The position numbers were made by a program, and so were the translations under genes. Source: Methanobacteriota archaeon (GTDB taxonomy: Archaea; Thermoplasmatota; Poseidoniia; Poseidoniales; Thalassarchaeaceae). From it: 64,000 nt of DNA. Below, one piece after another: positions 1 through 64,000 of the stretch (position 1 is its first letter; each line of letters opens with the position of its first letter). The stretch spans positions 69,267 to 133,266 of the forward strand of contig PAYZ01000017.1 in NCBI GenBank assembly GCA_002716085.1. The letters are read 5' to 3'. The notes beneath the pieces were generated by a model that was not told the DNA's origin, made no database searches, and saw only the letters and a list, made by a program, of their open reading frames with translations.

Positions 1-3000
1 CGAGTAACCCCTGCTTTCAAACGTCGCAAATGCTGAAGCGGAAGAGAAGTATGTTACCTGGGGGTTGAATTCCACGTCGACACCATGTGGACCCCGCGGG
101 AAAGATAGGTCGAGTCTGATTTCTGCAGACCAAGTCCCATTTTCATAGAATGAGGTCTGTGAAACAATGAACGAGTCTGATTGCCCATCGATAGTGAAAA
201 TCAGAGTTGGGTTTAGGGGGTTGCCGGACCTGTCGGTCAATGAAGATCCGTTGCTCGAAGTAAGTGTCCCTGATATGTTGAAAAACTCGCCCGGTAGGGG
301 GTTTGCAGAAATTGTATCAATGGCCATATTGGTTGTTGAGCGGACTGTAATGGTGTTGAGAATATGCATTGCGGGATGAAGGTCCGAAGAGCCGTTGAAC
401 CATAGGGTGACATTTACCATTCCGAGTGGGTGATCATGCGGAATCTCGAATTCAAAGGATGCAGTTCCATCTAATGAAGAGGATTGCGGGATTAGCCATG
501 TATCGTGGAATCTTGCTTGCACCGAGAAGCCGGGAAGTTGCTGATTGTTGTTACTGAATTCCACTAGTCTTGTAGTTAGGGTGACGTTATCGCCTCTGTT
601 CACGATTGTGTTGACAAATGGGGTAGAGTCTATGAATTGAGAAACCCCCATCACAAGAATCGGTGAGATCCCTGTTCCAGTGAGATAGAATGGTGTGGAG
701 CCGTTGATCACACTAACAACTACTGTCCTGTCCCCCCTCAAGACACCATTCCCCAGGGTATCTGTGGGCACTGATATGTTGAAGGAGCCATTACTGGAAG
801 TGGTGAAGTTTTCGATCAGGATCTCTTCTGGTTCATCTAGGAAGAAGACAGTGAGTCCAACTGGTCCCTGAACTGTCCTGTTTGAATCTGAAGAGTCGGT
901 TACATTGCCTTGTACTGAGAAGTACTGGAGAGCAGTAACTTGGGAAGGTATTGAAGTGATTTCTACTGAGCTCTGGACCTGTACAGTTAGATTGACGAAG
1001 CTTTCGTTAGCAAGCCACCTTCCTGCATTTGCATCCGAAAGAGAATCGGTAATGTCGTCTGGAGCGTGTATCCTGACTTCGTAGAATCCTGGAGCCACTG
1101 ATGATGGTATTACTGGATCGAATGAAGCGATTCCATCTTGATTTGTGGAAGCGCTCTGTAGCAGCTGCTGTTGGGGTCCGCCCCAGTCAAAATACAATTC
1201 TAGGTTAGCGTCGGAAATTTGTCTGGAGTTGTCCTCCACATCCGTGACTGTTGACTGGACGATTAGTTGGTCCCCTGCTACGACTATAGCCGAGGTTGGC
1301 TCCGACTCCAAGACGAACTCTGTCTGAACTCCAATCTTGATTATGGTGTGATCTGCTGGATTGTAGTAACTCCCCCCTACTGGTGGATTAGCAAGGAAAT
1401 TAAGGGAGATTTCTAGCTCATAAACTCCAGAGGGGATTCCAGAAGGTATTTCGAATGAGAGGTTGTAAATTCCGGTCGTGTTGTTCGTCCATCCTGAAGC
1501 CAGAGTGTACGTAGTAGGCGCAGAGGGCAATCCCCCAGGAGTGTCGGGGAGGGACGATGGTACCTTCAGTTTCAGGATTACAGAAGTGTTGTTTCCTGAA
1601 ACTTGACTCTGGAGGGCCAAGTCTTCCGCGAACCCTGAGACTGAATTTGTGAATCCCCGTACACTCCATTCATTGGCCAGAGTAGCAGTTGCATTTGCCA
1701 AGCCCCTAACCCTAACTTGCTCAGAAGTAGAATTGGGTCTGAGCCATGTAGATCCACCATAGGAAAGTTCCCACGAATAGTCGCCAGGAACTAGGGCGGA
1801 ATCAGTAGTGAAGCTTACCTCGAGCCTTCCCGAATTTGTTTCTGACTGGTTCCAAACCTCTATTCCATCGAAGTTGAGCGAGTAGTTGCCATCGAAGGTT
1901 GCGAAGGATGTCCCGGTGTGGTCGCTAAGGAAGACGTCGACTTCGTAAGGGCGCCCCCTAATTGCTGGATCTAGAGAGTAGTTGAAAACGACATAGCTTC
2001 TGATTCCAAAGGTGTCAATAAATTGCTCTTGATCGTCGGCATTTAGGTCGTCGGAGTCGAATTTCAGTCTCACGTCAATCGGACCTGCCACTATTGGAAC
2101 CTGTGATGATTCGAGGGACCAGGAGATGGAAAAGTTACCCGGTGAAGGAGTCCATGAAGAGGAGTTAAGGTACCAACTGGAGATCTCGATGAAGGGGCCA
2201 GAAGCCTCAGCGCGCCTCATTTCAAGGATCAGTGTCCCATTTAGAGAAGTGGGCGATGGGCCCCTACTGAGTACCGTTCCATTCAGGAAGATATTGCTGT
2301 CAATCTCAAGTATTGAGTTGTTGAGGCCCTGTGACTCCAGAGTTACTGTGAGGTTTGGTGACAGAGTGATGTTAAACTCCAAGGAAAGAGTCTCTGGCCT
2401 TGCATGGTATTGGGGTGGGGTCTGATTGTTGAGATCATTGAAATGCCATCCTAGGAATGAAATTGTGGCATTCATCGGGCCCAATGGTTCCAACTCGTCT
2501 ATAGGCACTATGAACTCAAAGTAGCCCCCTCCTGAGACATTAGAAACTATAGAGACAAATCCGTCTACGGATGATGAGTAGTTCAGCAGGACCTGGAGAT
2601 CATCCACCAAAGAGGGATCCAAATTAGGGGAGCTGGCCCAAGACAATTCTCCGGTAAGTGTTGAGTTGACCCCTATGCCAAGCATGGGTGAGGAAAGTGG
2701 TAGGGGCTCGATTATTGAAATTGACACGTTGTCTGTTACGTTCAACTGCCAAGGCATTGTGATTCCTTGGTCCCCCACATATCCAGTCTCTGAAGTAAGA
2801 ATTACCAATGACCCGAACCCGGGTTGGATTACTTCGCTAGGGAGGCCGGAGAGGTTGAACGAGCCATCGACCTCTGTGACTGCGCTAGCTACTAGGTGCT
2901 CTGGAAGAGCGGCGCTTCCGGGTACTTGCGCAGAGAGACCTGGATCTACAAGGTACATGGAAATCGGTATGTTTCCTGCAGCAGTCTGATTTTCCGAGAA

Positions 3001-6000
3001 TTCCAATGTGCCATCAACCCAAATCTGTTCAGAAGAAGAAGTGTCTCTTTCAACCTGGGTCGGCCCCCAGGATGAGACTTCTACAGAAACTAGTGACATC
3101 TCTGGACATGCTTGGAATGGAATCCAGCCCAAATCAAGCTCGCCCTGGTTCTGATTAGTCTGGAGGTGTACCTCGGCCCACCTTGAGAAGTCCTTTCCGA
3201 ATACCTCGATTCCCTCGCCATTCCATAACCCGCCCGAAAATCCTGTGACTTTCCTAGTGGGTATTCCTGCAATCCTAAGCATTGTAACGAAGACAGTGGT
3301 GAATTCGTCACAACTGCCCTCATGTGATGAGTTTAGAATCCAATGGCTGATGTCGCTATCATTTCCCAATCCGTCTGCCCTACCAGACCCCTCGTGATTC
3401 CTCAGGAAGGTAATGGTGTCATTTCCGTTGATCAGGAAGTCCTGTATTGCAGTAACTTTATCCCAAGCAGAGATAGCTCCAGAATCGTTCAGAATTTCTT
3501 GTGTAAGGATCTTTACGTAATCTCCGTTATCGTGGAAATGCTGTGGCAAATCCTTGCCATATTCAGAACCTGCGAAAGCAGTGGTATTCTCCCTAATTTC
3601 CGTTGAGAAGATTACTTCGGGGGCATTTACGTACAATTCGCCCACTATAGCGCTATCAACCAGTACGTCTCTAGTGAAATTGGAAAAATTTAGTCCGGCA
3701 GAGATATCTGACCAAGTGGTGTAGTTGACTGTATTGTATGGCTGAATTAGCTCCTGACCTGGGAAAATATAACCGGCTTCTTCAAAAATAATCTCCCAAG
3801 ATAGGGGGGATGAGTGATTCCAGAAAGAAGGATCAGCAACTCCCTGTTCAGTAGAGAAGTCCGACAACATAGGAGTATTCCCAATTAAACTAGAGTTCAC
3901 CCCCCAAGATACCCCTGTGTAGTAGTCATATGTGTGCCACCTCCAGTAGTGGGTTATTCCGGGGTCCATTCCCTGCGATGTGTTTGATGCGGTGAAAATA
4001 AGTGAGTTTTCGAGTATGTCGTCATCCGGATCAAAAGGATCGCCCGGAGAACCCAGACAATCCAAATCCCAGAATTCGGGAGTGCATTCTTCTCCGTCTG
4101 GGACTCCTCCGCCATCAGAATCGGGGTCCCTCCAGTCGGTTCCCAACAACTCCTCGATTGAATCTGGAATACCGTCTCCATCGGTGTCTAGTGGATTGAT
4201 ATCATCATCTGGATTGTCTTGGGGGTTTGTTCCATCTATGTACTCCTGGCCATCATCCACACCCCCATTGTCTGTATCAGCGACATTCCAGAGTGTGAAC
4301 CATACATCGGTGGTGAAGTTTCCTCCAATGCCGATTTCCCCCAAGCCGAAAATAATGTCGCATCCAGTTGTATTCTCGTAGTAGTTATTCAGACCGTCTT
4401 CATCCGTGTCCAAGATATTGTGGCATGGTTCCCTAGGATCCGTAAGGTTGAGGATTTCTGAGAGGTCGTCCACCCCGTCTCCGTCCGTGTCATATAGGGT
4501 TGGATCCGAGAGGTAGCCCCAAGCTGCGGTTAGCTCCTCCCAGTCTGCTAGGCCATCACCATCTGAATCCTCGTAATCATCATCACACCATGGGTCGTTC
4601 ACAGCTCCAACTGTTGCATTCCAACACCAAGAGCCATTATTGAAAACAATAAAATCGGAGTTCTCTGGACGTGCGGGGTCTACATCCCTAAGAGAGTCAG
4701 ATTGCAAGAATGAGTATCGAAATGGCGTTCTAGAGCCATTTTCTGAGACATAGTAGCCATGTGGGGGGTTCCCCCTCCAGTCCTCTGGATTTGGATTAAT
4801 TCCTTCGGAAGAGTTCAGGGACAGAACTTGGGAAATTGGGTCCCAGTCTATGATCGAAAATTGGAGCTCAAATATCGAAGTGCAAGGGTCCGTGTTTCCA
4901 GGGAATCCCTCATTCCCATCATTGATTCCTCCTCCATCGGAGTCAGAAACGTTCCAAAGAGTGCAAGAGTTGTTTTCCTGATAGTTCTGAATTCCATCCG
5001 AGTCGAAATCTCCCTCATCGTTAATCCTTGTTGGATCGGTCTCCCCAGGGTCTATGATACCATTCCCATTAAGATCCTCTTCGCCATCGTCTAGGTGGTC
5101 TCCATCGGTATTGTTGCTTCTGGGATCTGAGCCTTGTGCGGGATCCCCATATGTTCCATTGTACTCTATGCCATCTTCGATCCCATCCGAGTCCGTATCA
5201 ACTGAAGTGGGGTCGGTAAGAATTACCAAGCTTTCTAGAGAATCATTCAGGCCATCCCCATCCGTGTCATTGTTGAAAGGATCGGTTTGAGTAATGCCAT
5301 CAACTTCGGCAGTGAAAATCTCGCATCCACCGGGACCTAGGCCCAATATTGGGTTGCATGGGGATTCTGTGGCTGTCATATTTATTGGGCCAGTTCTAAA
5401 GTACGGGGTAGGGGGGAATGTTGATCCGTTCCTTGTGCCCCAGGTTGGGTTGACGTACTCGTAGATATTGGCAAGTCCATCAGAGTCGGGGTCCCCATAT
5501 GTTCCATCCTGATTGGAATTTGAAGTTGGGTCCAAACCATTTGCAGCTTCCCAACCATCTGGCATCCCATCGCCATCGGTGTCCCATCCGTTCGGATCTT
5601 CGTCCTCCATCCCATCACCGTCATCGTCATTTGAATTGCAATCGGCGTCTCCGTCGAAGTCATCATCGTTCAAGTCTACCATTCCGTCGTGATCATTGTC
5701 GAAAGTGTCAGCACAAATATTGCCGCGGGGGTCTTCATCGAACCCATCTGAACCAGAACCCTGTAGAACTTGCATTGCACTCTCCTCGTCCCAATCGGAA
5801 ACTGGGACCGTGCCATTCCACCAGACTCCATTTTCAAGAACGTTAGTTGTGGCTGGATCGTCCCAAGCTACAGGGATCCCATAGCGATACTCGTTTAGGT
5901 TAGAAAGTCCGTCCATGTCCGGATCTCCGGAAGAGCCGTTTTCACCTGATGACGAAAGAGGGTCTAGTCCGTACTGCCATTCCCAACCATCTGGCAGACC

Positions 6001-6285
6001 GTCGTTGTCAGAATCCCAGTCTTGGGGTTGGGTATTGATGAGGAACTCTATACCATAAGGTAGACCATCTGCATCTTGATCGGTGGTAGCGGATACTTCG
6101 AAAGCTCCAATCTGAATGCCCGCAGAACTGGACAAAACTAAGATCATTGAGAACAAGGCTGCCGACCTTTTCTTGGGATGATATGAGGTTGGCTCGCAAA
6201 TGCCGATTTCTAATCTCATTGCTACATTCCCAATCCCATGGTGATATCCACGGGTCTTAAGAAGAATGGAGCGAAGTTCGGACAT
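1..6285 (-). CDS. Giant secreted protein: TSP3-like repeats, transglutaminase-like domain, beta-sandwich repeats (3' end outside window)
   Basis: The ORF track omits this gene because it has no stop inside the window. The minus frame starting at ATG 6285 has no stop in any line I checked across the C-terminal half and to base 1, so at least 2095 residues are encoded. It begins 9 bases after the stop of the upstream 999-aa gene. The N-terminus has a signal-like segment after KKRSAAL; ATG 6219 is an alternative start. Residues roughly 70-780 are Asp-rich calcium-binding-type repeats such as DTDGDGMPDGWE and DSDGLAN. Next comes HYWRWHTYDYYTG, like the lead-in of TgpA-type transglutaminases, then a transglutaminase-like core with SHEGSCDEF, RIAGIPTRKVTGF, RWAEVHL and GWIPFQACPE. 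The remaining 1000 residues look like tandem Ig or CARDB-like beta sandwiches rich in N, S and T. The role is probably a cell-surface or secreted adhesin, processing factor or envelope protein. The substrate is unknown. Confidence 0.85.
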   Translation of the reverse strand, partial: MSELRSILLKTRGYHHGIGNVAMRLEIGICEPTSYHPKKRSAALFSMILVLSSSAGIQIGAFEVSATTDQDADGLPYGIEFLINTQPQDWDSDNDGLPDGWEWQYGLDPLSSSGENGSSGDPDMDGLSNLNEYRYGIPVAWDDPATTNVLENGVWWNGTVPVSDWDEESAMQVLQGSGSDGFDEDPRGNICADTFDNDHDGMVDLNDDDFDGDADCNSNDDDGDGMEDEDPNGWDTDGDGMPDGWEAANGLDPTSNSNQDGTYGDPDSDGLANIYEYVNPTWGTRNGSTFPPTPYFRTGPINMTATESPCNPILGLGPGGCEIFTAEVDGITQTDPFNNDTDGDGLNDSLESLVILTDPTSVDTDSDGIEDGIEYNGTYGDPAQGSDPRSNNTDGDHLDDGEEDLNGNGIIDPGETDPTRINDEGDFDSDGIQNYQENNSCTLWNVSDSDGGGINDGNEGFPGNTDPCTSIFELQFSIIDWDPISQVLSLNSSEGINPNPEDWRGNPPHGYYVSENGSRTPFRYSFLQSDSLRDVDPARPENSDFIVFNNGSWCWNATVGAVNDPWCDDDYEDSDGDGLADWEELTAAWGYLSDPTLYDTDGDGVDDLSEILNLTDPREPCHNILDTDEDGLNNYYENTTGCDIIFGLGEIGIGGNFTTDVWFTLWNVADTDNGGVDDGQEYIDGTNPQDNPDDDINPLDTDGDGIPDSIEELLGTDWRDPDSDGGGVPDGEECTPEFWDLDCLGSPGDPFDPDDDILENSLIFTASNTSQGMDPGITHYWRWHTYDYYTGVSWGVNSSLIGNTPMLSDFSTEQGVADPSFWNHSSPLSWEIIFEEAGYIFPGQELIQPYNTVNYTTWSDISAGLNFSNFTRDVLVDSAIVGELYVNAPEVIFSTEIRENTTAFAGSEYGKDLPQHFHDNGDYVKILTQEILNDSGAISAWDKVTAIQDFLINGNDTITFLRNHEGSGRADGLGNDSDISHWILNSSHEGSCDEFTTVFVTMLRIAGIPTRKVTGFSGGLWNGEGIEVFGKDFSRWAEVHLQTNQNQGELDLGWIPFQACPEMSLVSVEVSSWGPTQVERDTSSSEQIWVDGTLEFSENQTAAGNIPISMYLVDPGLSAQVPGSAALPEHLVASAVTEVDGSFNLSGLPSEVIQPGFGSLVILTSETGYVGDQGITMPWQLNVTDNVSISIIEPLPLSSPMLGIGVNSTLTGELSWASSPNLDPSLVDDLQVLLNYSSSVDGFVSIVSNVSGGGYFEFIVPIDELEPLGPMNATISFLGWHFNDLNNQTPPQYHARPETLSLEFNITLSPNLTVTLESQGLNNSILEIDSNIFLNGTVLSRGPSPTSLNGTLILEMRRAEASGPFIEISSWYLNSSSWTPSPGNFSISWSLESSQVPIVAGPIDVRLKFDSDDLNADDQEQFIDTFGIRSYVVFNYSLDPAIRGRPYEVDVFLSDHTGTSFATFDGNYSLNFDGIEVWNQSETNSGRLEVSFTTDSALVPGDYSWELSYGGSTWLRPNSTSEQVRVRGLANATATLANEWSVRGFTNSVSGFAEDLALQSQVSGNNTSVILKLKVPSSLPDTPGGLPSAPTTYTLASGWTNNTTGIYNLSFEIPSGIPSGVYELEISLNFLANPPVGGSYYNPADHTIIKIGVQTEFVLESEPTSAIVVAGDQLIVQSTVTDVEDNSRQISDANLELYFDWGGPQQQLLQSASTNQDGIASFDPVIPSSVAPGFYEVRIHAPDDITDSLSDANAGRWLANESFVNLTVQVQSSVEITSIPSQVTALQYFSVQGNVTDSSDSNRTVQGPVGLTVFFLDEPEEILIENFTTSSNGSFNISVPTDTLGNGVLRGDRTVVVSVINGSTPFYLTGTGISPILVMGVSQFIDSTPFVNTIVNRGDNVTLTTRLVEFSNNNQQLPGFSVQARFHDTWLIPQSSSLDGTASFEFEIPHDHPLGMVNVTLWFNGSSDLHPAMHILNTITVRSTTNMAIDTISANPLPGEFFNISGTLTSSNGSSLTDRSGNPLNPTLIFTIDGQSDSFIVSQTSFYENGTWSAEIRLDLSFPRGPHGVDVEFNPQVTYFSSASAFATFESRGYS

Positions 6286-6293
6286 TGGTGGAC

Positions 6294-9293
6294 TCAGACT
6301 AGTTCTACATCATCATCGTCATAGTTCTCTGTGGAGGTAACTTCCTCCTGAGCCACTACTGGAGCGGGGATTTCTTCAAATTGATCTGAGCTAGCAGATT
6401 CTTCTACGGATAGTGATTCTATAAGTTGCATTTGTTTGGCCCATCTGCCCCTGTTAATCCTGCTCTGGATGCCTGCAAAAAGCATCAGGACGCTAACTGC
6501 AGCTAGAACCAAAGATATTGGCCTAGGATGAGTAATCTCGTTCATTATTATCTTTGAGAAAGATCCTATCTCAACTACTGCATTCAGAGTAAAATAGGCG
6601 GTCGATCTCTGAGAGAAGCTCTGCTCCGTGTCGAGGGGTGTGGCAGTGATGGTAATTGGAACATTATCACCGTTGTTTGCAGAATCTGAGACTGAAATCT
6701 CGACGGTGAAGGCCTCTTCGTCAAAGGCTTCTACTACTATCAGAGGAGAGCCCGAGAGCCCTCCAATCCCAACTTCCCAACCACTAGCATCGACATCGGC
6801 CTCAAGCAAGACCGTAATCGGACTATTCCCATCGTTCTTCACCTTCATTTGGATGGAGTAATCGTTTCCCGGGGATAGCTTGGCATTCTGCGACACCTGG
6901 AGAATCTCAATAGTTGGCTCGTCTGCTTCGATCTCGAAGGTCATTGGAAGGTCGAAGTATCTGGGCTCATCTTCTTCGGAATCCTCAATGATCCTAAGGA
7001 ATATCGTATGATTCCCCACCTCAACCTGATCTGTCATTGTTACTGCTATCTGGACCTCAGTGAAATCTCCGGGCCCTAGGGAAATCCTGGGAACTGTTTC
7101 CCCATCCGCATTAGTAATCTCATACTTCCACTGACCGTATGTAGGGTCCCTTTCTGTATTCTCATCGAGAGCTGCTGGGTTCTGCAGAATCCACCACGAT
7201 GCTGAGTCCAACTCTGTTTGACTGTTAGTTATTCTAGCTCTGAACTCCAAGTAAGGGCTTTCGGAATCGGGGCCATCCCAACAACGTGAGACCTTCATGT
7301 GCCCTAGTGGGGTTCCATCACAGTCTTGGGAAATTTCTCCCCTAATCCCATATGTCCTTTGAACGGTGAATGAAACGATTGTGCTTACGTTGGCTTTATT
7401 TCCGCTAATAACCTCAATCTCTATCTCTCCAATATCCTCGTCATCCCTGTCGAGGCTAGGCTTAACCCCGAGAATAAGGACCAATGTGTTGTGCCTAGCC
7501 ATTAGAGACGTATGGAACGTCCCATCCCCCTCGTCCTCAAGTATGCGTTGACCGGATAAGTTGTCATGAAGCTGAAAAATTGATTTTGATCTCTTCAGTA
7601 TGTCTATTCTGAAATAGTCGGAGTCGAAACCTGTGTTGAAAATCTCTAGTATGAATGGGTTAAACTCACCATATTCGGCGAATCTTGGAATAGATGAGTC
7701 GAAGAAATCACCCCTAGAAGAATTCGCAATGGGCACCTTGTGATCATCCGACCAAACAGAAACCACTGGTGGCTGGTAGACGTCCATCTTCTCGACATTC
7801 AAGGTAAGTGTGTCTTGGTGAACGACGGAGATTACGCCCTCGACGTCTGCTTCCCCGATGGCCCGGATCTCAATCTTTCTTGGCATACCAGTAAGATCTT
7901 CGGGGGCGTAAAGTGAAACCACAGGGTTCAGACGAGTACCCCCGGAGCTCATCTCGTAACCTCCTGGAGAGTCGAACTCCACTAGCCATGAGCTGCCAAG
8001 ATCGGTAAGCACCTCCAGTTCGACATTCATGGACTTTGTAGAGTCCCCCCTGTGAACAAGAATCAGGGGGATGGAGGTGACCTTTCCTGGAGCGAAGTAC
8101 TCGACCCCCCTGTCCCAATAGTGCTTTAGTGAGACGCCAAATTGGTGCATCTCTATTGGTTCATGCTCAATCTCGATGATGTTCCCCCCTATGTCAAGGA
8201 TCTTCATTATCGCAGTATATTCCCCTGGAGGGAGTCCGCTGTCGTAAGTATGGAAGTACTTGCCAAATATACCAGTACTGGAGTCCTCAATTTCCTCAGA
8301 ATCCCCCGAAATCCTCTCATCTATCTCGTAGCTCCCATCCGGCCCCCTGAGGAGGATGTCCACTCTGGAAATATCTGCTCTCCCAAAGGCACTAATGGCG
8401 TCGATGGAGAATTGCATCTCCCGGTCCTCATCTATATCATGTGGGTACCAATCTAGTTCTGGACCCTCTGCGATATTTGCCCCTTCTCTTTGGACTACCA
8501 AGATGCTGTTCATGAGGGCATTACCTTGGGCTTCCAATTTCGAAAACTTGTTCGGTTCATTGTCTATCCTGTTGAAGGCGACATCAGCTGAACAGTCGGA
8601 TCCTCCGAAGGGGCTCCCGCTGCTGTCGCAGCCGGACATGCTTGCTCTAACCTTGACAATCAGTCTGTCGTTCTTCTTTATCTCGAAGGATTCAGAATTT
8701 CCAATTCCAACCTCTATGACTTCGTGATCAAAGTCACAGCTGCTTCCGAATGAAGATTCGCAAACAGACCCTCTGTAAGTGGTGCTGCCGAGAAAGTCTG
8801 ATGAAGTTGTAATCGAAACCGTCCAATCCACATTTGAGTTCTGTGCCCCCTCTGCTTTGAGGAAAAGATCCACTGGAACATAGTAAGAATCATTGTCGAA
8901 GAATTTCCTCCCGAAAAGCTCCATAGACGAAAGCAATGATACCGACATGAACTGAGCATCTTCATCCAATGCGCTGACAGATAACTGATCATCATCTGCA
9001 GCGGGGGCTTTGGTTGAGATCAAGCCATCCATCCCGGATGTCTGATTTGCCCCGGGATCGATGAAATAGAGCTTGTACTGGTTGGCATCCGGATCACTAT
9101 CGGAAGAGAAGAAAGGCTGAGGGTCCTCGAGTTCAGAGGCCCTGTAAGTGGCCCCATATGGCGATAGAAGCAAGATGGCCAGAGAAAATGACACGAGGGC
9201 AGCATGGTGCCTGGTTGCGCTGGGTCTGCTATTTCGCACGAGTGTGCGCCGCATTCCGGATGTTAAAGAGTTCGGGAGGTTGGAGCCTTTCAT
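6294..9293 (-). CDS. Membrane-anchored extracellular beta-sandwich protein
   Basis: The 999-residue protein has a signal or anchor segment near residues 30-50 (LVSFSLAILLLSPYGA). A long extracellular part of beta-rich repeats follows, resembling NEW3/CARDB-type modules (patterns like SPGNDYSIQMKVKNDGN). Near residue 930 there is one C-terminal membrane helix (ISLVLAAVSVLMLFAG), then a basic stop-transfer and an acidic cytoplasmic tail ending in DDDDVELV. This is a type I surface protein layout. ATG 9254 (MRRTLVRNSR) is an equally good start and gives a more compact signal peptide. It lies directly upstream of the giant TSP3/transglutaminase protein with a 9-base gap, so the two are probably co-transcribed and may act on the same surface structure. 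I do not recognise a specific family. Confidence 0.85.
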   Translation of the reverse strand: MKGSNLPNSLTSGMRRTLVRNSRPSATRHHAALVSFSLAILLLSPYGATYRASELEDPQPFFSSDSDPDANQYKLYFIDPGANQTSGMDGLISTKAPAADDDQLSVSALDEDAQFMSVSLLSSMELFGRKFFDNDSYYVPVDLFLKAEGAQNSNVDWTVSITTSSDFLGSTTYRGSVCESSFGSSCDFDHEVIEVGIGNSESFEIKKNDRLIVKVRASMSGCDSSGSPFGGSDCSADVAFNRIDNEPNKFSKLEAQGNALMNSILVVQREGANIAEGPELDWYPHDIDEDREMQFSIDAISAFGRADISRVDILLRGPDGSYEIDERISGDSEEIEDSSTGIFGKYFHTYDSGLPPGEYTAIMKILDIGGNIIEIEHEPIEMHQFGVSLKHYWDRGVEYFAPGKVTSIPLILVHRGDSTKSMNVELEVLTDLGSSWLVEFDSPGGYEMSSGGTRLNPVVSLYAPEDLTGMPRKIEIRAIGEADVEGVISVVHQDTLTLNVEKMDVYQPPVVSVWSDDHKVPIANSSRGDFFDSSIPRFAEYGEFNPFILEIFNTGFDSDYFRIDILKRSKSIFQLHDNLSGQRILEDEGDGTFHTSLMARHNTLVLILGVKPSLDRDDEDIGEIEIEVISGNKANVSTIVSFTVQRTYGIRGEISQDCDGTPLGHMKVSRCWDGPDSESPYLEFRARITNSQTELDSASWWILQNPAALDENTERDPTYGQWKYEITNADGETVPRISLGPGDFTEVQIAVTMTDQVEVGNHTIFLRIIEDSEEDEPRYFDLPMTFEIEADEPTIEILQVSQNAKLSPGNDYSIQMKVKNDGNSPITVLLEADVDASGWEVGIGGLSGSPLIVVEAFDEEAFTVEISVSDSANNGDNVPITITATPLDTEQSFSQRSTAYFTLNAVVEIGSFSKIIMNEITHPRPISLVLAAVSVLMLFAGIQSRINRGRWAKQMQLIESLSVEESASSDQFEEIPAPVVAQEEVTSTENYDDDDVELV

Positions 9294-9355
9294 GCATCGG
9301 TTATGGCACGCTTGCCTCCGCTCGGTTGAAATCGAAAGTCAGTGCCCGACTACCT

Positions 9356-9441
9356 GCAGGGGTACCCGAGCTGGTCAAAGGGGCCGGACTTAAGCTCCGG
9401 TGCATAGTGCTTCATGGGTTCGAATCCCATCCCCTGCACCA
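9356..9441 (+). tRNA. tRNA-Leu (anticodon TAA), CCA encoded
   Basis: The acceptor stem GCAGGGG (9356-9362) pairs with CCCCTGC (9431-9437). The anticodon stem-loop is CCGGA-CTTAAGC-TCCGG, with anticodon TAA. A long variable arm follows, then a T arm with GGGTTCGAATCCC. The discriminator is A at 9438, followed by a genomically encoded CCA (9439-9441). The long variable arm and anticodon both fit a class II leucine tRNA reading UUA. It is divergent from the surface-protein pair on its left and convergent with folB on its right, whose stop codon begins at 9443. Confidence 0.95.
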
Positions 9442-9442
9442 A

Positions 9443-9850
9443 TCATGTCCTGAGTCTTGTAATGCAACAGCCAAGATCACCACTAATGTCGGAAATCCCT
9501 ACTTTGGAGATTTTTACTGAGGCAGCCACTATTTCCCTAATTTCAAAAATCCTGTCCAAAATCTCATTTGCGAGATTTTCCAAGAGGTCGAATCTCCGAA
9601 TTTCAATTACATTTCCAACTATTTCGCTGAGAAGCTCATAGTTTACCACATCTGCAATTCCTATTGCTTCATTTGGCTTTCCTGAAATATGAGCGGCATA
9701 GACATCGAATTTGACTGGTTGTTTTGCCCCAAATTCGTAATCATTAATTCCAACTTCAATTTCTCTCAAAGAATTCTCCAGAAATACCACAGAGGCTTCT
9801 CCTCTAGTTTCCCTAATCAAATCCAAAAGTGCATCTTGTAAGTCGGCCAT
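9443..9850 (-). CDS. folB: Dihydroneopterin aldolase-like protein (FolB family)
   Basis: FolB enzymes cleave dihydroneopterin to hydroxymethyl-dihydropterin in folate synthesis. The protein has the family's tunnelling-fold layout: GINDYEFGAKQPVKFDVYA near the N-terminus, then VVNYELLSEIV, then LLENLANEIL, and it has the usual length of about 135 residues. The track ORF starts at 9868, but ATG 9850 (MADLQDALLD) avoids overlapping the upstream SDR gene and leaves a 4-base gap, so I prefer it. The pairing with a pteridine-reductase-like SDR supports a pterin role. Many archaea use the unrelated MptD for this step, so a FolB-type enzyme here hints at bacterial ancestry (inference). Confidence 0.8.
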   Translation of the reverse strand: MADLQDALLDLIRETRGEASVVFLENSLREIEVGINDYEFGAKQPVKFDVYAAHISGKPNEAIGIADVVNYELLSEIVGNVIEIRRFDLLENLANEILDRIFEIREIVAASVKISKVGISDISGDLGCCITRLRT

Positions 9851-9854
9851 TAGC

Positions 9855-10610
9855 TCACTCCGTCTCAAACAGGACGTCTCTTCTCCTCCCTAGGAACCTC
9901 TCACCAGAATCTACGAAAAGAACCTGGCCCGTTACTGCTCTGGAGTGCATTAAGTAAGAGACTGCGTCTGCGATATCCTTTGGTCCCGGACCGAAGCCTA
10001 GGGGAGATTGGTTCTGAGCCCTAGAGAATCCTTCTTCGGATTGATCGGGGCTGGGCAGAGTGTGTCCCGGGGCTACAGAATTAACACGAATTGAGGGAGC
10101 CAATGCTCTTGCAAGGGATTCGGTCATCCCCAACATTGCGAACCTGGATGCGGTATATGACAGGTAATCTGGGTTAGGAGATGCTATTTTCTGATCTAGA
10201 ATATTGACTACTGATCCTGATGACAGTCGGGGAGTCTGGAGTGATAGGTGCTTGATCAGCATTATCTGAGCTCTGGCGTTAACTGACATATGCAAGTCCC
10301 ATTTTTCCTCGTCAACTGACTTAATATCGTCGAAAGAGAACAAAGATGCGTTATTTACAAGATCGGTGATTGGTCCAATTTGCTGGTTGCATTCCTCAAA
10401 AAGTTTCGAAGGGCCCCCCGGTTGGGAGAGGTCACATTGGAAGGAAGCTGCTCTAACTCCCATGGAATTAATTTCCTCAACTAGAGTCAATGATTCTGAA
10501 TCTGAATCGCGATGATGAACGGCCACATTTAACCCATCATTAGCTAGCCTTAGGCAGATCTCCATCCCTATTCTCTTGGCCCCACCAGTTACTAGGGCCG
10601 TTCTGTCCAT
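9855..10610 (-). CDS. SDR oxidoreductase resembling pteridine reductase / FolM
   Basis: This is a short-chain dehydrogenase with an N-terminal Rossmann motif VTGGAKRIG; the Arg after the glycines is typical of NADPH-using pteridine reductases. It also has NNASLF and the VNILDQK segment, where PTR1/FolM enzymes carry Asp in place of the usual catalytic Ser. The C-terminal part has IRVNSVAPG. The catalytic Tyr motif reads YTASR, so the usual Lys of YxxxK is Arg. The likely role is NADPH reduction of dihydropterin or dihydrofolate-type substrates, supported by folB 4 bases downstream. The track start at 10634 adds eight residues; ATG 10610 (MDRTALVTGG) fits the family better. The exact substrate is uncertain. 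Confidence 0.8.
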   Translation of the reverse strand: MDRTALVTGGAKRIGMEICLRLANDGLNVAVHHRDSDSESLTLVEEINSMGVRAASFQCDLSQPGGPSKLFEECNQQIGPITDLVNNASLFSFDDIKSVDEEKWDLHMSVNARAQIMLIKHLSLQTPRLSSGSVVNILDQKIASPNPDYLSYTASRFAMLGMTESLARALAPSIRVNSVAPGHTLPSPDQSEEGFSRAQNQSPLGFGPGPKDIADAVSYLMHSRAVTGQVLFVDSGERFLGRRRDVLFETE

Positions 10611-10779
10611 GGTTACCCGGCAAGGGACTAACATTTTACCGATTTGTCAGGCGACTCATCCTTAATCAACAAGAAAACGGTTAATGACGGGCCTGCATCC
10701 GACAATTCTGATGGAGAGGCGGCTGCCGACCATAGACTCACTAGAGATGGTTCCCGGAGGATGTAGTGGTACTCGGAAA

Positions 10780-11778
10780 ATGAGCCCTCAAGAAAAGAGG
10801 AAAGCCAGAAGGAAAAGGCTCCCAGATTGGTTCAAGACGTCCTTACCGACTGGGGAGACCCAAGAAAGATACAATGGCACAAAATACAACGTTCACAAGC
10901 ACGGACTGAATACGGTTTGTGAGGAAGCAAGGTGCCCTAATGTTCACGATTGCTGGGGCAGGGGAACGGCTACATTCATGGTAGCTGGAGAAGTATGCAC
11001 CAGAGGATGTCGTTTCTGTGCAGTGGGAACCCTCAAGAATCCCCCAGAACTGAACAGTGATGAGCCCCGGGAGCTTGCGGAAGCGATATCAAAGATGGGG
11101 CTAAGTTATGCCGTAATTACTGTAGTCAACAGAGACGACCTTGATGATGGAGGTGCAATGCACTACAGAAGATGCGTGTCAGAGGTTGCGAATCATAACC
11201 CGGGCGTAGGGGTTGAGCTGTTGTGCTCTGACTTGGATGGAAACCTTGGTGCATTGGAGCTTCTCTTGGAAGGCCTTCCTCTGAGGGTTTTCGCGCACAA
11301 CGTAGAGTGCGTCCCCAGATTGGATAGTGTTGTCAGGGACCCTAGGGCCTCTTTTCAGCAGTCTTTGGAGATTCTCGCTTCTGCTAAGTGCATGCGCCCC
11401 GACCTACTAACAAAGACTAGCATAATGGTTGGCCTGGGGGAAACTGATGACGAAGTTTTCGAGGCGATGCATCTAGTCAGGGAAGCAGGAGTGGACATGA
11501 TCACACTCGGACAGTACCTCCAGCCTAGCTACAAACACCTAGCTGTTGACAGGTTCCCTGAACCAGAGAGGTTTGCTGATTGGGACAGAATGGCCAGAGA
11601 TCTTGGTTTTAGGGCAGTTGCTAGTGGTCCCTTGGTTAGATCCAGCTATCGAGCAGGATTACTCTGGGAGGAAGCAATGGGGGGTGAACCGGTGGTTACC
11701 AGGGACTCATCTGGCTCTGCCGTAAGTCATCTAGAGTTCGCGGATAGAAAGGTGGCGGCTAGAGGCCAAACGTCATGA
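10780..11778 (+). CDS. lipA: Lipoyl synthase
   Basis: LipA is a radical SAM enzyme that inserts two sulfurs into octanoyl groups on lipoyl domains. Both iron-sulfur cluster motifs are visible: the auxiliary-cluster cysteines in CEEARCPNVHDCW and the radical-SAM cysteines in CTRGCRFC. Also present are HNVECVPRL and KTSIMVGLGETDDEV, with C-terminal GPLVRSSYRA ending in the family's conserved Ser. The ORF is open from 10684, but the first 32 residues do not look like LipA, so ATG 10780 (MSPQEKRKARRKR) is chosen. A start at 10684 with a leaderless transcript cannot be excluded. It heads the 2-oxoacid dehydrogenase operon and would lipoylate its E2 subunit together with lipB. Confidence 0.95.
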   Translation: MSPQEKRKARRKRLPDWFKTSLPTGETQERYNGTKYNVHKHGLNTVCEEARCPNVHDCWGRGTATFMVAGEVCTRGCRFCAVGTLKNPPELNSDEPRELAEAISKMGLSYAVITVVNRDDLDDGGAMHYRRCVSEVANHNPGVGVELLCSDLDGNLGALELLLEGLPLRVFAHNVECVPRLDSVVRDPRASFQQSLEILASAKCMRPDLLTKTSIMVGLGETDDEVFEAMHLVREAGVDMITLGQYLQPSYKHLAVDRFPEPERFADWDRMARDLGFRAVASGPLVRSSYRAGLLWEEAMGGEPVVTRDSSGSAVSHLEFADRKVAARGQTS

Positions 11779-11800
11779 GGAGGATAGAGGTGTAGATATT

Positions 11801-13036
11801 ATGGGATCAAAGGAAGAGAGTGGGAAAATTAGCGTTCCCGACGCTCCATTCAGGCCTGGAGACGAAGTAGACTTCGGGAGCTGGCCTTGGAAACCTGGAG
11901 ACCACCCCATGCCAGATCCTATTTCTACGAACTATGAGGAAACGGAAGATTTGGCCAAAGGACTGGTGAGGGTGCTTGATGACAATGGTGACGCAATTGG
12001 AGAGTGGGACCCAAAACTAACTCCTGATGAGTTGAGAATGGGTCTCGAGCATATGGTCAGACTGAGGATCTTCGACGACAGAATGATGAAAATGCAGAGA
12101 ACTGGTTTACTATCATTCTACATGAGATCATTCGGAGAGGAGGCCGTCGCAATTGCACAGACAATGGCGCTAAATGAGAATGATTGGATCTTTCCGACAT
12201 ACAGGCAACCGGGGGCCCAATTTGTCAGAGGGAGGGACATGGTAAGCATGATTTGCCACTGTATTGGGAATGAGGAGGACAACATCAAAGGAAGGCAGAT
12301 GCCGGTTCACTACTCATATAGAGATGGTCGATTCATCTCGGTTTCGAGTCCAGTGGGAACTCAATTCAGCCAAGCAGTGGGAGTATCACTGGCTTCAAGT
12401 TACAAGGGGCTAGACGAAGTAACTATTACATGGATTGGCGATGGCGCTAGTGCAGAAGGAGACTATCACTACGCGCTTAACTTTGCTAGCGTATTTTGCG
12501 CCCCGGTCATTCTTAACGTGGTAAACAACCAGTGGGCGATTTCCACCCACGCAAACTTCGCTTCGGGTATGGGCAATTTCTCAACTAGGGGACTCCCATA
12601 CGGACTTGCCTCGATTAGAGTTGATGGAAATGACTTCTTAGCCCTATATTCAGTAACTAAATGGGCCAGAGAAAGGGCCGCATCTGGATCCGGAGCAACC
12701 CATATCGAGGTACTGACCTACAGAGCTGGGGCACATAGCAGTAGTGACGACCCTAGTAGATACAGGCCGGGAGATGAGCACACAAAATGGCCGGGAGGGG
12801 ACCCAATCTATCGACTCCGGGATCACCTTGTAAAAATCGGGGAGTGGACCGAAGAGAAGCAAACAGAACTGGAAGAAAGGATTGATTCCGAAGTAGTTGA
12901 GGCCTACAAAGAAGCTGTGAAGTATGGGGATCTGGCAAATGGCCCCTATCCTTCTGCTGAAACAATTTTTACAGAGGTTTACGAAGAAGTGCCTTGGCAC
13001 CTCAAGGAGCAGCGTGATGAGTTAATGGGTGAGTGA
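11801..13036 (+). CDS. bkdA1: Branched-chain 2-oxoacid dehydrogenase E1 alpha subunit
   Basis: This subunit carries thiamine-diphosphate-dependent decarboxylation of 2-oxoacids. The TPP motif is GDGASAEGDYHYALNF, followed by NNQWAIST. The segments LLSFYMRSFGEEA, KGRQMPVHYSYR, SSPVGTQFSQAVG and SSDDPSRYRP match mitochondrial BCKDHA much more closely than pyruvate dehydrogenase E1 alpha. The length of 411 residues is normal. A GAGGTG motif lies about 9 bases before the ATG. The E1 beta reading frame overlaps its stop, so the two are translated together. The expected substrates are 2-oxoacids from valine, leucine and isoleucine. Confidence 0.93.
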   Translation: MGSKEESGKISVPDAPFRPGDEVDFGSWPWKPGDHPMPDPISTNYEETEDLAKGLVRVLDDNGDAIGEWDPKLTPDELRMGLEHMVRLRIFDDRMMKMQRTGLLSFYMRSFGEEAVAIAQTMALNENDWIFPTYRQPGAQFVRGRDMVSMICHCIGNEEDNIKGRQMPVHYSYRDGRFISVSSPVGTQFSQAVGVSLASSYKGLDEVTITWIGDGASAEGDYHYALNFASVFCAPVILNVVNNQWAISTHANFASGMGNFSTRGLPYGLASIRVDGNDFLALYSVTKWARERAASGSGATHIEVLTYRAGAHSSSDDPSRYRPGDEHTKWPGGDPIYRLRDHLVKIGEWTEEKQTELEERIDSEVVEAYKEAVKYGDLANGPYPSAETIFTEVYEEVPWHLKEQRDELMGE

Positions 13037-13038
13037 AA

Positions 13039-14049
13039 ATGCCGAATATGAATATGATTCAGTCTCTAAACAGTGCCTTGGATAATATGCTTGAGAGGGA
13101 TCGCGACGTAGTAATTTTCGGGGAAGATGTGGGATACTTCGGAGGGGTTTTCAGAACCACTGACGGTTTGCAAGAGAAGCATGGGGATCACCGTGTTTTC
13201 GATTCACCCCTTTCTGAAGGAGGGATTGCTGCTACAGCCTTTGGCATGGGGCTAAACGGACTTCGACCGGTTGTTGAGATACAATTTGCAGACTATATCT
13301 TCCCGGCATATGACCAGATTGTGAACGAGATGGCCAAGGTTAGGCATAGGTCAGGTGGGGAATTCTGGTCTCCAGTCACCCTTAGGACCCCTGCAGGTGG
13401 TGGGATAAGGGGCGGACATCACCATTCTCAATCCCCAGAGTCTCAATTCACCCATACTCCCGGACTTAAAGTGGTATATTGTTCGACCCCGTATAACGCA
13501 AAGGGACTCCTAATTAGCTCAATTGAGTGTAACGACCCTGTGGTTTTCTTCGAACCCAAGAGGTGTTACAGGGGACCATTCTACGGAGACCCTCACAAGG
13601 TCCCCACTTGGGCAGAACATCCCGAGGCAGAGGTTCCAGAGGGGCATTTTGTTGTGCCATTGGGAGAGGCGAGATTGGCTGTAGAGGGTAATGAATGCAC
13701 AGTAATTTCCTGGGGTGCAATGGTTCACGTCTGTGAACAGGCCATCAGGGATTGCGGAGTATCATGCGACCTAATCGACCTTCAAACCCTAGTCCCTTGG
13801 GATCGGGAGGCAATAGTTAGATCGGTATCCAAGACAGGTAGATGCGTAATTGTTCACGAGGCTCCCAAGACAAGCGGTTTCGGAGCAGAGATGGCTGCAT
13901 CAATACAAGAGAGGTGCTTCTATAACCTAGAGGCCCCCATAGAAAGGGTCACTGGGTGGGACACGCCATTCCCCCATACTACTGAATGGGATTACATGCC
14001 CGGACCATCTAGGATCGTCGCGGCGATCATGAGGACACAGGAGGAATAA
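13039..14049 (+). CDS. bkdA2: Branched-chain 2-oxoacid dehydrogenase E1 beta subunit
   Basis: This is the E1 beta partner. It has the N-terminal FGEDVGYFGGVFR and EGGIAATAFGMGLNG, with IQFADYIFPAYDQIVNE and the histidine-rich GGHHHSQSPES. The C-terminal transketolase domain has DLQTLVPWD and HEAPKTSGFGAE. These are standard BCKDHB-type signatures, and the length (about 336) is normal. The track start is GTG 13033, which overlaps the E1 alpha stop; ATG 13039 (MPNMNMIQ) is just as likely. It sits between E1 alpha and E2 with almost no spacing, so the complex would be made in a coordinated way. Confidence 0.93.
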   Translation: MPNMNMIQSLNSALDNMLERDRDVVIFGEDVGYFGGVFRTTDGLQEKHGDHRVFDSPLSEGGIAATAFGMGLNGLRPVVEIQFADYIFPAYDQIVNEMAKVRHRSGGEFWSPVTLRTPAGGGIRGGHHHSQSPESQFTHTPGLKVVYCSTPYNAKGLLISSIECNDPVVFFEPKRCYRGPFYGDPHKVPTWAEHPEAEVPEGHFVVPLGEARLAVEGNECTVISWGAMVHVCEQAIRDCGVSCDLIDLQTLVPWDREAIVRSVSKTGRCVIVHEAPKTSGFGAEMAASIQERCFYNLEAPIERVTGWDTPFPHTTEWDYMPGPSRIVAAIMRTQEE

Positions 14050-14050
14050 A

Positions 14051-15334
14051 ATGGGAAATTTCGTTTTCAAACTACCAGATATTGGCGAAGGTGTTGTTGA
14101 GGGTGAAGTAGTGCAGTGGCACGTTTCTGTTGGTGACTCTGTATCAGAGGACGATCCAATAGTTGACGTCATGACGGACAAAGCGACAGTGACTATTCCA
14201 TCCCCAGTCAGCGGAGTTGTGAGCTCACTCAGCGGAGGCGTGGGGGAAATGGTTGCCGTCGGTTCGGCTCTCCTGGAAATTAACTCTGATGGGGCTCCAT
14301 CGGATTCTCCAGAAGTGATTCAAGAAAGCGATGACTCTCCCGAGATTCCTCCCGAAGATGATTCTGAAGTAGAACAAAATGAGCCTGCCGATGTTCCGGA
14401 TATTCCGGAAAAGAAGCCAGTGACTACTTCTCCTTCACAAGTTCCAAAGAAAAAAGTAGGGGGCGGCATTCTAGCAAGTCCCGCGGTTAGGAAAAGGGCC
14501 AGGGAAAGCGAAGTAGATTTGTCTATTGTAAGCGGTTCCGGCCCGGCTGGGAGGATCAGGCACGCCGACTTGGATGCATTCATTGCAGCAGGGGGAGCAG
14601 TTTCGGGAGCTGCCCCCACTTCTTATTCCAAAAAGAGGACCGAGGTAACCGCAGTCAAAGTTATTGGAATGAGAAGGAAGATCTCGGAACAAATGACACT
14701 GAGCAAGAGCAAGATACCTCACTTCTCATATTTCGAAGAAGTGGACATAACCGAGCTGGAGTCCCTCAGACAGATATTGAATTCTTCAAAGGATGAGTCT
14801 CAACCAAAACTGACATACTTGCCATTTATCATGCTAGCACTGTCAAAAATCATGCCTGATCACCCAGAGTGCAATGGCCATTTCGATGATGAAGAGGCAG
14901 TGGTAAACAGATACTCGGCGGTAAACTTGGGAATCGCGACCCAGACCGAAAGAGGACTGATGGTCCCAGTTGTCAAGCACGTTGAAGCGATGGACATTTG
15001 GAAAACCGCTTCAGAAATGCAGAGAGTCACTGGAGCAGCAAGGGACGGGAGCGCTAGCCTAGATGAGCTGACGGGGTCTACTTTCACGATTACTAGCCTT
15101 GGTAGGGAAGGTGGGCTTGGGGCAACACCCATAATCAATCATCCCGAGGTTTCCATCCTTGGGATCCACAAGGCTCGAGAGATGCCAGTAGTAAGGGAAG
15201 GGCAGATTGTAGTTCGTAGAATGATGAACATATCTAGTGCTTTCGACCATAGAGTGGTAGATGGTGCCGATGGTGCATCTCTGATTCAGCACCTCAGAAG
15301 GATGCTAGAGAATCCTGCGCTCATTTTCATGTGA
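14051..15334 (+). CDS. bkdB: Dihydrolipoamide acyltransferase E2 of 2-oxoacid dehydrogenase
   Basis: One N-terminal lipoyl domain (residues 1-80) carries the modification lysine in VMTDKATVTIPSP. A flexible acidic and Pro/Ser linker (about 80-135) follows. The peripheral-subunit-binding domain (about 140-175) has GILASPAVRKRARE and SGPAGRIRHADL. The catalytic acyltransferase domain ends with the active-site FDHRVVDGADG. It forms the core of the complex and moves the acyl group to CoA. The lipoyl lysine is the target of LipB and LipA encoded in the same operon. A GGAGG motif stands just before the ATG. The 427-residue length fits a single-lipoyl-domain branched-chain type E2. Confidence 0.95.
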   Translation: MGNFVFKLPDIGEGVVEGEVVQWHVSVGDSVSEDDPIVDVMTDKATVTIPSPVSGVVSSLSGGVGEMVAVGSALLEINSDGAPSDSPEVIQESDDSPEIPPEDDSEVEQNEPADVPDIPEKKPVTTSPSQVPKKKVGGGILASPAVRKRARESEVDLSIVSGSGPAGRIRHADLDAFIAAGGAVSGAAPTSYSKKRTEVTAVKVIGMRRKISEQMTLSKSKIPHFSYFEEVDITELESLRQILNSSKDESQPKLTYLPFIMLALSKIMPDHPECNGHFDDEEAVVNRYSAVNLGIATQTERGLMVPVVKHVEAMDIWKTASEMQRVTGAARDGSASLDELTGSTFTITSLGREGGLGATPIINHPEVSILGIHKAREMPVVREGQIVVRRMMNISSAFDHRVVDGADGASLIQHLRRMLENPALIFM

Positions 15335-15342
15335 GGGAAACT

Positions 15343-16779
15343 ATGGCTGAATCACGAAGGTGTCAAGTGCTAATCGTTGGGGCCGGCCCGGGTGGCTATG
15401 TTGCTGGGATTAGGTCTGCGCAGTTGGGCTTGAACACGATTGTTGTTGAAGGGGACAAGGCGGGGGGGACGTGTCTGATTAGAGGTTGTATCCCGAGCAA
15501 GGCCATCATTCATGCTGCAGAGAGGTTTGATTCGCTACGTCAGCATTCTTCAGAGGGAGGTCACATGGGGCTCTCGGTAAGTGGCGAGCCTCGCGTCGAC
15601 ATGGCAGAGCTGATTTCGTGGAAAGATGGCATTGTTGACAGGTTGAACAAGGGAGTAGAAGGTCTTCTGAAAGCTGCTGGTGCTGAATTGGTAAATGGAT
15701 GGGCTAGATTCGATGGGCCCAAGAGTTGCATTGTGGAGACAGAAAATGGGGAGATCCAAATCGAGGCTGAGAACGTGGTCATTGCAACTGGTTCCAGCCA
15801 TATAGATCTCCCATTCATGCCTTGCGATGAGGAGTTTGTCCTGTCCTCCACGGGTGCTCTTGAACTGGACAAACTTCCCAAAAGCGTTGCAATTGTGGGA
15901 GGGGGTTACATTGGGCTAGAATTGGGTTGCGCACTAGCCAAGCTAGGCTCAGAAGTGACAGTGATTGAGGGGATGAGTAGCATCCTAGCCATTATGGACA
16001 GGGAAATCAGGAGGCCACTGGAGTTGTGGTTAAAGAAGCATGGGGTTGCTGTCCATACCGAATCCCTTGCCAGAGGAACTGAAATCAAGGGTTCTGGGGC
16101 TTCAAGGAAAGTGGAGCTTACTTTCGAGAAGAATGGATCAGAGGAGAAGGTGAAGGTGGACAAGGTGCTTGTCACAGTTGGAAGGAGCCCCAATACAAGG
16201 GGTTGGGGGATCGAAAATACGGGCATCAGGATGGATCCCTCGGGAAGATTCATCAGGACTGATAGGCAATGCAGAACATCTGTTCCCGGAGTTTATGCCA
16301 TTGGGGATGTATCGGGAGAGCCAATGCTTGCACACAAGGCTAGTGCCCAGGGGGAGATGGTTGCAGAGATTATATCTGGCCTAAGTCGGGAGTTTGACAA
16401 AGTTGCAATTCCGGCGATAGTTTTCACCGAGCCCGAGATTGTTTCCGTAGGATTGACTCCTGAAGAAGCAAAAGAAAGAGGGGAAGAAATCGTTGTAGGA
16501 AAGTTTCCTCTGGCGGCAAATGGCAGAGCATTGAGTATAGAGGCGGAGAAGACTGGTGGGTTCATCCGAGTAACTGCTCGTGAGTCTGATAACGTAATCC
16601 TAGGTGTGCAAGCGGTGGGCAGCCATGTTGCTGAAATGCATGCAGAATTCGTTCTTGCGCTTGAAATGGGTGCATTACTAGAGGACATTGCAGGAACAGT
16701 GCATGCACATCCAACTATGGCAGAGTCTTTTCACGAGGCAGTGCTCAAGACCCTAGGGCACGCAATACACATTAGCTGA
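15343..16779 (+). CDS. lpdA: Dihydrolipoamide dehydrogenase E3
   Basis: This FAD disulfide oxidoreductase re-oxidises dihydrolipoamide with NAD. The N-terminal FAD motif is VGAGPGGYVAG. The redox-active cysteines are in GGTCLIRGCIPSKA. The NAD-binding motif is VGGGYIGLELG. A second FAD motif is VYAIGDVSGEPMLAHKA, and the C-terminal catalytic His-Glu is in HAHPTMAESFHEA. All catalytic residues are present. The track opens at GTG 15331 overlapping the E2 stop. ATG 15343 (MAESRRCQ), preceded by GAGGG, is the better start. It completes E1, E2 and E3 in one operon. Confidence 0.95.
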   Translation: MAESRRCQVLIVGAGPGGYVAGIRSAQLGLNTIVVEGDKAGGTCLIRGCIPSKAIIHAAERFDSLRQHSSEGGHMGLSVSGEPRVDMAELISWKDGIVDRLNKGVEGLLKAAGAELVNGWARFDGPKSCIVETENGEIQIEAENVVIATGSSHIDLPFMPCDEEFVLSSTGALELDKLPKSVAIVGGGYIGLELGCALAKLGSEVTVIEGMSSILAIMDREIRRPLELWLKKHGVAVHTESLARGTEIKGSGASRKVELTFEKNGSEEKVKVDKVLVTVGRSPNTRGWGIENTGIRMDPSGRFIRTDRQCRTSVPGVYAIGDVSGEPMLAHKASAQGEMVAEIISGLSREFDKVAIPAIVFTEPEIVSVGLTPEEAKERGEEIVVGKFPLAANGRALSIEAEKTGGFIRVTARESDNVILGVQAVGSHVAEMHAEFVLALEMGALLEDIAGTVHAHPTMAESFHEAVLKTLGHAIHIS

Positions 16780-16787
16780 GGGTTACA

Positions 16788-17462
16788 ATGGAGAATGTTG
16801 CAATCAAAAGTTGCGGAATCGTGGAATATGGGCAGATGTCGGAGAAAATGAGGGTTCTTCAGAGAGAAAGGATAGAAGGAAAGATTGGCGACACCCTGAT
16901 TTTTGTTGAGCACCCGGAAATTGTCACAATTGGCCCCAAAGCTATCAGGGAAGATATCCAAGTAGAAGGCTATCCAACTTCAATTACTGACAGGGGGGGA
17001 GGAATAACTTGGCATGGTCCGGGACAGATTGTCGTTTACCCGATAATTAAGTGGAGAACGGAAGAGCAGAGCGTAAGGGGCATAATTGGGAAGTTGGAAG
17101 ATTGGGCAATAGCTGCAATGAGCGGATGTGGGATTGATGCCTACAAAGACCCAGTGATGCAAGGAGCTTGGGTTGATGGATTCAAGGTATGCTCAATAGG
17201 GCTATCTTTCCTCCATTGGGTCAGCCGACACGGAATGTCGATCAACATAGATACTCCAGAGAATCGAGTTGAGGATCTAGAGGGATGCGGGATTGGCAGG
17301 GGTTCCCACACAAGTCTTGCCAGACTGGGTTACCATACTGACCCTTCGGGGAATAAGATCGATTCAAAAATGATTCAGGATGGGCTGATAGAAACATGCG
17401 AGGAAATCCTCGGAAGGAAGCCGACTGAATCTTCAGAGCAGACTCGGGAGATTGCAGCATGA
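16788..17462 (+). CDS. lipB: Octanoyl (lipoyl) transferase
   Basis: LipB moves an octanoyl group, normally from acyl carrier protein, onto lipoyl-domain lysines before LipA adds sulfur. Family motifs are DRGGGITWHGPGQIVVYPI, the lysine motif GFKVCSIGLS, RHGMSINID and the catalytic-cysteine segment EGCGIGRGSHTSL. The length of 224 is normal. It is preceded by GAGGG and its stop overlaps the next gene's ATG by 4 bases. Being in the same operon as lipA and the complete dehydrogenase means this archaeon can lipoylate E2 without scavenging. The acyl donor in an archaeon is an open question. Confidence 0.93.
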   Translation: MENVAIKSCGIVEYGQMSEKMRVLQRERIEGKIGDTLIFVEHPEIVTIGPKAIREDIQVEGYPTSITDRGGGITWHGPGQIVVYPIIKWRTEEQSVRGIIGKLEDWAIAAMSGCGIDAYKDPVMQGAWVDGFKVCSIGLSFLHWVSRHGMSINIDTPENRVEDLEGCGIGRGSHTSLARLGYHTDPSGNKIDSKMIQDGLIETCEEILGRKPTESSEQTREIAA

Positions 17463-18649
17463 TTAGGCCAGAGAGGAGCAAATTAGCATCGAATTGGTCT
17501 CTTGATCCTGGAATTACTTTCCTCAATCATGGATCCTTCGGAGCTACTCCGATTCAGATCATGGAAGAGCAAAGCAAACTACGGATTCAATTGGAGAGGG
17601 ACCCGGTCAGATTCTTCGAGAGGGAATTCATGCCCCTGATGATGGAGTCAATAGGGGTAGCATCCCGATTCCTAAACGCGGATCCGGAAGGAATGGCCTT
17701 CGTCAAGAATGCTACAGAGGGAGTCAATACAGTAATGAGGAGCCTAGAGCTGAATGAAGGGGACGAAGTAATTGTTCCCAACCATAGCTATCAGGCTTGT
17801 TGGAATGCTGTGGACTTCGCGACAAAGAGATCTGGGGCAAAAACGGTGGTTGTTGATTTGCCCTTCAGAGTTTCCAATGAAGAAGAAATAGTCAACATAA
17901 TTTTGGGGGCTGTAACTGAAAAGACCGTCCTAGCCTTGATTGACACAGTGACAAGTCCAACTGGGCTAAGGATGCCGTTCGAGGAACTTGTTTCCAAGCT
18001 TCAATCCGAGGGAGTTGATGTTCTTCTCGATGCAGCGCACGGGCCGGGAATTGTTCCTCTTGACCTGAAAAAAATTGATGCAGCATACTGTACTGGGAAC
18101 TTCCACAAATGGATTTGCTCCCCCAAGGGTTCAGCCTTCCTCCATATACGTTCAGATCGAAAGGATAGAATCCGTCCACTGAGCATTGGGCATGGTGCGA
18201 CGTTTGAGGGAAGCGAACAGGAGCGGTTCGAATATGAGTTTGGGTGGCCAGGAACTCAGGACCCAACCCCCTGGTTATGCATCCCCAAATCAATGGAATT
18301 CCTATCTTCTCTGGTAGATGGGGGATGGCCTTCAATTATCGAAAAGAACAAGAATCTCGCAATAGAAGGAAGGAAAGTAATCTGTGAAGCCCTAGGAACC
18401 GACCCTCCAGTTCCCGAATCCATGGTTTCTTCTATGGCTGCAGTCGAGATGCCAGGAAACGGCGAGGTTGGTGCGATGAGTCTCGAAGGAGATCCTTTTC
18501 ACAACTTACTACTAGACAGATATGGAATTCAAGTTCCCGTTTTTCCGTGGAAGCATCATGGGAAGAGGTATATCAGAATTTCAGCTCAACTTTACAATGA
18601 TATTGGGGAGTACGAATTTCTTGCTGAAGTCCTCAAGGAAAGACTGTAA
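17459..18649 (+). CDS. Class V aminotransferase, isopenicillin-N-epimerase-like
   Basis: This is a fold-type I PLP enzyme of the class V family. The N-terminus FLNHGSFGATP is typical of the CefD/isopenicillin N epimerase-like branch. The PLP region includes NATEGVNTVMRSL, LDAAHGPG and the Schiff-base lysine in GNFHKWICSPKG. The C-terminal part carries KHHGKRYIRISAQLYND. The length (396) is normal. It overlaps lipB by ATGA and so is probably translated with the dehydrogenase operon. Plausible roles are transamination, racemisation or cysteine-desulfurase-like sulfur supply to LipA. The family does not settle the substrate. Confidence 0.8.
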   Translation: MIRPERSKLASNWSLDPGITFLNHGSFGATPIQIMEEQSKLRIQLERDPVRFFEREFMPLMMESIGVASRFLNADPEGMAFVKNATEGVNTVMRSLELNEGDEVIVPNHSYQACWNAVDFATKRSGAKTVVVDLPFRVSNEEEIVNIILGAVTEKTVLALIDTVTSPTGLRMPFEELVSKLQSEGVDVLLDAAHGPGIVPLDLKKIDAAYCTGNFHKWICSPKGSAFLHIRSDRKDRIRPLSIGHGATFEGSEQERFEYEFGWPGTQDPTPWLCIPKSMEFLSSLVDGGWPSIIEKNKNLAIEGRKVICEALGTDPPVPESMVSSMAAVEMPGNGEVGAMSLEGDPFHNLLLDRYGIQVPVFPWKHHGKRYIRISAQLYNDIGEYEFLAEVLKERL

Positions 18650-18691
18650 CCAGATGCAACCATTCAAGGGGAAGGTACTGGAGGACTAATC

Positions 18692-19264
18692 ATGCCTGAA
18701 GCCGTAGTTGCGCTCACCGGGGCTTCTGGGGCGAAGTACTGCGTCAGGCTATTGGACGCTCTAGTCGATCATGGGTGGTCTGTGAACCTCATTGTGACTA
18801 GTTCAGGTGCAATAAATCTGGATCTGGAATGTGGCATTACCCCGGAAGAGCTTGCTTCAAGGGAAGGAGTCACATTGGAAGACAACAGAAATCTAGCTGC
18901 TAGGTCGGCTTCTGGGTCGGCTAGGTTTGATGCATATGTGGTTTGCCCGGCAAGTGGTACAACGATTGGCAAGATTGCCTCAGGAATTAGCGACAACCTA
19001 GCAACAAGGGGGGCCCTAGTTGCAATTAAAGAGAGGAGGAAACTAATCTTAGTTCCTAGAGAAGCCCCCTTCTCCACCCCACATCTGAAAGCTATGGCGA
19101 ATCTTTCCGAATGGGGAGTAGTGATTCTCCCCGCAAGCCCTGGATTCTACCATCAGCCAGAAACAATTGATGATTTGATTGACTTCGTGGTAGCAAGAAT
19201 CCTAGATCAGCTAGAAATTGACCATTCACTTGGAAAGAGGTGGACTGGCGAAGAAGTGGGGTAG
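18692..19264 (+). CDS. ubiX: Flavin prenyltransferase
   Basis: UbiX joins dimethylallyl phosphate to FMN to make prenyl-FMN, the cofactor of UbiD decarboxylases. The N-terminal FMN-binding motif ALTGASGAKYCVRLL, CPASGTTIGKIASGISDNLATR, the lysine/arginine-rich RRKLILVPREAPFS and LPASPGFYHQP are all typical, and the length of 190 is standard. It follows the aminotransferase by 42 bases. No UbiD gene is in the window. In archaea prenyl-FMN can serve quinone synthesis or the anhydromevalonate-phosphate decarboxylase step; which applies here cannot be told. Confidence 0.93.
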   Translation: MPEAVVALTGASGAKYCVRLLDALVDHGWSVNLIVTSSGAINLDLECGITPEELASREGVTLEDNRNLAARSASGSARFDAYVVCPASGTTIGKIASGISDNLATRGALVAIKERRKLILVPREAPFSTPHLKAMANLSEWGVVILPASPGFYHQPETIDDLIDFVVARILDQLEIDHSLGKRWTGEEVG

Positions 19265-19337
19265 CAATATTGACTTTCTAACTGGGCCGATTTGGAATGG
19301 GTTCAATAGGGGCCGAAAGAGCTGACTCTCTGATAGC

Positions 19338-21092
19338 ATGACCCAATGGTCTTCCAGGAAGGTAGATGAGCTAAGAAATGAGCTAAAGTCTAGGGGACTT
19401 CCAGTTAGTGGGAAGAAATCTGACCTAATATCTAGGCTGGAGGCTGCGAGTGATTCTGATTATGGCCACGAGGATGTCGTTGAGGGAGAGGTCTTTTCCA
19501 AAATCTCAAGAGTCTCGAAGATAGAATTTTCATCCCTAATTGAAGGCATCAGAGGCATCCCAACAACAGTGCTTGCAGTATCTGCGATCGTCCTGATAGG
19601 TGGCACTGGAGGAGGCATACTCTTCGGTGATGATCTGGTAAATTGGATGCGAGGTAGTACAGATTATGAGCTAATAGACTTCGATTCCAACCAAACTAGG
19701 GCCTATGCTGAGGGATTAGTCAACCTTGGGCACCCCGAATGGGAAGGAAGACTTTCAGGAGCGGTGGAAGAAGAGAACGCGGCCCAATCGATAAAAACCA
19801 ATTTCTCTAATAGTGGTTTGCCATCCACACTAGAGGAGTTCGAGATCCCCATCTACTACATGGGGACTGAATTCGATCTAACAATTTGCCAACCCGGAGC
19901 AGTAGGGGGGCTATTTGGAGGACCAACTCCATGCTCAATTGCTGATTTAAACAGAGATGAAACGGAGTTTATTCACAGGGAAGACTATGTTGTTCAGGGA
20001 TATAGCGGGAGTGTAAACATCCCAGCCAGCAGCAACGCCCAAGTTGTAGACCTTGGAATGGGGAATGAAACCGAAGATTGGGGGTCTGCAGCTAATGGGA
20101 TTGGCTTGGTTTGGCTCCTAGATGGAGAAAATGGAGGCCCTGGTACTGAGAGCAATACCATTCTAATGAAGAGAGCGCAAGAGAACAGTCTGAGAGGATT
20201 GATCACAATCAACTCTCGTCAGAATTGTGATGAATTGGTAGCAGACGATTGCGTCCCATATTCCAAATCTCTAGATATTACCCAATTCGATGAGAGGCCA
20301 TATGATATTGGATTTATCATGGTATCTAGGAGCGTTGGGGAGGCCATAGTTGACCAAGTATTAGGCGGTGACGCGATGCTCCAGCTACAAGTCGATGTTG
20401 ACAACCAAGATGACGGTTACATCCACGTCCCATGCGGCATCATAGAGGGGGAAAGTGAAGAGCTGATTGTCATAGGGGCTCATCATGACACAGTGTACAA
20501 CGGCCAAGGGGCAGTTGACAATACAGCAGGTACGGCTACTGTACAAGAGATGGCCCGTCAATTCGGATTACTTCAATCGGAGTTGGGGAAACCCGAACTG
20601 ACAATTTACTTCTGCACATGGGGGGGCGAGGAAGGGGGATTGTGGGGTTCTAAAGAGTGGGTGAAGAAGCATCGTGCAAGCCTGCAAGACAATCTAAGGC
20701 TCTATATCAATCTAGACATGAATCACGTTGATGCTGAGAGAAATTCGGGCCTAACCCTACAGGGGAATAGCCCAGCTGATGTCAAACACATAGAAGGAAT
20801 CGTGGAAGAGTTTGTCAAGTCCCATCCCGAATTGGCTGACAAGTATGAGATTTCAGTTAGACAATTGGAATCGGCAGGTTTGTCTTACAATTCCGACCAC
20901 GGGCCTTTCGTCTACGACCTATTCGAAGGTTCCGATGATGACGAAGAATATGGCATGACAATGATGTGTTATGGTTCTGGATCTTCTGAATACCACACTT
21001 ACCTGGACAATATGGACAGGTTCAACGAAGAGAGCCTAGCTGTATCTGGAATTATCTACGGCTCTCTTGTTCGTCATCTAGCTTGGAACTAA
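19338..21092 (+). CDS. Membrane-anchored M28 aminopeptidase with N-terminal SAP domain
   Basis: Residues 1-35 form a SAP-type helix-turn-helix ([24 protein letters not shown]). A membrane helix follows near residues 75-95 ([17 protein letters not shown]). A protease-associated-like insert and an M28 zinc peptidase domain follow outside. The metal ligands are visible in order: [10 protein letters not shown], the bridging Asp in VDNTAG, the Glu pair in [20 protein letters not shown] and the final His in SEYHTYLDN. The predicted topology puts SAP in the cytoplasm and the peptidase outside, where it would trim peptides for uptake. The last 4 bases overlap the convergent peroxiredoxin gene. SAP domains normally bind nucleic acid, so its presence is odd. 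Confidence 0.88.
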
Positions 21093-21553
21093 GCAGAACA
21101 GAAAGAAAGAACTTCGTCGTAATCTGGCTCTATACCTGGATTTTCAGCGACCCATCGATACTGGACCATTCCCTCGCTATCGATTATGATGACTGCACGA
21201 TTTGCGCTGACATAACCATCGAGACCACCAAGCCCGGAAAATTTAGCATCGTATGATTTGACTACATCCCTATCTAGGTCTGAAAGTAATTCGAATTCTA
21301 AATTGTACCTTCTCGCGAATTCTGCATTAGCCCATGGGGAGTCTACGCTGATTCCCAATACAATCGCGTTGCATTCGTTGAACTTGGCAAGGTTTTCCTG
21401 AAATGTGCACATCTCTTTGTCGCAAACACCAGTAAATGCTCCGGGATAGAATGCTAAAATCACAGTCTTTCCTTTGTAGTCAGATAGCGTTACTGCTTCT
21501 TTTGAAGTGTTCTTCAATGTAAAATCGGGGGCCTTGTCGCCTACTTTTACCAT
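21089..21553 (-). CDS. Peroxiredoxin (AhpC/TSA, BCP-like)
   Basis: This thioredoxin-fold peroxidase reduces peroxides. The N-terminus [26 protein letters not shown] is typical. The peroxidatic cysteine lies in [12 protein letters not shown], with a second Cys five residues later that could be the resolving one as in some BCP types. [18 protein letters not shown] fits the family. The track start at 21574 adds seven residues; ATG 21553 ([11 protein letters not shown]) matches the family start. It ends convergently with the M28 peptidase, overlapping by 4 bases. It is probably part of oxidative stress defence. Confidence 0.92.
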
Positions 21554-21593
21554 GAATGTGGCGAGAGGTTGCATATTTTGAATATGCCTAGGT

Positions 21594-23363
21594 TCACATT
21601 CTCTCCGGAACGTCGATTCCCATCATACCCAACCCAAGTTCTAGCTCGCGAGCCGTAAGATCGCACAAGGCAAGTCTCCTATTGGTGATAATTTCGTCAC
21701 CTCCCCCCAATATACTACAATTCTCGTAAAAGGAGGCAAAGGAGGATGCTACGGAATGCAGATGTTTGCAAAGCTTGTGGGGGCTGAAGGTGGAGACTGA
21801 GTCATCCAAGATCGAAGGAAATTTCACCAGTCTTCGAGAAAGTGACAGCTCTTCTTTGCTAAGGGTGCTTAGTTCGTTTTCCGGCAAAGAATCAGTTTTG
21901 CCCCTAAGCGATTCCCTTTCCCCTCCCCACTTTCTGAAGATACTGCATATTCTGGCGTATGCATATTGGAGGTATGGGGCAGTGTTTCCTTCAAAGGACA
22001 ACATCCTCTCCCAATCGAATACGTAATCCTTAGTCCTCTCGGTTGAGAGGTCGGCGTACTTTACTGCACCGATCCCCACGGCTCTTGCCACGTCTTCTCT
22101 TTCTTTACCCACCAAATCTGGATTCTTTTCATCTATTTCCTGCTCGGCGCGCCTAATTGCTTCTTGCAGGAGATCGTGGAGCTTTATCACCTCGCCCTCC
22201 CTACTCTTCAGGACCTTTCCATCAGTATCCAAGACGGAGCCAAAGTTTACGTGTACTGCTTGGTGATTATCGCCCATGAGGCTGGCTTTCCTTGCTACTT
22301 GGAACACCATCTCGAAGTGCTGTTTTTGAGGAGTCCCGACCACATATAGGAACCCATCACAACTGAGTCTCTCAACTCTATCGATAATGCAGGCGAGATC
22401 GGAGGTGCTGTAGTTGTAGCCGCCATCAGCCTTCCTAATTATCATTGGTAGGGGTTCACCATCTCGATTAACCCACCCCCCAGGGAAAACGACATCAGCA
22501 CCATCGCTCTCCTCGAGAATCCCCGAATCCCTGAGCCTTTCTATGACCTCTGGTAGCAGTTCTTGGTAGCTTGACTCGCCCATGATGTCATCGTCCGTAA
22601 GCATGACTCCAAGCATAGAGTAAACTTCGTTGAAATACCTCATCGACTCATCCACTAGAATTCGCCAAAGACGGAGTGTCTCTTCGTCCCCTCCCTGTAG
22701 CAAAACAACACGTCTCCTAGAACGGTTGGCAAATTCTTTGTCCGATACGAACTTCGACCTTGCCTGCTTGTAGAAGGAGTCTAGGTCCCCCACTCCCAAT
22801 TCAGTTGCTGCGCGATCTTCTCCCAAATCCACGAGGTGCTCAATCAACATCCCGAATGGAGTGCCCCAGTCTCCAACATGGTTCTCCCGAATCACCTTGT
22901 GGCCCTTGAATTCCAGCATCCTAACTATCGTGTCGCCGATAACAGTGGATCGGAGATGGCCCACATGCATCTCCTTAGCTACGTTTGGTGCAGAGTAGTC
23001 TACTGCGAAGGTTTTCTCCTCATCAAGACCCACTCCCAACCGCGAATCTTGAAGTAGTTCTGAGATTCGTTTCCATATCCATTCCGGTTTGGCAATGATA
23101 TTTACGAAGCCACTTGTCGAAGAAACAGTGGCGAACGGCTGCAAGTCCCCATCAACAAGTTCGGAAATCTGATTGGCAATTTCTTGGGGAGCCTTTCTTA
23201 AAATTCGGGCCATTGAGTGGCATGGCAGGGCCACATCTCCGTGATCCTCTACGGTAGCCTTTCCCATAAGGGGAAGCCATGTAGAGTCTGGAATATCTAG
23301 TGAATTCATGACCTTTGAGAATGCCGGTTTCAAATCATCAATAAGTTCCCTAATAGTAATCAC
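21594..23363 (-). CDS. argS: Arginyl-tRNA synthetase
   Basis: This class I synthetase charges tRNA-Arg. The HIGH-type motif is HVGH in [19 protein letters not shown]. The ArgS segments [15 protein letters not shown] and [13 protein letters not shown] are present; ArgS often lacks a canonical KMSK, so its absence is normal. The N-terminal Add-1 type domain and C-terminal DALR anticodon domain ([15 protein letters not shown] onward) are both intact. The start codon is GTG at 23363, two bases after the prf1 stop, so argS and prf1 are probably co-transcribed. The length of 589 is usual. Confidence 0.96.
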
Positions 23364-23364
23364 C

Positions 23365-24612
23365 TCATGAAATTGGGTACCGCAACAGAGCAGCTATCCC
23401 TCCAAAGGCAGTGTTGAGAGTTGAACCCTCCTCGGTATCTAGAGAAATAATACGTACCTTTGCAGAGATGTGGCCAGCCAAGACTGTTAGTTCGTCAATT
23501 AAGTCAAACGAATTCTCAACATCTTCTGTTACCTTTTCTGATTCGCATTCTGGACAATTCGGCGGTGCCGAAAACTTGTCTTGCGTGGTTTTCCAGACAT
23601 TCTTGCAGCCTTTGCAAAACCATTGTACTCTTCTCTTTGTTACTGCCTCGGATAACAAAAGTGTATCCACTGCTCCTTGGTCCAGTGCTGACCGAATCAT
23701 CATCTCGCCATATGTTGCCTTGGGATTTGTCTGCATCACCTCCTGCAGGAAACGGTCTACTATCGCCCTTTCAACATCTAACTCTATCTGGTCCATTGTA
23801 GAGCCAGCGCGTTGAACCAATTCCCTCAATCCGCTCTCGTTGGAGTAACCAACATCGAAGAATGGCTCCGCAATTAGCTTCTTTATCTCGTGATGAAAAT
23901 AGTCGTTCTTCACAACGAAGTCCTTTGTTGCCCCGGGACCTCCTATGATGACTCCCTTCAGGTCCTGGACCATCGGGAGCCAATAGTTGCATGCTCTCTC
24001 TGTTGCTTTCTTGAAGAAGTTGTGAGCCGCTTCCTCAATTAGGCGCTCAAACCTCTGTGCAGACTGCCCTCCCCTTCCGTGTTTGGAAGGAACCAGTGAA
24101 GTGATGTGTTCTTGAAAATGTAACCTTTTCCCGGAAGCCAGACCATAGGCGGCCTCGGACCTGTCAATTACGAATAGACCATATGAAGTGCGATCGATTA
24201 GCATCTCTTCTATTTGGCTGATTTCGAAAGTAGAGTCGCACCTATATCTGAATGATGAAAATGGCTCAGGCGGGTCATCAATTACTGTCGACGTAAATCT
24301 TGTCTTGTTGTTCCCTACAATAACGTGGCCGACGAATATTGCTATGCCTCCCTCGCCCGGAGTCTTGTATCTGTTTAGAGTGGAAATGGCGGATTCTAAA
24401 GCATCAGTAACGTGCTTCTTTGTTGATTTTGACTTTATATTTGCTGCCTGTCCCATTTCGTTTCCCAGTTGATGGCGGACATCGCTGATCATCTTCTCCG
24501 GGGGTATGACTACAGAAACTAGCTCAGTACCCATCCCTTTCATCTCAGAAAGTTCTTGCAGGGCCTTCTTTACCCTGAGCCTTCTCTGCTGTTGCTCGAG
24601 ATCGTCGGACAT
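23365..24612 (-). CDS. prf1: Peptide chain release factor aRF1
   Basis: aRF1 recognises all three stop codons and releases the nascent chain. The stop-codon decoding motif NIKSK is near residue 60, with KTPGEGGIAIFVG following. The catalytic GGQ is in GRGGQSAQRFERL near residue 180. The C-terminal domain carries a zinc-ribbon-like CKGCKN...CPECES pair. The length of 415 matches archaeal eRF1-type factors. It is the first gene of a minus-strand unit with argS, divergent from pyrH across a 96-base intergenic region. Confidence 0.96.
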   Translation of the reverse strand: MSDDLEQQQRRLRVKKALQELSEMKGMGTELVSVVIPPEKMISDVRHQLGNEMGQAANIKSKSTKKHVTDALESAISTLNRYKTPGEGGIAIFVGHVIVGNNKTRFTSTVIDDPPEPFSSFRYRCDSTFEISQIEEMLIDRTSYGLFVIDRSEAAYGLASGKRLHFQEHITSLVPSKHGRGGQSAQRFERLIEEAAHNFFKKATERACNYWLPMVQDLKGVIIGGPGATKDFVVKNDYFHHEIKKLIAEPFFDVGYSNESGLRELVQRAGSTMDQIELDVERAIVDRFLQEVMQTNPKATYGEMMIRSALDQGAVDTLLLSEAVTKRRVQWFCKGCKNVWKTTQDKFSAPPNCPECESEKVTEDVENSFDLIDELTVLAGHISAKVRIISLDTEEGSTLNTAFGGIAALLRYPIS

Positions 24613-24708
24613 GTGGCTCCTCCGTGAATTGGCGCCATGGGCGGCATTTCAACCCTTCAGCCCATTTGGAGCATACGAATTGAAAGGCAGGGTGCCGACC
24701 TAGGGACG

Positions 24709-25419
24709 ATGGCGACGGTCGTAGTTGCTCTCGGAGGTAGCCTCCTGAGGCCTGAAGTTGACAATCGTCACGAATGGATCCAAGGAATGGTAGAGGTTGT
24801 AGCCTGTAGAGTCGAAGATGGAGACAAAATGGGGATTGTGGTCGGAGGGGGAGCCCCTGCTAGGGAGGGGATAGAATTGGCAAGGCCGATTATCAATGAT
24901 TTGGGGAATTTGGACAGAATTGGTATTGCAGCAACTAGACTCAATGCCACAATTGTGAGGGAGTCACTCGAGGATTTGGGAGTCCGAGTTTCGAGAAATA
25001 TTCCTGAGAGTGTAGAGAAGGCTGTTTCCGAGCTTAATGAGAATTCAGTAGTGGTCATGGGAGGGACTGAACCGGGGCAAACTACTGATGCAGTGGCGAT
25101 AAAACTGGCAATTTTGAGTAGAGCCAGCAAGTGCATCATAGCAACGAACGTTGCTAAGGTTCACGAAGAAGATCCGAGAAAGAATCCTGAATCCGAGGCA
25201 TTCGATTTCCTAACTCTCCAACAACTGCAAGAAATCGTGGGACCTCCCGAGCACTCGACTGCTGGAGACTCCCAAGTTGTAGATCCGATTGGTGTAAGCG
25301 AAGCTCTGAAGCATGGAATGCCATTGGACATATTGGATGGCAGGGATACTGGGAAGATCAAGTTGTCACTAGAGGGTTCAGAATTTGGAGGAACAGTGGT
25401 GAGGCGTGATGTCAAGTAG
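24709..25419 (+). CDS. pyrH: UMP kinase, archaeal type
   Basis: This amino-acid-kinase family enzyme phosphorylates UMP to UDP. The N-terminal phosphate-binding motif is ALGGSLLRPE. The segments VVGGGAPAREGIELAR, GGTEPGQTTDAVAIKLA and STAGDSQVVDPIG match archaeal PyrH. The track ORF begins at 24637, but ATG 24709 (MATVVVALGG) is the family start. It overlaps the DUF2116 gene by 11 bases at its 3' end. Together with the carA/carB genes and dUTPase elsewhere in the window it belongs to pyrimidine metabolism. Confidence 0.94.
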   Translation: MATVVVALGGSLLRPEVDNRHEWIQGMVEVVACRVEDGDKMGIVVGGGAPAREGIELARPIINDLGNLDRIGIAATRLNATIVRESLEDLGVRVSRNIPESVEKAVSELNENSVVVMGGTEPGQTTDAVAIKLAILSRASKCIIATNVAKVHEEDPRKNPESEAFDFLTLQQLQEIVGPPEHSTAGDSQVVDPIGVSEALKHGMPLDILDGRDTGKIKLSLEGSEFGGTVVRRDVK

Positions 25420-25711
25420 AAAGGAAACCATCCTAAAGGCGGCAAAAAGAACCGCTAAGCAGGCACATGCAGCTGCTTCTAGTAGAGGGAGCAGGAAGCT
25501 TGGAAGATTCAATGCAGAACCGCACCGGCACTGCGTGGTTTGCTGGAAGCCAATTCCTTTGGACAGCGACCCTGCAATTTGTGTTGATGAGGGTTGTGAG
25601 AAAATGCATTCTAGAAGAGAAAAGTCTAGGAAGAGGTTCTCGGTTTTGCTTTATCTCGGAGTAGCGATTTTCATAGGGATGCTTGTAATACAGCTTATGG
25701 CTGGTGTCTAG
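25409..25711 (+). CDS. DUF2116-like zinc-ribbon protein with C-terminal membrane helix
   Basis: The protein has a basic N-terminus (KAAKRTAKQAHAAASSRGSRK), then a zinc-ribbon-like HCVVCWKPIPL...ICVDEGCEKMH. A single C-terminal membrane helix (VLLYLGVAIFIGMLVIQLM) follows. This order matches the archaeal DUF2116 family, whose function is unknown. The track start is GTG 25406; ATG 25409 is preferred. It overlaps the end of pyrH, so it is in the same transcript. The layout suggests a tail-anchored protein with a cytoplasmic zinc site. Confidence 0.8.
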   Translation: MSSRKETILKAAKRTAKQAHAAASSRGSRKLGRFNAEPHRHCVVCWKPIPLDSDPAICVDEGCEKMHSRREKSRKRFSVLLYLGVAIFIGMLVIQLMAGV

Positions 25712-25741
25712 TTTGGTTTTCTTGGGAGATGTGATTGGGGG

Positions 25742-26329
25742 ATGATGGTAAGGTTACTATCCATTTTGCCTGGCTTGATGGGAGTGATTTGTGCCATAAT
25801 TGTGATTGTTAGCCTAATCGGCTACGAAACCGAGTGGTCAGAACCCAGTACACCAGTTGTTCCTTGTTCGGAAGACGAGGAAGTTGGGTGCAGAGTGGGG
25901 ATGACTGGCGAGGATACTGATGTTCCCTCGGCATTCATGCTTTTGGATATTGAAATGGAAATAAAGTGGAGTGAGCCTGACAGAGGTTGGATAGGCGTAG
26001 TTGGGGCCGATGCGGCAAAAAATTGCCCTCCAGATTCCAACGGACTGACTGATTGTGAAGCCGAAGATATCGCTCAATTCCTCGTTGCTGGTGGACCTGA
26101 TAAGTATGGATCCCTGTCTTGGAAGGTCGAACCTGGAGGATACAGATTCGTAGCAGGTGGGCATGATGGTTCTGGACTAGACTCCCAGGAGGTAGATGTT
26201 ATTGTATCAGTTCACTTAAGCGACTTCGTCGAAATAATTCTTTCTGCGGCTACTGTTCTTCTTCTATTGGGGGCCGGGGAGATGGCTTTCCCGGTAAGAA
26301 ATATTCTGAAGCGTTTTAGGGATGAATAG
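25742..26329 (+). CDS. Hypothetical two-helix membrane protein
   Basis: Not recognised. It has 195 residues with an N-terminal membrane helix (LPGLMGVICAIIVIVSLIGY). An extracellular domain of about 130 residues has cysteines in VPCSEDEEVGCRVG and NCPPDSNGLTDCEAED that could pair. The C-terminal helix is IILSAATVLLLLGAGEMAF, followed by a basic tail. The segment VEPGGYRFVAGGHDGS looks like a small beta-sandwich. It starts 31 bases after the DUF2116-like gene on the same strand and probably belongs to the pyrH unit. Confidence 0.7.
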   Translation: MMVRLLSILPGLMGVICAIIVIVSLIGYETEWSEPSTPVVPCSEDEEVGCRVGMTGEDTDVPSAFMLLDIEMEIKWSEPDRGWIGVVGADAAKNCPPDSNGLTDCEAEDIAQFLVAGGPDKYGSLSWKVEPGGYRFVAGGHDGSGLDSQEVDVIVSVHLSDFVEIILSAATVLLLLGAGEMAFPVRNILKRFRDE

Positions 26330-26376
26330 TTCCGCACACCAGTATCGTTGAATAACCACTATCGATTGGGCACCAC

Positions 26377-26493
26377 GTGCAAGTTACCAAGTGCCCGAAC
26401 TGTGGATCAGAGATTGAAGTTTCGGGGCTAACAGAATCCTATGGTGGTTACTCCTTCTACTGTGTTGTTTGCGGCAATACATGGCATGCTTGA
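26377..26493 (+). CDS. Small zinc-ribbon protein (38 aa)
   Basis: Too short for the ORF track. From GTG 26377 the frame reads VQVTKCPNCGSEIEVSG and ends YCVVCGNTWHA before TGA 26493. Two CxxC knuckles (CPNC and CVVC) spaced about 20 residues apart form a complete zinc ribbon of the type found in very small archaeal proteins. No other start codon was found in the in-frame codons back to the stop at 26353. It lies 47 bases after the two-helix membrane protein and is convergent with NOG1. The role is unknown; such ribbons often bind nucleic acid or protein partners. Confidence 0.6.
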   Translation: MQVTKCPNCGSEIEVSGLTESYGGYSFYCVVCGNTWHA

Positions 26494-26527
26494 TACCCCT
26501 CCTACTGACATTAGATCCGCGATTCGG

Positions 26528-27589
26528 CTAGATTTCTTCTTCCCTTGGCCAATGTTCAGGCAGCGTAAGAGGATCTTCGATTTTATCCGCATCGATATTG
26601 TCAATTAGTGATTTTCTTAGTTCTTCCAATCCCAATCCTGTCAGAGAACTAATTGCATGGTCGTATTCATCGTTTGAGGGAGAGATGTCCGACTTGGACC
26701 CTACAACAAAAACCGTTCTTTCAGACATTAGTGCTGTGACTTCTGCGAGCAAACTCTCTTGCTCCGAAACAGGTGTGGTAGATTCATCTGAACTGTCAAT
26801 TAGGAACAAAAGTACATCACCCAAATGTTCCAATGCAGCAATAGCTTGCATCTCAATCTGATTTCTTTCCGCCATCGGACGGTCCAGAAGCCCGGGAGTA
26901 TCGACCATCTGGTAAACCCTTCTTCTATGGGTAAAGTGTCCCAAATGTAGTTGCTTTGTTGTAAACGGATAAGCAGCGACTTGGGGTTCACCACTTGAAA
27001 GTGCAGAAATAAGTGCAGATTTACCAACATTAGGGGAGCCAGCCACTACGATACACGGTTCCAGGGGGTCTATAGAAGGAAGTTTCCGGAGGATGTCTCT
27101 AGCCTCACCTAGCCAAAGTATCTGTGGAGAGATCTGGTCAATAATTGACGAAATCCTTCCGTATGCGTGCCTCCTAGCCTTATGGAAACCATCTATATCT
27201 CGTAGCCTCAGGATCTTGCTTTGTGCCTCTCCAGAAATTCTTTGAGACCTCTCTGCAGCCCACTGCAGTGCACCCAAGTTCCGTTTGTAGTCATCGCACC
27301 CGACTGCAGCATCTACCAATGCCCTATCAAACTCCATCAGGGCGTTAAGGCTGGGCCACCTATCGACATATGAGTTCAGAGTCTTTGTTATTACGTCACA
27401 GGCAGACTGGACCATTCTATTCATCTGCTTCCTTACCCTATGGTACTTATCTGGATCATCGACTAGGTCTGCTTGGCTACTTGCCCTCCCAAATGCCTTG
27501 TCAAGAATTTCCTGGGGATAGAGTACTGTTGGAATTGACCTCCATTCGACTGACGCCATGCTACTACCTGTTTCCCGCCGCCACTGCAT
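26528..27589 (-). CDS. NOG1-family GTPase
   Basis: NOG1 is a GTPase of large ribosomal subunit assembly. A helical N-terminal part of about 160 residues is followed by the G domain: G1 GSPNVGKSAL, G2 region AAYPFTTKQLHLGHF, G3 DTPGLLDRP and a G4-like SKSD. The length of about 350 is typical of archaeal NOG1, which lacks the long eukaryotic tail. ATG 27559 (MASVEWRSIPTV) is a possible shorter start. It is transcribed alone, divergent from the GTG-started gene at 27675. Confidence 0.88.
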   Translation of the reverse strand: MQWRRETGSSMASVEWRSIPTVLYPQEILDKAFGRASSQADLVDDPDKYHRVRKQMNRMVQSACDVITKTLNSYVDRWPSLNALMEFDRALVDAAVGCDDYKRNLGALQWAAERSQRISGEAQSKILRLRDIDGFHKARRHAYGRISSIIDQISPQILWLGEARDILRKLPSIDPLEPCIVVAGSPNVGKSALISALSSGEPQVAAYPFTTKQLHLGHFTHRRRVYQMVDTPGLLDRPMAERNQIEMQAIAALEHLGDVLLFLIDSSDESTTPVSEQESLLAEVTALMSERTVFVVGSKSDISPSNDEYDHAISSLTGLGLEELRKSLIDNIDADKIEDPLTLPEHWPREEEI

Positions 27590-27674
27590 CGCACTTCAAG
27601 CATTAGCAAAGCCGGCACAATCTCGGAGTCTGATTTACCCGCTTGTTTTTCTATTACTACCCTAGCGTCAGCAC

Positions 27675-28124
27675 GTGACCGACACCTCCGAGGGCAGGAA
27701 GATCGAAGATCTGCCTGAATGGGCGGTAAGGTTTCACGAATCTTACGGATCTCCCGATCTTGGAGATCTTGGAGACGTCTTTCATGGTCCCTTGATGGAC
27801 AGGAAATATGGCCTTAGAAAGGACGATTTAGTTGAAGTGCTTATTGACCGGAGGATGATTCCCGAGGATCGAGACCCTGTGATTAGAGGGATGATGGTAG
27901 GGGGCAGGAGCACTTCGATAGACATCCTCGACAACTTTGGCGAGTTTAGATCAATATCTAGGGACGTGATTGTCGAAGTCAGACTAATTTCTCACCTAAG
28001 GAAGACTTACATAGAAGATGAAGAATTACTCAAGTTCGAAAAGGACGACATGAAGCGAAGATCGGAGGTCCACGAAATGGCGGAAAAGACTAGTGAAGAC
28101 CATGGGAGTAATCTGTGGGGTTAG
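27675..28124 (+). CDS. Hypothetical protein with Sm/SH3-like small-barrel segment
   Basis: Not assigned to a named family. The middle part alternates as KKDDLVEVLID-type, VIRGMMVGGRSTSIDIL and RSISRDVIVEVRLIS, resembling the short strands of an Sm-like or SH3-like barrel. This is followed by a charged helix (EELLKFEKDDMKRRSEVHEMAEK). The start is GTG 27675 with a TATA-like TTTTTCTATTA about 25 bases upstream, consistent with a leaderless transcript. It is 4 bases before the carbinolamine dehydratase gene and so shares its operon. Confidence 0.6.
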   Translation: MTDTSEGRKIEDLPEWAVRFHESYGSPDLGDLGDVFHGPLMDRKYGLRKDDLVEVLIDRRMIPEDRDPVIRGMMVGGRSTSIDILDNFGEFRSISRDVIVEVRLISHLRKTYIEDEELLKFEKDDMKRRSEVHEMAEKTSEDHGSNLWG

Positions 28125-28128
28125 GATT

Positions 28129-28458
28129 ATGGGCACATTGTCTTCGAAGGACTGTATTCCCTGCAAAGGAGGGGTTCCTCCCCTAGACGAGGAAGAGTGT
28201 GGCGCATTTATATCTCAAATTAATGAAGAGTGGTCAATTATCGAGGGTCATCATCTGACTCGAAAATGGACATTTTCCGACTTCGCTACAGCTTTGGATT
28301 TCACGAACGAGCTTGGGCAGATTTGTGAGGAGCAAGGGCACCATGCAGACTTCGAACTTGGATGGGGGAGAGTGGTTGCTATCATTTACACCCACAAGAT
28401 TGACGGTTTGACCGAGTCGGACTTCGTGCTTGCGGCGAAGTTTGACGAAGTTGGGTGA
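28129..28458 (+). CDS. Pterin-4a-carbinolamine dehydratase family protein
   Basis: PCD enzymes dehydrate 4a-hydroxy-tetrahydropterin. The N-terminus CIPCKGGVPPL, the LTRKWTFSDFATALDFTNEL segment, the active-site EEQGHHADFELGW (usually HHPD, here HHAD) and the closing TH...GLTESDFVLAAKFDE are all family signatures. The length of about 110 is normal. The track start at 28093 overlaps the upstream gene; ATG 28129 is preferred. No aromatic amino-acid hydroxylase is in the window, so a more general pterin or molybdopterin-related role is as likely as cofactor recycling. Confidence 0.92.
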   Translation: MGTLSSKDCIPCKGGVPPLDEEECGAFISQINEEWSIIEGHHLTRKWTFSDFATALDFTNELGQICEEQGHHADFELGWGRVVAIIYTHKIDGLTESDFVLAAKFDEVG

Positions 28459-28462
28459 TTAA

Positions 28463-28777
28463 ATGACGGATCGATTCCGTATGCATGTTTTCGTTTGCAC
28501 CAATGAGAGGGAAACTAGTAATCCAAGGGGGTGTTGTGGCACAAAGCGTTCATTGGAAATAATGACTGAGCTAAAGAGGAGGGCTAGGGATTCAGGACTT
28601 TCTGATGTTCGAGTAAACAAATCTGGATGTCTGGACAGGTGTGAGAATGGACCTGCATGCGTGATATATCCAGAAGGGATCTGGTATACATTACCAGATG
28701 ATACTTCAGGTCTGTCCCAAATTATTAGCCATATCAAGGGGGGGTCACCCTCTAATGAACACCTAATGGGCGAGTGA
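28463..28777 (+). CDS. Thioredoxin-like [2Fe-2S] ferredoxin
   Basis: The protein has 104 residues with the four cysteine positions of the Shethna-type thioredoxin-fold [2Fe-2S] proteins: a first Cys in HVFVCTNER, then RGCCGTKRS, then SGCLDRCENGPACVIYP. Such proteins pass electrons to oxidoreductases. It begins 5 bases after the carbinolamine dehydratase stop, and its own stop is immediately followed by the ATG of the quinone oxidoreductase. It could therefore be an electron partner for either neighbour. The partner assignment is inference from position only. Confidence 0.88.
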   Translation: MTDRFRMHVFVCTNERETSNPRGCCGTKRSLEIMTELKRRARDSGLSDVRVNKSGCLDRCENGPACVIYPEGIWYTLPDDTSGLSQIISHIKGGSPSNEHLMGE

Positions 28778-29794
28778 ATGAGGAAAGTAGTATACCCGAA
28801 ACCTGGGGGGGTTGCCTCGATAGAAATAGTCGAGGTGGAAGATCCGGTTCCGGGAGCTGGCGAGGTCTGCGTCAGAGTTCACAGAGCAGGAGTAAACTTT
28901 GCAGAGCTAATGATGAGGCAGGGGCTTTATGGATCAAGTCCTAATTTCCCTTTCACCCCTGGTTACGAGACTTCAGGGGTAGTGATCGAAATTGGAGAAG
29001 GAGTAAGCTCAGTGAATGAGGGGGACAGGGTCTTGGCAATGACTGGTTTCGGGGGTTACTCGGAGAAAGTCGTTCTTCCGGAATCGAGAGTTTTTGCCAT
29101 CCCGGAGTCAATTTCTTTCGACCAAGCGGCGGCAATTCCCGTAACTTATGGGACAGCATACCACATGCTTGTTCATTTGGGTAACCTAACAAAGGGAGAA
29201 TCGGTTCTAATTCATCATGCAGCTGGAGGGGTGGGGACAGCAGTAGCTCAGATCTGCGAAGCCTATGGTGCCTCTCTGGTAATTGGGACGGCTTCTTCTC
29301 CAAAGAGTGATTTTGTCGAATCGCTAGGGATGCGTTTCGTGGACAGGGACAACGAGGACTTCGTTCAAGTAAGTAAGGAGATGACTGGGGGCAAAGGAGT
29401 ACATCACGCGATAGATCCGGTGGGAGGAGGGCATCTTGCCAGATCATACAAAGCGATGAGGAAGGGCGGGAAATTGTACTATTTCGGAGCATCTGCAGCG
29501 GTAAAGGGGCAAAATAGGTCAAGAATGGCCGAGCTAAGTATGTGGTGGGGGATGCCTAGATTTGACCCTCTGAGTTTGATGAGTTCAAACAAAGCAGTAT
29601 TCGGCGTCCATATGGGGTTGCTCGAAGATCAGTCGATATTCCAAGGCCATCTAGAGGCACTCAGCAAATTGCTTCTTGAAGGGAAGATTGACCCCATAAT
29701 TGACTCTGTTTGGAGATTCGAAAAGATTGCTGATGCGCAGATGCACATGCATAATCGACGAAACAAAGGGAAAATCATACTAGACTTCTCATGA
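28778..29794 (+). CDS. NADPH:quinone oxidoreductase-like MDR protein
   Basis: This medium-chain dehydrogenase/reductase has no zinc-binding cysteines and is closest to the quinone reductase / VAT-1-like branch. The N-terminal catalytic domain has GVNFAELMMRQGLYG and PGYETSGVVIEIGEGV. The nucleotide-binding domain has IHHAAGGVGTAVAQICEAYGA, and the C-terminus has the usual HNRRNKGKIILDF. The length of 338 is normal. It is directly fused in transcription to the [2Fe-2S] protein gene (no gap). The quinone or enone substrate is not determined. Confidence 0.88.
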   Translation: MRKVVYPKPGGVASIEIVEVEDPVPGAGEVCVRVHRAGVNFAELMMRQGLYGSSPNFPFTPGYETSGVVIEIGEGVSSVNEGDRVLAMTGFGGYSEKVVLPESRVFAIPESISFDQAAAIPVTYGTAYHMLVHLGNLTKGESVLIHHAAGGVGTAVAQICEAYGASLVIGTASSPKSDFVESLGMRFVDRDNEDFVQVSKEMTGGKGVHHAIDPVGGGHLARSYKAMRKGGKLYYFGASAAVKGQNRSRMAELSMWWGMPRFDPLSLMSSNKAVFGVHMGLLEDQSIFQGHLEALSKLLLEGKIDPIIDSVWRFEKIADAQMHMHNRRNKGKIILDFS

Positions 29795-29854
29795 AGTGGG
29801 AAATTTCTATCCCAATCCCGGTGATGTCAAAAGGACCACTCTGGTGGAAGTGAT

Positions 29855-30265
29855 GTGAGCAGCCACGACTACGAGGCCCTCCTCGATAGGGCGAGGGATA
29901 GAATTCCAAAGGATATTAGTGAGAGATCCAGGTGGACAATGCCTCAGCCGGACATAATGATCGAGGGGAGCCAGACGATACTGAGGAATTTTTCTGAAAT
30001 CGTTGATGCGATGGACAGAGATGCAAATCACGTCTTCCAGTATCTACTAAATGAGCTAGGTACATCTGGTAGCAGGGAGCAAGTTAGAATAATGCTCAAG
30101 GGTAAAGTTCCCCCAAAAAGAATCAAGGAGAAGATAGTGTCTTACGTGAAGACATACATCCTATGTGGGGAGTGTAAAGCCCCGGATACAAGATTCCTCA
30201 GAGAAGATAGGACAACTCTCCTGAAGTGCCAAGCATGTGGTGCCACTCGCCCTGTCAGGCTATAG
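29855..30265 (+). CDS. eif2b: Translation initiation factor aIF2 beta subunit
   Basis: This is part of the heterotrimer delivering initiator tRNA. The N-terminal helix region leads to the core with PQPDIMIEGSQTILRNFSEI and the alpha/beta domain VFQYLLNELGTSGS. The C-terminal zinc ribbon is ILCGECKAPDTRF...LLKCQACGATRPV. The length of 136 is typical of archaea. The start is GTG 29855, because the nearby ATG 29853 runs straight into TGA. A small gap of 60 bases separates it from the oxidoreductase gene. Confidence 0.95.
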   Translation: MSSHDYEALLDRARDRIPKDISERSRWTMPQPDIMIEGSQTILRNFSEIVDAMDRDANHVFQYLLNELGTSGSREQVRIMLKGKVPPKRIKEKIVSYVKTYILCGECKAPDTRFLREDRTTLLKCQACGATRPVRL

Positions 30266-30295
30266 AGAAGTAATTCCAAATGGGACCAAACATTA

Positions 30296-30793
30296 TTGAC
30301 GCCCGGAGATTCCATTCTAAGGTGGGAGAGGGAGGCTGATAGTTTGACTGGAGCAGCAATAGTCAAGGTTGCGAAGACGGAGCTAGGGGCAAAAATGCCC
30401 ACCAAGGGTAGCGAGTATGCAGCTGGATGGGACCTCTATTCGCTGGAGGACTCAAAGGTTGGATTTCGTCAAACAGTCAAACTTAGGACTGGTCTAAGGG
30501 TGGCTATCCCAGTGGGTTTTGAAGGGCAAGTTAGGTCTAGATCCTCTCTCGGATCCAAAGGCTTGATCCTCCCCCATAGTATTGGAACAATTGACTCCGA
30601 TTACAGGGGTGAGCTTTTCGTTCTAATGACTTGGATTGGCGAGGGTGGGTCCTACACCGTAAAGGCTGGAGAGAGGATTGCTCAGTTGGTTATTGCGCCA
30701 ATTCCGGATGTCAAACTCTCCGAGGTGGATGAAGGGGATCTTGGAGAGACAGAAAGGGGCGAAGGTGGTTTCGGCAGCACCGGTAGATTCTGA
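30296..30793 (+). CDS. dut: dUTP diphosphatase
   Basis: This enzyme hydrolyses dUTP to dUMP. The five trimeric dUTPase motifs are visible: AGWDLYS, RSRSSLGSKGL, GTIDSDYRGEL, GERIAQLVI and the C-terminal RGEGGFGSTG arm that closes over the active site. The track start is TTG 30296. A later TTG or GTG closer to the conserved core (AAIVKVAKTELGAKMP) is also possible, so the N-terminal 15 residues are uncertain. It sits between aIF2 beta and gfcR on the same strand. Confidence 0.92.
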   Translation: MTPGDSILRWEREADSLTGAAIVKVAKTELGAKMPTKGSEYAAGWDLYSLEDSKVGFRQTVKLRTGLRVAIPVGFEGQVRSRSSLGSKGLILPHSIGTIDSDYRGELFVLMTWIGEGGSYTVKAGERIAQLVIAPIPDVKLSEVDEGDLGETERGEGGFGSTGRF

Positions 30794-30865
30794 TAGTGTT
30801 TAATTCGATACTAATCAATATTTTATTCCGGTGGATTCAAAGCAACTGAACGTTGGGATGGGGCG

Positions 30866-31447
30866 ATGCACCTAAGTGTAGATGAGCTCCGAGAGAGGGT
30901 GGAGGAGTTCAGAGCTAGTGGCTTGACAACCCAGCAGATAGCCGATGAGCTTTCACTTTCCCAAACAACCGTGCAGTGGCTTTCTGCTAGCGATTACGAA
31001 GTTGATGACAAACCGCTTGATGTAAAGGTTGGATGGAGATCTATAGCCGTTAAAGGTGATAGGATTGAGGCTGTATCCTACATTTTCTGCGACATTATTG
31101 ATGAAATGATTGGAGATGAGGTAGATGTCATAGTTGGAGTTAGCATCAATGGTATTGCGTTTGCACAGTCTATTTCTTCAATGATGGATCTGGAGTTCTC
31201 AATAGTAAGAAGTATTAGCGAAGATGCAAGTGGGCACTTATCCCAGGTTTATGCTAGTGTGGAGGGGAAAAGGGTGGTTATTGTCGACGATGTTTACTCT
31301 AGCGGAACCACAATGAGGAAGACTGCTTTGGACCTCAAGTCTGCTGGGGCGGAAGTCAAAATGTGCATGGTTCTTGTGAACAAATCTTGGGATGACGAAG
31401 TCGACGGCGTTCCACTTAGGGCACTAGTAAGGGCGGCAACTGTCTGA
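30866..31447 (+). CDS. gfcR: GfcR-like regulator: HTH plus orotate-phosphoribosyltransferase-like domain
   Basis: An N-terminal helix-turn-helix (LTTQQIADELSLSQTTVQWL, residues 19-38) is joined to a PRTase domain with the PRPP loop VVIVDDVYSSGTTM. This HTH-PRTase architecture is the archaeal PyrE-like/GfcR family, known in haloarchaea as a sugar-catabolism regulator rather than a true pyrimidine enzyme. The length of 193 is normal. A TATA-like ATATTTTATT lies about 45 bases upstream. The gene ends 9 bases before lysS. What it regulates here is not shown by the sequence. Confidence 0.85.
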   Translation: MHLSVDELRERVEEFRASGLTTQQIADELSLSQTTVQWLSASDYEVDDKPLDVKVGWRSIAVKGDRIEAVSYIFCDIIDEMIGDEVDVIVGVSINGIAFAQSISSMMDLEFSIVRSISEDASGHLSQVYASVEGKRVVIVDDVYSSGTTMRKTALDLKSAGAEVKMCMVLVNKSWDDEVDGVPLRALVRAATV

Positions 31448-31455
31448 GGTGTTTC

Positions 31456-33051
31456 ATGCATTGGGCGGATTATACCGCACAAAGGCTCATGGAAAGGGGC
31501 AGTGCACAAGTATCGGCTTCTGGGATTACTCCCTCAGGAGAATTCCACATTGGGCACTTAAGAGAAATCCTAACGGCCGAAATGATTCACAGAGCTTGTC
31601 TAAATGCGGGACTAGATTCGAAATACATTTTCATTGTTGATTCGATGGATCCGCTTAGGAGGGTCTATGACTTCCTTTCTCCATCCTATGAGAGGTATAT
31701 CGGCCATCCACTAGCATACATACCAGCGCCGGACAATAATGGTGAACCGGGGAGCTCGGGAGAGAGTTATGCAAATCACTTTCTTTCTCCATTCTTAGGT
31801 GCACTAGAGCAAATTGGGGTTGTGCCTGAGGTTGTAATGAATCATGAGTCCTACGAACGTGGCCAATTCGCTGAACATATTCACTCAGCAATTTCTAAGA
31901 AAGGGGAAATCAAGAGTTTGATTGAAGGAATATCGGGGAGAGAGTTGCCAGATGATTGGTTCCCTTACAATCCGCGGGGTTCAGATGGGAGCTTAGATGG
32001 AGTCAGAGTTACGGGATACAAGAACCCATACGTCTACTGGGAGGATTCTACTGGCATGGAGGGGAAATCTGACATCAGAATGGCAGAAGGAAAGCTTCCT
32101 TGGAGGGTTGATTGGGCGGCAAGATGGATTATTCATGGAATAACTTGTGAGCCGGCAGGTAAAGATCACGGAGCAGCCGGTGGTAGCTATGACACTGGAA
32201 TTCCGATTTGCAAGCTACTAGGCGGGATCCCCCCTGACAAGATAGTTTACGAATGGATTCAACTCAGGGGCATGGGGCCAATGTCTAGCTCATCGGGAAT
32301 TACGATCGGTCCTATGGAGGCCCTCTCATTAGTTCCTCCCGAGATTCTTCGATACGTTGTTGCTAGAAGCAAAATTAACAGGCACATCGATTTTGATACT
32401 GGTTCTGCCCTATTCCAAACTGCAGATGAGTACGAGCGTTTGGTGTCCAGCGATCCGGAAGTCGGGGAGGGCATGAGCAAGCGCCAGATAGTGGCAATAA
32501 ATACTCAGAGGGGTGCACTAAGGCTTAGTCAAATCAAGAATGGGGCCAATCCCGATGATTCCTTAGGTGGCGTCTCATTCAGGCACCTCTCGATGTTGGC
32601 TCAGATCAAATCATCCGATGAAGACGTATGGAGATCGCTAAGAAAATCCGGCCACATAGTAGGTAGTCCGACCAAATCACTCAAAGAACGACTGGTCAGA
32701 ATGAGGGCATGGGTTGAAGGAAACCACTTTCCAGAGGATTCTAGGCTTGAAATTATGGATGAGATAGGGGAAGAGGCTCTTTCCAATCTAAGCAAGAGTT
32801 CGATTTCATTTCTTGAGCAATTATCTGTTCTTCTCTCAAATTGCGAGTGGAGTGAGAGAGGTATCGAGAATGCAATTATAGATTCTTGTGAAGCTGCTGG
32901 AATAACCAGGAGAGAGGGTTTTTCTTCCATTTATTGGGTTCTAATCGGAAGAGAAAATGGCCCAAAGGCATCTTCTCTAATATCCGAAATTGAAAGGGCA
33001 TCTGTAGTGAAACTTCTCGGCTCCAAGGATTCTAGACCTAGTGATGCTTGA
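31456..33051 (+). CDS. lysS: Lysyl-tRNA synthetase, class I
   Basis: This is the archaeal class I LysRS. The HIGH motif is HIGH in SGEFHIGHLREILTAEM. The segments SGESYANHFLSPF, PWRVDWAARW and KDHGAAGGSYDTG are typical of the family. The KMSKS-like motif is degenerate, reading GPMSSSSG, with Pro in place of the first Lys. The C-terminal helical anticodon-binding part is complete. The length of 531 is normal. It starts 9 bases after the gfcR stop and probably shares its transcript. Confidence 0.93.
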   Translation: MHWADYTAQRLMERGSAQVSASGITPSGEFHIGHLREILTAEMIHRACLNAGLDSKYIFIVDSMDPLRRVYDFLSPSYERYIGHPLAYIPAPDNNGEPGSSGESYANHFLSPFLGALEQIGVVPEVVMNHESYERGQFAEHIHSAISKKGEIKSLIEGISGRELPDDWFPYNPRGSDGSLDGVRVTGYKNPYVYWEDSTGMEGKSDIRMAEGKLPWRVDWAARWIIHGITCEPAGKDHGAAGGSYDTGIPICKLLGGIPPDKIVYEWIQLRGMGPMSSSSGITIGPMEALSLVPPEILRYVVARSKINRHIDFDTGSALFQTADEYERLVSSDPEVGEGMSKRQIVAINTQRGALRLSQIKNGANPDDSLGGVSFRHLSMLAQIKSSDEDVWRSLRKSGHIVGSPTKSLKERLVRMRAWVEGNHFPEDSRLEIMDEIGEEALSNLSKSSISFLEQLSVLLSNCEWSERGIENAIIDSCEAAGITRREGFSSIYWVLIGRENGPKASSLISEIERASVVKLLGSKDSRPSDA

Positions 33052-33108
33052 AATCGATGGAAAAGATAGTTGGATAAAGGTCAAAAAAAATATTTCCTTT
33101 GGAGGGGT

Positions 33109-33438
33109 ATGGGAATTTACGAAATACTCAGAAGATCGGCAGAGAAAAAAGATGCGAGCGAATACATAGCGGTACTTGACGAAGATTATGAATTCTATAG
33201 GCACCAGACTGGAACCACCATGAATAAGGAAAAGATCAGCATTATGCTGGATAGAATGATGTCCAATCCTGAAGTCGTGATTAGCCAACCAAGATGCATT
33301 TACGAAAACGAAGAAATACTAGTTGAACATTCATTAATGGACTTTCCAGACGGTTCCAGGGAAGCTGTGATGGCTGTTCATACTATCCAAGATGGGAAGA
33401 TAATCAGAACCGAGACTGGAGCCACTCTGCTACAATGA
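33109..33438 (+). CDS. SnoaL/NTF2-like fold protein
   Basis: A small protein of about 109 residues with the NTF2-like cone layout: N-terminal helix (YEILRRSAEKKDASEYIAVL), YEFYRHQTGTTMNKEKISIML, then strands with VISQPRCIYENEEILVEHS and a C-terminal HTIQDGKIIRTETG. These match nuclear transport factor 2-like or SnoaL-type proteins, which include small enzymes and binding proteins. The track start is TTG 33070. ATG 33109 with a GGAGGGG motif immediately upstream is more convincing. It ends 13 bases before the convergent carB gene. The function is unknown. Confidence 0.7.
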   Translation: MGIYEILRRSAEKKDASEYIAVLDEDYEFYRHQTGTTMNKEKISIMLDRMMSNPEVVISQPRCIYENEEILVEHSLMDFPDGSREAVMAVHTIQDGKIIRTETGATLLQ

Positions 33439-33450
33439 GATATGCCGACC

Positions 33451-36400
33451 CTACAGGGATTTTATCTGTAAAAGCCTAGGTTCTGGCATCCCGAGTGCCG
33501 CCTCCTTGATTGCCTCGACCTCCATTCTAGCTCCGGCCAGTGTAGTGACGAATGGAATGTTCAGCTCCACGGCTAGTCTCCTCATCATATTACCATCAAG
33601 TACTGCTCCGCCACTTGATCGAGGAGTGTTAATAATCAGCTGAATTTTTCCTTGTCTCATCAAATCCAAAGCATCGGGAGATCTTCCTTCAGCAATCCTG
33701 TAGCATGTCTGGACTTCTACCCCCCCAACTCCCCTAAGCACCCTGGATGTCCCCCTTGTTGCAAAAATATTGAATCCCATTTCTTTCAATTTTTCAACGA
33801 GTGGAATAATGGCATGCTTGTCTTCATCCTTTACAGTGACGTAGACTCCACCTTCCGTTGGTACGGGCAACTCAGTGGCCAGTCTGGCCTTGAGATATGC
33901 GGCAGAGGCTCTAGAGTGGGATCCCATTACTTCCCCAGTAGACTTCATTTCGGGCCCTGGTGCTGGATCTAGACCCCTAAGCTTGATGAATGGGAAAACT
34001 GGTGCTTTAACACATACGGCATCTTCCTGTGGTTCGGGGATTTCCAAGTCATTTAGGCGATCCCCTAGAGCAACTCTTGCCGCTATCCTAGCTAGAGGGA
34101 TTCCAGTAGACTTTGCCACGAATGGAAAGGTTCTCGAACCTCTAGGGTTTACCTCAAGAACGTATAGAAGATCATCATGAATTGCGAATTGGATGTTGAA
34201 GCATCCCCTTATTCCGAGTTGCAATCCTATGATAGTGGTCCACTCTTCGACTTGGTTGAGTAAAATTTTAGGCACGTTTTGGGGAGGGATGAAGCAAGTT
34301 GAGTCTCCCGAGTGAATTCCTGCTTCTTCGAGATGCTCCATTATGGCGCCAACAAGTACTTCTTCGCCATCGCATACTGCGTCCACATCCAACTCCATTG
34401 CGTTACCCAGATATTTGTCAATAAGCAGTGGCCGGTCTGGTGTTAGGTAAGCCTCACGCATGTAAGACTCAAGTTGCTTGTAGTTGGACAAGATCTCCAT
34501 ACCCCTACCTCCGAGAACATAAGAGGGGCGAATAAGTACGGGATAACCGATCTCATTCACTGCTTGTCTTACTCCCTCTGGAGTTGTGGCAGTAGCTCCT
34601 TCTGGCATCCTCAAGCCATGCCTGTGTGAGAACTCTTCGAACCTTTCCCTATCACTTGCCTCATCTATGGACTCTGGAGAAGTTCCCTCCATAACGAGAT
34701 CCAGCCCCATAGTTGACAAATGGGGCATCTCATTTGACAGAGGGAGGGCCAGATTGATTGCAGTTTGACCTCCGAATTGAAGCAATATTCCGTTTGCATC
34801 CTCTCTCAAGAGTACTTCCGAGACTGATTCTAAGGTAAGGGGGTCGAAGTATAGCCTGTCACTTGTATCAAAGTCTGTAGAAACTGTCTCGGGATTATTA
34901 TTGATGATTATTGCCTCATGCCCTAAGTCTTGTATAGCTCCGGCTGCATGAACACACCCATAATCGAACTCAATTCCTTGTCCAATTCTAATTGGGCCGG
35001 AACCTACCACTGCAATTCGTTGCTTTACCGAGGAGGCGAGTCCTGGGACATAGTCGATCCCACTCTCGTCATAACCCCCCTCATAAGTGGAATAGTAGTA
35101 TGGTGTCACTGCTGCAAACTCAGCCGCACATGAGTCGACCATCCGAAACCTCGGATGGATTCCAAGATCGTGTCTTCGTACTCTGACTGAAGCCTCGTCA
35201 TTACCAACTGGAAGAGTCTTGAATCCGCTCTCAGGAAAGCCGAAAAGAGCATCTGCAATGTGAAGATCTGTGAAACCGTGGCCCTTCCAAGACCTCATTT
35301 CCGAATCTGGTATTCCTGAAGGTGTCATTCCAATCTCTCCGGCTGCCCTTATTTCTGTCTCAATTGCAGCAATCTTCTCGAATCTATGGAGGAACCACCT
35401 AGTAACCCCACCAGTTAGATCCCTTACGTCTTCGATTGAGTATCCCCTCCTGAAGGCCTCTATAACAGCCCCAAGTCTCCTGTCCGTGGGTACACGGAGC
35501 CAATCCTCCAGTAAGGCGGTTGGAAGCTTCTCAGATGCCCTCTCGTCCATCGATTCACCATCAGAGGCATCCGACATTGTTAGTGGCCTGGGGTGAGGCG
35601 CCCCATACTCCAAGCTAGCCCATGCCTTCAGGCATGCCTCCTCAAATGAACGTCCAATGGCCATTACCTCTCCAGTAGATTTCATCGAAGTCCCAATCCT
35701 CCTATCTGCAGTCCTAAATTTGTCGAATGGCCACCTTGGAATCTTTACCACACAGTAATCCAATGTCGGTTCAAATGCTGCGGTTGTCCCCTCGCCAGTG
35801 ATTGGGTTTGGAAGCTCATCCAGAGTATATCCTACCGCAATCAAGGCTGCCATTCGTGCTATCGGGTAGCCAGTTGCCTTAGATGCTAGTGCCGAAGAAC
35901 GTGAGACCCTAGGGTTGACTTCAATAACCCTGAAGTCTCCAGAAGACTGGTCGACAGCAAACTGTACATTGCATCCTCCTTTGATATTTAATCTCCTAAT
36001 CAACTTCAGAGCTGCATCCCTAAGGACCTGGTGGTCCCTGTCAGAAAGGGTCTGTTGTGGGGCCACGACAATTGACTCCCCAGTATGTACGCCCATTGGG
36101 TCAATGTTCTCCATTGTGCAGACAATTATGGCGTTGTCAGCTGAATCCCTCATTACTTCGTACTCGTGTTCTTGCCATCCCAGTATGCTTTCCTCAATCA
36201 GGACCTGTCCAATTGCTGAGTGTAGGATTCCTTGGCTAGCTATCTCCACTAATTCGCCCATATTGAAGGCAGTACCTCCTCCGAGGCCACCTAGCGTGAA
36301 AGCTGGTCTTATCAGAAGTGGGAATGACCCCAACTCCTCTGCAGCAGAAATCACCTCTTCAATTGAATCACATGCCAAAGCTTTGCAAACGGGCAGGTCA

Positions 36401-36819
36401 ATCTCTTCGCACACCCTCTTGAACAGGTCTCTGTCCTCTGCCTCGTCGATTGCAGCAAGATTACACCCAATCAGCTCCACCCCTAGTTCGTCAAGAGTAC
36501 CGTCCTTGGCCAAAGCCGATGCGATATTTAGGGCAGTCTGCCCCCCCATTCCAGCTAGAAGGGCATCTGGTTTCTCATCCTCCATTATCCTCTTTACTAC
36601 TTCGGGCAACAGCGGTTCGATGTATATCCTATCAGCCATCTCAGGATCGTTCTGAATAGTTGCCGGGTTGGAATTGACCAATATTACCTCGTATCCATCA
36701 GAGCGTAGAGCCCTACATGCCTGGGAGCCTGAAAAATCAAACTCTGCTGCCTGGCCTATTCGAATTGGTCCGCTTCCAAGAATGAGTATTCTCCTTAGAT
36801 CGTCTCTTCTAGGCATCAA
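33451..36819 (-). CDS. carB: Carbamoyl-phosphate synthase large subunit
   Basis: This makes carbamoyl phosphate from ammonia, bicarbonate and two ATP, feeding pyrimidines and arginine. Two homologous ATP-grasp halves are visible: ILGSGPIRIGQAAEFDFSGSQA at the start of the first and VVGSGPIRIGQGIEFDYG at the start of the second, with GGLGGGTAFN and LGGRGMEIL loops. A C-terminal MGS-like domain (GFNIFATRGTSRVL) follows. The length of 1122 is slightly longer than bacterial CarB. Its start overlaps carA by 11 bases, so the subunits are translationally linked. It is convergent with the NTF2-like gene. Confidence 0.97.
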   Translation of the reverse strand: MMPRRDDLRRILILGSGPIRIGQAAEFDFSGSQACRALRSDGYEVILVNSNPATIQNDPEMADRIYIEPLLPEVVKRIMEDEKPDALLAGMGGQTALNIASALAKDGTLDELGVELIGCNLAAIDEAEDRDLFKRVCEEIDLPVCKALACDSIEEVISAAEELGSFPLLIRPAFTLGGLGGGTAFNMGELVEIASQGILHSAIGQVLIEESILGWQEHEYEVMRDSADNAIIVCTMENIDPMGVHTGESIVVAPQQTLSDRDHQVLRDAALKLIRRLNIKGGCNVQFAVDQSSGDFRVIEVNPRVSRSSALASKATGYPIARMAALIAVGYTLDELPNPITGEGTTAAFEPTLDYCVVKIPRWPFDKFRTADRRIGTSMKSTGEVMAIGRSFEEACLKAWASLEYGAPHPRPLTMSDASDGESMDERASEKLPTALLEDWLRVPTDRRLGAVIEAFRRGYSIEDVRDLTGGVTRWFLHRFEKIAAIETEIRAAGEIGMTPSGIPDSEMRSWKGHGFTDLHIADALFGFPESGFKTLPVGNDEASVRVRRHDLGIHPRFRMVDSCAAEFAAVTPYYYSTYEGGYDESGIDYVPGLASSVKQRIAVVGSGPIRIGQGIEFDYGCVHAAGAIQDLGHEAIIINNNPETVSTDFDTSDRLYFDPLTLESVSEVLLREDANGILLQFGGQTAINLALPLSNEMPHLSTMGLDLVMEGTSPESIDEASDRERFEEFSHRHGLRMPEGATATTPEGVRQAVNEIGYPVLIRPSYVLGGRGMEILSNYKQLESYMREAYLTPDRPLLIDKYLGNAMELDVDAVCDGEEVLVGAIMEHLEEAGIHSGDSTCFIPPQNVPKILLNQVEEWTTIIGLQLGIRGCFNIQFAIHDDLLYVLEVNPRGSRTFPFVAKSTGIPLARIAARVALGDRLNDLEIPEPQEDAVCVKAPVFPFIKLRGLDPAPGPEMKSTGEVMGSHSRASAAYLKARLATELPVPTEGGVYVTVKDEDKHAIIPLVEKLKEMGFNIFATRGTSRVLRGVGGVEVQTCYRIAEGRSPDALDLMRQGKIQLIINTPRSSGGAVLDGNMMRRLAVELNIPFVTTLAGARMEVEAIKEAALGMPEPRLLQIKSL

Positions 36820-38212
36820 GGCCCTCCTTTGTTACTAGTTCGGCCGGCGATTTTTCTAGGTGTTCTTCGACCATTTTCTGGAAGCGATCGAAAAGTGGGG
36901 AGGCGTCATGTGGCCCGGGACAAGCCTCTGGATGAAACTGAATGGTGAATGCAGGCTTATCTAGGAGGTCGAGCCCCTCAACCGTTCCATCGTTAGAATT
37001 CAGATACCTAACTTTGAAATCCGCCCCGAGAACGTTTTCTGTGACATCGGAGTAGGTCCCACTGGGGTGGGGGGCCATCATACCCTTTACTGGATCTTCT
37101 ACAGCGAATCCATGATTCTGGCTGGTAATATGGACCCTTCGAGTCTCTAGATCCATTACGGGCTGATTTGAACCCCTGTGACCATATCGTAACTTGTATG
37201 TTCTCAAACCGGCTGCAAGACCCATTAGCTGGTGGCCTAGGCAGATTCCCATCACCGGCATTCCATTCCGAACTGCCGAAGCTAGGGTTCTTCTGGCATC
37301 TGAAGCGGCTCCGGGATGAGCCGGATCTCCGGGGCCATTGGATGCGAATAGAGCATCGGGCGACCATTCCCTGATTATCTGCTCGAGACTCATAGACGCA
37401 GGGCACCAAACGACCTCGAACCTCCGGCTTAATTCCCTCAAAATATTGTATTTAATTCCACAATCTATTGCAGCGACCCTTGGTAGCCTATTTCCTCTAT
37501 CGTCCTCAGCCCCAGGATTTACGATTACTGGTTTCTCACAAGTTACCTGTGATACTAGATCTTCAGCGTCAGGAGGGGACATCTCCTCCAATATCCTAGC
37601 CATCTCCTCTTCACTTTCTGAAGGTCCGAAAACACACAGAAGAGTCCCATGCTCCCTGACCCTCCTAGTCAGGGCTCGAGTATCTATCCCCTCTATTCCG
37701 GGTACATTGTGAGCAACTAGAAAATCGTGAACACTCCCTAATGAATCTCTATGATCTGGGTTAGGGATTTGTTGCTTGCAGACTACTCCCCTAGGATGTA
37801 CCGATGAAGATTCTGACACTCCGGGGTGAATTCCGTAATTTCCCAGAAGCGGATATGTGAATGTAAGGACCTGTCCTGCGAATGATGGGTCAGTAAGGCT
37901 CTCTTGATAGCCACACATTCCAGTGGTGAAAACAAGTTCACCTTCTGCAATTTTCTCGGCTCCAAATAGCCTTCCTTCGAATCTAGTACCATCCGCAAGA
38001 AGAAGCAAGCCGCTTGAACCGCTGGGCAATTCGGAAAGGGTCGATCCCGAGAGAGGATCTGCAGCATCTGGGAACGAGGGGGGGCCTTTTACCCCCCTCA
38101 AACCTTCACCGGGAATGAATCCCCCTGCTGCTGGAGACGCCGACATCAGCAAAGCTGCCCAAGTGCGACTCTTAATCATTGAGAGAAATGATTGATGAAT
38201 ATTGAAAATCAC
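36809..38212 (-). CDS. carA: Carbamoyl-phosphate synthase small (glutaminase) subunit
   Basis: This subunit supplies ammonia from glutamine. Family motifs are GLLLLADGTRFEGRLFG, TTGMCGYQESLTDPS and IDTRALTRRVREHG. The class I glutaminase triad lies in GICLGHQLMGLA (Cys) and the C-terminal FHPEACPGPHD. From ATG 38212, which overlaps the trm56 stop as ATGA, the protein has 467 residues; bacterial CarA has about 380. The first 65 residues are a Pro/Gly/Ser/Ala-rich extension without clear similarity. Starts at ATG 38179 or 38146 would shorten but not remove it. Confidence 0.94.
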   Translation of the reverse strand: MIFNIHQSFLSMIKSRTWAALLMSASPAAGGFIPGEGLRGVKGPPSFPDAADPLSGSTLSELPSGSSGLLLLADGTRFEGRLFGAEKIAEGELVFTTGMCGYQESLTDPSFAGQVLTFTYPLLGNYGIHPGVSESSSVHPRGVVCKQQIPNPDHRDSLGSVHDFLVAHNVPGIEGIDTRALTRRVREHGTLLCVFGPSESEEEMARILEEMSPPDAEDLVSQVTCEKPVIVNPGAEDDRGNRLPRVAAIDCGIKYNILRELSRRFEVVWCPASMSLEQIIREWSPDALFASNGPGDPAHPGAASDARRTLASAVRNGMPVMGICLGHQLMGLAAGLRTYKLRYGHRGSNQPVMDLETRRVHITSQNHGFAVEDPVKGMMAPHPSGTYSDVTENVLGADFKVRYLNSNDGTVEGLDLLDKPAFTIQFHPEACPGPHDASPLFDRFQKMVEEHLEKSPAELVTKEGLDA

Positions 38213-38763
38213 TCTTCCTCTTGATTGATAACTATCTTTCCTTTTTCAGATGGAATGATCTTCATCTTGGCATCTTCGAAACTTTCCTTGCCATCCAAGG
38301 GTCCCACAAATGAGTGGAGGAAAACTGCCAGAGCAGAAACTTCCGAGTGAGGCTGATTGACGACTGAAACATTGTAGTTAGAAATTTGGAATACCTCCCC
38401 AGGAACCTTTGTGCCTCCTACAACTACAATCACTGGTTTATCCTTAGGAATGGAACTGACAGTCTCTCGCCAAGGCTGGCCATACATGGTTAAATGAACT
38501 ATAGTTGCCGATTCTTTCTTTGACACGGATCTCAACCAAGGCATGGGTTTTGGCTCATATCGACTGGTGAATGGACCGCCAAACCTTTCAGTAACTGAAT
38601 CCCAAGTCTCCAGGGCCGATGGGTCTTCTTCTCCAGAAAGAACTACCTCGTCTGCTCCGAAAGCTCTAGCAGTAAGGCCCAAGTGCGACGTTATCCTCTT
38701 GTCACGATCCCGCCTATGCCCCAACCTAAGTACTGACAAACGAGGAGGGAGTTGGTCCACCAT
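38209..38763 (-). CDS. trm56: tRNA (cytidine-56-2'-O)-methyltransferase Trm56
   Basis: This archaea-specific SPOUT methyltransferase 2'-O-methylates C56 in the T loop. The N-terminal VLRLGHRRDRDKRITSHLGLTARAFGA is the family signature, and IVVVGGTKVPGEVFQ and VNQPHSEVSALAVFL form the knotted SAM-binding region. The length of about 185 is normal. The track start is 38796; ATG 38763 (MVDQLPPRLSV) avoids most of the overlap with the upstream membrane gene. Its stop overlaps the carA start by 4 bases, so it is in the carAB transcript. Confidence 0.93.
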   Translation of the reverse strand: MVDQLPPRLSVLRLGHRRDRDKRITSHLGLTARAFGADEVVLSGEEDPSALETWDSVTERFGGPFTSRYEPKPMPWLRSVSKKESATIVHLTMYGQPWRETVSSIPKDKPVIVVVGGTKVPGEVFQISNYNVSVVNQPHSEVSALAVFLHSFVGPLDGKESFEDAKMKIIPSEKGKIVINQEEE

Positions 38764-38767
38764 TGAC

Positions 38768-39415
38768 TCACGCGTAAGGGGGTGCCTCATCAGCATGACC
38801 CTCGGCAGCCTCAGGAATCATTGAGGGAAAAACCTCCACCCCCATGTTCAGCATGCTTGCTCTGACCCATTGCAGCAGGAGTGCGTCGAACATTGTGTAT
38901 GAGGCAATGCCAACCATGATTGCTAGAACCAGAACCCTGCCTGTTGCGAAGACGGCATCGCCTTCCAACACATCATAGTTCATCATTATTGGCTCAACGA
39001 TGTAGAAGATGGCTAGGACTGCTAGTCCACCCCCGATCTGCGACATTGTTGCATTTCCTCGCTCTCTTCCAATCCCTGTGAAAAGAGTGGCTACTACTAC
39101 CAATAGTGGAACAATTAGACTCACAGTTCCAAAATCGAAAGACCCGATAATTGAGTCTGGGATCTGCGAGTCGTTTACTTCCTCGGATCCCTTGCTGACT
39201 GCTATCCACCACCATAGTGCACTAGTGATGAATAAAGCCCCAGAAGTCCTAGCTCTTTGAGTAATCATGTCTCTAACATGATGGGCGTCTCTAGGTTTCA
39301 ATCTCTGTACAATTGAGTCGAGAATGAATAGGGTCTCAGGATCATGTGATCCATTGGAATCCGCTGGAGATTGGGTAGCCGATGCATCCGAAAACTCTTC
39401 TTCACCCTGAACCAT
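38768..39415 (-). CDS. Hypothetical multi-pass membrane protein
   Basis: Not recognised. An acidic, Ser-rich N-terminus leads to a conserved-looking amphipathic stretch (DSIVQRLKPRDAHHVRDMITQ). Four hydrophobic segments follow: GALFITSALWWWIAV, FGTVSLIVPLLVVVATLF, GGGLAVLAIFYIVEPIM and GRVLVLAIMVGIASYTMF. An acidic tail ends in DEAPPYA. It is the first gene of the trm56-carA-carB unit and divergent from folP across 54 bases. No catalytic motif can be seen. Confidence 0.7.
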   Translation of the reverse strand: MVQGEEEFSDASATQSPADSNGSHDPETLFILDSIVQRLKPRDAHHVRDMITQRARTSGALFITSALWWWIAVSKGSEEVNDSQIPDSIIGSFDFGTVSLIVPLLVVVATLFTGIGRERGNATMSQIGGGLAVLAIFYIVEPIMMNYDVLEGDAVFATGRVLVLAIMVGIASYTMFDALLLQWVRASMLNMGVEVFPSMIPEAAEGHADEAPPYA

Positions 39416-39439
39416 CGACCGATTGCCCCTCGGTCACAT

Positions 39440-39447
39440 CATAAAGC
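39440..39447 (+). promoter_or_regulatory. TATA-like box of folP
   Basis: CATAAAGC is centred about 27 bases before ATG 39470, in the 54-base gap between two divergent genes. The spacing predicts a leaderless folP transcript. Recognised by pattern and distance only. Confidence 0.35.
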
Positions 39448-39469
39448 AATCGTCGTTTGCGAGAGTCAG

Positions 39470-40303
39470 ATGGCCGACTGGCGACCCATGCTAAATCGCC
39501 GGGAAGACGGTTTTCCGCGTATTATGGGTGTAGTGAACGTCACTCCAGACTCGTTTCATCCTCGGTCTAGGTCCACAGACATTAACCATGCAATTGAAAC
39601 TGCGTCCAAGATGGTATCAGAAGGGGCAGAATGGATTGATGTGGGGGGCGAGTCAACTAGACCTGGGGCCAGACCTGTACCTATAGAAGACGAGTTATCT
39701 AGAGTCATACCGGCAATAGAAGGGATACGGGCAGAACTCCCTGACGTCTGCATCTCCATAGACACCAGAAGATCGCAAGTGGCACGCCAGGCACTTAGCT
39801 CAGGGGCTGACATGGTGAACGATGTATCGGCAATGAGCGATCCAGAAATGTTGGAAGTAGTTTCTGAGCATGATTGCCCTGTATGCGTAATGCACATGAA
39901 GGGATTGCCAGAGAACATGCAGGATAACCCAAGTTACGACGACGTTGTCAACGAGGTGAGGAGGTTCTTGGGCGAAGTGACAAGTTTACTGATCGATGAG
40001 GGGGTCAAGCCGAGTCAGATCGTCGCAGATCCGGGAATTGGTTTCGGTAAGACTCTCGGCCACAACCTTGCTCTGCTATCCTCGGGCAGAGAAGTAGTCC
40101 CCGACGACAGGATGAGGCTGATGTGGGGAGTAAGCAGAAAGAGCATGTTCAGAGACCTTCTAGGAAGGGGAGACAGCGAAGACAGGCTCTCTGGGACACT
40201 AGGGATCGCTGCAATTTCCCCTGAAAAGGAAGTTGATATAATCAGGGTCCATGATGTGGTAGAGCACTCAGACGCATTCATCGCAATGAAAGCAGTTAGG
40301 TGA
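39470..40303 (+). CDS. folP: Dihydropteroate synthase
   Basis: FolP joins hydroxymethyl-dihydropterin diphosphate to p-aminobenzoate or an archaeal equivalent. Motifs are IMGVVNVTPDSFHP, WIDVGGESTRPGARPV, CISIDTRRSQVARQAL and MVNDVSAMSDPEM. VCVMHMKGLPENMQDNP, IVADPGIGFGKTLGHN and a C-terminal IIRVHDVVEH complete the set. The track start 39371 lies in the divergent neighbour; ATG 39470 (MADWRPML) is chosen, with a TATA-like CATAAAG about 27 bases upstream. With folB and the SDR it forms a bacterial-style folate set. Confidence 0.94.
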   Translation: MADWRPMLNRREDGFPRIMGVVNVTPDSFHPRSRSTDINHAIETASKMVSEGAEWIDVGGESTRPGARPVPIEDELSRVIPAIEGIRAELPDVCISIDTRRSQVARQALSSGADMVNDVSAMSDPEMLEVVSEHDCPVCVMHMKGLPENMQDNPSYDDVVNEVRRFLGEVTSLLIDEGVKPSQIVADPGIGFGKTLGHNLALLSSGREVVPDDRMRLMWGVSRKSMFRDLLGRGDSEDRLSGTLGIAAISPEKEVDIIRVHDVVEHSDAFIAMKAVR

Positions 40304-40307
40304 GTCA

Positions 40308-41468
40308 ATGAGTGTAAACAACATAATCGAAGTCGACGAAAGACTGAGAATAGTCGGCACCGCTCATGTCAGTAGCGAGTCAGTTGAGCTGGTGCGGAAC
40401 CAAATCGAAGAGTGGGGGCCTGATATCGTAGCTGTCGAGCTTTGCCCTTCTAGGATGGCATCATTGACAGAACCTGAGTCACTTGATTCTGAGGACCTCC
40501 TGAAGATTATCAAGGAGGGGAGGGCGGCTATGATCCTGTTACAATCCGCACTAGCGGCCCAACAAAGAAGGATGGGGATATCTTCTGGAGAGAAGCCGGG
40601 TGCAGAACTACTAGCTGCGGTAAATGTGGCAGAGGAATCAGGAATACCAGTGGAGATGATCGATAGGGACGTTGTTATCACTCTAAGGAGGGCATGGAGG
40701 AAGATGGGAATAAGGGAGAAATGGAGGATTATGAATGCCCTCCTATGGGATGAAGACGACGATGACGTCTCCATGGACGAGATCCTAGGGGACTCTGATC
40801 TCCTAAGCAGCATGATGGAAGAGGCCAGAGAGGTCGCGCCAAGGGCAGGAGAGGTCCTCATCGACGAAAGGGACACCTTCCTAGCAGGTAGGATTCAGCA
40901 GATTCGTGGCAAGGGCAAGGTACTGGCAGTGATAGGAGCAGGGCACCTAAGCGGTGTCGTCCACAACCTAGGAGAGCCTGCGATGGAGACTACCTCAAGG
41001 CTCGCAGCGCTAGCAGAGGAGCCGCCCAAGTCAGTCTGGCCCACTGTCCTAATGGCGGCCATACCAGTCTTCCTACTAGGTGCGGTGGGATGGATGGCCT
41101 ACAATGGGGAAATGGATGAAATCGAGCAGACGGCCAAGACTTGGCTTCTCCTCAATGCCCTACTAGCAGGACTAGGGGTGCTCATTGCAAGGGGTCACCC
41201 ACTCTCGATTCTTGTTGGCGCCGTGGCCTCGCCGATCACCTCGCTAAATCCCACCTTGGCTGCAGGCTGGTTCGCGGGCTATACACAGTTGAAGGTGGCC
41301 TCTCCTAACGGAAAGGACGCGCAGGACTTCCTTAAGCTCGACGAGGTCTCACTATTCTGGAAGAATCGAGTTGGCAGGGTGCTTATGGTTACCGCTCTGG
41401 GCAACTTAGGATCTATGGCTGGAGCTTGGCTAGCAGGTGGTGCAATTTTGGGACTGCTGATAAGTTAA
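40308..41468 (+). CDS. TraB/PrgY-like family membrane protein
   Basis: The N-terminal TraB domain starts with RIVGTAHVSSESVELVRNQIEEW and DIVAVELCPSRM. It also has the conserved RDVVITLRRAWR, DERDTFLAGRIQQIRGKGKVLAVIGAGHLSGV. The C-terminal third has three or four membrane helices (VLMAAIPVFLLGAVGWMAY, LLLNALLAGLGVLIARG and others). TraB relatives are putative membrane metalloproteases or signal-peptide regulators; the archaeal role is not established. It starts 4 bases after the folP stop. Confidence 0.88.
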   Translation: MSVNNIIEVDERLRIVGTAHVSSESVELVRNQIEEWGPDIVAVELCPSRMASLTEPESLDSEDLLKIIKEGRAAMILLQSALAAQQRRMGISSGEKPGAELLAAVNVAEESGIPVEMIDRDVVITLRRAWRKMGIREKWRIMNALLWDEDDDDVSMDEILGDSDLLSSMMEEAREVAPRAGEVLIDERDTFLAGRIQQIRGKGKVLAVIGAGHLSGVVHNLGEPAMETTSRLAALAEEPPKSVWPTVLMAAIPVFLLGAVGWMAYNGEMDEIEQTAKTWLLLNALLAGLGVLIARGHPLSILVGAVASPITSLNPTLAAGWFAGYTQLKVASPNGKDAQDFLKLDEVSLFWKNRVGRVLMVTALGNLGSMAGAWLAGGAILGLLIS

Positions 41469-41486
41469 CTAAGGGATGGTGAGAAT

Positions 41487-42503
41487 GTGGAAAACGAATC
41501 AGAAATTCTTTTTCCGGAAGAGGAAGGATACTCTCGAGGGATTGCCATATGCTTGACAATAGGAATAATGGCGTATTTTCTCGATGCCTTGCTGGAAGCC
41601 AATGATCTGTTCAGTTTGGGCACTGGTACATTGGCGTTTATACTTGGAGGAATCGCCGCTCAATTGGTTTCTGGAATAAGAAATGGCGGTGATTGGGTGA
41701 TAAAGAACATTCTTCCAATAACAATAATTTGTTTGGGTTTCGGCCTTGATCTATCATTACTTTTCAGTGATGAAGGGGGAAGAGTGGGGCTAGTGATTGG
41801 GATATCATCGGCTATTTTTTGCCTAATTTCCAGTGTTTTCATAGGCAGGATGTTTGGGATTACCACCGAGTCGGCACTGGCCATTGGTTGCGGAGGAGCT
41901 ATCTGTGGAAATAGCGCAGTTGTTGCCGTGTCTTCACCGTTGAAAATTAGTAAGGAAGTTTTAGCCATGATTCTTGCAACAGTAAATATTCTCGGAATAA
42001 TAACATTCATCTCTATTCCAGTATTAGCTGCAATTATAGGAATGGAAGAATCCAGTGCTGGAATCTGGGCTGGATCGACCATCCATGCCGTGCCCCAAGC
42101 GATATCGGCTGGAGATGCGATTGGGGGGGAAGGAATAGTAATGGCGACGACAATTAAGCTTTCGAGAGTAGCATTATTGGTCATTGTTGTCCCGATATGT
42201 GCAATAGTCGGGAGAAGCCCAGACAAGGGCGGTTACTTCACAAACCCACTATCTAGAGTCCCTTATTTCCTACCTGGATTCATTTTGGCAGCAATTCTAG
42301 CTACTTGGTTAATGCCAGAGGATTATTCTGGAAGATTCGATAGTTTTGCGAAGTTTAGCCTAGCCCCCGTAATGGCCTCTATTGGATTTTTTATTACCAA
42401 AGGAGGAGTTGGGAGTGATGGTTCTAGAATTTTCGCAGTCGGAGCTATTTCATCGATAGCAATGGTATTGTTCAGTTTTATGGCAATCTATTTTTTCGTT
42501 TGA
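41487..42503 (+). CDS. YeiH-family putative sulfate exporter (UPF0324)
   Basis: A 338-residue integral membrane protein with about ten hydrophobic segments. Family signatures are LPITIICLGFGLDLSLL, IGCGGAICGNSAVVAVSS and GIWAGSTIHAVPQAISAG. Relatives are predicted to export sulfate or related anions in sulfonate users; direct evidence is thin. It starts at GTG 41487 after a short gap from the TraB-like gene. It appears more A/T-rich than the TraB gene before it, which may reflect a separate history. Confidence 0.85.
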   Translation: MENESEILFPEEEGYSRGIAICLTIGIMAYFLDALLEANDLFSLGTGTLAFILGGIAAQLVSGIRNGGDWVIKNILPITIICLGFGLDLSLLFSDEGGRVGLVIGISSAIFCLISSVFIGRMFGITTESALAIGCGGAICGNSAVVAVSSPLKISKEVLAMILATVNILGIITFISIPVLAAIIGMEESSAGIWAGSTIHAVPQAISAGDAIGGEGIVMATTIKLSRVALLVIVVPICAIVGRSPDKGGYFTNPLSRVPYFLPGFILAAILATWLMPEDYSGRFDSFAKFSLAPVMASIGFFITKGGVGSDGSRIFAVGAISSIAMVLFSFMAIYFFV

Positions 42504-42551
42504 TTGGGCATCTTGGTCGAGATTCGATTTAGATTGCGGCTATCAGTAATC

Positions 42552-42782
42552 TCAAACTGCTGGCATCTCTTCTGCAACACCCCATTCGACTGCTTCCCAT
42601 GCCCTCTCGTGAACGTAGTAGAAGCCCATCTTCAACGGGAACTCTATGACGATGAACCACCCAGCCGTCTCTATCTGTCCTGTGAGTAGTCCGGCTACCG
42701 CCGCACCCGTCAAAGTTGCAATTATTCTCCAAGCAAATGTCTTCGCAAGAACGCGTTCTCTAGTGTACATACCCATCGCCAT
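42552..42782 (-). CDS. DUF2061 small membrane protein (copy 1)
   Basis: The sequence TRERVLAKTFAWRIIATLTGAAVAGLLTG, followed by ETAGWFIVIEFPLKMGFYYVHERAWE, is the whole DUF2061 pattern: KT..WR..a.. in the first helix and K...YY.HER.W after the second. Two membrane helices are predicted. The track start 42803 has a less convincing N-terminus; ATG 42782 (MAMGMYTRERV) is preferred. A related gene lies just upstream at 42882-43145. The function of the family is unknown. Confidence 0.85.
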   Translation of the reverse strand: MAMGMYTRERVLAKTFAWRIIATLTGAAVAGLLTGQIETAGWFIVIEFPLKMGFYYVHERAWEAVEWGVAEEMPAV

Positions 42783-42881
42783 ATTCTCGCGCCGGCCTAG
42801 CATTTAGCAATTAACCTAAGCGGTTGGAAGGCCAAAATATGCAGTTTTTCCCATGGCTGTTTTATCGCCGAAATTATTGAA

Positions 42882-43145
42882 CTATTGGGAGGAGGCTGGA
42901 GCAGTGTCTATGGGGTCTACGTCTTCCAATCCCCAGTCGCTCCAGCTCCATGCCCTCTCATGGAAGTAGTATAGGAACATCTTGGTAACTACCTCGATAC
43001 TAGCAATTCCCAAACCAACCTTGATATCATTGGTAAGCAGCCAGGCGATCAAAATCGTGTCTGAAGTTGCTATTGTCCTCCATGTAAGAGTCTTCACGAT
43101 GCTTCGAGTTCTGTTTGCGTGTCCCGTACCGGGTATATGCGCCAT
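42882..43145 (-). CDS. DUF2061 small membrane protein (copy 2)
   Basis: The second DUF2061 copy has RSIVKTLTWRTIATSDTILIAWLLT and then IEVVTKMFLYYFHERAWSWSDWG, aligning over the whole length with copy 1, which lies 99 bases downstream on the same strand. Two membrane helices and a short acidic C-terminus are present. The duplicated pair is divergent enough at the ends to be an old duplication. Its start lies 47 bases from the thiolase stop, on the same strand. No function is known. Confidence 0.85.
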   Translation of the reverse strand: MAHIPGTGHANRTRSIVKTLTWRTIATSDTILIAWLLTNDIKVGLGIASIEVVTKMFLYYFHERAWSWSDWGLEDVDPIDTAPASSQ

Positions 43146-43192
43146 GGGTTATGCTGATAACAATAGGGGATAACCTCTCCTATTTTGCGATC

Positions 43193-44437
43193 TCACTCAT
43201 TTGCCAAAGACTCGATGACTACTGCGATTCCTTGGCCACCCCCTATGCATGCAGTGGCTATTCCGTAACGGCCAGAGCTTCGCCTTAATTCGTGCGAGAG
43301 CGTTAGCAACAGCCTCGTACCAGTAGCTGCTAGGGGATGGCCCAGTCCCACTGACCCACCGTTTACATTGACTATTTCAGAGTCAATACCCAAATCCTTG
43401 ATGCATGCAACAGCCTGTCCTGCGAATGCCTCGTTAATCTCCCATCGATCAATATCCTCGATTGAAAGGTTGGCTTTCTCCAGTGCCTTAATGCTGGAAG
43501 GGACTGGCCCATATGCCATGATTGCTGGTTCGATTCCAACAATTCCCCACGAGACGATTCTAGCTAGAGGGGTGTCACCATCTAGTTTCGCCCTTATTGA
43601 TGACTTCACTATGACAGCAGCAGCCCCATCAACAACCCCTGAGGCATTTCCAGCAGTGACCAGTGAGTCTGGTCCAAAGTGCGTCCTAAGATTGGAGAGA
43701 GATTCGACCGAGGTACCAAGAACAACGTGGTCCTCGTGTTCGTATCCAATGGTTCCACTTTCTGAATCTACCTCCACTATCTCTTGCTTCCAAGTACCTC
43801 TTTCGATGCTGGCTTCCGTCCTTTGGTGACTTTTAGCAGCGAATTCGTCAGCTTCTTCTCTGACTATACCCTTCCTCCTACAGAGTTCATCACTTGTCTG
43901 TGCCATGAAGTAGCCTACGAAGTCGTCCCTTAGGTTTGTGAACAGGTAGTCCTCCATGTCCTTGTCGATCTCGGACCCTGCGATTGGAGGACGTCCCAGC
44001 TTGTATTTCTGCCTCATTTCCCTCAGGACGTGGGGAGCTTGGCTAAGATTCTCCATTCCTCCAGCGACTACTACTTCTGCCTCTTTGAGAAGGATTGTCT
44101 GTGCAGCGCTAATTATCGATTGGGCCCCACTTCCGCATAAACGATTTAGAGTGAGCATTGGAACTTCATATGGGATTCCTGCTTTGAGTCCGGAATGCCT
44201 AGCCCCGTATATTGCCTGGCTAGAAGTCTGTAGGGCATGCCCCATAATTACGTGATCAACTGATTCCGGATCAGTCCCCGTCTTCTCCAATGCCCCCCTT
44301 ATCGCTATAGAACCCAACTCTTCGGCTGAAACTGATGCAAGCCTCCCTCCCGGCTCCCCATCGCCCCTCTTCCCTCCGAGCCACTCGCAGAAAGGAGTTC
44401 TTGCACCCCCAACTATGACTACTCCGTCATCTGTCAC
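43193..44437 (-). CDS. Acetyl-CoA acetyltransferase / thiolase
   Basis: A classic thiolase of 414 residues. The nucleophilic cysteine lies in LNRLCGSGAQSI, the NEAFAGQAVACIKDL and NGGSVGLGHPLAATGTR motifs carry the active-site Asn and His, and the C-terminal catalytic Cys is in ATACIGGGQGIAV. The N-terminus GGARTPFCEWLGG is also typical. It could act in degradation of branched-chain or fatty acyl-CoAs (fitting the bkd operon) or in mevalonate-pathway acetoacetyl-CoA formation. No HMG-CoA synthase is adjacent, which makes the degradative role slightly more likely. Confidence 0.93.
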   Translation of the reverse strand: MTDDGVVIVGGARTPFCEWLGGKRGDGEPGGRLASVSAEELGSIAIRGALEKTGTDPESVDHVIMGHALQTSSQAIYGARHSGLKAGIPYEVPMLTLNRLCGSGAQSIISAAQTILLKEAEVVVAGGMENLSQAPHVLREMRQKYKLGRPPIAGSEIDKDMEDYLFTNLRDDFVGYFMAQTSDELCRRKGIVREEADEFAAKSHQRTEASIERGTWKQEIVEVDSESGTIGYEHEDHVVLGTSVESLSNLRTHFGPDSLVTAGNASGVVDGAAAVIVKSSIRAKLDGDTPLARIVSWGIVGIEPAIMAYGPVPSSIKALEKANLSIEDIDRWEINEAFAGQAVACIKDLGIDSEIVNVNGGSVGLGHPLAATGTRLLLTLSHELRRSSGRYGIATACIGGGQGIAVVIESLANE

Positions 44438-44485
44438 GATATATCCAACCAGTGGGGACTCAAGAGTCTGACGATATTACAGCCT

Positions 44486-45904
44486 CTAGGATTGGTCTTC
44501 ATCGTCTGTCATTGATCCCAGGTAGTCTGGGAGTTCCACTCCAGACATCTTTGCTACATCGTGGATTGGAGGGAGGCTCTGCACTAAGCTGCTAACGAAG
44601 TTGCTAGTTGCAGAGTTTCCGTCAGCAGAATTTCCGCTATCCCAAACTGTAATCTTGTCTATCTTCAGGTTCCTTATTGCTTCGGTCTGAGCTTGGACCA
44701 TAGACTCGATTTTCTCCACCATTAGAAGCGTTGCAGCGGCTTTGGGATCCCCTGAAGCACTAGAGACTAGGTTGTTGTAACCCTGTGCCTTTGCGTCCAG
44801 AACTTTCTGGATACCCTCTGCCTCGGCCTCGTACTTTGCTAGAATTGCATCAGCTTCTCCGTGGGCAATCCTTCTTTGCCTCTCTGCCTCTGCGTCTGCG
44901 GCAATCTCAACCTGTTGCTTTGCTACTGTCTCACGTGCGATTTCGCTCGCCCTGAGCTTTGATTCCTCCTCCTCGTAGACTGCTTTTTGGATCTCGGCTT
45001 CCGCCTGGGCAGTGGCCACATCGGCTCTCTGCTTTGTGGCTGCCTCTGCTTCCGCCAAGTCTGCGTTGGCCCTGGCTATCTCGGCCTGAGCTGAATTCTC
45101 ACCACTAACTGCCATTGCCTCTTGTTGCTCAACGAAAACACGCTGGTCAGCCTCAGCTGCCTTCCTACCCTTCTCAGCTTCAGCTTGGTTCTCAGCTACC
45201 TCGATCTCCCTTACTCGGTCTGCCTTTGCCTTACCGATTGCACCGTCTCTTTCAGCATTGGAAACGTCTATTCTTGCCTGCTCTACTGCTGTAGCAGCTG
45301 CCTTCTTACCGATACTGTCGATATAATCCGACTCATCAGTAATGTCCGCGATGTTCACGTTGATGAGGTAAAGACCGACCTTTCTCATCTCCTGCCCTAC
45401 GTTCTTCTGGATAAGCTCCAGGAATGCGTCCCTATCCTGATTAATCTGCTCTATTGTCAGTGTGGCAACAGTTAGACGTAGTTGTCCGAAGATAATCTCC
45501 TTGGCCATTTCTTCGATGTCCTCGACTCTGAAGCCAAGAAGACGCTCTGCCGCATTTGCCATTATAGTTGGTTCAGTGGACACACCGATGGTGAATGTAC
45601 TTGGCACATTGATTCGGATGTTCTGCAAAGAAAGTGCGCCCCTAAGGTCGATGTTTATGGTCATAGGCTTCAGAGAAATATAGGCATAATCCTGAATCAA
45701 AGGCCACACCAAAGCTGCACCCCCATGGAGTGTCTTAGAGGCCTTTGGCCTTCCATCGGGGGTTCTTTCGGTTCTACCATAAATCACCATGATCTGGTCT
45801 GGAGGACACCTCTTGTAGCGCTGGGCGAAAAACATCACCGCAGCAACTAATATCAGTACCACTGCAAAAATCATTATCGTAAGTATTGCTCCACTCTCTG
45901 CCAT
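44486..45904 (-). CDS. Flotillin-like SPFH protein
   Basis: A membrane helix near residues 8-27 (ILTIMIFAVVLILVAAVMFF) precedes an SPFH/band-7 domain with LKPMTINIDLRGALSLQNIRINVPS and EEMAKEIIFGQLR. A long Ala/Glu-rich coiled coil then runs from about residue 200 to 400 (AEAEKGRKAAEADQRV and similar). The C-terminal oligomerisation region ends DYLGSMTDDEDQS. This is the full flotillin layout of membrane-microdomain scaffolds. The NfeD-like gene lies upstream on the same strand, the usual partner pairing. It seems to have its own promoter. Confidence 0.92.
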   Translation of the reverse strand: MAESGAILTIMIFAVVLILVAAVMFFAQRYKRCPPDQIMVIYGRTERTPDGRPKASKTLHGGAALVWPLIQDYAYISLKPMTINIDLRGALSLQNIRINVPSTFTIGVSTEPTIMANAAERLLGFRVEDIEEMAKEIIFGQLRLTVATLTIEQINQDRDAFLELIQKNVGQEMRKVGLYLINVNIADITDESDYIDSIGKKAAATAVEQARIDVSNAERDGAIGKAKADRVREIEVAENQAEAEKGRKAAEADQRVFVEQQEAMAVSGENSAQAEIARANADLAEAEAATKQRADVATAQAEAEIQKAVYEEEESKLRASEIARETVAKQQVEIAADAEAERQRRIAHGEADAILAKYEAEAEGIQKVLDAKAQGYNNLVSSASGDPKAAATLLMVEKIESMVQAQTEAIRNLKIDKITVWDSGNSADGNSATSNFVSSLVQSLPPIHDVAKMSGVELPDYLGSMTDDEDQS

Positions 45905-46002
45905 TGGCTCAACTCATGGTGAATGAAACAAGGGTCACGTATGAATCCTTACCCGACAGGCTCTTGAGAATAAAAGTGGGCTGCGAATCTAAATCAAATT
46001 TC

Positions 46003-46599
46003 TTAGATTCTCTTCACTACTAGGACCTCGCCGATGACATCGGTGACTTCTATGAAGTCACCTGTACCTATCTCTGCATTATCTGCGGACTTTGCGTTGT
46101 ATGTCCTTTGAGCCCCATTGACTTCCACTGTTACTTGGCCTACCCCGTCCCCAGAGATTCTCAGATATGTCTGGCCCCTAGAACCTATTGCCTCGGAGAG
46201 ATCGGTCGTACCATCCTGCTGGAGAGTTACGAAAAGCTCGAACAGCTTGCCAGTTGCGAACATAGATGCAGTTCCGGTAACCCCTCCGGCGATTACTGCC
46301 AATGAAGTCCCACCATCGGACTTCAATACGTAGAGTCCACCCAGGCCAAAGAACATCATGAATGCCATTATGCCCTGGAAAGTTAAGGCTTTGAAAGATG
46401 CATCAGCACCCATGTCAACATCTATTCCGAAGAGTCCATCGAAAACGTCTGTGGCGATTCCGCCTATCATTAGTAGGAAGAAATAGAGGACGAATAGAAT
46501 CCCCCCTACGAGGGCGCTGGCAGCAAAAAGGAGCTCCATTCCGGATGCGTCACCGAGCCCTACTAAGTCGAAGAGATTGAAGTCAAGCAAACCGGCCAT
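46003..46599 (-). CDS. NfeD-like membrane protein
   Basis: Three hydrophobic segments (ELLFAASALVGGILFVLYFFLLM, FQGIMAFMMFFGLGGLYVL and LAVIAGGVTGTASMF) are followed by a C-terminal OB-like domain: GSRGQTYLRISGDGVGQVTVEVNGAQRTYNAKS and IEVTDVIGEVLVVKRI. This is the short NfeD type without the ClpP-like protease, which typically accompanies flotillin. It lies 98 bases upstream of the flotillin gene. A TATA-like AGTAAAATCT is about 27 bases before the ATG, suggesting a leaderless transcript. Confidence 0.85.
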   Translation of the reverse strand: MAGLLDFNLFDLVGLGDASGMELLFAASALVGGILFVLYFFLLMIGGIATDVFDGLFGIDVDMGADASFKALTFQGIMAFMMFFGLGGLYVLKSDGGTSLAVIAGGVTGTASMFATGKLFELFVTLQQDGTTDLSEAIGSRGQTYLRISGDGVGQVTVEVNGAQRTYNAKSADNAEIGTGDFIEVTDVIGEVLVVKRI

Positions 46600-46620
46600 T
46601 GGACAAGCGTAGTGGCAGTA

Positions 46621-46630
46621 AGATTTTACT
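46621..46630 (-). promoter_or_regulatory. TATA-like box of the nfeD-like gene
   Basis: On the minus strand AGTAAAATCT is centred about 27 bases before the ATG at 46599, the spacing of an archaeal TATA box for a leaderless transcript. No Shine-Dalgarno motif stands before this ATG. Confidence 0.35.
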
Positions 46631-46656
46631 TGTTCGGCGTTAGCTAGAAAATCTGC

Positions 46657-46923
46657 CTATTTCCTCTGGGACATAATGACTCCCAAGTACCGTTCGATGT
46701 TCAGGACAGGACCTAGGCACAGGCCTACAACAATAAAGGAAAGTGTCAGGTTTGTCTGATGAGAAAAGAATGAGTCCAGAAGAGTGTATGTTAACAGCCC
46801 TATAAGAAAAAGAAGGATCGGTATAGCTGCTCTTCTGAAGAAGATGTGGTATCCATATAGCTGATCAAAGGCTGGGTTTCCTATCACCTTGTCAACGAGA
46901 TCCTCTTCATTACTTTGTGGCAT
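46657..46923 (-). CDS. Small two-helix membrane protein
   Basis: Not recognised. From ATG 46923 it has 88 residues: MPQSNEEDLVDKVIG, then two membrane segments (AAIPILLFLIGLLTYTLL and LTLSFIVVGLCLGPVLNI) and a basic end. The track starts at 46992 but that overlaps the upstream gene; a GAGGTG motif overlapping the previous stop sits at good spacing for 46923. It is directly downstream of another small membrane protein and upstream of nfeD and flotillin, so it may belong to the same membrane function. Confidence 0.65.
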   Translation of the reverse strand: MPQSNEEDLVDKVIGNPAFDQLYGYHIFFRRAAIPILLFLIGLLTYTLLDSFFSHQTNLTLSFIVVGLCLGPVLNIERYLGVIMSQRK

Positions 46924-46931
46924 GTTCCACC

Positions 46932-47276
46932 TCAGGAAACTAGCCATGCTAAGAGACCTATGAATGTCATCCCAACTGGAACTGCATACCAAGCTGCCTT
47001 AATTGCACCTGGCGAGTCATCGACTAATTCCTTTTTTCCAGAACCGGGATTTGTGACCATAACAGTCTTCTCAGCCTTACTATATACCTTTGAGAATTCA
47101 TCCTCATGGCGCGCAATGAATAGGAGGAAGTAAATCCCCAGAGCTATGGTTCCGCCTCCTGTCAGTTGTATGAGTTGCGCCATGAGCTCGGGAGTCCCTG
47201 AATCCAAGAGTGCCTCCCCTATGAGAAGCTGTGCAATCCCCATCATGAACCAAGTAAGGGAGTCCTTTCTCGCCAC
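46932..47276 (-). CDS. Small three-helix membrane protein
   Basis: Not recognised. It has 114 residues with hydrophobic segments LTWFMMGIAQLLIGEALL, GGGTIALGIYFLLFIA and IKAAWYAVPVGMTFIGLLAWLV. A charged loop (RHEDEFSKVYSKAEKTVMVTNPGSGKKELVDD) lies between the second and third. It precedes the two-helix protein with an 8-base gap. The pair stands between the hotdog/ABC unit and the NfeD/flotillin pair on the same strand. No motif gives a function. Confidence 0.65.
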   Translation of the reverse strand: MARKDSLTWFMMGIAQLLIGEALLDSGTPELMAQLIQLTGGGTIALGIYFLLFIARHEDEFSKVYSKAEKTVMVTNPGSGKKELVDDSPGAIKAAWYAVPVGMTFIGLLAWLVS

Positions 47277-47328
47277 GATTGGAAGACATGCTGTCCCCTA
47301 TTGAATTTGACCCCTTACAGTGTCGATT

Positions 47329-47745
47329 CTAGCCACCCCTACTTGTTGGTCTGCGATCCCAAACTGCCCATGTACCCTTGGCAGATGCCACAAGATTGCC
47401 TTCACTGGTTTCCAATCTCCCTTCTACATGTGCAATAGACCTGCCTCTACGAATAACTTCTGCTGTGGCGATAAGGTGGTCTCCCTCGTTAACAGCATTT
47501 AGGTACGAGATATCCAATTGAGCGGTTGCACACCATTCATTTTCGCCTATTATTGAGACTAAGGTTCCACCCATTGCAGTGTCCAGCAGGGTAGCATGGA
47601 CGCCCCCATGGGCAATACCGCCCATGTTCAGATGCTCCCCTCCTACTTTCAGCTCAACCACACAGGATCCCTCTTTGAATTCAGTAATCTCCATTCCTAG
47701 GGTCCTAGCAAGCTCGTTTAGCCTGGGTGACGTGTTTTCGCTCAT
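47329..47745 (-). CDS. PaaI-like hotdog thioesterase
   Basis: A hotdog-fold thioesterase with the PaaI/YbgC-like signature GGEHLNMGGIAHGGVHATLLDTAMGGTLVS; the HGG turn and following Asp/Thr form the usual active-site region. ENEWCATAQLDISYLNAVNEGDHLIATAEVIRRGRSIAHVEGRL completes the fold. The track start is 47772, but ATG 47745 (MSENTSPRLNEL) overlaps the ABC exporter stop as ATGA and is chosen. It probably releases CoA from acyl or aryl thioesters. The pairing with an exporter may be only operonic. Confidence 0.87.
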   Translation of the reverse strand: MSENTSPRLNELARTLGMEITEFKEGSCVVELKVGGEHLNMGGIAHGGVHATLLDTAMGGTLVSIIGENEWCATAQLDISYLNAVNEGDHLIATAEVIRRGRSIAHVEGRLETSEGNLVASAKGTWAVWDRRPTSRGG

Positions 47746-49508
47746 TGAGATACCCCCGTCTGCACATCCCATAGCCGAGAGTACAACCCTCCTAGTTCTA
47801 CCAACTCGTCATGACTCCCTCTTTCGGAAATCTTTCCTTCATCCATTACTGCGATGAAGTCAGCATTCCTGACAGTGGAAAGCCTGTGTGCGATAATCAG
47901 GGTAGTCCTATCCCTGGAGATTCTATCTATTGATCGTTGTAGAGCGGCCTCGGTCTCATTGTCCACATTGCTAGTTGCCTCATCGAGAACAAGGATAGGA
48001 GCGTCCTTGAGGACGGCCCTTGCAATTGCAATCCTCTGGCGCTGACCACCGGAGAGCCTGTGGCCATCCTCCCCGATGTTGGTATCCCATCCATCCGGAA
48101 GTTGATCAATGAAACTGATTGCCTCCGCTATACTAGCCGCATCAATCATATCTTCCTCTGATGCATCTGGGCTCCCGTAAAGCACGTTATCCCTTACAGA
48201 GCCCGGGAATAGCGTAGTGGTCTGACTAACCAGGGATATTGATCCTCTGAGTGAGTTAAGAGTGAGTTCCCTGACGTCATGCCCATCTAGGGTAACTTTA
48301 CCGCCGATTGGGTCATGGAACCTGAGAAGAAGACGAACAAGGGTAGTCTTGCCAGAGCCTGTTGCCCCGACCAAACCCACCGTCATTCCCGAAGGAACAT
48401 CGAGATCTATGCCCCGAAGAACATCCTCCCTGCCTGGGTAAGTGAATTCTATATCCCTGAACTGTATCTTCCCGTTTATAGTTTCAAGATCTTGGTTCCC
48501 TTCGACTATTCCTATCTCAGTGTCCAGAAGATCAAGAACCCTAGTAGTGGATGCAAGGGCCCTCTGGTACAGGTCGAAAGTTTCACCGAGCCTAGTTAGT
48601 GGCCACAAGAGTCGTTGCGTAATGAAGACAATTACAGAGTACTCGCCTAGGCCAATCCTGCCTTCAAGGGCGTATTTCCCCCCGACAAGGAGGTTCGCAG
48701 TGAATGCGAAAAGAATAGCCATTCGAATCAGTGGGACGAAGGAAGCAGAGAGCCTGATAGCTGACCTGTTTGCGTTCCTGTATGACTCGGATGCCTCGCT
48801 AACTCTTTCTGCTTCCCTCTCCTCTGCTGTGAAGGATTTTATCGTAGTGATCCCTTGGAGGTTGTTGTTCAGTATGGAGTTTAGCTCTGCTACCTCCTTC
48901 CTAACTTCGGTGTACCTTACTCCTATTCTTCTCTGATATAGGAAAGATCCACCTACGATAATCGGCACTGGGATGATTGCAAGGATGGCCACCTCCGGTG
49001 CTACGGAAAACATGATTCCGCTGACTACGATAACAGTAGTGCCCACATGAAGAAGGTCGTTCGCTCCGTGATCCAAGAATCTCTCAAGTTGGTTGACGTC
49101 ATCATTCAATATCGCCATCAGACCGCCGGTGCTCTGCTCGGAGAACCATTGCATCTCCAAGTCCTGGATATGCTTGTAGGCATCCATCCTAAGTTCGTGC
49201 TGAGCTGTTTGTGCCAAGTTCCTCCATAGGACCCCGTAGAGGTATTGGAATAGTGATTCAAGGACCCAAATTGCCACAGTAATTGCAGCTAGGATCTGCA
49301 ACTGCTCCCAGGGATCGCTAAATCCGTAAGTTGCCAGGAAAGAGTCTTCCCTCTCTGCTACTACATCGACGGCTAATCCAATTAGGATCGGAGGAGCCAA
49401 GTCCCAGATCTTGTTTAGAACAGAACATATCGATGCTAGGATGATTGTTCCCCTGTGGTCGGACAGCTGGGAAAGTAGCCTACCAAGGGGGTGCCTAGGG
49501 CGAGACAT
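47742..49508 (-). CDS. ABC exporter, fused membrane and ATP-binding domains
   Basis: A type IV ABC half-transporter of the MsbA/BmrA kind. Six membrane helices fill residues 20-320. The nucleotide-binding domain has Walker A GATGSGKTT, Q-loop SLVSQTTTLFPGSV, signature RLSGGQRQR, Walker B ILVLDEATSNVD and the switch His in IIAHRLSTV. All catalytic residues are present, so it should work as a homodimer or with a partner encoded elsewhere. The substrate may be lipid, peptide or drug. It is the first gene of a unit with the hotdog thioesterase. Confidence 0.93.
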   Translation of the reverse strand: MSRPRHPLGRLLSQLSDHRGTIILASICSVLNKIWDLAPPILIGLAVDVVAEREDSFLATYGFSDPWEQLQILAAITVAIWVLESLFQYLYGVLWRNLAQTAQHELRMDAYKHIQDLEMQWFSEQSTGGLMAILNDDVNQLERFLDHGANDLLHVGTTVIVVSGIMFSVAPEVAILAIIPVPIIVGGSFLYQRRIGVRYTEVRKEVAELNSILNNNLQGITTIKSFTAEEREAERVSEASESYRNANRSAIRLSASFVPLIRMAILFAFTANLLVGGKYALEGRIGLGEYSVIVFITQRLLWPLTRLGETFDLYQRALASTTRVLDLLDTEIGIVEGNQDLETINGKIQFRDIEFTYPGREDVLRGIDLDVPSGMTVGLVGATGSGKTTLVRLLLRFHDPIGGKVTLDGHDVRELTLNSLRGSISLVSQTTTLFPGSVRDNVLYGSPDASEEDMIDAASIAEAISFIDQLPDGWDTNIGEDGHRLSGGQRQRIAIARAVLKDAPILVLDEATSNVDNETEAALQRSIDRISRDRTTLIIAHRLSTVRNADFIAVMDEGKISERGSHDELVELGGLYSRLWDVQTGVSQ

Positions 49509-49553
49509 GCTCCCCGCTCGGAATGAGGGGCTTCAAATTACGGGTAGGGGTTG

Positions 49554-50168
49554 TCAGCCCAACTTCTCAATCTTGGATGCTAGTGCGACAAGCTGGAACA
49601 TCACGCTGCCAATATAGTTGGGATCGTCGACTAAGCCTGGAAGTCCTGTGGAGATCCCTTCATCGTTAATTACAATCCAATTGTACCATGGCATTGTCTC
49701 CTTGAGCAACATCATTGCTTGCATTCGATCTTGGTCTAGGAACTGCCTGACCTTATCATCCTCGAACCCACTAATCCTGAAGTTTGAGTCGAATTCGGGG
49801 TGGCCAATCTTGATGTCTTTCCCCCTGGGAGATCCGAAAGTAAGGCCCTCGTAAAGGAATCCCTGAGGTTTAATCTCCAGACCTAGTGTCAGGGGCTTTA
49901 GGAAGCTCACGGTTATTACTAGATGGAAATCTCTAGTCTTCCTGCTAGCAGAACGAGTCCTCTGGAAGTATGCTCTGCATCTATGCCTAAACTCGCCAAT
50001 CTCGCCACTCATCAGAGTTCCCTCGAATCCATGTTCTGGATTGAAGCCCATCTTCAGCTGATTTGCTAGCTGTTGGTAGTTGACGTTCATCTTTGCAGTA
50101 TTTCTCTTCTGAATCCAATAGAAGAAAAGTGGAATTGCTAGTAATATTAGACAGCATAGGTCGACCAT
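49554..50168 (-). CDS. Hypothetical single-helix membrane protein
   Basis: Not recognised. One N-terminal membrane helix (LCCLILLAIPLFFYWI) is followed by a soluble domain of about 180 residues with segments FRHRCRAYFQRTRSASRKTRDFHLVITV, FLKPLTLGLEIKPQGF and FDSNFRISGFEDDKVRQFLD. The last part resembles cytoplasmic domains of DUF-type proteins seen beside transporters. A TATA-like CTAAACCC is about 29 bases before the ATG. It is divergent from the cupin gene. No function proposed. Confidence 0.7.
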   Translation of the reverse strand: MVDLCCLILLAIPLFFYWIQKRNTAKMNVNYQQLANQLKMGFNPEHGFEGTLMSGEIGEFRHRCRAYFQRTRSASRKTRDFHLVITVSFLKPLTLGLEIKPQGFLYEGLTFGSPRGKDIKIGHPEFDSNFRISGFEDDKVRQFLDQDRMQAMMLLKETMPWYNWIVINDEGISTGLPGLVDDPNYIGSVMFQLVALASKIEKLG

Positions 50169-50207
50169 TGCATATCAGCAAGAAGTCCATGTGGGTTTAG
50201 CGTTTCA

Positions 50208-50218
50208 ATGTTTATTAC
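50208..50218 (+). promoter_or_regulatory. TATA-like box of the cupin gene
   Basis: TGTTTATTACC lies centred about 28 bases before ATG 50241. It supports the ATG at 50241 over the track start at 50208, which would fall inside this element. Confidence 0.35.
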
Positions 50219-50240
50219 CCAGCCCTATACTTGTCGCGTC

Positions 50241-50603
50241 ATGGCAAAGATAAGCCTTAGAGATAAATTCTCGGAGTTCAGCGAGCACTGGACCCCGAAG
50301 GTAATTGCGGAAATTAATGATTACCAGTTCAAGCTGGTAAAGATCGCGGGGGACTTTGTTTGGCATGAGCATGAAGAGACCGATGAGGCTTTCATAGTAA
50401 TTGAGGGTAGCATGAGGATAGAGTTCGAGGACTATCCAACTGTGGAGATCTCGGAAGGGGAAATGTACGTAGTGCCCAGGGGAGTCAGGCACAAACCATG
50501 TGCAAAGGAGGAATGCAGAGTGATGCTAGTTGAACCCAAGGGCACAGTAAACACAGGAGCTTCCCCCGGAGATCTAACGGCTCCCAATGATGATTGGGTT
50601 TAG
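50241..50603 (+). CDS. Cupin-domain protein
   Basis: A single-domain cupin of about 120 residues with both motifs: FVWHEHEETDEAFIVIEGSMRIEF (metal-binding His-His-Glu) and GEMYVVPRGVRHKPCAKEE (second His). It closely follows the small mannose-isomerase-like cupin pattern. The track start is 50208; ATG 50241 (MAKISLRDKFSEF) is preferred, with a TATA-like ATGTTTATTACC about 28 bases upstream. Metal-dependent enzyme or binding protein; substrate unknown. Confidence 0.85.
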   Translation: MAKISLRDKFSEFSEHWTPKVIAEINDYQFKLVKIAGDFVWHEHEETDEAFIVIEGSMRIEFEDYPTVEISEGEMYVVPRGVRHKPCAKEECRVMLVEPKGTVNTGASPGDLTAPNDDWV

Positions 50604-50661
50604 ATCTCTGATCCAATCTTTTAGGGATAGGATATTTTGCCTTCTAGTGTGAGGCTAAATC

Positions 50662-51549
50662 ATGCCAAGCTGCCTTGATAATCTGCCGAACGAACTAGAG
50701 CCAAGCTTCTCTTGCTTGAGTGATGCACTTTCCGCGGGACCCGCATCTGGGATTCTGATACTTTTACTCGGAGTTCCTTTGATAGGGCTTGTCAAGATTT
50801 ACTTGAGGAAACTGTTTGACAGGCTAGATTTCGACGATGGGTTAGAGAATTTCCTATTCAGACTGAGTGCGGTGGCAATGTGGGCACTCGTAATTCTAAC
50901 GGCTGCTGACAATTTCGGAATCGATGTTACTGGCCTAGTTGTTGGCCTCGGATTCGTCGGGCTGGCAGTTGCTTTCGCGGCTCAAGACACCGTTGAGAAT
51001 GTGATTGCAGGGGTCTTCATCATAATCGATAGGCCATTTAGAGAGGGAGAGAGGATCCTATTGCCAAAGAGCCTAGGGGGGATTTACTCCAAATGGGGGG
51101 ATGTTACCTACATTGGCCTGAGAACAACTAGGGTTCGTTCTACTGACGGAGTGCTTCTAACGGTTCCAAACAAGCTTCTGACTAAGGACGCCGTGGCGAA
51201 TTTCAGTCACAGCTCAGACATGGAGCTCAGAGTCAGGATCAGACTGGGCCTTACGGCGACCTGGTCCAATGTAACAAAGGCAGAAGAGATCGTAAGGGAC
51301 ATCGCGGATAACCATCCCGACATAGTGCAAGATCCAAAGCCCCCGGAGGCTGTTTTGAGGGGCTTCGGAGACCAAGAAGTAGTAATGGAGATTAGATACT
51401 ACGTAGGGAATGCTAAGAAGATGCGCCCTTCAAAATCGTTTTTCGTAACAGAGATTCTACGTAGATTTGAGGAGAGCAAAGTTACTCTTGCCTATCCTGT
51501 GAGGGTCAACATGAACAGCGAAGTCGATCTCGAAGAGCTTGGTTTCTAA
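50662..51549 (+). CDS. Mechanosensitive channel, MscS family
   Basis: This channel opens under membrane tension to protect against osmotic downshock. The pore-helix region GIDVTGLVVGLGFVGLAVAFAAQDTVENVIAGVFII is the MscS signature. It is followed by the beta domain GDVTYIGLRTTRVRSTDGVLLTVPNKLL. Two more membrane segments precede (GILILLLGVPLIGLVKIYL and VAMWALVILTAADNF). At 295 residues it is the small MscS type. It follows the cupin gene by 58 bases with its own TATA-like GGATATTTTGCC near 50632. Confidence 0.93.
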   Translation: MPSCLDNLPNELEPSFSCLSDALSAGPASGILILLLGVPLIGLVKIYLRKLFDRLDFDDGLENFLFRLSAVAMWALVILTAADNFGIDVTGLVVGLGFVGLAVAFAAQDTVENVIAGVFIIIDRPFREGERILLPKSLGGIYSKWGDVTYIGLRTTRVRSTDGVLLTVPNKLLTKDAVANFSHSSDMELRVRIRLGLTATWSNVTKAEEIVRDIADNHPDIVQDPKPPEAVLRGFGDQEVVMEIRYYVGNAKKMRPSKSFFVTEILRRFEESKVTLAYPVRVNMNSEVDLEELGF

Positions 51550-51554
51550 CTTGT

Positions 51555-52172
51555 TCACTCTTCTGAGTCAAAAGATTCCTGCGCCAAAACTGAGGCCTCT
51601 TCCACATCCATCTGATGTCCTACAATTAGGTGCCTAATCAGAAGATGGCCTTCCAATCTGCCATCGCAAACGGGGCAATTCAGGATCCGGGGGTTTAGAG
51701 TCCTAATCTTGGTAGACATGGGGGTCCTTTGAGGGAGCCTCCCAATAGCTGCCAGAAATGCAAGAAGGATAACAATGACTGCACAACCAAATCCGGTGAA
51801 GACGTTTGATGGTGGTGACTTCTGATCCAGAATAATGTCGTGGTTCACTGAGTCGGAAGATGACCTCGAATCTTCCAATTCTATGACGTGGGGGAATGAC
51901 TCGCCCAGTATGGTAAGGATCAATTCCGCGCCATCATAAGAGTCATCCACCTCGATAGATATCTCAAATTCACCAAACCTGTTAGTCTCCGAGCCCATGC
52001 CCCTAAATGAATGGCAGTCGTACTCAAACTCGGCGCATTCTATGGTGACATCTTCCAATGACACTGGGGGGCCGTTGGAAAACTTGGCAGTTCCAATTAT
52101 GCTGTATGTCTCGGCGGAAGCTTGGAAGCTCCCGACTAGTAAAGAAACAAAGATCACGACGACTGGTTTCAC
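51555..52172 (-). CDS. Membrane protein with outside beta domain and inside zinc-finger-like motif
   Basis: Not recognised as a family. A signal peptide (VVIFVSLLVGSFQASA) is followed by a small Ig/CNA-B-like extracellular domain (SNGPPVSLEDVTIECAEF..FGEFEISIEVDDSYDGAELILTI). A membrane helix (FTGFGCAVIVILLAFLAAIG) follows. A short cytoplasmic tail holds CPVCDGRLEGHLLIRHLIVGH, spaced as C-x2-C-x11-H-x4-H. The tail would be inside the cell if the signal is cleaved. Such a surface-domain plus zinc-finger layout could carry signals inward. It is convergent with mscS. Confidence 0.7.
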   Translation of the reverse strand: MKPVVVIFVSLLVGSFQASAETYSIIGTAKFSNGPPVSLEDVTIECAEFEYDCHSFRGMGSETNRFGEFEISIEVDDSYDGAELILTILGESFPHVIELEDSRSSSDSVNHDIILDQKSPPSNVFTGFGCAVIVILLAFLAAIGRLPQRTPMSTKIRTLNPRILNCPVCDGRLEGHLLIRHLIVGHQMDVEEASVLAQESFDSEE

Positions 52173-52190
52173 CGTCTAAGCCTCCAATTC

Positions 52191-52562
52191 TCATGACTCT
52201 TCTATCGAGTTTTCCTTGAGTAGTTCCATCGATACCACTTGTAGGGTTTCTTCATGGGTGGCCTCAAGGAACACAGGGCATGCTAGTCCGATTTCTGCTG
52301 CGTCCTGCCATGTCTGGGCACACACGCACCACCTATCACCAGCTGAGAGTCCTGGGAAGTTGAATTCGGGGGCTGGAGAAATCAGATCGTTTCCCTGAGA
52401 ACGGGCGAATTCGAGAAATTCGTCCGTAACTTCACAGCAAACAGTGTGAAGTCCTCGGTCTTCCCTATCGGTATTGCAACATCCATCACGATACCATCCA
52501 GTTAGGGGGTCAACTGAGCATGACTGAAGATCCCCTCCGAGAACGTTGAATGATGGCAGCAT
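52191..52562 (-). CDS. DUF2237 family protein
   Basis: A cysteine-rich protein of 123 residues that follows the DUF2237 pattern from end to end: NVLGGDLQSCSVDPLTGWYRDGCCNTDREDRGLHTVCCEVT, then GNDLISPAPEFNFPGLSAGDRWCVCAQTW and FLEATHEETLQVVSMELL. Bacterial and eukaryotic relatives of the same length exist with no proven function. It lies 18 bases upstream of the TM zinc-finger protein on the same strand, so the two are probably expressed together. Likely acquired from bacteria (inference). Confidence 0.9.
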   Translation of the reverse strand: MLPSFNVLGGDLQSCSVDPLTGWYRDGCCNTDREDRGLHTVCCEVTDEFLEFARSQGNDLISPAPEFNFPGLSAGDRWCVCAQTWQDAAEIGLACPVFLEATHEETLQVVSMELLKENSIEES

Positions 52563-52652
52563 GGGTATTGCAGAAAAAAATGGTAGATTAATGCATCCTA
52601 GGTAGCCATCATGAAATGTGATCTAGAATCATTAAGTTGACTCACCCGTTGG

Positions 52653-53522
52653 TCACTCCTCCTCGTCCATCGGACTTGTGCCTATTAGCCCATAGACCAT
52701 TGGAGGGAGAATTAGGAACCACCACGAAACTATGGATCCAGGTCCTGCAACTACTTCTCCGTGGAATCTTATCAGAGATTCGTACCCAGGTTCCCCTTCC
52801 TCTGGTGCGACCTCAATAACCAACTGCCGTTCATCCTCTTCCAGTAGCCCAAGGTCGAAGCCCACCGAGTCGTAAGTAAAAATAAGCCCTTCAAGAGAAG
52901 CACTCTGTCCAGTTCTTGAAGAGAAGTGTGCGAACTGGTCCACCGAAACAGAGTCTGTAGTCTCAGAGTCGAATCCGCCGGTTGAGGACCCTTCTGAATC
53001 TTCCTCCCCCCCTGAGAAGATACCGAAGTCAGCGACGGCTGAAAGCGGGACACCCAGGGCTATCACGACGAGGCAGGAGACCCACAAAAAGCCAGATATT
53101 CCCCTCGTCAGCCTCCTAGGCTTTAGTGAGGCCACTCCCAGAGAAGCTACGAAGGAAGCCATTAGTATCGCGATAGAACTCCGAGCTAGCTCCAAGCATT
53201 CTCCGTGGCAGGGGCCCTCGTCTCTGGATTCTTCGGGATCATCGCTTGAAGAGACATCGTCGCCATTTGGGTTTCCACTTGAATCCGCTGGCTCATTTAC
53301 TTCCTCCCTATGCATCCAGTAGAGAAGGAGTGGCGTTGCGTTCTCAATGCTGATTTCGAATGTCTGAAACTCCTTATCTATGGAGTACTCTGTCTTGATA
53401 GTTGGCTCCCTATCTAGGCCCTCTGTGTACGTCCCTTCCGCGGTAATCTCGAACCAAGAGCTAGACCAGGCAACGAGGACCAGCAACGATGCAAGGACTA
53501 GGGCCTCTGGACGCCCGGCCAT
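52653..53522 (-). CDS. Hypothetical four-helix membrane protein
   Basis: Not recognised. Helices are LVLASLLVLVAWSSSW, SSIAILMASFVASLGVASL, GFLWVSCLVVIALGVPLSA and IVSWWFLILPPMVYGLIG. Two outside loops are acidic and Ser-rich, and the first carries a Cys pair (GPCHGECLE). The last 100 residues look beta-rich (YDSVGFDLGLLEEDERQLVIEV). It starts 10 bases after the stop of the LDL-receptor-A-like secreted protein, so it is part of the same cassette and may anchor or partner that protein. Confidence 0.7.
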   Translation of the reverse strand: MAGRPEALVLASLLVLVAWSSSWFEITAEGTYTEGLDREPTIKTEYSIDKEFQTFEISIENATPLLLYWMHREEVNEPADSSGNPNGDDVSSSDDPEESRDEGPCHGECLELARSSIAILMASFVASLGVASLKPRRLTRGISGFLWVSCLVVIALGVPLSAVADFGIFSGGEEDSEGSSTGGFDSETTDSVSVDQFAHFSSRTGQSASLEGLIFTYDSVGFDLGLLEEDERQLVIEVAPEEGEPGYESLIRFHGEVVAGPGSIVSWWFLILPPMVYGLIGTSPMDEEE

Positions 53523-53531
53523 GGAACTCGC

Positions 53532-56042
53532 CTAGTGCTCTCTTCTGGGGATGGCTATCGCAGCGGCGGTAATAACTGACAACACTGCCACTACACCTGG
53601 CGATGGCAGCCCAGAAGATGAGGCCTCCTCATCCCCGGGAGATTCGGCGGGCTCAGAATCCTCCCAAAATTCGGCGGGCTCAGGACCCTCCCAATCGGAG
53701 ACGCCATCATTGTCATCATCAGAGTCGAAGAAGTCTGTCGTCCCGTCCTTGTCGGTGTCAGTCTGGTCTAGATCGGGGAAGAACTCTAGACCTAATATCT
53801 CGTAGAGCTCTTGAACATCGTGCATCGACTCAGGGGCCATGTCGTCAAGATCTACTTGGGATTCGGTGCCTGACTTTGCATCCTTTGCAGCCTGGCCTGA
53901 TAGGAACTCTGCGTTGATCATCGTTATGGGGTGTGAGTTGACGTTGGTAATTGATGGACCTAGCAGGATCCTGCCCTCGAGGACTATGGCCATTCCGAAG
54001 ACTCGCATCTCAGAAGGGCTCCAGAGCATTGTAGCGCAGAGGTCTTCCAGCTCGTAGAGTGGTTCATCGGGGAAATTGTCTTCCATTAGTGCCTCAAGTC
54101 TTTCGGAGAATGCCTCCATGGTCTTCTCAAGGTTTGATGCCTCCAATTCCTCCGCCATCCTCTCGTACTTGTCTAGTATACCGTCGTCGGAACTTCCCTC
54201 GTCGGATCCGTCATAGCAATCCTCCTCGCCATCATCTACGAAATATGAGGGGATGTAATAGCCGTCATCGCACAAGAAATCTGTTTGGGCTTGGCCGAAC
54301 TCATAGGAAAGATCGACTGCGTCAAAATACTCAGGAGCTGGTAACCCGATGTATAGGTAGTCGCCTGTCCAGTGGTATCTGGACCAACCGCAGCAATCCT
54401 CGTACATGTGGTCCGCATCAGCGGCAAAGGATCCTTGAATAGGAATTGCGCATAGCTCGTAGGCTTCGGACCAGTGAGAGCCTGAATCGCCGCAGTTGGG
54501 GTGGCCGCTCGCGAAATAGTGAGTCTCGTTCCTCGCATTGTAAAAATTAGCGTTTTCGTGGTAGCTTCCGAAAGGCACTTCCGGAGGTGGGAGGTTTGGT
54601 TGAGTGTCTTTTAGGGAGAGGTTCTCAGGCACTTCTTCCCCGCACCATTCAGGGAATCCCGGGTGATCGGAAACCTTGCTCCTGAACGAACTTGAGTTGT
54701 AGTCTTCCAGTGAATCTAGGTTGACATTCACAACACAGTGCCAGACAGAATCACGAATGACAACCTCGTCGGAATTGTCCCCGCAGTCATCATAGCCGTC
54801 ATTGACCCAATATCCGGGGATCTGGTTGCCGTTGGCGCATACGAAGATATCGTCGATATCGTCCCCATCCTCGAATTCGAGCCCTGCTTCTCCCAGCCAT
54901 TCCTCCGCCTGCCCTATTGCCACTTCGCCGAGTTGCTCGACGCCGCTGTCGAATGCCTCTGCCAGAGATAAGGCCAGCATGGCCCCCATCCCCCATGGCA
55001 CTGGTGGGACCAATCCGCACTGGGCCTGGAACTGAGTGCCATCCACCACGATGGTCTCCTTGCCCATGACTGGTGGGCAGTCATGGCCCCAGACGGCACC
55101 AGCGAAAAGAGGCATCTCCTGGAAGAATATTCCCTGGTCGACGATAGTGTCCGATAGGGCCACGTTGAAGACGTCGATGTCGACGTCGAAATCTTCTGCT
55201 GGAATCCCAGAAGCTGACAGTCCCAGAGCGTAGCTGGTTTCGCTAGAGTACGTTCCATCGATGTACCCGGTGTTCTCGAATCCCTTCCCAATGGCCCCTT
55301 GGTCTGGATCGAAATCCGCTCCGGAGGAGTTTGCCGATTCCTCGGTTGGCTCCGAGGACATCAAAAAGTGGTAGTCGACAGGCTCGTTGACCTTCCAGTT
55401 TGAAGTTATATTGGGCACGATGAACGACAGGCTAGCAGAGGATGAGATGTCGGGCGATATTGTCTCGTTTGCAGCTGAAACTCCCAACTCAAAGTCGAAC
55501 CCCATGGATATTGAGAACTCTCCATCCAAATGTAGGTCTGCCCCGTATACCACTAGATCGCTGTCTACGTACTCAACATAGTTGGCGTTAAGAACAACTA
55601 GGTAGTCCTGGTATGCACTGGCCCATACGTCGATCATCTCGTCGTTGTGAGACCAGTTGGACACAACTCCCGTGTCAGCCATGCTTCCGTGCCTAATTGT
55701 GAGCTCAGTCACCCTCTTGCTGACATTGTAGGAGGTGCCTTCCTCATCACTGACTGTGAATGGGCCAGCCTCTTCCCATGTCTCGACGAAGAATTGCGAA
55801 TTCCCGCTCAGTACCTGGTCGTAATCCAAGTCGAAGCCAGCGAATGTAGCGGCTTCCTTCAAGTCCCTGTTTAGCTCGTTTACATCCACACCCGTCATGT
55901 TCAGTGCATCGCCCTCGAAGTGCGACCAGTCGTAAGTTACCCCCCAGATTGCCGAGTCTTCCTGGCCCTCTGCTATGGAGGATGGAGCCATGGAGGTGGC
56001 GAGCAGCAAGCAAATGGACAGCGTTAGGGCCTTCTTGTTCAT
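53532..56042 (-). CDS. Secreted protein with LDL-receptor-A-like and TSP3-like motifs and C-terminal sorting-type tail
   Basis: The track start 56258 overlaps the upstream lipoprotein gene; ATG 56042 begins with a clear signal peptide (KKALTLSICLLLATSMAPSSIA), giving 836 residues. The N-terminal half is beta-rich. Near residues 400-425 comes FVCANGNQIPGYWVND..DCGDNSDE. Near 585-615 comes a second copy with FLCDDGYYIPSYFVDD..DCYDGSDE; both match the Cys and acidic calcium-box end of LDL-receptor class A modules, with fewer cysteines. Near the end is a TSP3-like DTDKDGTTDFFDSDDDNDG, then a Ser/Glu-rich spacer and GLPSPGVVAVLSVITAAAIAIPRREH-type tail: a short motif, a hydrophobic helix and basic residues, as in archaeosortase substrates. 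Confidence 0.8.
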   Translation of the reverse strand: MNKKALTLSICLLLATSMAPSSIAEGQEDSAIWGVTYDWSHFEGDALNMTGVDVNELNRDLKEAATFAGFDLDYDQVLSGNSQFFVETWEEAGPFTVSDEEGTSYNVSKRVTELTIRHGSMADTGVVSNWSHNDEMIDVWASAYQDYLVVLNANYVEYVDSDLVVYGADLHLDGEFSISMGFDFELGVSAANETISPDISSSASLSFIVPNITSNWKVNEPVDYHFLMSSEPTEESANSSGADFDPDQGAIGKGFENTGYIDGTYSSETSYALGLSASGIPAEDFDVDIDVFNVALSDTIVDQGIFFQEMPLFAGAVWGHDCPPVMGKETIVVDGTQFQAQCGLVPPVPWGMGAMLALSLAEAFDSGVEQLGEVAIGQAEEWLGEAGLEFEDGDDIDDIFVCANGNQIPGYWVNDGYDDCGDNSDEVVIRDSVWHCVVNVNLDSLEDYNSSSFRSKVSDHPGFPEWCGEEVPENLSLKDTQPNLPPPEVPFGSYHENANFYNARNETHYFASGHPNCGDSGSHWSEAYELCAIPIQGSFAADADHMYEDCCGWSRYHWTGDYLYIGLPAPEYFDAVDLSYEFGQAQTDFLCDDGYYIPSYFVDDGEEDCYDGSDEGSSDDGILDKYERMAEELEASNLEKTMEAFSERLEALMEDNFPDEPLYELEDLCATMLWSPSEMRVFGMAIVLEGRILLGPSITNVNSHPITMINAEFLSGQAAKDAKSGTESQVDLDDMAPESMHDVQELYEILGLEFFPDLDQTDTDKDGTTDFFDSDDDNDGVSDWEGPEPAEFWEDSEPAESPGDEEASSSGLPSPGVVAVLSVITAAAIAIPRREH

Positions 56043-56130
56043 GTTCTGGCGCCATACACACCGGTTATAGAATTGGTCCCGGATGAAGGGCGTCAGAAAC
56101 AAGAAAGGGTCGAGATTAATCCTACCTAAA

Positions 56131-57243
56131 TCATAACTCGCGATCGGACCATGCCTGTGCCCAATTGTCGTAGATCCTAATGTCGAAGACAGATGTTGAG
56201 TTCGTCCTGATTGAATAAGTATCGAGATTTGAGAGTAGGCCTGGCCTTCCGGCGTCAACCCACGAGAGATGCCACCATGAGCCGTCCCCCGAAGTGACGT
56301 TTGTCTCCCCTAGGCTCAGTGTTAGACTTGCTACTGACCCTCCTCCAGAAAATGAGTGCATCTCTATTTCTGAGAGGGGTGCTTCGTGGACCATGCCACT
56401 AGGGACAGTTCCGATTACGGATGTAATGCCCCCATGGGATTCCTGGTATTGCGGAATTGGAATGAACGGAACTGGGGACTTTGGTGACTCTTGCGAGTTT
56501 GCGAATGTTTCGTGAGGGTCAGCTGATGTCCCAGACTCTAGTCCGCCTTGCCAGTCCTCGTTGGCAATTTTCATCTCGAAAACAAGATTAGAGTCATCGA
56601 GGCCGCCGGAGAAAATAGAAATCCCGACTATCTCTGGCGTTATTCCCTGCAACTCTAGGTAGATGTCATCTGACTCCCTTTTGCCATGGGCAATTTGGTA
56701 AGATTCCATTGCGTCCCCAGTAATTGTCCAGCTAAGTCCTGAGAATTGGGATATGTCGTACCTGAATGGGGGCCATCTTCCTTCTGGGTTAAGGGTAGCT
56801 AGCCTAGCTAATTCGGCAAATGGGTCCTCGTAGACCGGGTCCGCATCCCTCCCGAGCATCCACTGCCCCAATGTCCTAGTGAAAGTCTGATGTCCGCCAT
56901 CCCAAATCTCGTAACCTACTACTTGGACCCCTCCAACCCAAACAGTGTTCCTCACCAGTCTACGATTCTTCTCATCATCCTTCTCAACCTCCCAAACCAT
57001 CTCTCCTTCGATTCCGTCATCGGAGAACTTGGAGACGGTCCTTACGTTTAGCTTCGCGAACTCTTCTGCTAGAATCAACGCATCTAGTTCCCCCTGCTGC
57101 TCGAGAATTGAGTTTAGGGCGCTGCTGGTTAGTGGGAAGCAAGTGTTCTCCGGGCATGGCCTCTCGAACTCCAGGCATCCGGGCACGAACGTCAGGCAGA
57201 GTAAGAATGAAATGAAGATGGACCTAATCACTGGAGCTCGCAT
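56131..57243 (-). CDS. Secreted lipoprotein, unknown function
   Basis: The signal peptide ends in a lipobox, FLLCLTFVPGCLEFE, so the mature protein would be lipid-anchored at Cys 23. The remaining 345 residues are mixed with segments VWEVEKDDEKNRRLVRNTVWVGGVQVVGYEIWDGG and GSWWHLSWVDAGRPG; I do not recognise a domain. The gene is immediately upstream of the LDL-receptor-A-like secreted protein, with an 88-base gap on the same strand. Across from it the NAD kinase gene diverges. It may form a surface complex with the next two products. Confidence 0.75.
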   Translation of the reverse strand: MRAPVIRSIFISFLLCLTFVPGCLEFERPCPENTCFPLTSSALNSILEQQGELDALILAEEFAKLNVRTVSKFSDDGIEGEMVWEVEKDDEKNRRLVRNTVWVGGVQVVGYEIWDGGHQTFTRTLGQWMLGRDADPVYEDPFAELARLATLNPEGRWPPFRYDISQFSGLSWTITGDAMESYQIAHGKRESDDIYLELQGITPEIVGISIFSGGLDDSNLVFEMKIANEDWQGGLESGTSADPHETFANSQESPKSPVPFIPIPQYQESHGGITSVIGTVPSGMVHEAPLSEIEMHSFSGGGSVASLTLSLGETNVTSGDGSWWHLSWVDAGRPGLLSNLDTYSIRTNSTSVFDIRIYDNWAQAWSDREL

Positions 57244-57341
57244 AATGGTAGGCCAAATATGCGTTCCTGAGACAAGATGTGGATTGTCGTTGCGTCGCGC
57301 CTATATGGGATGCACGTAGGGGGCAAAGCGGGGCGAGTGGC

Positions 57342-58232
57342 TTGGGCGAAGAAGTTCTAGTTGTTTACAAGAAGAACTTCGAGGAGGTGCACGACAGGTC
57401 CCTAGATGAGATCAGAAGTGTGCTCGACGTGCTTGTCAAGGACAGGGGGCTTAACGTCGGTTACACTGCAAGAGAGACAGTTAGACGGGCAGACTTCGTT
57501 GAGCCGGACTTGGTAATCGTCCTCGGCGGGGATGGAACCCTGACTTCCATAGCGCATTCCGTGGATGACAACACACCTGTGATGGGAGTAAACAGTCACC
57601 CCCGAAGCCAGGATGAAGGTGGCTCATATGGCTTCTACATGGGGAGCGACCCTAGCACATTCGCGGAAGATGTAGTTTCCGCACTAGATGGAGACGCTAT
57701 TGTGAATGTCCTCCCTAGGCTTCAGGCCGAAATTGAGACTACTAGTGGCAATGTGATTCGATGCGACCCGGCCCTCAATGACCTTTTGGTAGCCAATACT
57801 CATCAGTACCAACCATCGAAATACAAGCTAAATAGAGATGGTGTTGAGTCGGCTCAGCACTCTTCTGGATGCCTCTTCTCGACATTCCTAGGCCAGGGAG
57901 CCTGGTTCAGGCACGTTGTGGACATAGAGGGTTCAAAATTCCCGATTGAAGAGATTGACGACCACTACCTGTTCGTTGCCAGGGAGCTCCCACGTTCGGA
58001 CAGGTCGGAGGATGGGACTTACTGGGGGTGGGGCAGTGGGCCCACGGTGATTACCAGCGACATGCACAGGGGCTACGTGGTCAGCGATGGATGGGATGAG
58101 ACACACTTCACCAGGGGTGCCACATTGACCGTTGGAATCGATGGTCCCAAGTTGCGTCTTCTGACATTCAGAGGAAGCATCCTGGGAGGGGTGGATCAAT
58201 GGTTGGCTAGCCCATCAAAGGATCTGCTCTAG
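57342..58232 (+). CDS. nadK: NAD kinase-like protein
   Basis: NADK phosphorylates NAD to NADP. The GGDG motif is in [28 protein letters not shown] follows, and [12 protein letters not shown] corresponds to the second substrate-binding motif (Asp instead of Glu in NE). The final beta domain has [15 protein letters not shown]. The frame is open from GTG 57279 in the track. Since the first 21 residues are not family-like, TTG 57342 ([12 protein letters not shown]) is another possible start. A TATA-like AAATAT near 57255 would fit a leaderless start near 57279. Its end overlaps convergent aapP by 18 bases. Confidence 0.85.
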
Positions 58233-58964
58233 GAACAGCTTCGTTCTATCGTGCTTAGGGTTTGAGAAGAACTCCTCCGGGGTATTCTCCTCTACGAGTT
58301 CCCCTTCGTCGAAGAGGATGCATCTGTCGGCGACCTCCTTTGCGAAGCCCATCTCGTGAGTAACCACTATCATTGTGATGTCCCTCCTGGCCAGATCTAT
58401 CATCACTTCCAAAACCTCCTTGATCATCTCCGGATCTAGTGCCGAGGTTGGTTCGTCGAAGAGCATGATGTTTGGATCCATTGCCAGAGCTCTAGCAATA
58501 GCCACCCTCTGCTGCTGGCCTCCTGACAGGCCACTTGGGTACTTGTAAGCCTGTTCTGGGATTCCGACCCTCTCTAGGAGTTCCATCGCCTTTGCCTCGG
58601 CATCGGCCTTGGACGAGGCTTTGACCTTCATTGGTGCTAGAGTGATGTTCTCCATTACTGTCAGGTGCGGGAATAGGTTGAATTGCTGGAAAACGAAACC
58701 GATGTCGGCCCTTATTTTCTTCAGATCGGCTACGCTGGTCTTCTCGCTGATCTCGATCCCCTCCACGTGAATCTCTCCAGCGCTGTGCGGCTGGAGCCTG
58801 TTTAGGGTGCGAATGAATGTGGACTTGCCCGATCCAGAGGGGCCTAGGACCACTATGATCTCGCCCCTCCTAATTTCCATGTCGATTCCCTTCAGAGCCC
58901 AGAATTCCCCAAAGTTGACCTTGACTCCTTTAGTGCTAATTATTATCTCGTTTTCTTCGCTCAT
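58215..58964 (-). CDS. aapP: Amino-acid ABC transporter ATP-binding protein (AapP-like)
   Basis: The ATPase subunit of a polar amino-acid importer. Walker A is [10 protein letters not shown]-loop [14 protein letters not shown], signature [15 protein letters not shown] and Walker [15 protein letters not shown]. The D-loop and switch His (VVTHEMGFA) are intact. It is typical of the GlnQ/HisP/AapP branch at 249 residues. It is the last gene of the aapJQMP-type operon; its start overlaps the AapM-like stop by 4 bases. Confidence 0.96.
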
Positions 58965-60538
58965 GCTCTCTCCGCCCCTCCCTCATTCACTAACCCAAGG
59001 CTCCTTTCGACCTTCATAGAAATTCGGGAGATGTAAAATGCAGGCAGCCAGAAAACGATGGCAGCGAAGTAGAGTGGCTCGAGATAGTAACCCATGAAGT
59101 TGAAGTCCGTCTGAGAAAGGGTCGAAGCGATCTTCAAGAAGTCAAGAACCCCGATGATGTAGAGAAGGGTGGTGTCCTTCCAGAGACCTATGAATACGCT
59201 GACTATCGATGGCAGAGTAGTCCTAATGGCATTTGGCAGTTCCACGGACTGCTTTGTCTGGATTGGAGACAGCCCCAATGCGATTGCGGCTTCTTTCTGG
59301 CCGGAATCCACGGATTGTAGACCACCTCTGATGACCTCTGCGATGTATACTGCACCGAAGAAGCTGAAGATTGCCATCATCCTGAGTATATTGCTGAAGT
59401 CCTCAGGGTCGGAGAATAGGGGGTCTGCGACGTCACCCAGCATGAATAGGGCGAAGTATAGCCAGCAGATCAGAGGGCCTGATCGGAAAATCTCGATGAA
59501 GGCGACTGTAGGCCACTTGACCACTGGGAGATTGCTCTGCCGGCCAAATGCAAACAAGATGCCCAACCCGAGACCTAGGACGCATCCAGCCGTTGCTACG
59601 ATGAAATTGACGAAAAGTCCGCCCCATTGGGTAGAGGGGATGCCGGGTTCGGATAGGGGGTCCAGCATGGGTCCGATAATCGGTATTGGGGAAAGGAATG
59701 ATGCAAGTGATTGCATGAAATCGGGCGGATCCATCATGAAGATGACCAAGAAGAAGTTGCAGACGACCAAGATCGTCAGAACCCTCTTCACCCTATTGAC
59801 TTGGTATTCTTCGCTTCTATTGTTGTACCACCGGGATATAGCGAATGAGGCCAAGGAGAGCAAAGCGATAGTCAATAGCCTAGTCCTGACTGATTCTGCG
59901 TTGAAGTTGGAGTACTCTTCGTTAGTCGCGAATGCTATGAATCCTATCGAGATGACAAGGAACCAAGGTACGAATGTCGAGGACTTTGTGTCCGAAGTGC
60001 CGTACAGTGCACCAAGAAGGATTAGCGAAAAAACCACGAATGGCCAGAGTCTCCAGTTGTGGGCGGGAATTAGGTCCGAAGTCATCGCCAAGGTTAGGTC
60101 GGGCCCCACAGCCAGTAGAACCCTGTTCGACCAGACAATGTCCCACCTCATTTCCAAGAGCATTATCTCAAGGGCCATTTCGACAAGGAATGCACTGAGG
60201 AATGCGCTTAGTATGCCTAGAATAGCAGCTGAGCTGGAACGAAGGAAAGTTTGCTTTAGCAGGACCAGACAAATTACCCAGACAGCCAGAGCTGCGAATG
60301 CAGAGGAAAGCAACGAGTAGATTGCCCTGTCCGCCTCTGTTACCTCGCCCACTGCTTCCATCCCCATGGAATCCATGAAGTAGAAAATGAATGATATGAG
60401 GCCGATTGAAAGAGCGACTAGAGATAGCTTCGTGTCGACCTCCTTGCCCTCGAAGTTCGATCTGCCTGAGACCGCGGTCTCAGACTTCTGGAGGGCGATC
60501 AGCGCCTCTTCTTTCGATTTGGGAATTATTGAAATCAT
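58961..60538 (-). CDS. aapM: Amino-acid ABC transporter permease (AapM-like, extended)
   Basis: The HisM/GlnP-type permease domain sits in the last 250 residues, with [26 protein letters not shown] and [20 protein letters not shown]. The EAA loop is [32 protein letters not shown]. An N-terminal region of about 250 residues adds six or seven extra hydrophobic segments. At 525 residues it is much longer than bacterial AapM (about 385). It overlaps both neighbours by 4 bases, so the operon is tightly coupled. The permease pair should form the heterodimeric pore. Confidence 0.9.
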
Positions 60539-62424
60539 ATCCTCACCCTCGTAACTCTGGCATTGTAGGCATTCATTATTCCTGAGATCAACAGGCTACC
60601 TGCTTGGTATGTGACTAGAAGCAGAATGAAGAGTGGGATGAGCTTGCCAACGTTGTTCATCATTACTGAGATGACGTAGAATACGTCGTTGTATGCTACG
60701 ACGATTGCGAGGCTACTGTTCTTCCAGACGTTCATGTACTGGCTATTCAGAAGTGGGACCATACTCCTGAGGGCCTGGGGCATAATGACTAGTCTTAGCC
60801 TCTGATAAGGAGTCAAGCCGAGGGATACGGCCGCCTCCACCTGGCCAACTGGAAGAGACTGTATGCTTCCCCTAACTATCTCGGATACGACGGAGGCGGT
60901 GAATAGGGTCAGACCGAGAACCATTGCTGTGAACATTAGTGTGACCTTGAAGTAAGTGCCCTCCACGAATATCCACGAACCTGACGCCTCTGGCCTAACT
61001 TTGTCCATTACTGGAGTGGAGTAGTCGCCAAGCATGAGCGCCAATCCAAGAACAATGGCAGCCCCCCATATCCCAGAGCGCCTGAGGACGGCTGCGTTGG
61101 AGTCATCAACACCGTCCCTCTGCAGATACCTCATCACACCCCACACGGATAGCAAGATGACAATGAATAGGATGGCCCTGGATGCCTCGAACAGTGGAAT
61201 GAACATTCCTTGGCGAGATGCATAGAAGATCCCCTCTGTCTCCGAGGCGTTGGAGCCGAATAACCAGGCCCTGGTCGACCCATAGACTGGGAAGCTTAGT
61301 CCGAATTGGGTGGTAATGACGAAGAGGAGAATTGCCAGTGGGAAGTTCCTGAATAGCTCGACGTAGACGGTTGCCATCCCGGATGCGACCTTGTTTGAAG
61401 ACATCCTCAGGACCCCGATGGTGATGCCAAGGATTGTGCACAGGACGATTGCCAATAACGTGGCTCTGATGGAGTTGATTACTGAAGCCCAGTAGAATGT
61501 CCACCTGGAGTCTTCTCCGAATTCTGGAATCAAGGGCCAACCAGTCATGTCGAACGAGTTATTCGAATCCATGAAGCCCCAATCCACGTCCCAGCGTGCT
61601 GCGGCATTGACGTCTGGATTGTTTTGTAGGTACAAGAACCTAGTGACCATGTATAGCATTAGGGGGGTGATCACTGTGAAGAAGAACGCTGAGCTCCTCC
61701 GATCCATTTCTGATGGGTTGGATTCTCCCTTGCCTATGATGTAGGCAGAAGACAAGACTACGAGCAAGAATAGCAATGAAAGGGTCCTTGGCAGGTCTTC
61801 GACCACGACTGGTAAAAAGGAAACTCCGAAGAAGCAGAAGGAGACGAAAGCGAAAATGGGGAGTGCTGTCCTCATTAGGTGTATTCTCTCGAAGCGTCCG
61901 GATAGTATCAGTGGGAGATCGCCGGTCGACAGTGCGAAACCGACCACGATAGGAGTTCCCAGGAGAAGTAGGGGGAGGCCCGATGTAGGAGAGGGGTTTA
62001 ATGACCCAACTATGAAAGGGGCTAGTAAAGCGATAACTATCGCGGTCGCACTAACTATCCAACCCTGCCACTCCCTTGGCCTCAATAATGCCTTGAAATC
62101 GTTCTGAGCCAGAAGAAAGAATACGAGCACCACCAATGCAAGCCTAGTGGTGACTTCTCCTGTTCCGATGAATGATGGGTTGAGTTGCTCGCCAGCGAAG
62201 ACTACTGACCTGGTGAGATCTGTAATCGCTAAGGCTGATGGGGTGAACAACCTATTGCTGTATGTCCAAGCTAGGAAAATATAGAATAAAAGGATTGCAG
62301 ATTCCCTGCTCACTCCCCGGGGATCGTTCTTAGCACGTTCTGCAAATTTATTGGCGCGTGCTCTGATATCAAAATCGGAAAACGCAGAAACGATGTCATT
62401 CTGGATTTCTCTGAATAACGACAT
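60535..62424 (-). CDS. aapQ: Amino-acid ABC transporter permease (AapQ-like, extended)
   Basis: The second permease has TLLAIVLCTILGITIGVLRMSSNKVASGMATVYVELFRNFPLAILLFVITTQ and the EAA loop VGQVEAAVSLGLTPYQRLRLVIMPQALRSMVPLLNSQYMN, both standard for the polar amino-acid family. The N-terminal 280 residues hold many further membrane segments not present in bacterial AapQ (about 400 residues). AapQ-type features include PVYGSTRAWLF and the long periplasmic loop. It follows the substrate-binding-protein gene after a 101-base gap with a hairpin. Confidence 0.9.
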   Translation of the reverse strand: MSLFREIQNDIVSAFSDFDIRARANKFAERAKNDPRGVSRESAILLFYIFLAWTYSNRLFTPSALAITDLTRSVVFAGEQLNPSFIGTGEVTTRLALVVLVFFLLAQNDFKALLRPREWQGWIVSATAIVIALLAPFIVGSLNPSPTSGLPLLLLGTPIVVGFALSTGDLPLILSGRFERIHLMRTALPIFAFVSFCFFGVSFLPVVVEDLPRTLSLLFLLVVLSSAYIIGKGESNPSEMDRRSSAFFFTVITPLMLYMVTRFLYLQNNPDVNAAARWDVDWGFMDSNNSFDMTGWPLIPEFGEDSRWTFYWASVINSIRATLLAIVLCTILGITIGVLRMSSNKVASGMATVYVELFRNFPLAILLFVITTQFGLSFPVYGSTRAWLFGSNASETEGIFYASRQGMFIPLFEASRAILFIVILLSVWGVMRYLQRDGVDDSNAAVLRRSGIWGAAIVLGLALMLGDYSTPVMDKVRPEASGSWIFVEGTYFKVTLMFTAMVLGLTLFTASVVSEIVRGSIQSLPVGQVEAAVSLGLTPYQRLRLVIMPQALRSMVPLLNSQYMNVWKNSSLAIVVAYNDVFYVISVMMNNVGKLIPLFILLLVTYQAGSLLISGIMNAYNARVTRVRI

Positions 62425-62462
62425 CTCACTTGCCCTCCCTAAAGGGGGAATTGTTGGGTCCC

Positions 62463-62487
62463 GCCAGGGAGCGTGATGCCCCCTGGC
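62463..62487 (-). promoter_or_regulatory. Hairpin between aapJ and aapQ
   Basis: A 7-bp perfect stem GCCAGGG/CCCTGGC with an 11-base loop is seen in the 101-base gap between the substrate-binding protein gene and the first permease gene, both on the minus strand. In bacterial ABC operons a hairpin in this place often causes partial termination or protects the upstream mRNA, so that the binding protein is made in excess. A similar role here is inference. Confidence 0.45.
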
Positions 62488-62525
62488 AGGATTTCGTAAC
62501 TCTGTCTCTCACCGAATATTGGATT

Positions 62526-63764
62526 TCAGCGGATTGGAGCTGCGTACTGAAGGCCGCCCTCAGAAACTAGGGCGTTCTGGGTTCCTGTACGGGACAGCTT
62601 GCATCCCGTCATTGCATCGGATCCGGAGTGGCCATCGTATGTTCCGTCGCAGAATGCGGCATCCCATGCCTCTCCGTAGTTTCCTGCAGCATCCAGGACC
62701 TTCTGCATCCAGTCTGCGGGCAGAGGGTTGGCTGCAGTGCCTAGCCCGAACGGGCTGTCAGCGTGCGTTCCGAGTAGTCTCTGAACTGCAGGGTTGTCCG
62801 AAGTCAGGAAGGTTTGGTAGTTGCCGGAGTGGATTCCCATCTCCTCGGCAGTCACCATGCCCCACCAGACCCACTGGACGACATCCTTCCACTCAGTGTC
62901 CATATCTCGGACAGCTGCTGCTAGAGGCTCCTTTGATAGGGTCTCTGGAGCGATCCAAAGGCCATCGCAGTCATCGTCGGTTGAGTCGGCTACAAGGCCG
63001 CACTGGGCTGCAGAGGTCACGGTTCCGTTCTCGTCTAGTAGATCGTTCTCTAGGACGTACTTCCTTGCGACCATTGCGGACATGTCTCCGGTGAATGCTG
63101 AGCACTCTCCGGCCACGAACTTCTGTGCGCCCTCGGTTCCGGTTGCGACGTTGACGGAGGTGATGGTGATTCCATTCACCAATGCCCAGTCAGCGAGGTT
63201 GCCCTCTGTGGTCGTTCCGGTTCCTACGCATACCGATAGTCCATCTAGGTCAGCTGGGGAGTAGTCCCCATCGTCTGGGACCATGTCTCCGCGAATCAGG
63301 ATTCCCTGACCGTCGAAGAAGTTGATTCCAGCGAAGTCTGCCGTCAGGCCTGCGTCCCTACCTGCTGTCCAGGTGGTTGTCCTGATTAGGACGTCAATGT
63401 CCATTCCAGAAAGGAGGTCGAACCTAGTAGATCCTGTTGCCAGGACGTACTCGATGTCCGTGTCCGGGTTCAGGCCTATTGCAGCGGCTACAGCCCTGCA
63501 GTAAGCTATGTCTAGCCCCTCTCTTGATCCATCAGGGTTCAGCCATCCCATGCCCCACTGGTCGATCTTAACGCCGCACTTCATTGTGCCACGCTCGTGT
63601 ATCGTGTCCAGGGTGCTAACAGGCGTTGCGCTAGCGATTCCAGCGGCTTCTCCTTCAGCTCTCGCGGCGTCGACGTCATCTTGTGTTATGTCATCGCCCG
63701 CACAGCCCGCTAGGGCTGCAGTCATCATTAACAGCATCATTGTTGTAGCGAGTAATCGCTGCAT
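62526..63764 (-). CDS. aapJ: Amino-acid ABC transporter substrate-binding lipoprotein (AapJ-like)
   Basis: The binding protein of the importer. The signal peptide MQRLLATTMMLLMMTAALAGC ends in a lipobox LAGC. The AapJ-like core has TMKCGVKIDQWGMGW, LDIAYCRAVAAAIG, FDLLSGMDIDVLIRTTTWTAGRD and FFDGQGILI. The track start 63824 adds 20 unlikely residues; ATG 63764 starts the signal peptide. A TATATA box about 28 bases upstream suggests a leaderless transcript. It is the first gene of the aapJQMP-type operon and follows the 16S gene on the same strand. Broad or acidic/basic L-amino-acid specificity is suggested by bacterial AapJ. Confidence 0.94.
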   Translation of the reverse strand: MQRLLATTMMLLMMTAALAGCAGDDITQDDVDAARAEGEAAGIASATPVSTLDTIHERGTMKCGVKIDQWGMGWLNPDGSREGLDIAYCRAVAAAIGLNPDTDIEYVLATGSTRFDLLSGMDIDVLIRTTTWTAGRDAGLTADFAGINFFDGQGILIRGDMVPDDGDYSPADLDGLSVCVGTGTTTEGNLADWALVNGITITSVNVATGTEGAQKFVAGECSAFTGDMSAMVARKYVLENDLLDENGTVTSAAQCGLVADSTDDDCDGLWIAPETLSKEPLAAAVRDMDTEWKDVVQWVWWGMVTAEEMGIHSGNYQTFLTSDNPAVQRLLGTHADSPFGLGTAANPLPADWMQKVLDAAGNYGEAWDAAFCDGTYDGHSGSDAMTGCKLSRTGTQNALVSEGGLQYAAPIR

Positions 63765-63786
63765 AATGCCTTTGACGCGATGTACT

Positions 63787-63798
63787 AGGTATATACCT
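63787..63798 (-). promoter_or_regulatory. TATA box inside a 12-bp palindrome, upstream of aapJ
   Basis: The sequence AGGTATATACCT is a perfect palindrome with TATATA at 63790-63795. On the minus strand the centre is about 28 bases before the aapJ ATG at 63764, the usual distance between an archaeal TATA box and its start site, so the transcript would be leaderless. A symmetrical TATA element could also serve as a regulator site. Confidence 0.5.
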
Positions 63799-63839
63799 TC
63801 TCCTAAATGCGGAAAAAACACCATATTCGGAGCTATTTA

Positions 63840-63851
63840 GAAATTAATTTC
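63840..63851. promoter_or_regulatory. AT-rich 12-bp palindrome
   Basis: GAAATTAATTTC is a perfect 12-bp palindrome in the 148-base gap between the 16S rRNA 3' end and aapJ, about 45 bases upstream of the TATA palindrome. It could be an operator for a dimeric regulator of the transporter operon. AT-rich palindromes also arise by chance, so this is weak. Confidence 0.3.
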
Positions 63852-63903
63852 GGAAATAGGTGGGAGGCGGGGCAGCAAAAGCTGCCCCGACCCCCGGTTT
63901 CCG
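63851..63903 (-). terminator. Stem-loop after 16S rRNA 3' end
   Basis: The inner hairpin GGGGCAGC-AAAA-GCTGCCCC (63869-63888) has a perfect 8-bp stem. Flanking CGGAAA (63851-63856) and TTTCCG (63898-63903) pair outside it, giving a longer imperfect stem. It begins ten bases beyond the 16S 3' end on the same strand. It may end the 16S transcript or guide 3' processing. A U-rich run directly after it is not strong. Confidence 0.5.
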
Positions 63904-63912
63904 AGTTTTCTT

Positions 63913-64000
63913 AGGAGGTGATCCATCTGCAGGTTCCCCTACAGATACCTTGTTACGACTTAACCCTCCTTGTCGAAGGCAGGCTCGAATACCCCATGGT
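63913..64000 (-). rRNA. rrs: 16S ribosomal RNA, 3' end (partial)
   Basis: Read on the minus strand the sequence ends GGATCACCTCCT, the universal anti-Shine-Dalgarno tail of 16S rRNA. Just before it is the conserved helix 45/44 region, including AAGTCGTAACAAGGTA, complementary to the well-known universal 1492R site. The gene continues beyond the right edge of the window. No tRNA or 23S follows its 3' end: the next gene downstream is aapJ, 148 bases away. Confidence 0.97.

Follow-up and report, generated by a model that had tools for sequence, protein, structure and literature searches.

Two-cysteine LDL-receptor class A-type modules in a predicted surface protein of Poseidoniales archaea

The LDL-receptor class A (LDLa) module binds calcium and is most familiar from the LDL receptors of animals; its canonical form has six cysteines joined in disulfides I-III, II-V and IV-VI. 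The repeats of LDLR, VLDLR and LRP2 share with the archaeal modules described here the pattern F-x-C-x-x-G ... IP ... W ... DG-x-x-DC-x-D-x-SDE, its spacing and the modelled fold, whereas the archaeal modules lack C1, C3, C4 and C6, mostly have Asn at C4, and sit in unrelated host proteins. The beta subunit of glucosidase II (GIIbeta; PRKCSH, PF12999) shares with them a VND that replaces the C4-D of the LDLR type (VNDDYCDCKDGSDEP); it differs in having one more Cys immediately ahead of C5 and in its location in the ER lumen, with the alpha-glucosidase. For the remainder of the protein, the closest described systems are the PGF-CTERM/archaeosortase A (ArtA) surface proteins, which likewise have a signal peptide, a long outer part, a tail of proline motif, transmembrane (TM) helix and RR, and an ArtA in the genome; our protein differs from them in having SPG-V for PGF and no match to a tail HMM.

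The Poseidoniales (Marine Group II) rank among the most common archaeal groups in surface ocean water. A genome paper on the order described 'thrombospondin' genes whose secreted products have TSP3-type repeats and were proposed to act in adhesion (PMC6461757), and its main text mentions neither LDLa modules nor archaeosortases. Our search of literature available without subscription found no description of either in Poseidoniales.

Gene A and the homology of its modules

Gene A (P0001) lies in the window, the whole stretch of 64,000 nucleotides that was analysed, in a host genome of 1.58 Mb that is 82% complete. Its features and neighbours are collected in Table 1.

Table 1. Features of gene A and of the adjoining genes (window positions)
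Feature	Position	Strand	Description
P0003	56131..57243	-	370 aa; predicted lipoprotein (lipobox VPGC); upstream neighbour of gene A
Gene A (P0001)	53532..56042	-	836 aa; predicted secreted, C-terminally anchored LDLa-module protein; ORF check: start ATG at 56042, stop at 53532
Signal peptide, predicted	55971..56042	-	Residues 1-24 (MNKKALTLSICLLLATSMAPSSIA), from sequence
N-terminal domain	55008..55952	-	Residues 31-345; predicted helices, then long antiparallel beta strands
LDLa-type module 1	54762..54848	-	Residues 399-427, incl. FVCANGNQIPGYWVNDGYDDCGDNSDE (400-426); Cys402-Cys420 and DNSDE box
Variable linker	54282..54761	-	Residues 428-587; low-confidence model
LDLa-type module 2	54195..54281	-	Residues 588-616, incl. 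FLCDDGYYIPSYFVDDGEEDCYDGSDE (589-615); Cys591-Cys609 and DGSDE box
C-terminal alpha/beta domain, conserved	53778..54185	-	Residues 620-755; no known family
TSP3-like acidic Ca-type repeat	53685..53774	-	Residues ~757-786, incl. DTDKDGTTDFFDSDDDNDGVSD (~762-783); motif by inspection
C-terminal anchor	53535..53609	-	Residues 812-836 (LPSPGVVAVLSVITAAAIAIPRREH); LPSPG, hydrophobic helix and RR; PGF-like variant
Gene B (P0002)	52653..53522	-	289 aa; predicted four-TM membrane protein with two beta-rich outer loops
DUF2237 protein	52191..52562	-	176 bits; next gene downstream of B

The hydrophobic N-terminus is retained in gene A homologues. In the AlphaFold (AF2) model, residues 31-220 form blocks mostly at pLDDT 80-93, with lower values beyond 220, and the C-terminal domain lies mostly at pLDDT 72-89. 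Identity in the N-terminal domain is 24-34% with the other family of the order (Poseidoniaceae), and the C-terminal domain is 44-52% identical in same-family homologues; the linker is common at length to only a minority of homologues. The N-terminal domain gave no confident PDB fold match and no significant Foldseek match and, like P0002 and P0003, belongs to no Pfam or NCBIfam family. LDLa modules aside, Foldseek with gene A returned only beta-barrel noise.

The Pfam model Ldl_recept_a (PF00057) matched gene A in two stretches (E = 5.3e-11, 43 bits, cut-off 24.1), module 1 scoring 29.1 bits and module 2 scoring 27.9 bits, and it matched 28 of 30 family members at E <= 0.1. A phmmer search of the PDB returned VLDLR (E = 6.6e-6), with LDLR-type chains as the best PDB relatives, and the family profile matched LDLR, LRP2 and GIIbeta. 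Segments of the AlphaFold model aligned with LDLR modules 3-4 (2fcw_B) over 33 columns, with 52% identical residues and a deviation of 1.7 Å (probability 1.00); taken together, the structural matches to LDLR modules 3-4 and ApoER2 range from 1.7 to 2.1 Å and from 50 to 52% identity, across 33-34 columns. The modules are thus predicted to adopt the LDLa fold.

The two calcium-box motifs recorded in the initial annotation were confirmed: DG-x-x-DC-x-D-x-SDE occurs in both modules and is near-invariant across the family. In the family alignment D415, D419, D422, D425, E426 and the equivalent positions of module 2 are nearly invariant, with D614 and E615 retained in 30 of 30 homologues. The cysteines are retained at C402 (28/30), C420 (27/27), C591 (27/27) and C609 (30/30); nearly every sequence of the family has C2 and C5, and the remaining cysteines vary. 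The modules probably bind Ca2+ and may each form a C2-C5 disulfide. The disulfide-forming enzyme VKOR was not found in three genomes of this genus (the host and two relatives), so disulfide formation in gene A is assumed; VKOR scored over its cut-off in 15 of the 21 order genomes searched.

Could the likeness be convergence on a Ca2+-binding acidic loop (DxDGSDE), with no homology? Four of the six LDLa cysteines are gone, the modules span merely ~28 residues, and acidic Ca loops arise often. Against this reading, the HMM scores exceed the Pfam cut-off, the match extends beyond the acidic loop to F-x-C-x-x-G, IP, W/Y, [ND]DG and the C2-C5 spacing, and the modelled fold agrees at 1.7 Å; moreover, bacterial modules with six and apparently four cysteines bridge to the two-cysteine form. 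We regard convergence as very improbable, and the gene A modules as almost certainly homologous to LDLa.

Distribution and cysteine reduction of the modules

At E <= 1e-4, PF00057 matched 110 of 194 Poseidoniales genomes (109 over the cut-off) and 0 of 14 control genomes. A phylum-wide sample gave matches in 84 of 390 genomes and, among the matches listed, all were Poseidoniales save one genome of the same class. The gene A family was matched in 78 of 116 order genomes, in some via LDLa modules only; within gene A's own genus, this homologue search of 116 order genomes recovered the full-length protein in just one further genome. A whole-protein scan of the genome contigs with gene A gave no relatives, and the genome search recovered them. 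The presence of the gene family throughout the order, and its position in archaeal operons, led us to reject contamination by eukaryotic DNA.

The modules occur in many otherwise unlike proteins, including giants with TSP3 arrays. One giant ORF of the same genome (L015:9771-19925, minus strand) is cut off by the end of its contig and is at least 3384 aa long; it combines arrays of TSP3-type repeats with LDLa-like modules, and its PGF-CTERM tail is clear (PF18204, 28.6 bits). Another locus (L014:8812-12702, plus strand) encodes a protein in which a lipobox occurs together with an LDLa module and a repeat of the GCTKPDALNFDASATALDSSC type. In small Poseidoniales ORFs of 205-256 aa (L054, L059, L061, L071, L076 and L102) the module is the extreme C-terminus, and the ORF stops a few residues past the SDE box.

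An LDLa-like protein, mostly of 160-280 aa, is also encoded by 96 uncultivated viral contigs (L113-L192). Its segment reads NDG..DC.DGSDE (NWTQYSPNGCVPNG..YLNDGW.DCVDGSDE), and the CDG form occurs in none of the 96 contigs. Beside one viral LDLa-like gene lies a neighbour with a match (1e-7) to a virion structural PHROG. A Crocinitomicaceae MAG (L215) contains a segment very similar to the viral one, so the hosts of these contigs may be Bacteroidota. Neither the gene A protein nor the viral LDLa-like protein was found in phage records.

Of the six cysteines of a canonical LDLa, the gene A modules have C2 and C5 alone, and so they are a reduced LDLa variant. The LDLa-like modules of the initial annotation therefore hold, given the HMM and PDB matches, the modelled fold and the phyletic conservation, as a one-disulfide variant that is not of the animal type; the count of two of six cysteines per module and the placing of the gene in a conserved operon go beyond what it had described. 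The two-cysteine reduction runs across Poseidoniales: among 201 distinct modules, none has C3 or C4, 177 have Asn in place of C4, and 188 have C2. All 57 modules sampled from other organisms, which were bacteria, have C4 and C6. A scan that allowed N, C, S or Y in the C4 position, whose counts are samples among the matches listed, gave N in 79/79 for Poseidoniales and C in 45/49 for other organisms (mostly Myxococcota/'Deltaproteobacteria', also Endozoicomonas, Kistimonas, Nocardia and Salinisphaera). Many non-Poseidoniales modules lack C3 and have C4 and C6. We infer that these may be an intermediate in pairwise disulfide loss, the order of loss being conjectural because sequences this short cannot support a tree. 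C1-C3 coupling in bacterial modules was weak (p = 0.09), since a C1 call can be the C6 of the preceding module.

The GIIbeta-type model PF12999 matched 16 of 30 family members at E <= 0.1 (P0001 itself, E = 0.17). The VND of GIIbeta was read from the PDB subject sequence found with a composite two-module query; when the search was repeated with a natural Poseidoniaceae module, GIIbeta was the best PDB match (E = 1.2e-6). As some Poseidoniaceae modules are nearest to GIIbeta, the label 'animal-like' is too narrow.

The adjoining membrane protein and other neighbours

Gene B follows gene A directly, after a gap of 9 nt. The two genes adjoin on the same strand at all 39 loci where both were recoverable, and this adjacency spans both families of the order, at identities as low as ~20-25%; within gene A's own family the pair is patchy. 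Evolutionary distances of A and B are correlated (r = 0.92), in part through shared ancestry. A functional link between A and B is likely, and the two proteins may also be in physical contact.

The AF2 model of gene B (pLDDT 79) has TM helices at residues 5-20, 109-133, 137-166 and 263-280; each of the two outer loops contains beta strands. Its predicted four TM helices and beta-rich outer loops 1 and 2 resemble those of claudin, PMP22, TARP and DUOXA proteins. In a PDB fold search the GluA2-TARP gamma-5 complex (E = 0.010, prob 0.94) was followed by DUOXA1 (E = 0.051, prob 0.51), with no match at E <= 0.001; TARP gamma-5 and DUOXA1 are subunits of the claudin superfamily or of claudin-like type. 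The TM-scores are low, the fold matches fall short of significance, and there is no sequence match: no Pfam claudin-type model matched any of 28 members, and the family has no W-GLW-C-C signature, no conserved cysteines and no GLW. The modelled topology is claudin-like; membership in the claudin family is unsupported and is not claimed here.

Homologues of P0003 are found at a few homologous loci (in genomes G087, G017 and G063). The G063 homologue (L096:624-1958, minus strand) bears an LDLa module itself, which ties this neighbour to the same module set.

Anchoring of gene A and its possible role

The tail of gene A is tripartite, with a short motif, a TM helix and a basic cluster. Its SPG motif, helix and RR end, like the TSP3-like repeat, had been described before and are present by inspection, but the SPG-V tail, without the F of PGF, matched neither PF18204 nor the NCBIfam PGF-CTERM models, and the repeat had no Pfam TSP_3 match at E <= 1 and matched no NCBIfam model. 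The archaeosortase that the initial annotation proposed to look for is encoded in the host genome: ArtA was found at G000:C13:71709-72692 (TIGR04125, 87.2 bits, E = 1.2e-24, cut-off 75), and it exceeds the cut-off in 90 of 97 order genomes. The C-terminus was recovered for 91 Poseidoniales ORFs with LDLa modules, of which 69 end in a proline motif, a hydrophobic helix or TM segment and R/K, and 42 of these 69 belong to a loose PG/PA[FLVIYM] class that includes clear PGF tails; the classes follow simple rules and the counts are approximate. PGF-type tails are thus found on many LDLa proteins of the order, but gene A has its own variant.

A second, divergent archaeosortase-family protein (L348:593-1717, L349:771-1904; TIGR04178 at 32-33 bits, below every subfamily cut-off) was recovered only in Poseidoniaceae among the 97 order genomes surveyed. 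As a guess, it and the LLPFxSP tails might be an undescribed sorting pair. Archaeosortase B as the LLPFxSP enzyme is not supported (15.9 bits against 150).

We hypothesize that the signal peptide would direct the export of protein A and that the tail would keep it at the membrane, either cleaved by ArtA and lipid-anchored or as a plain TM anchor. Outside, it would present a beta-sheet domain at the N-terminus, at least one LDLa module with a single disulfide, and the C-terminal domain. The modules would fold around Ca2+ and act as Ca2+-dependent rigid acidic patches touching a ligand or neighbouring proteins, and B, with its two outer loops as a beta domain, would dock A at the membrane, holding or organising it. 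These folds and topologies are predicted from models. A surface location is very probable, and it is an evenly balanced proposition that gene A is a Ca2+-stabilised, surface-anchored protein of receptor or adhesin type that works with the membrane partner B.

How the tail is used may be read in two ways. Because the SPG-V tail matches no sorting HMM, gene A as an archaeosortase substrate is plausible and unproven; processing by ArtA may or may not occur, with neither outcome favoured. A tentative alternative is that the tail stays uncleaved as a normal TM anchor and has nothing to do with ArtA, which would account for the missing HMM match and for the poor conservation of PGF in the family, where the tail reads SPG-V here, PAPS, PGPS or VPGV in relatives and mostly LLPFxSP in Poseidoniaceae. 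It sits less well with the near-universal ArtA of the order, with the canonical PGF tails on many LDLa proteins, and with the closest relative (in G087, 60% identical), which ends in VPAPGF.

The modules themselves could be purely structural, serving an S-layer-like or envelope protein as spacers or stiffeners clamped by Ca2+, and A-B could be a unit of envelope architecture in which they have no ligand role. The number of modules per homologue ranges from 0 to 7 with constant flanking domains, and the modules recur in many unlike proteins, TSP3-array giants included, as such a role would allow; the strong constraint on the calcium box and the disulfide cysteines, and the clustering of modules at fixed places, notably right after the N-terminal domain, argue weakly against it. 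We consider this structural reading unlikely, and lean slightly towards ligand binding by A; no result points to a binding partner or ligand. A fuller scheme, in which A as receptor and a claudin-like B make up a dedicated Poseidoniales surface recognition system, a GIIbeta-type one-disulfide module was swapped between marine archaea and eukaryotes, and disulfides were lost pairwise from six cysteines to four to two, appears improbable.

The new cell-surface binding system suggested at the outset is consistent with the conserved operon and with surface anchoring and, given the conserved A-B operon, gene A may belong to a previously undescribed surface binding apparatus. A module thought typically animal is widespread in Poseidoniales, in proteins with sorting-type anchors, and is there reduced to one disulfide along the known LDLa cysteine pairing. 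The reduced module shows how little of LDLa suffices, a point relevant to the workings of the fold and to the origin of the module, and the A-B operon is a concrete gene pair that may have a part in how Poseidoniales touch particles, polymers and other cells.
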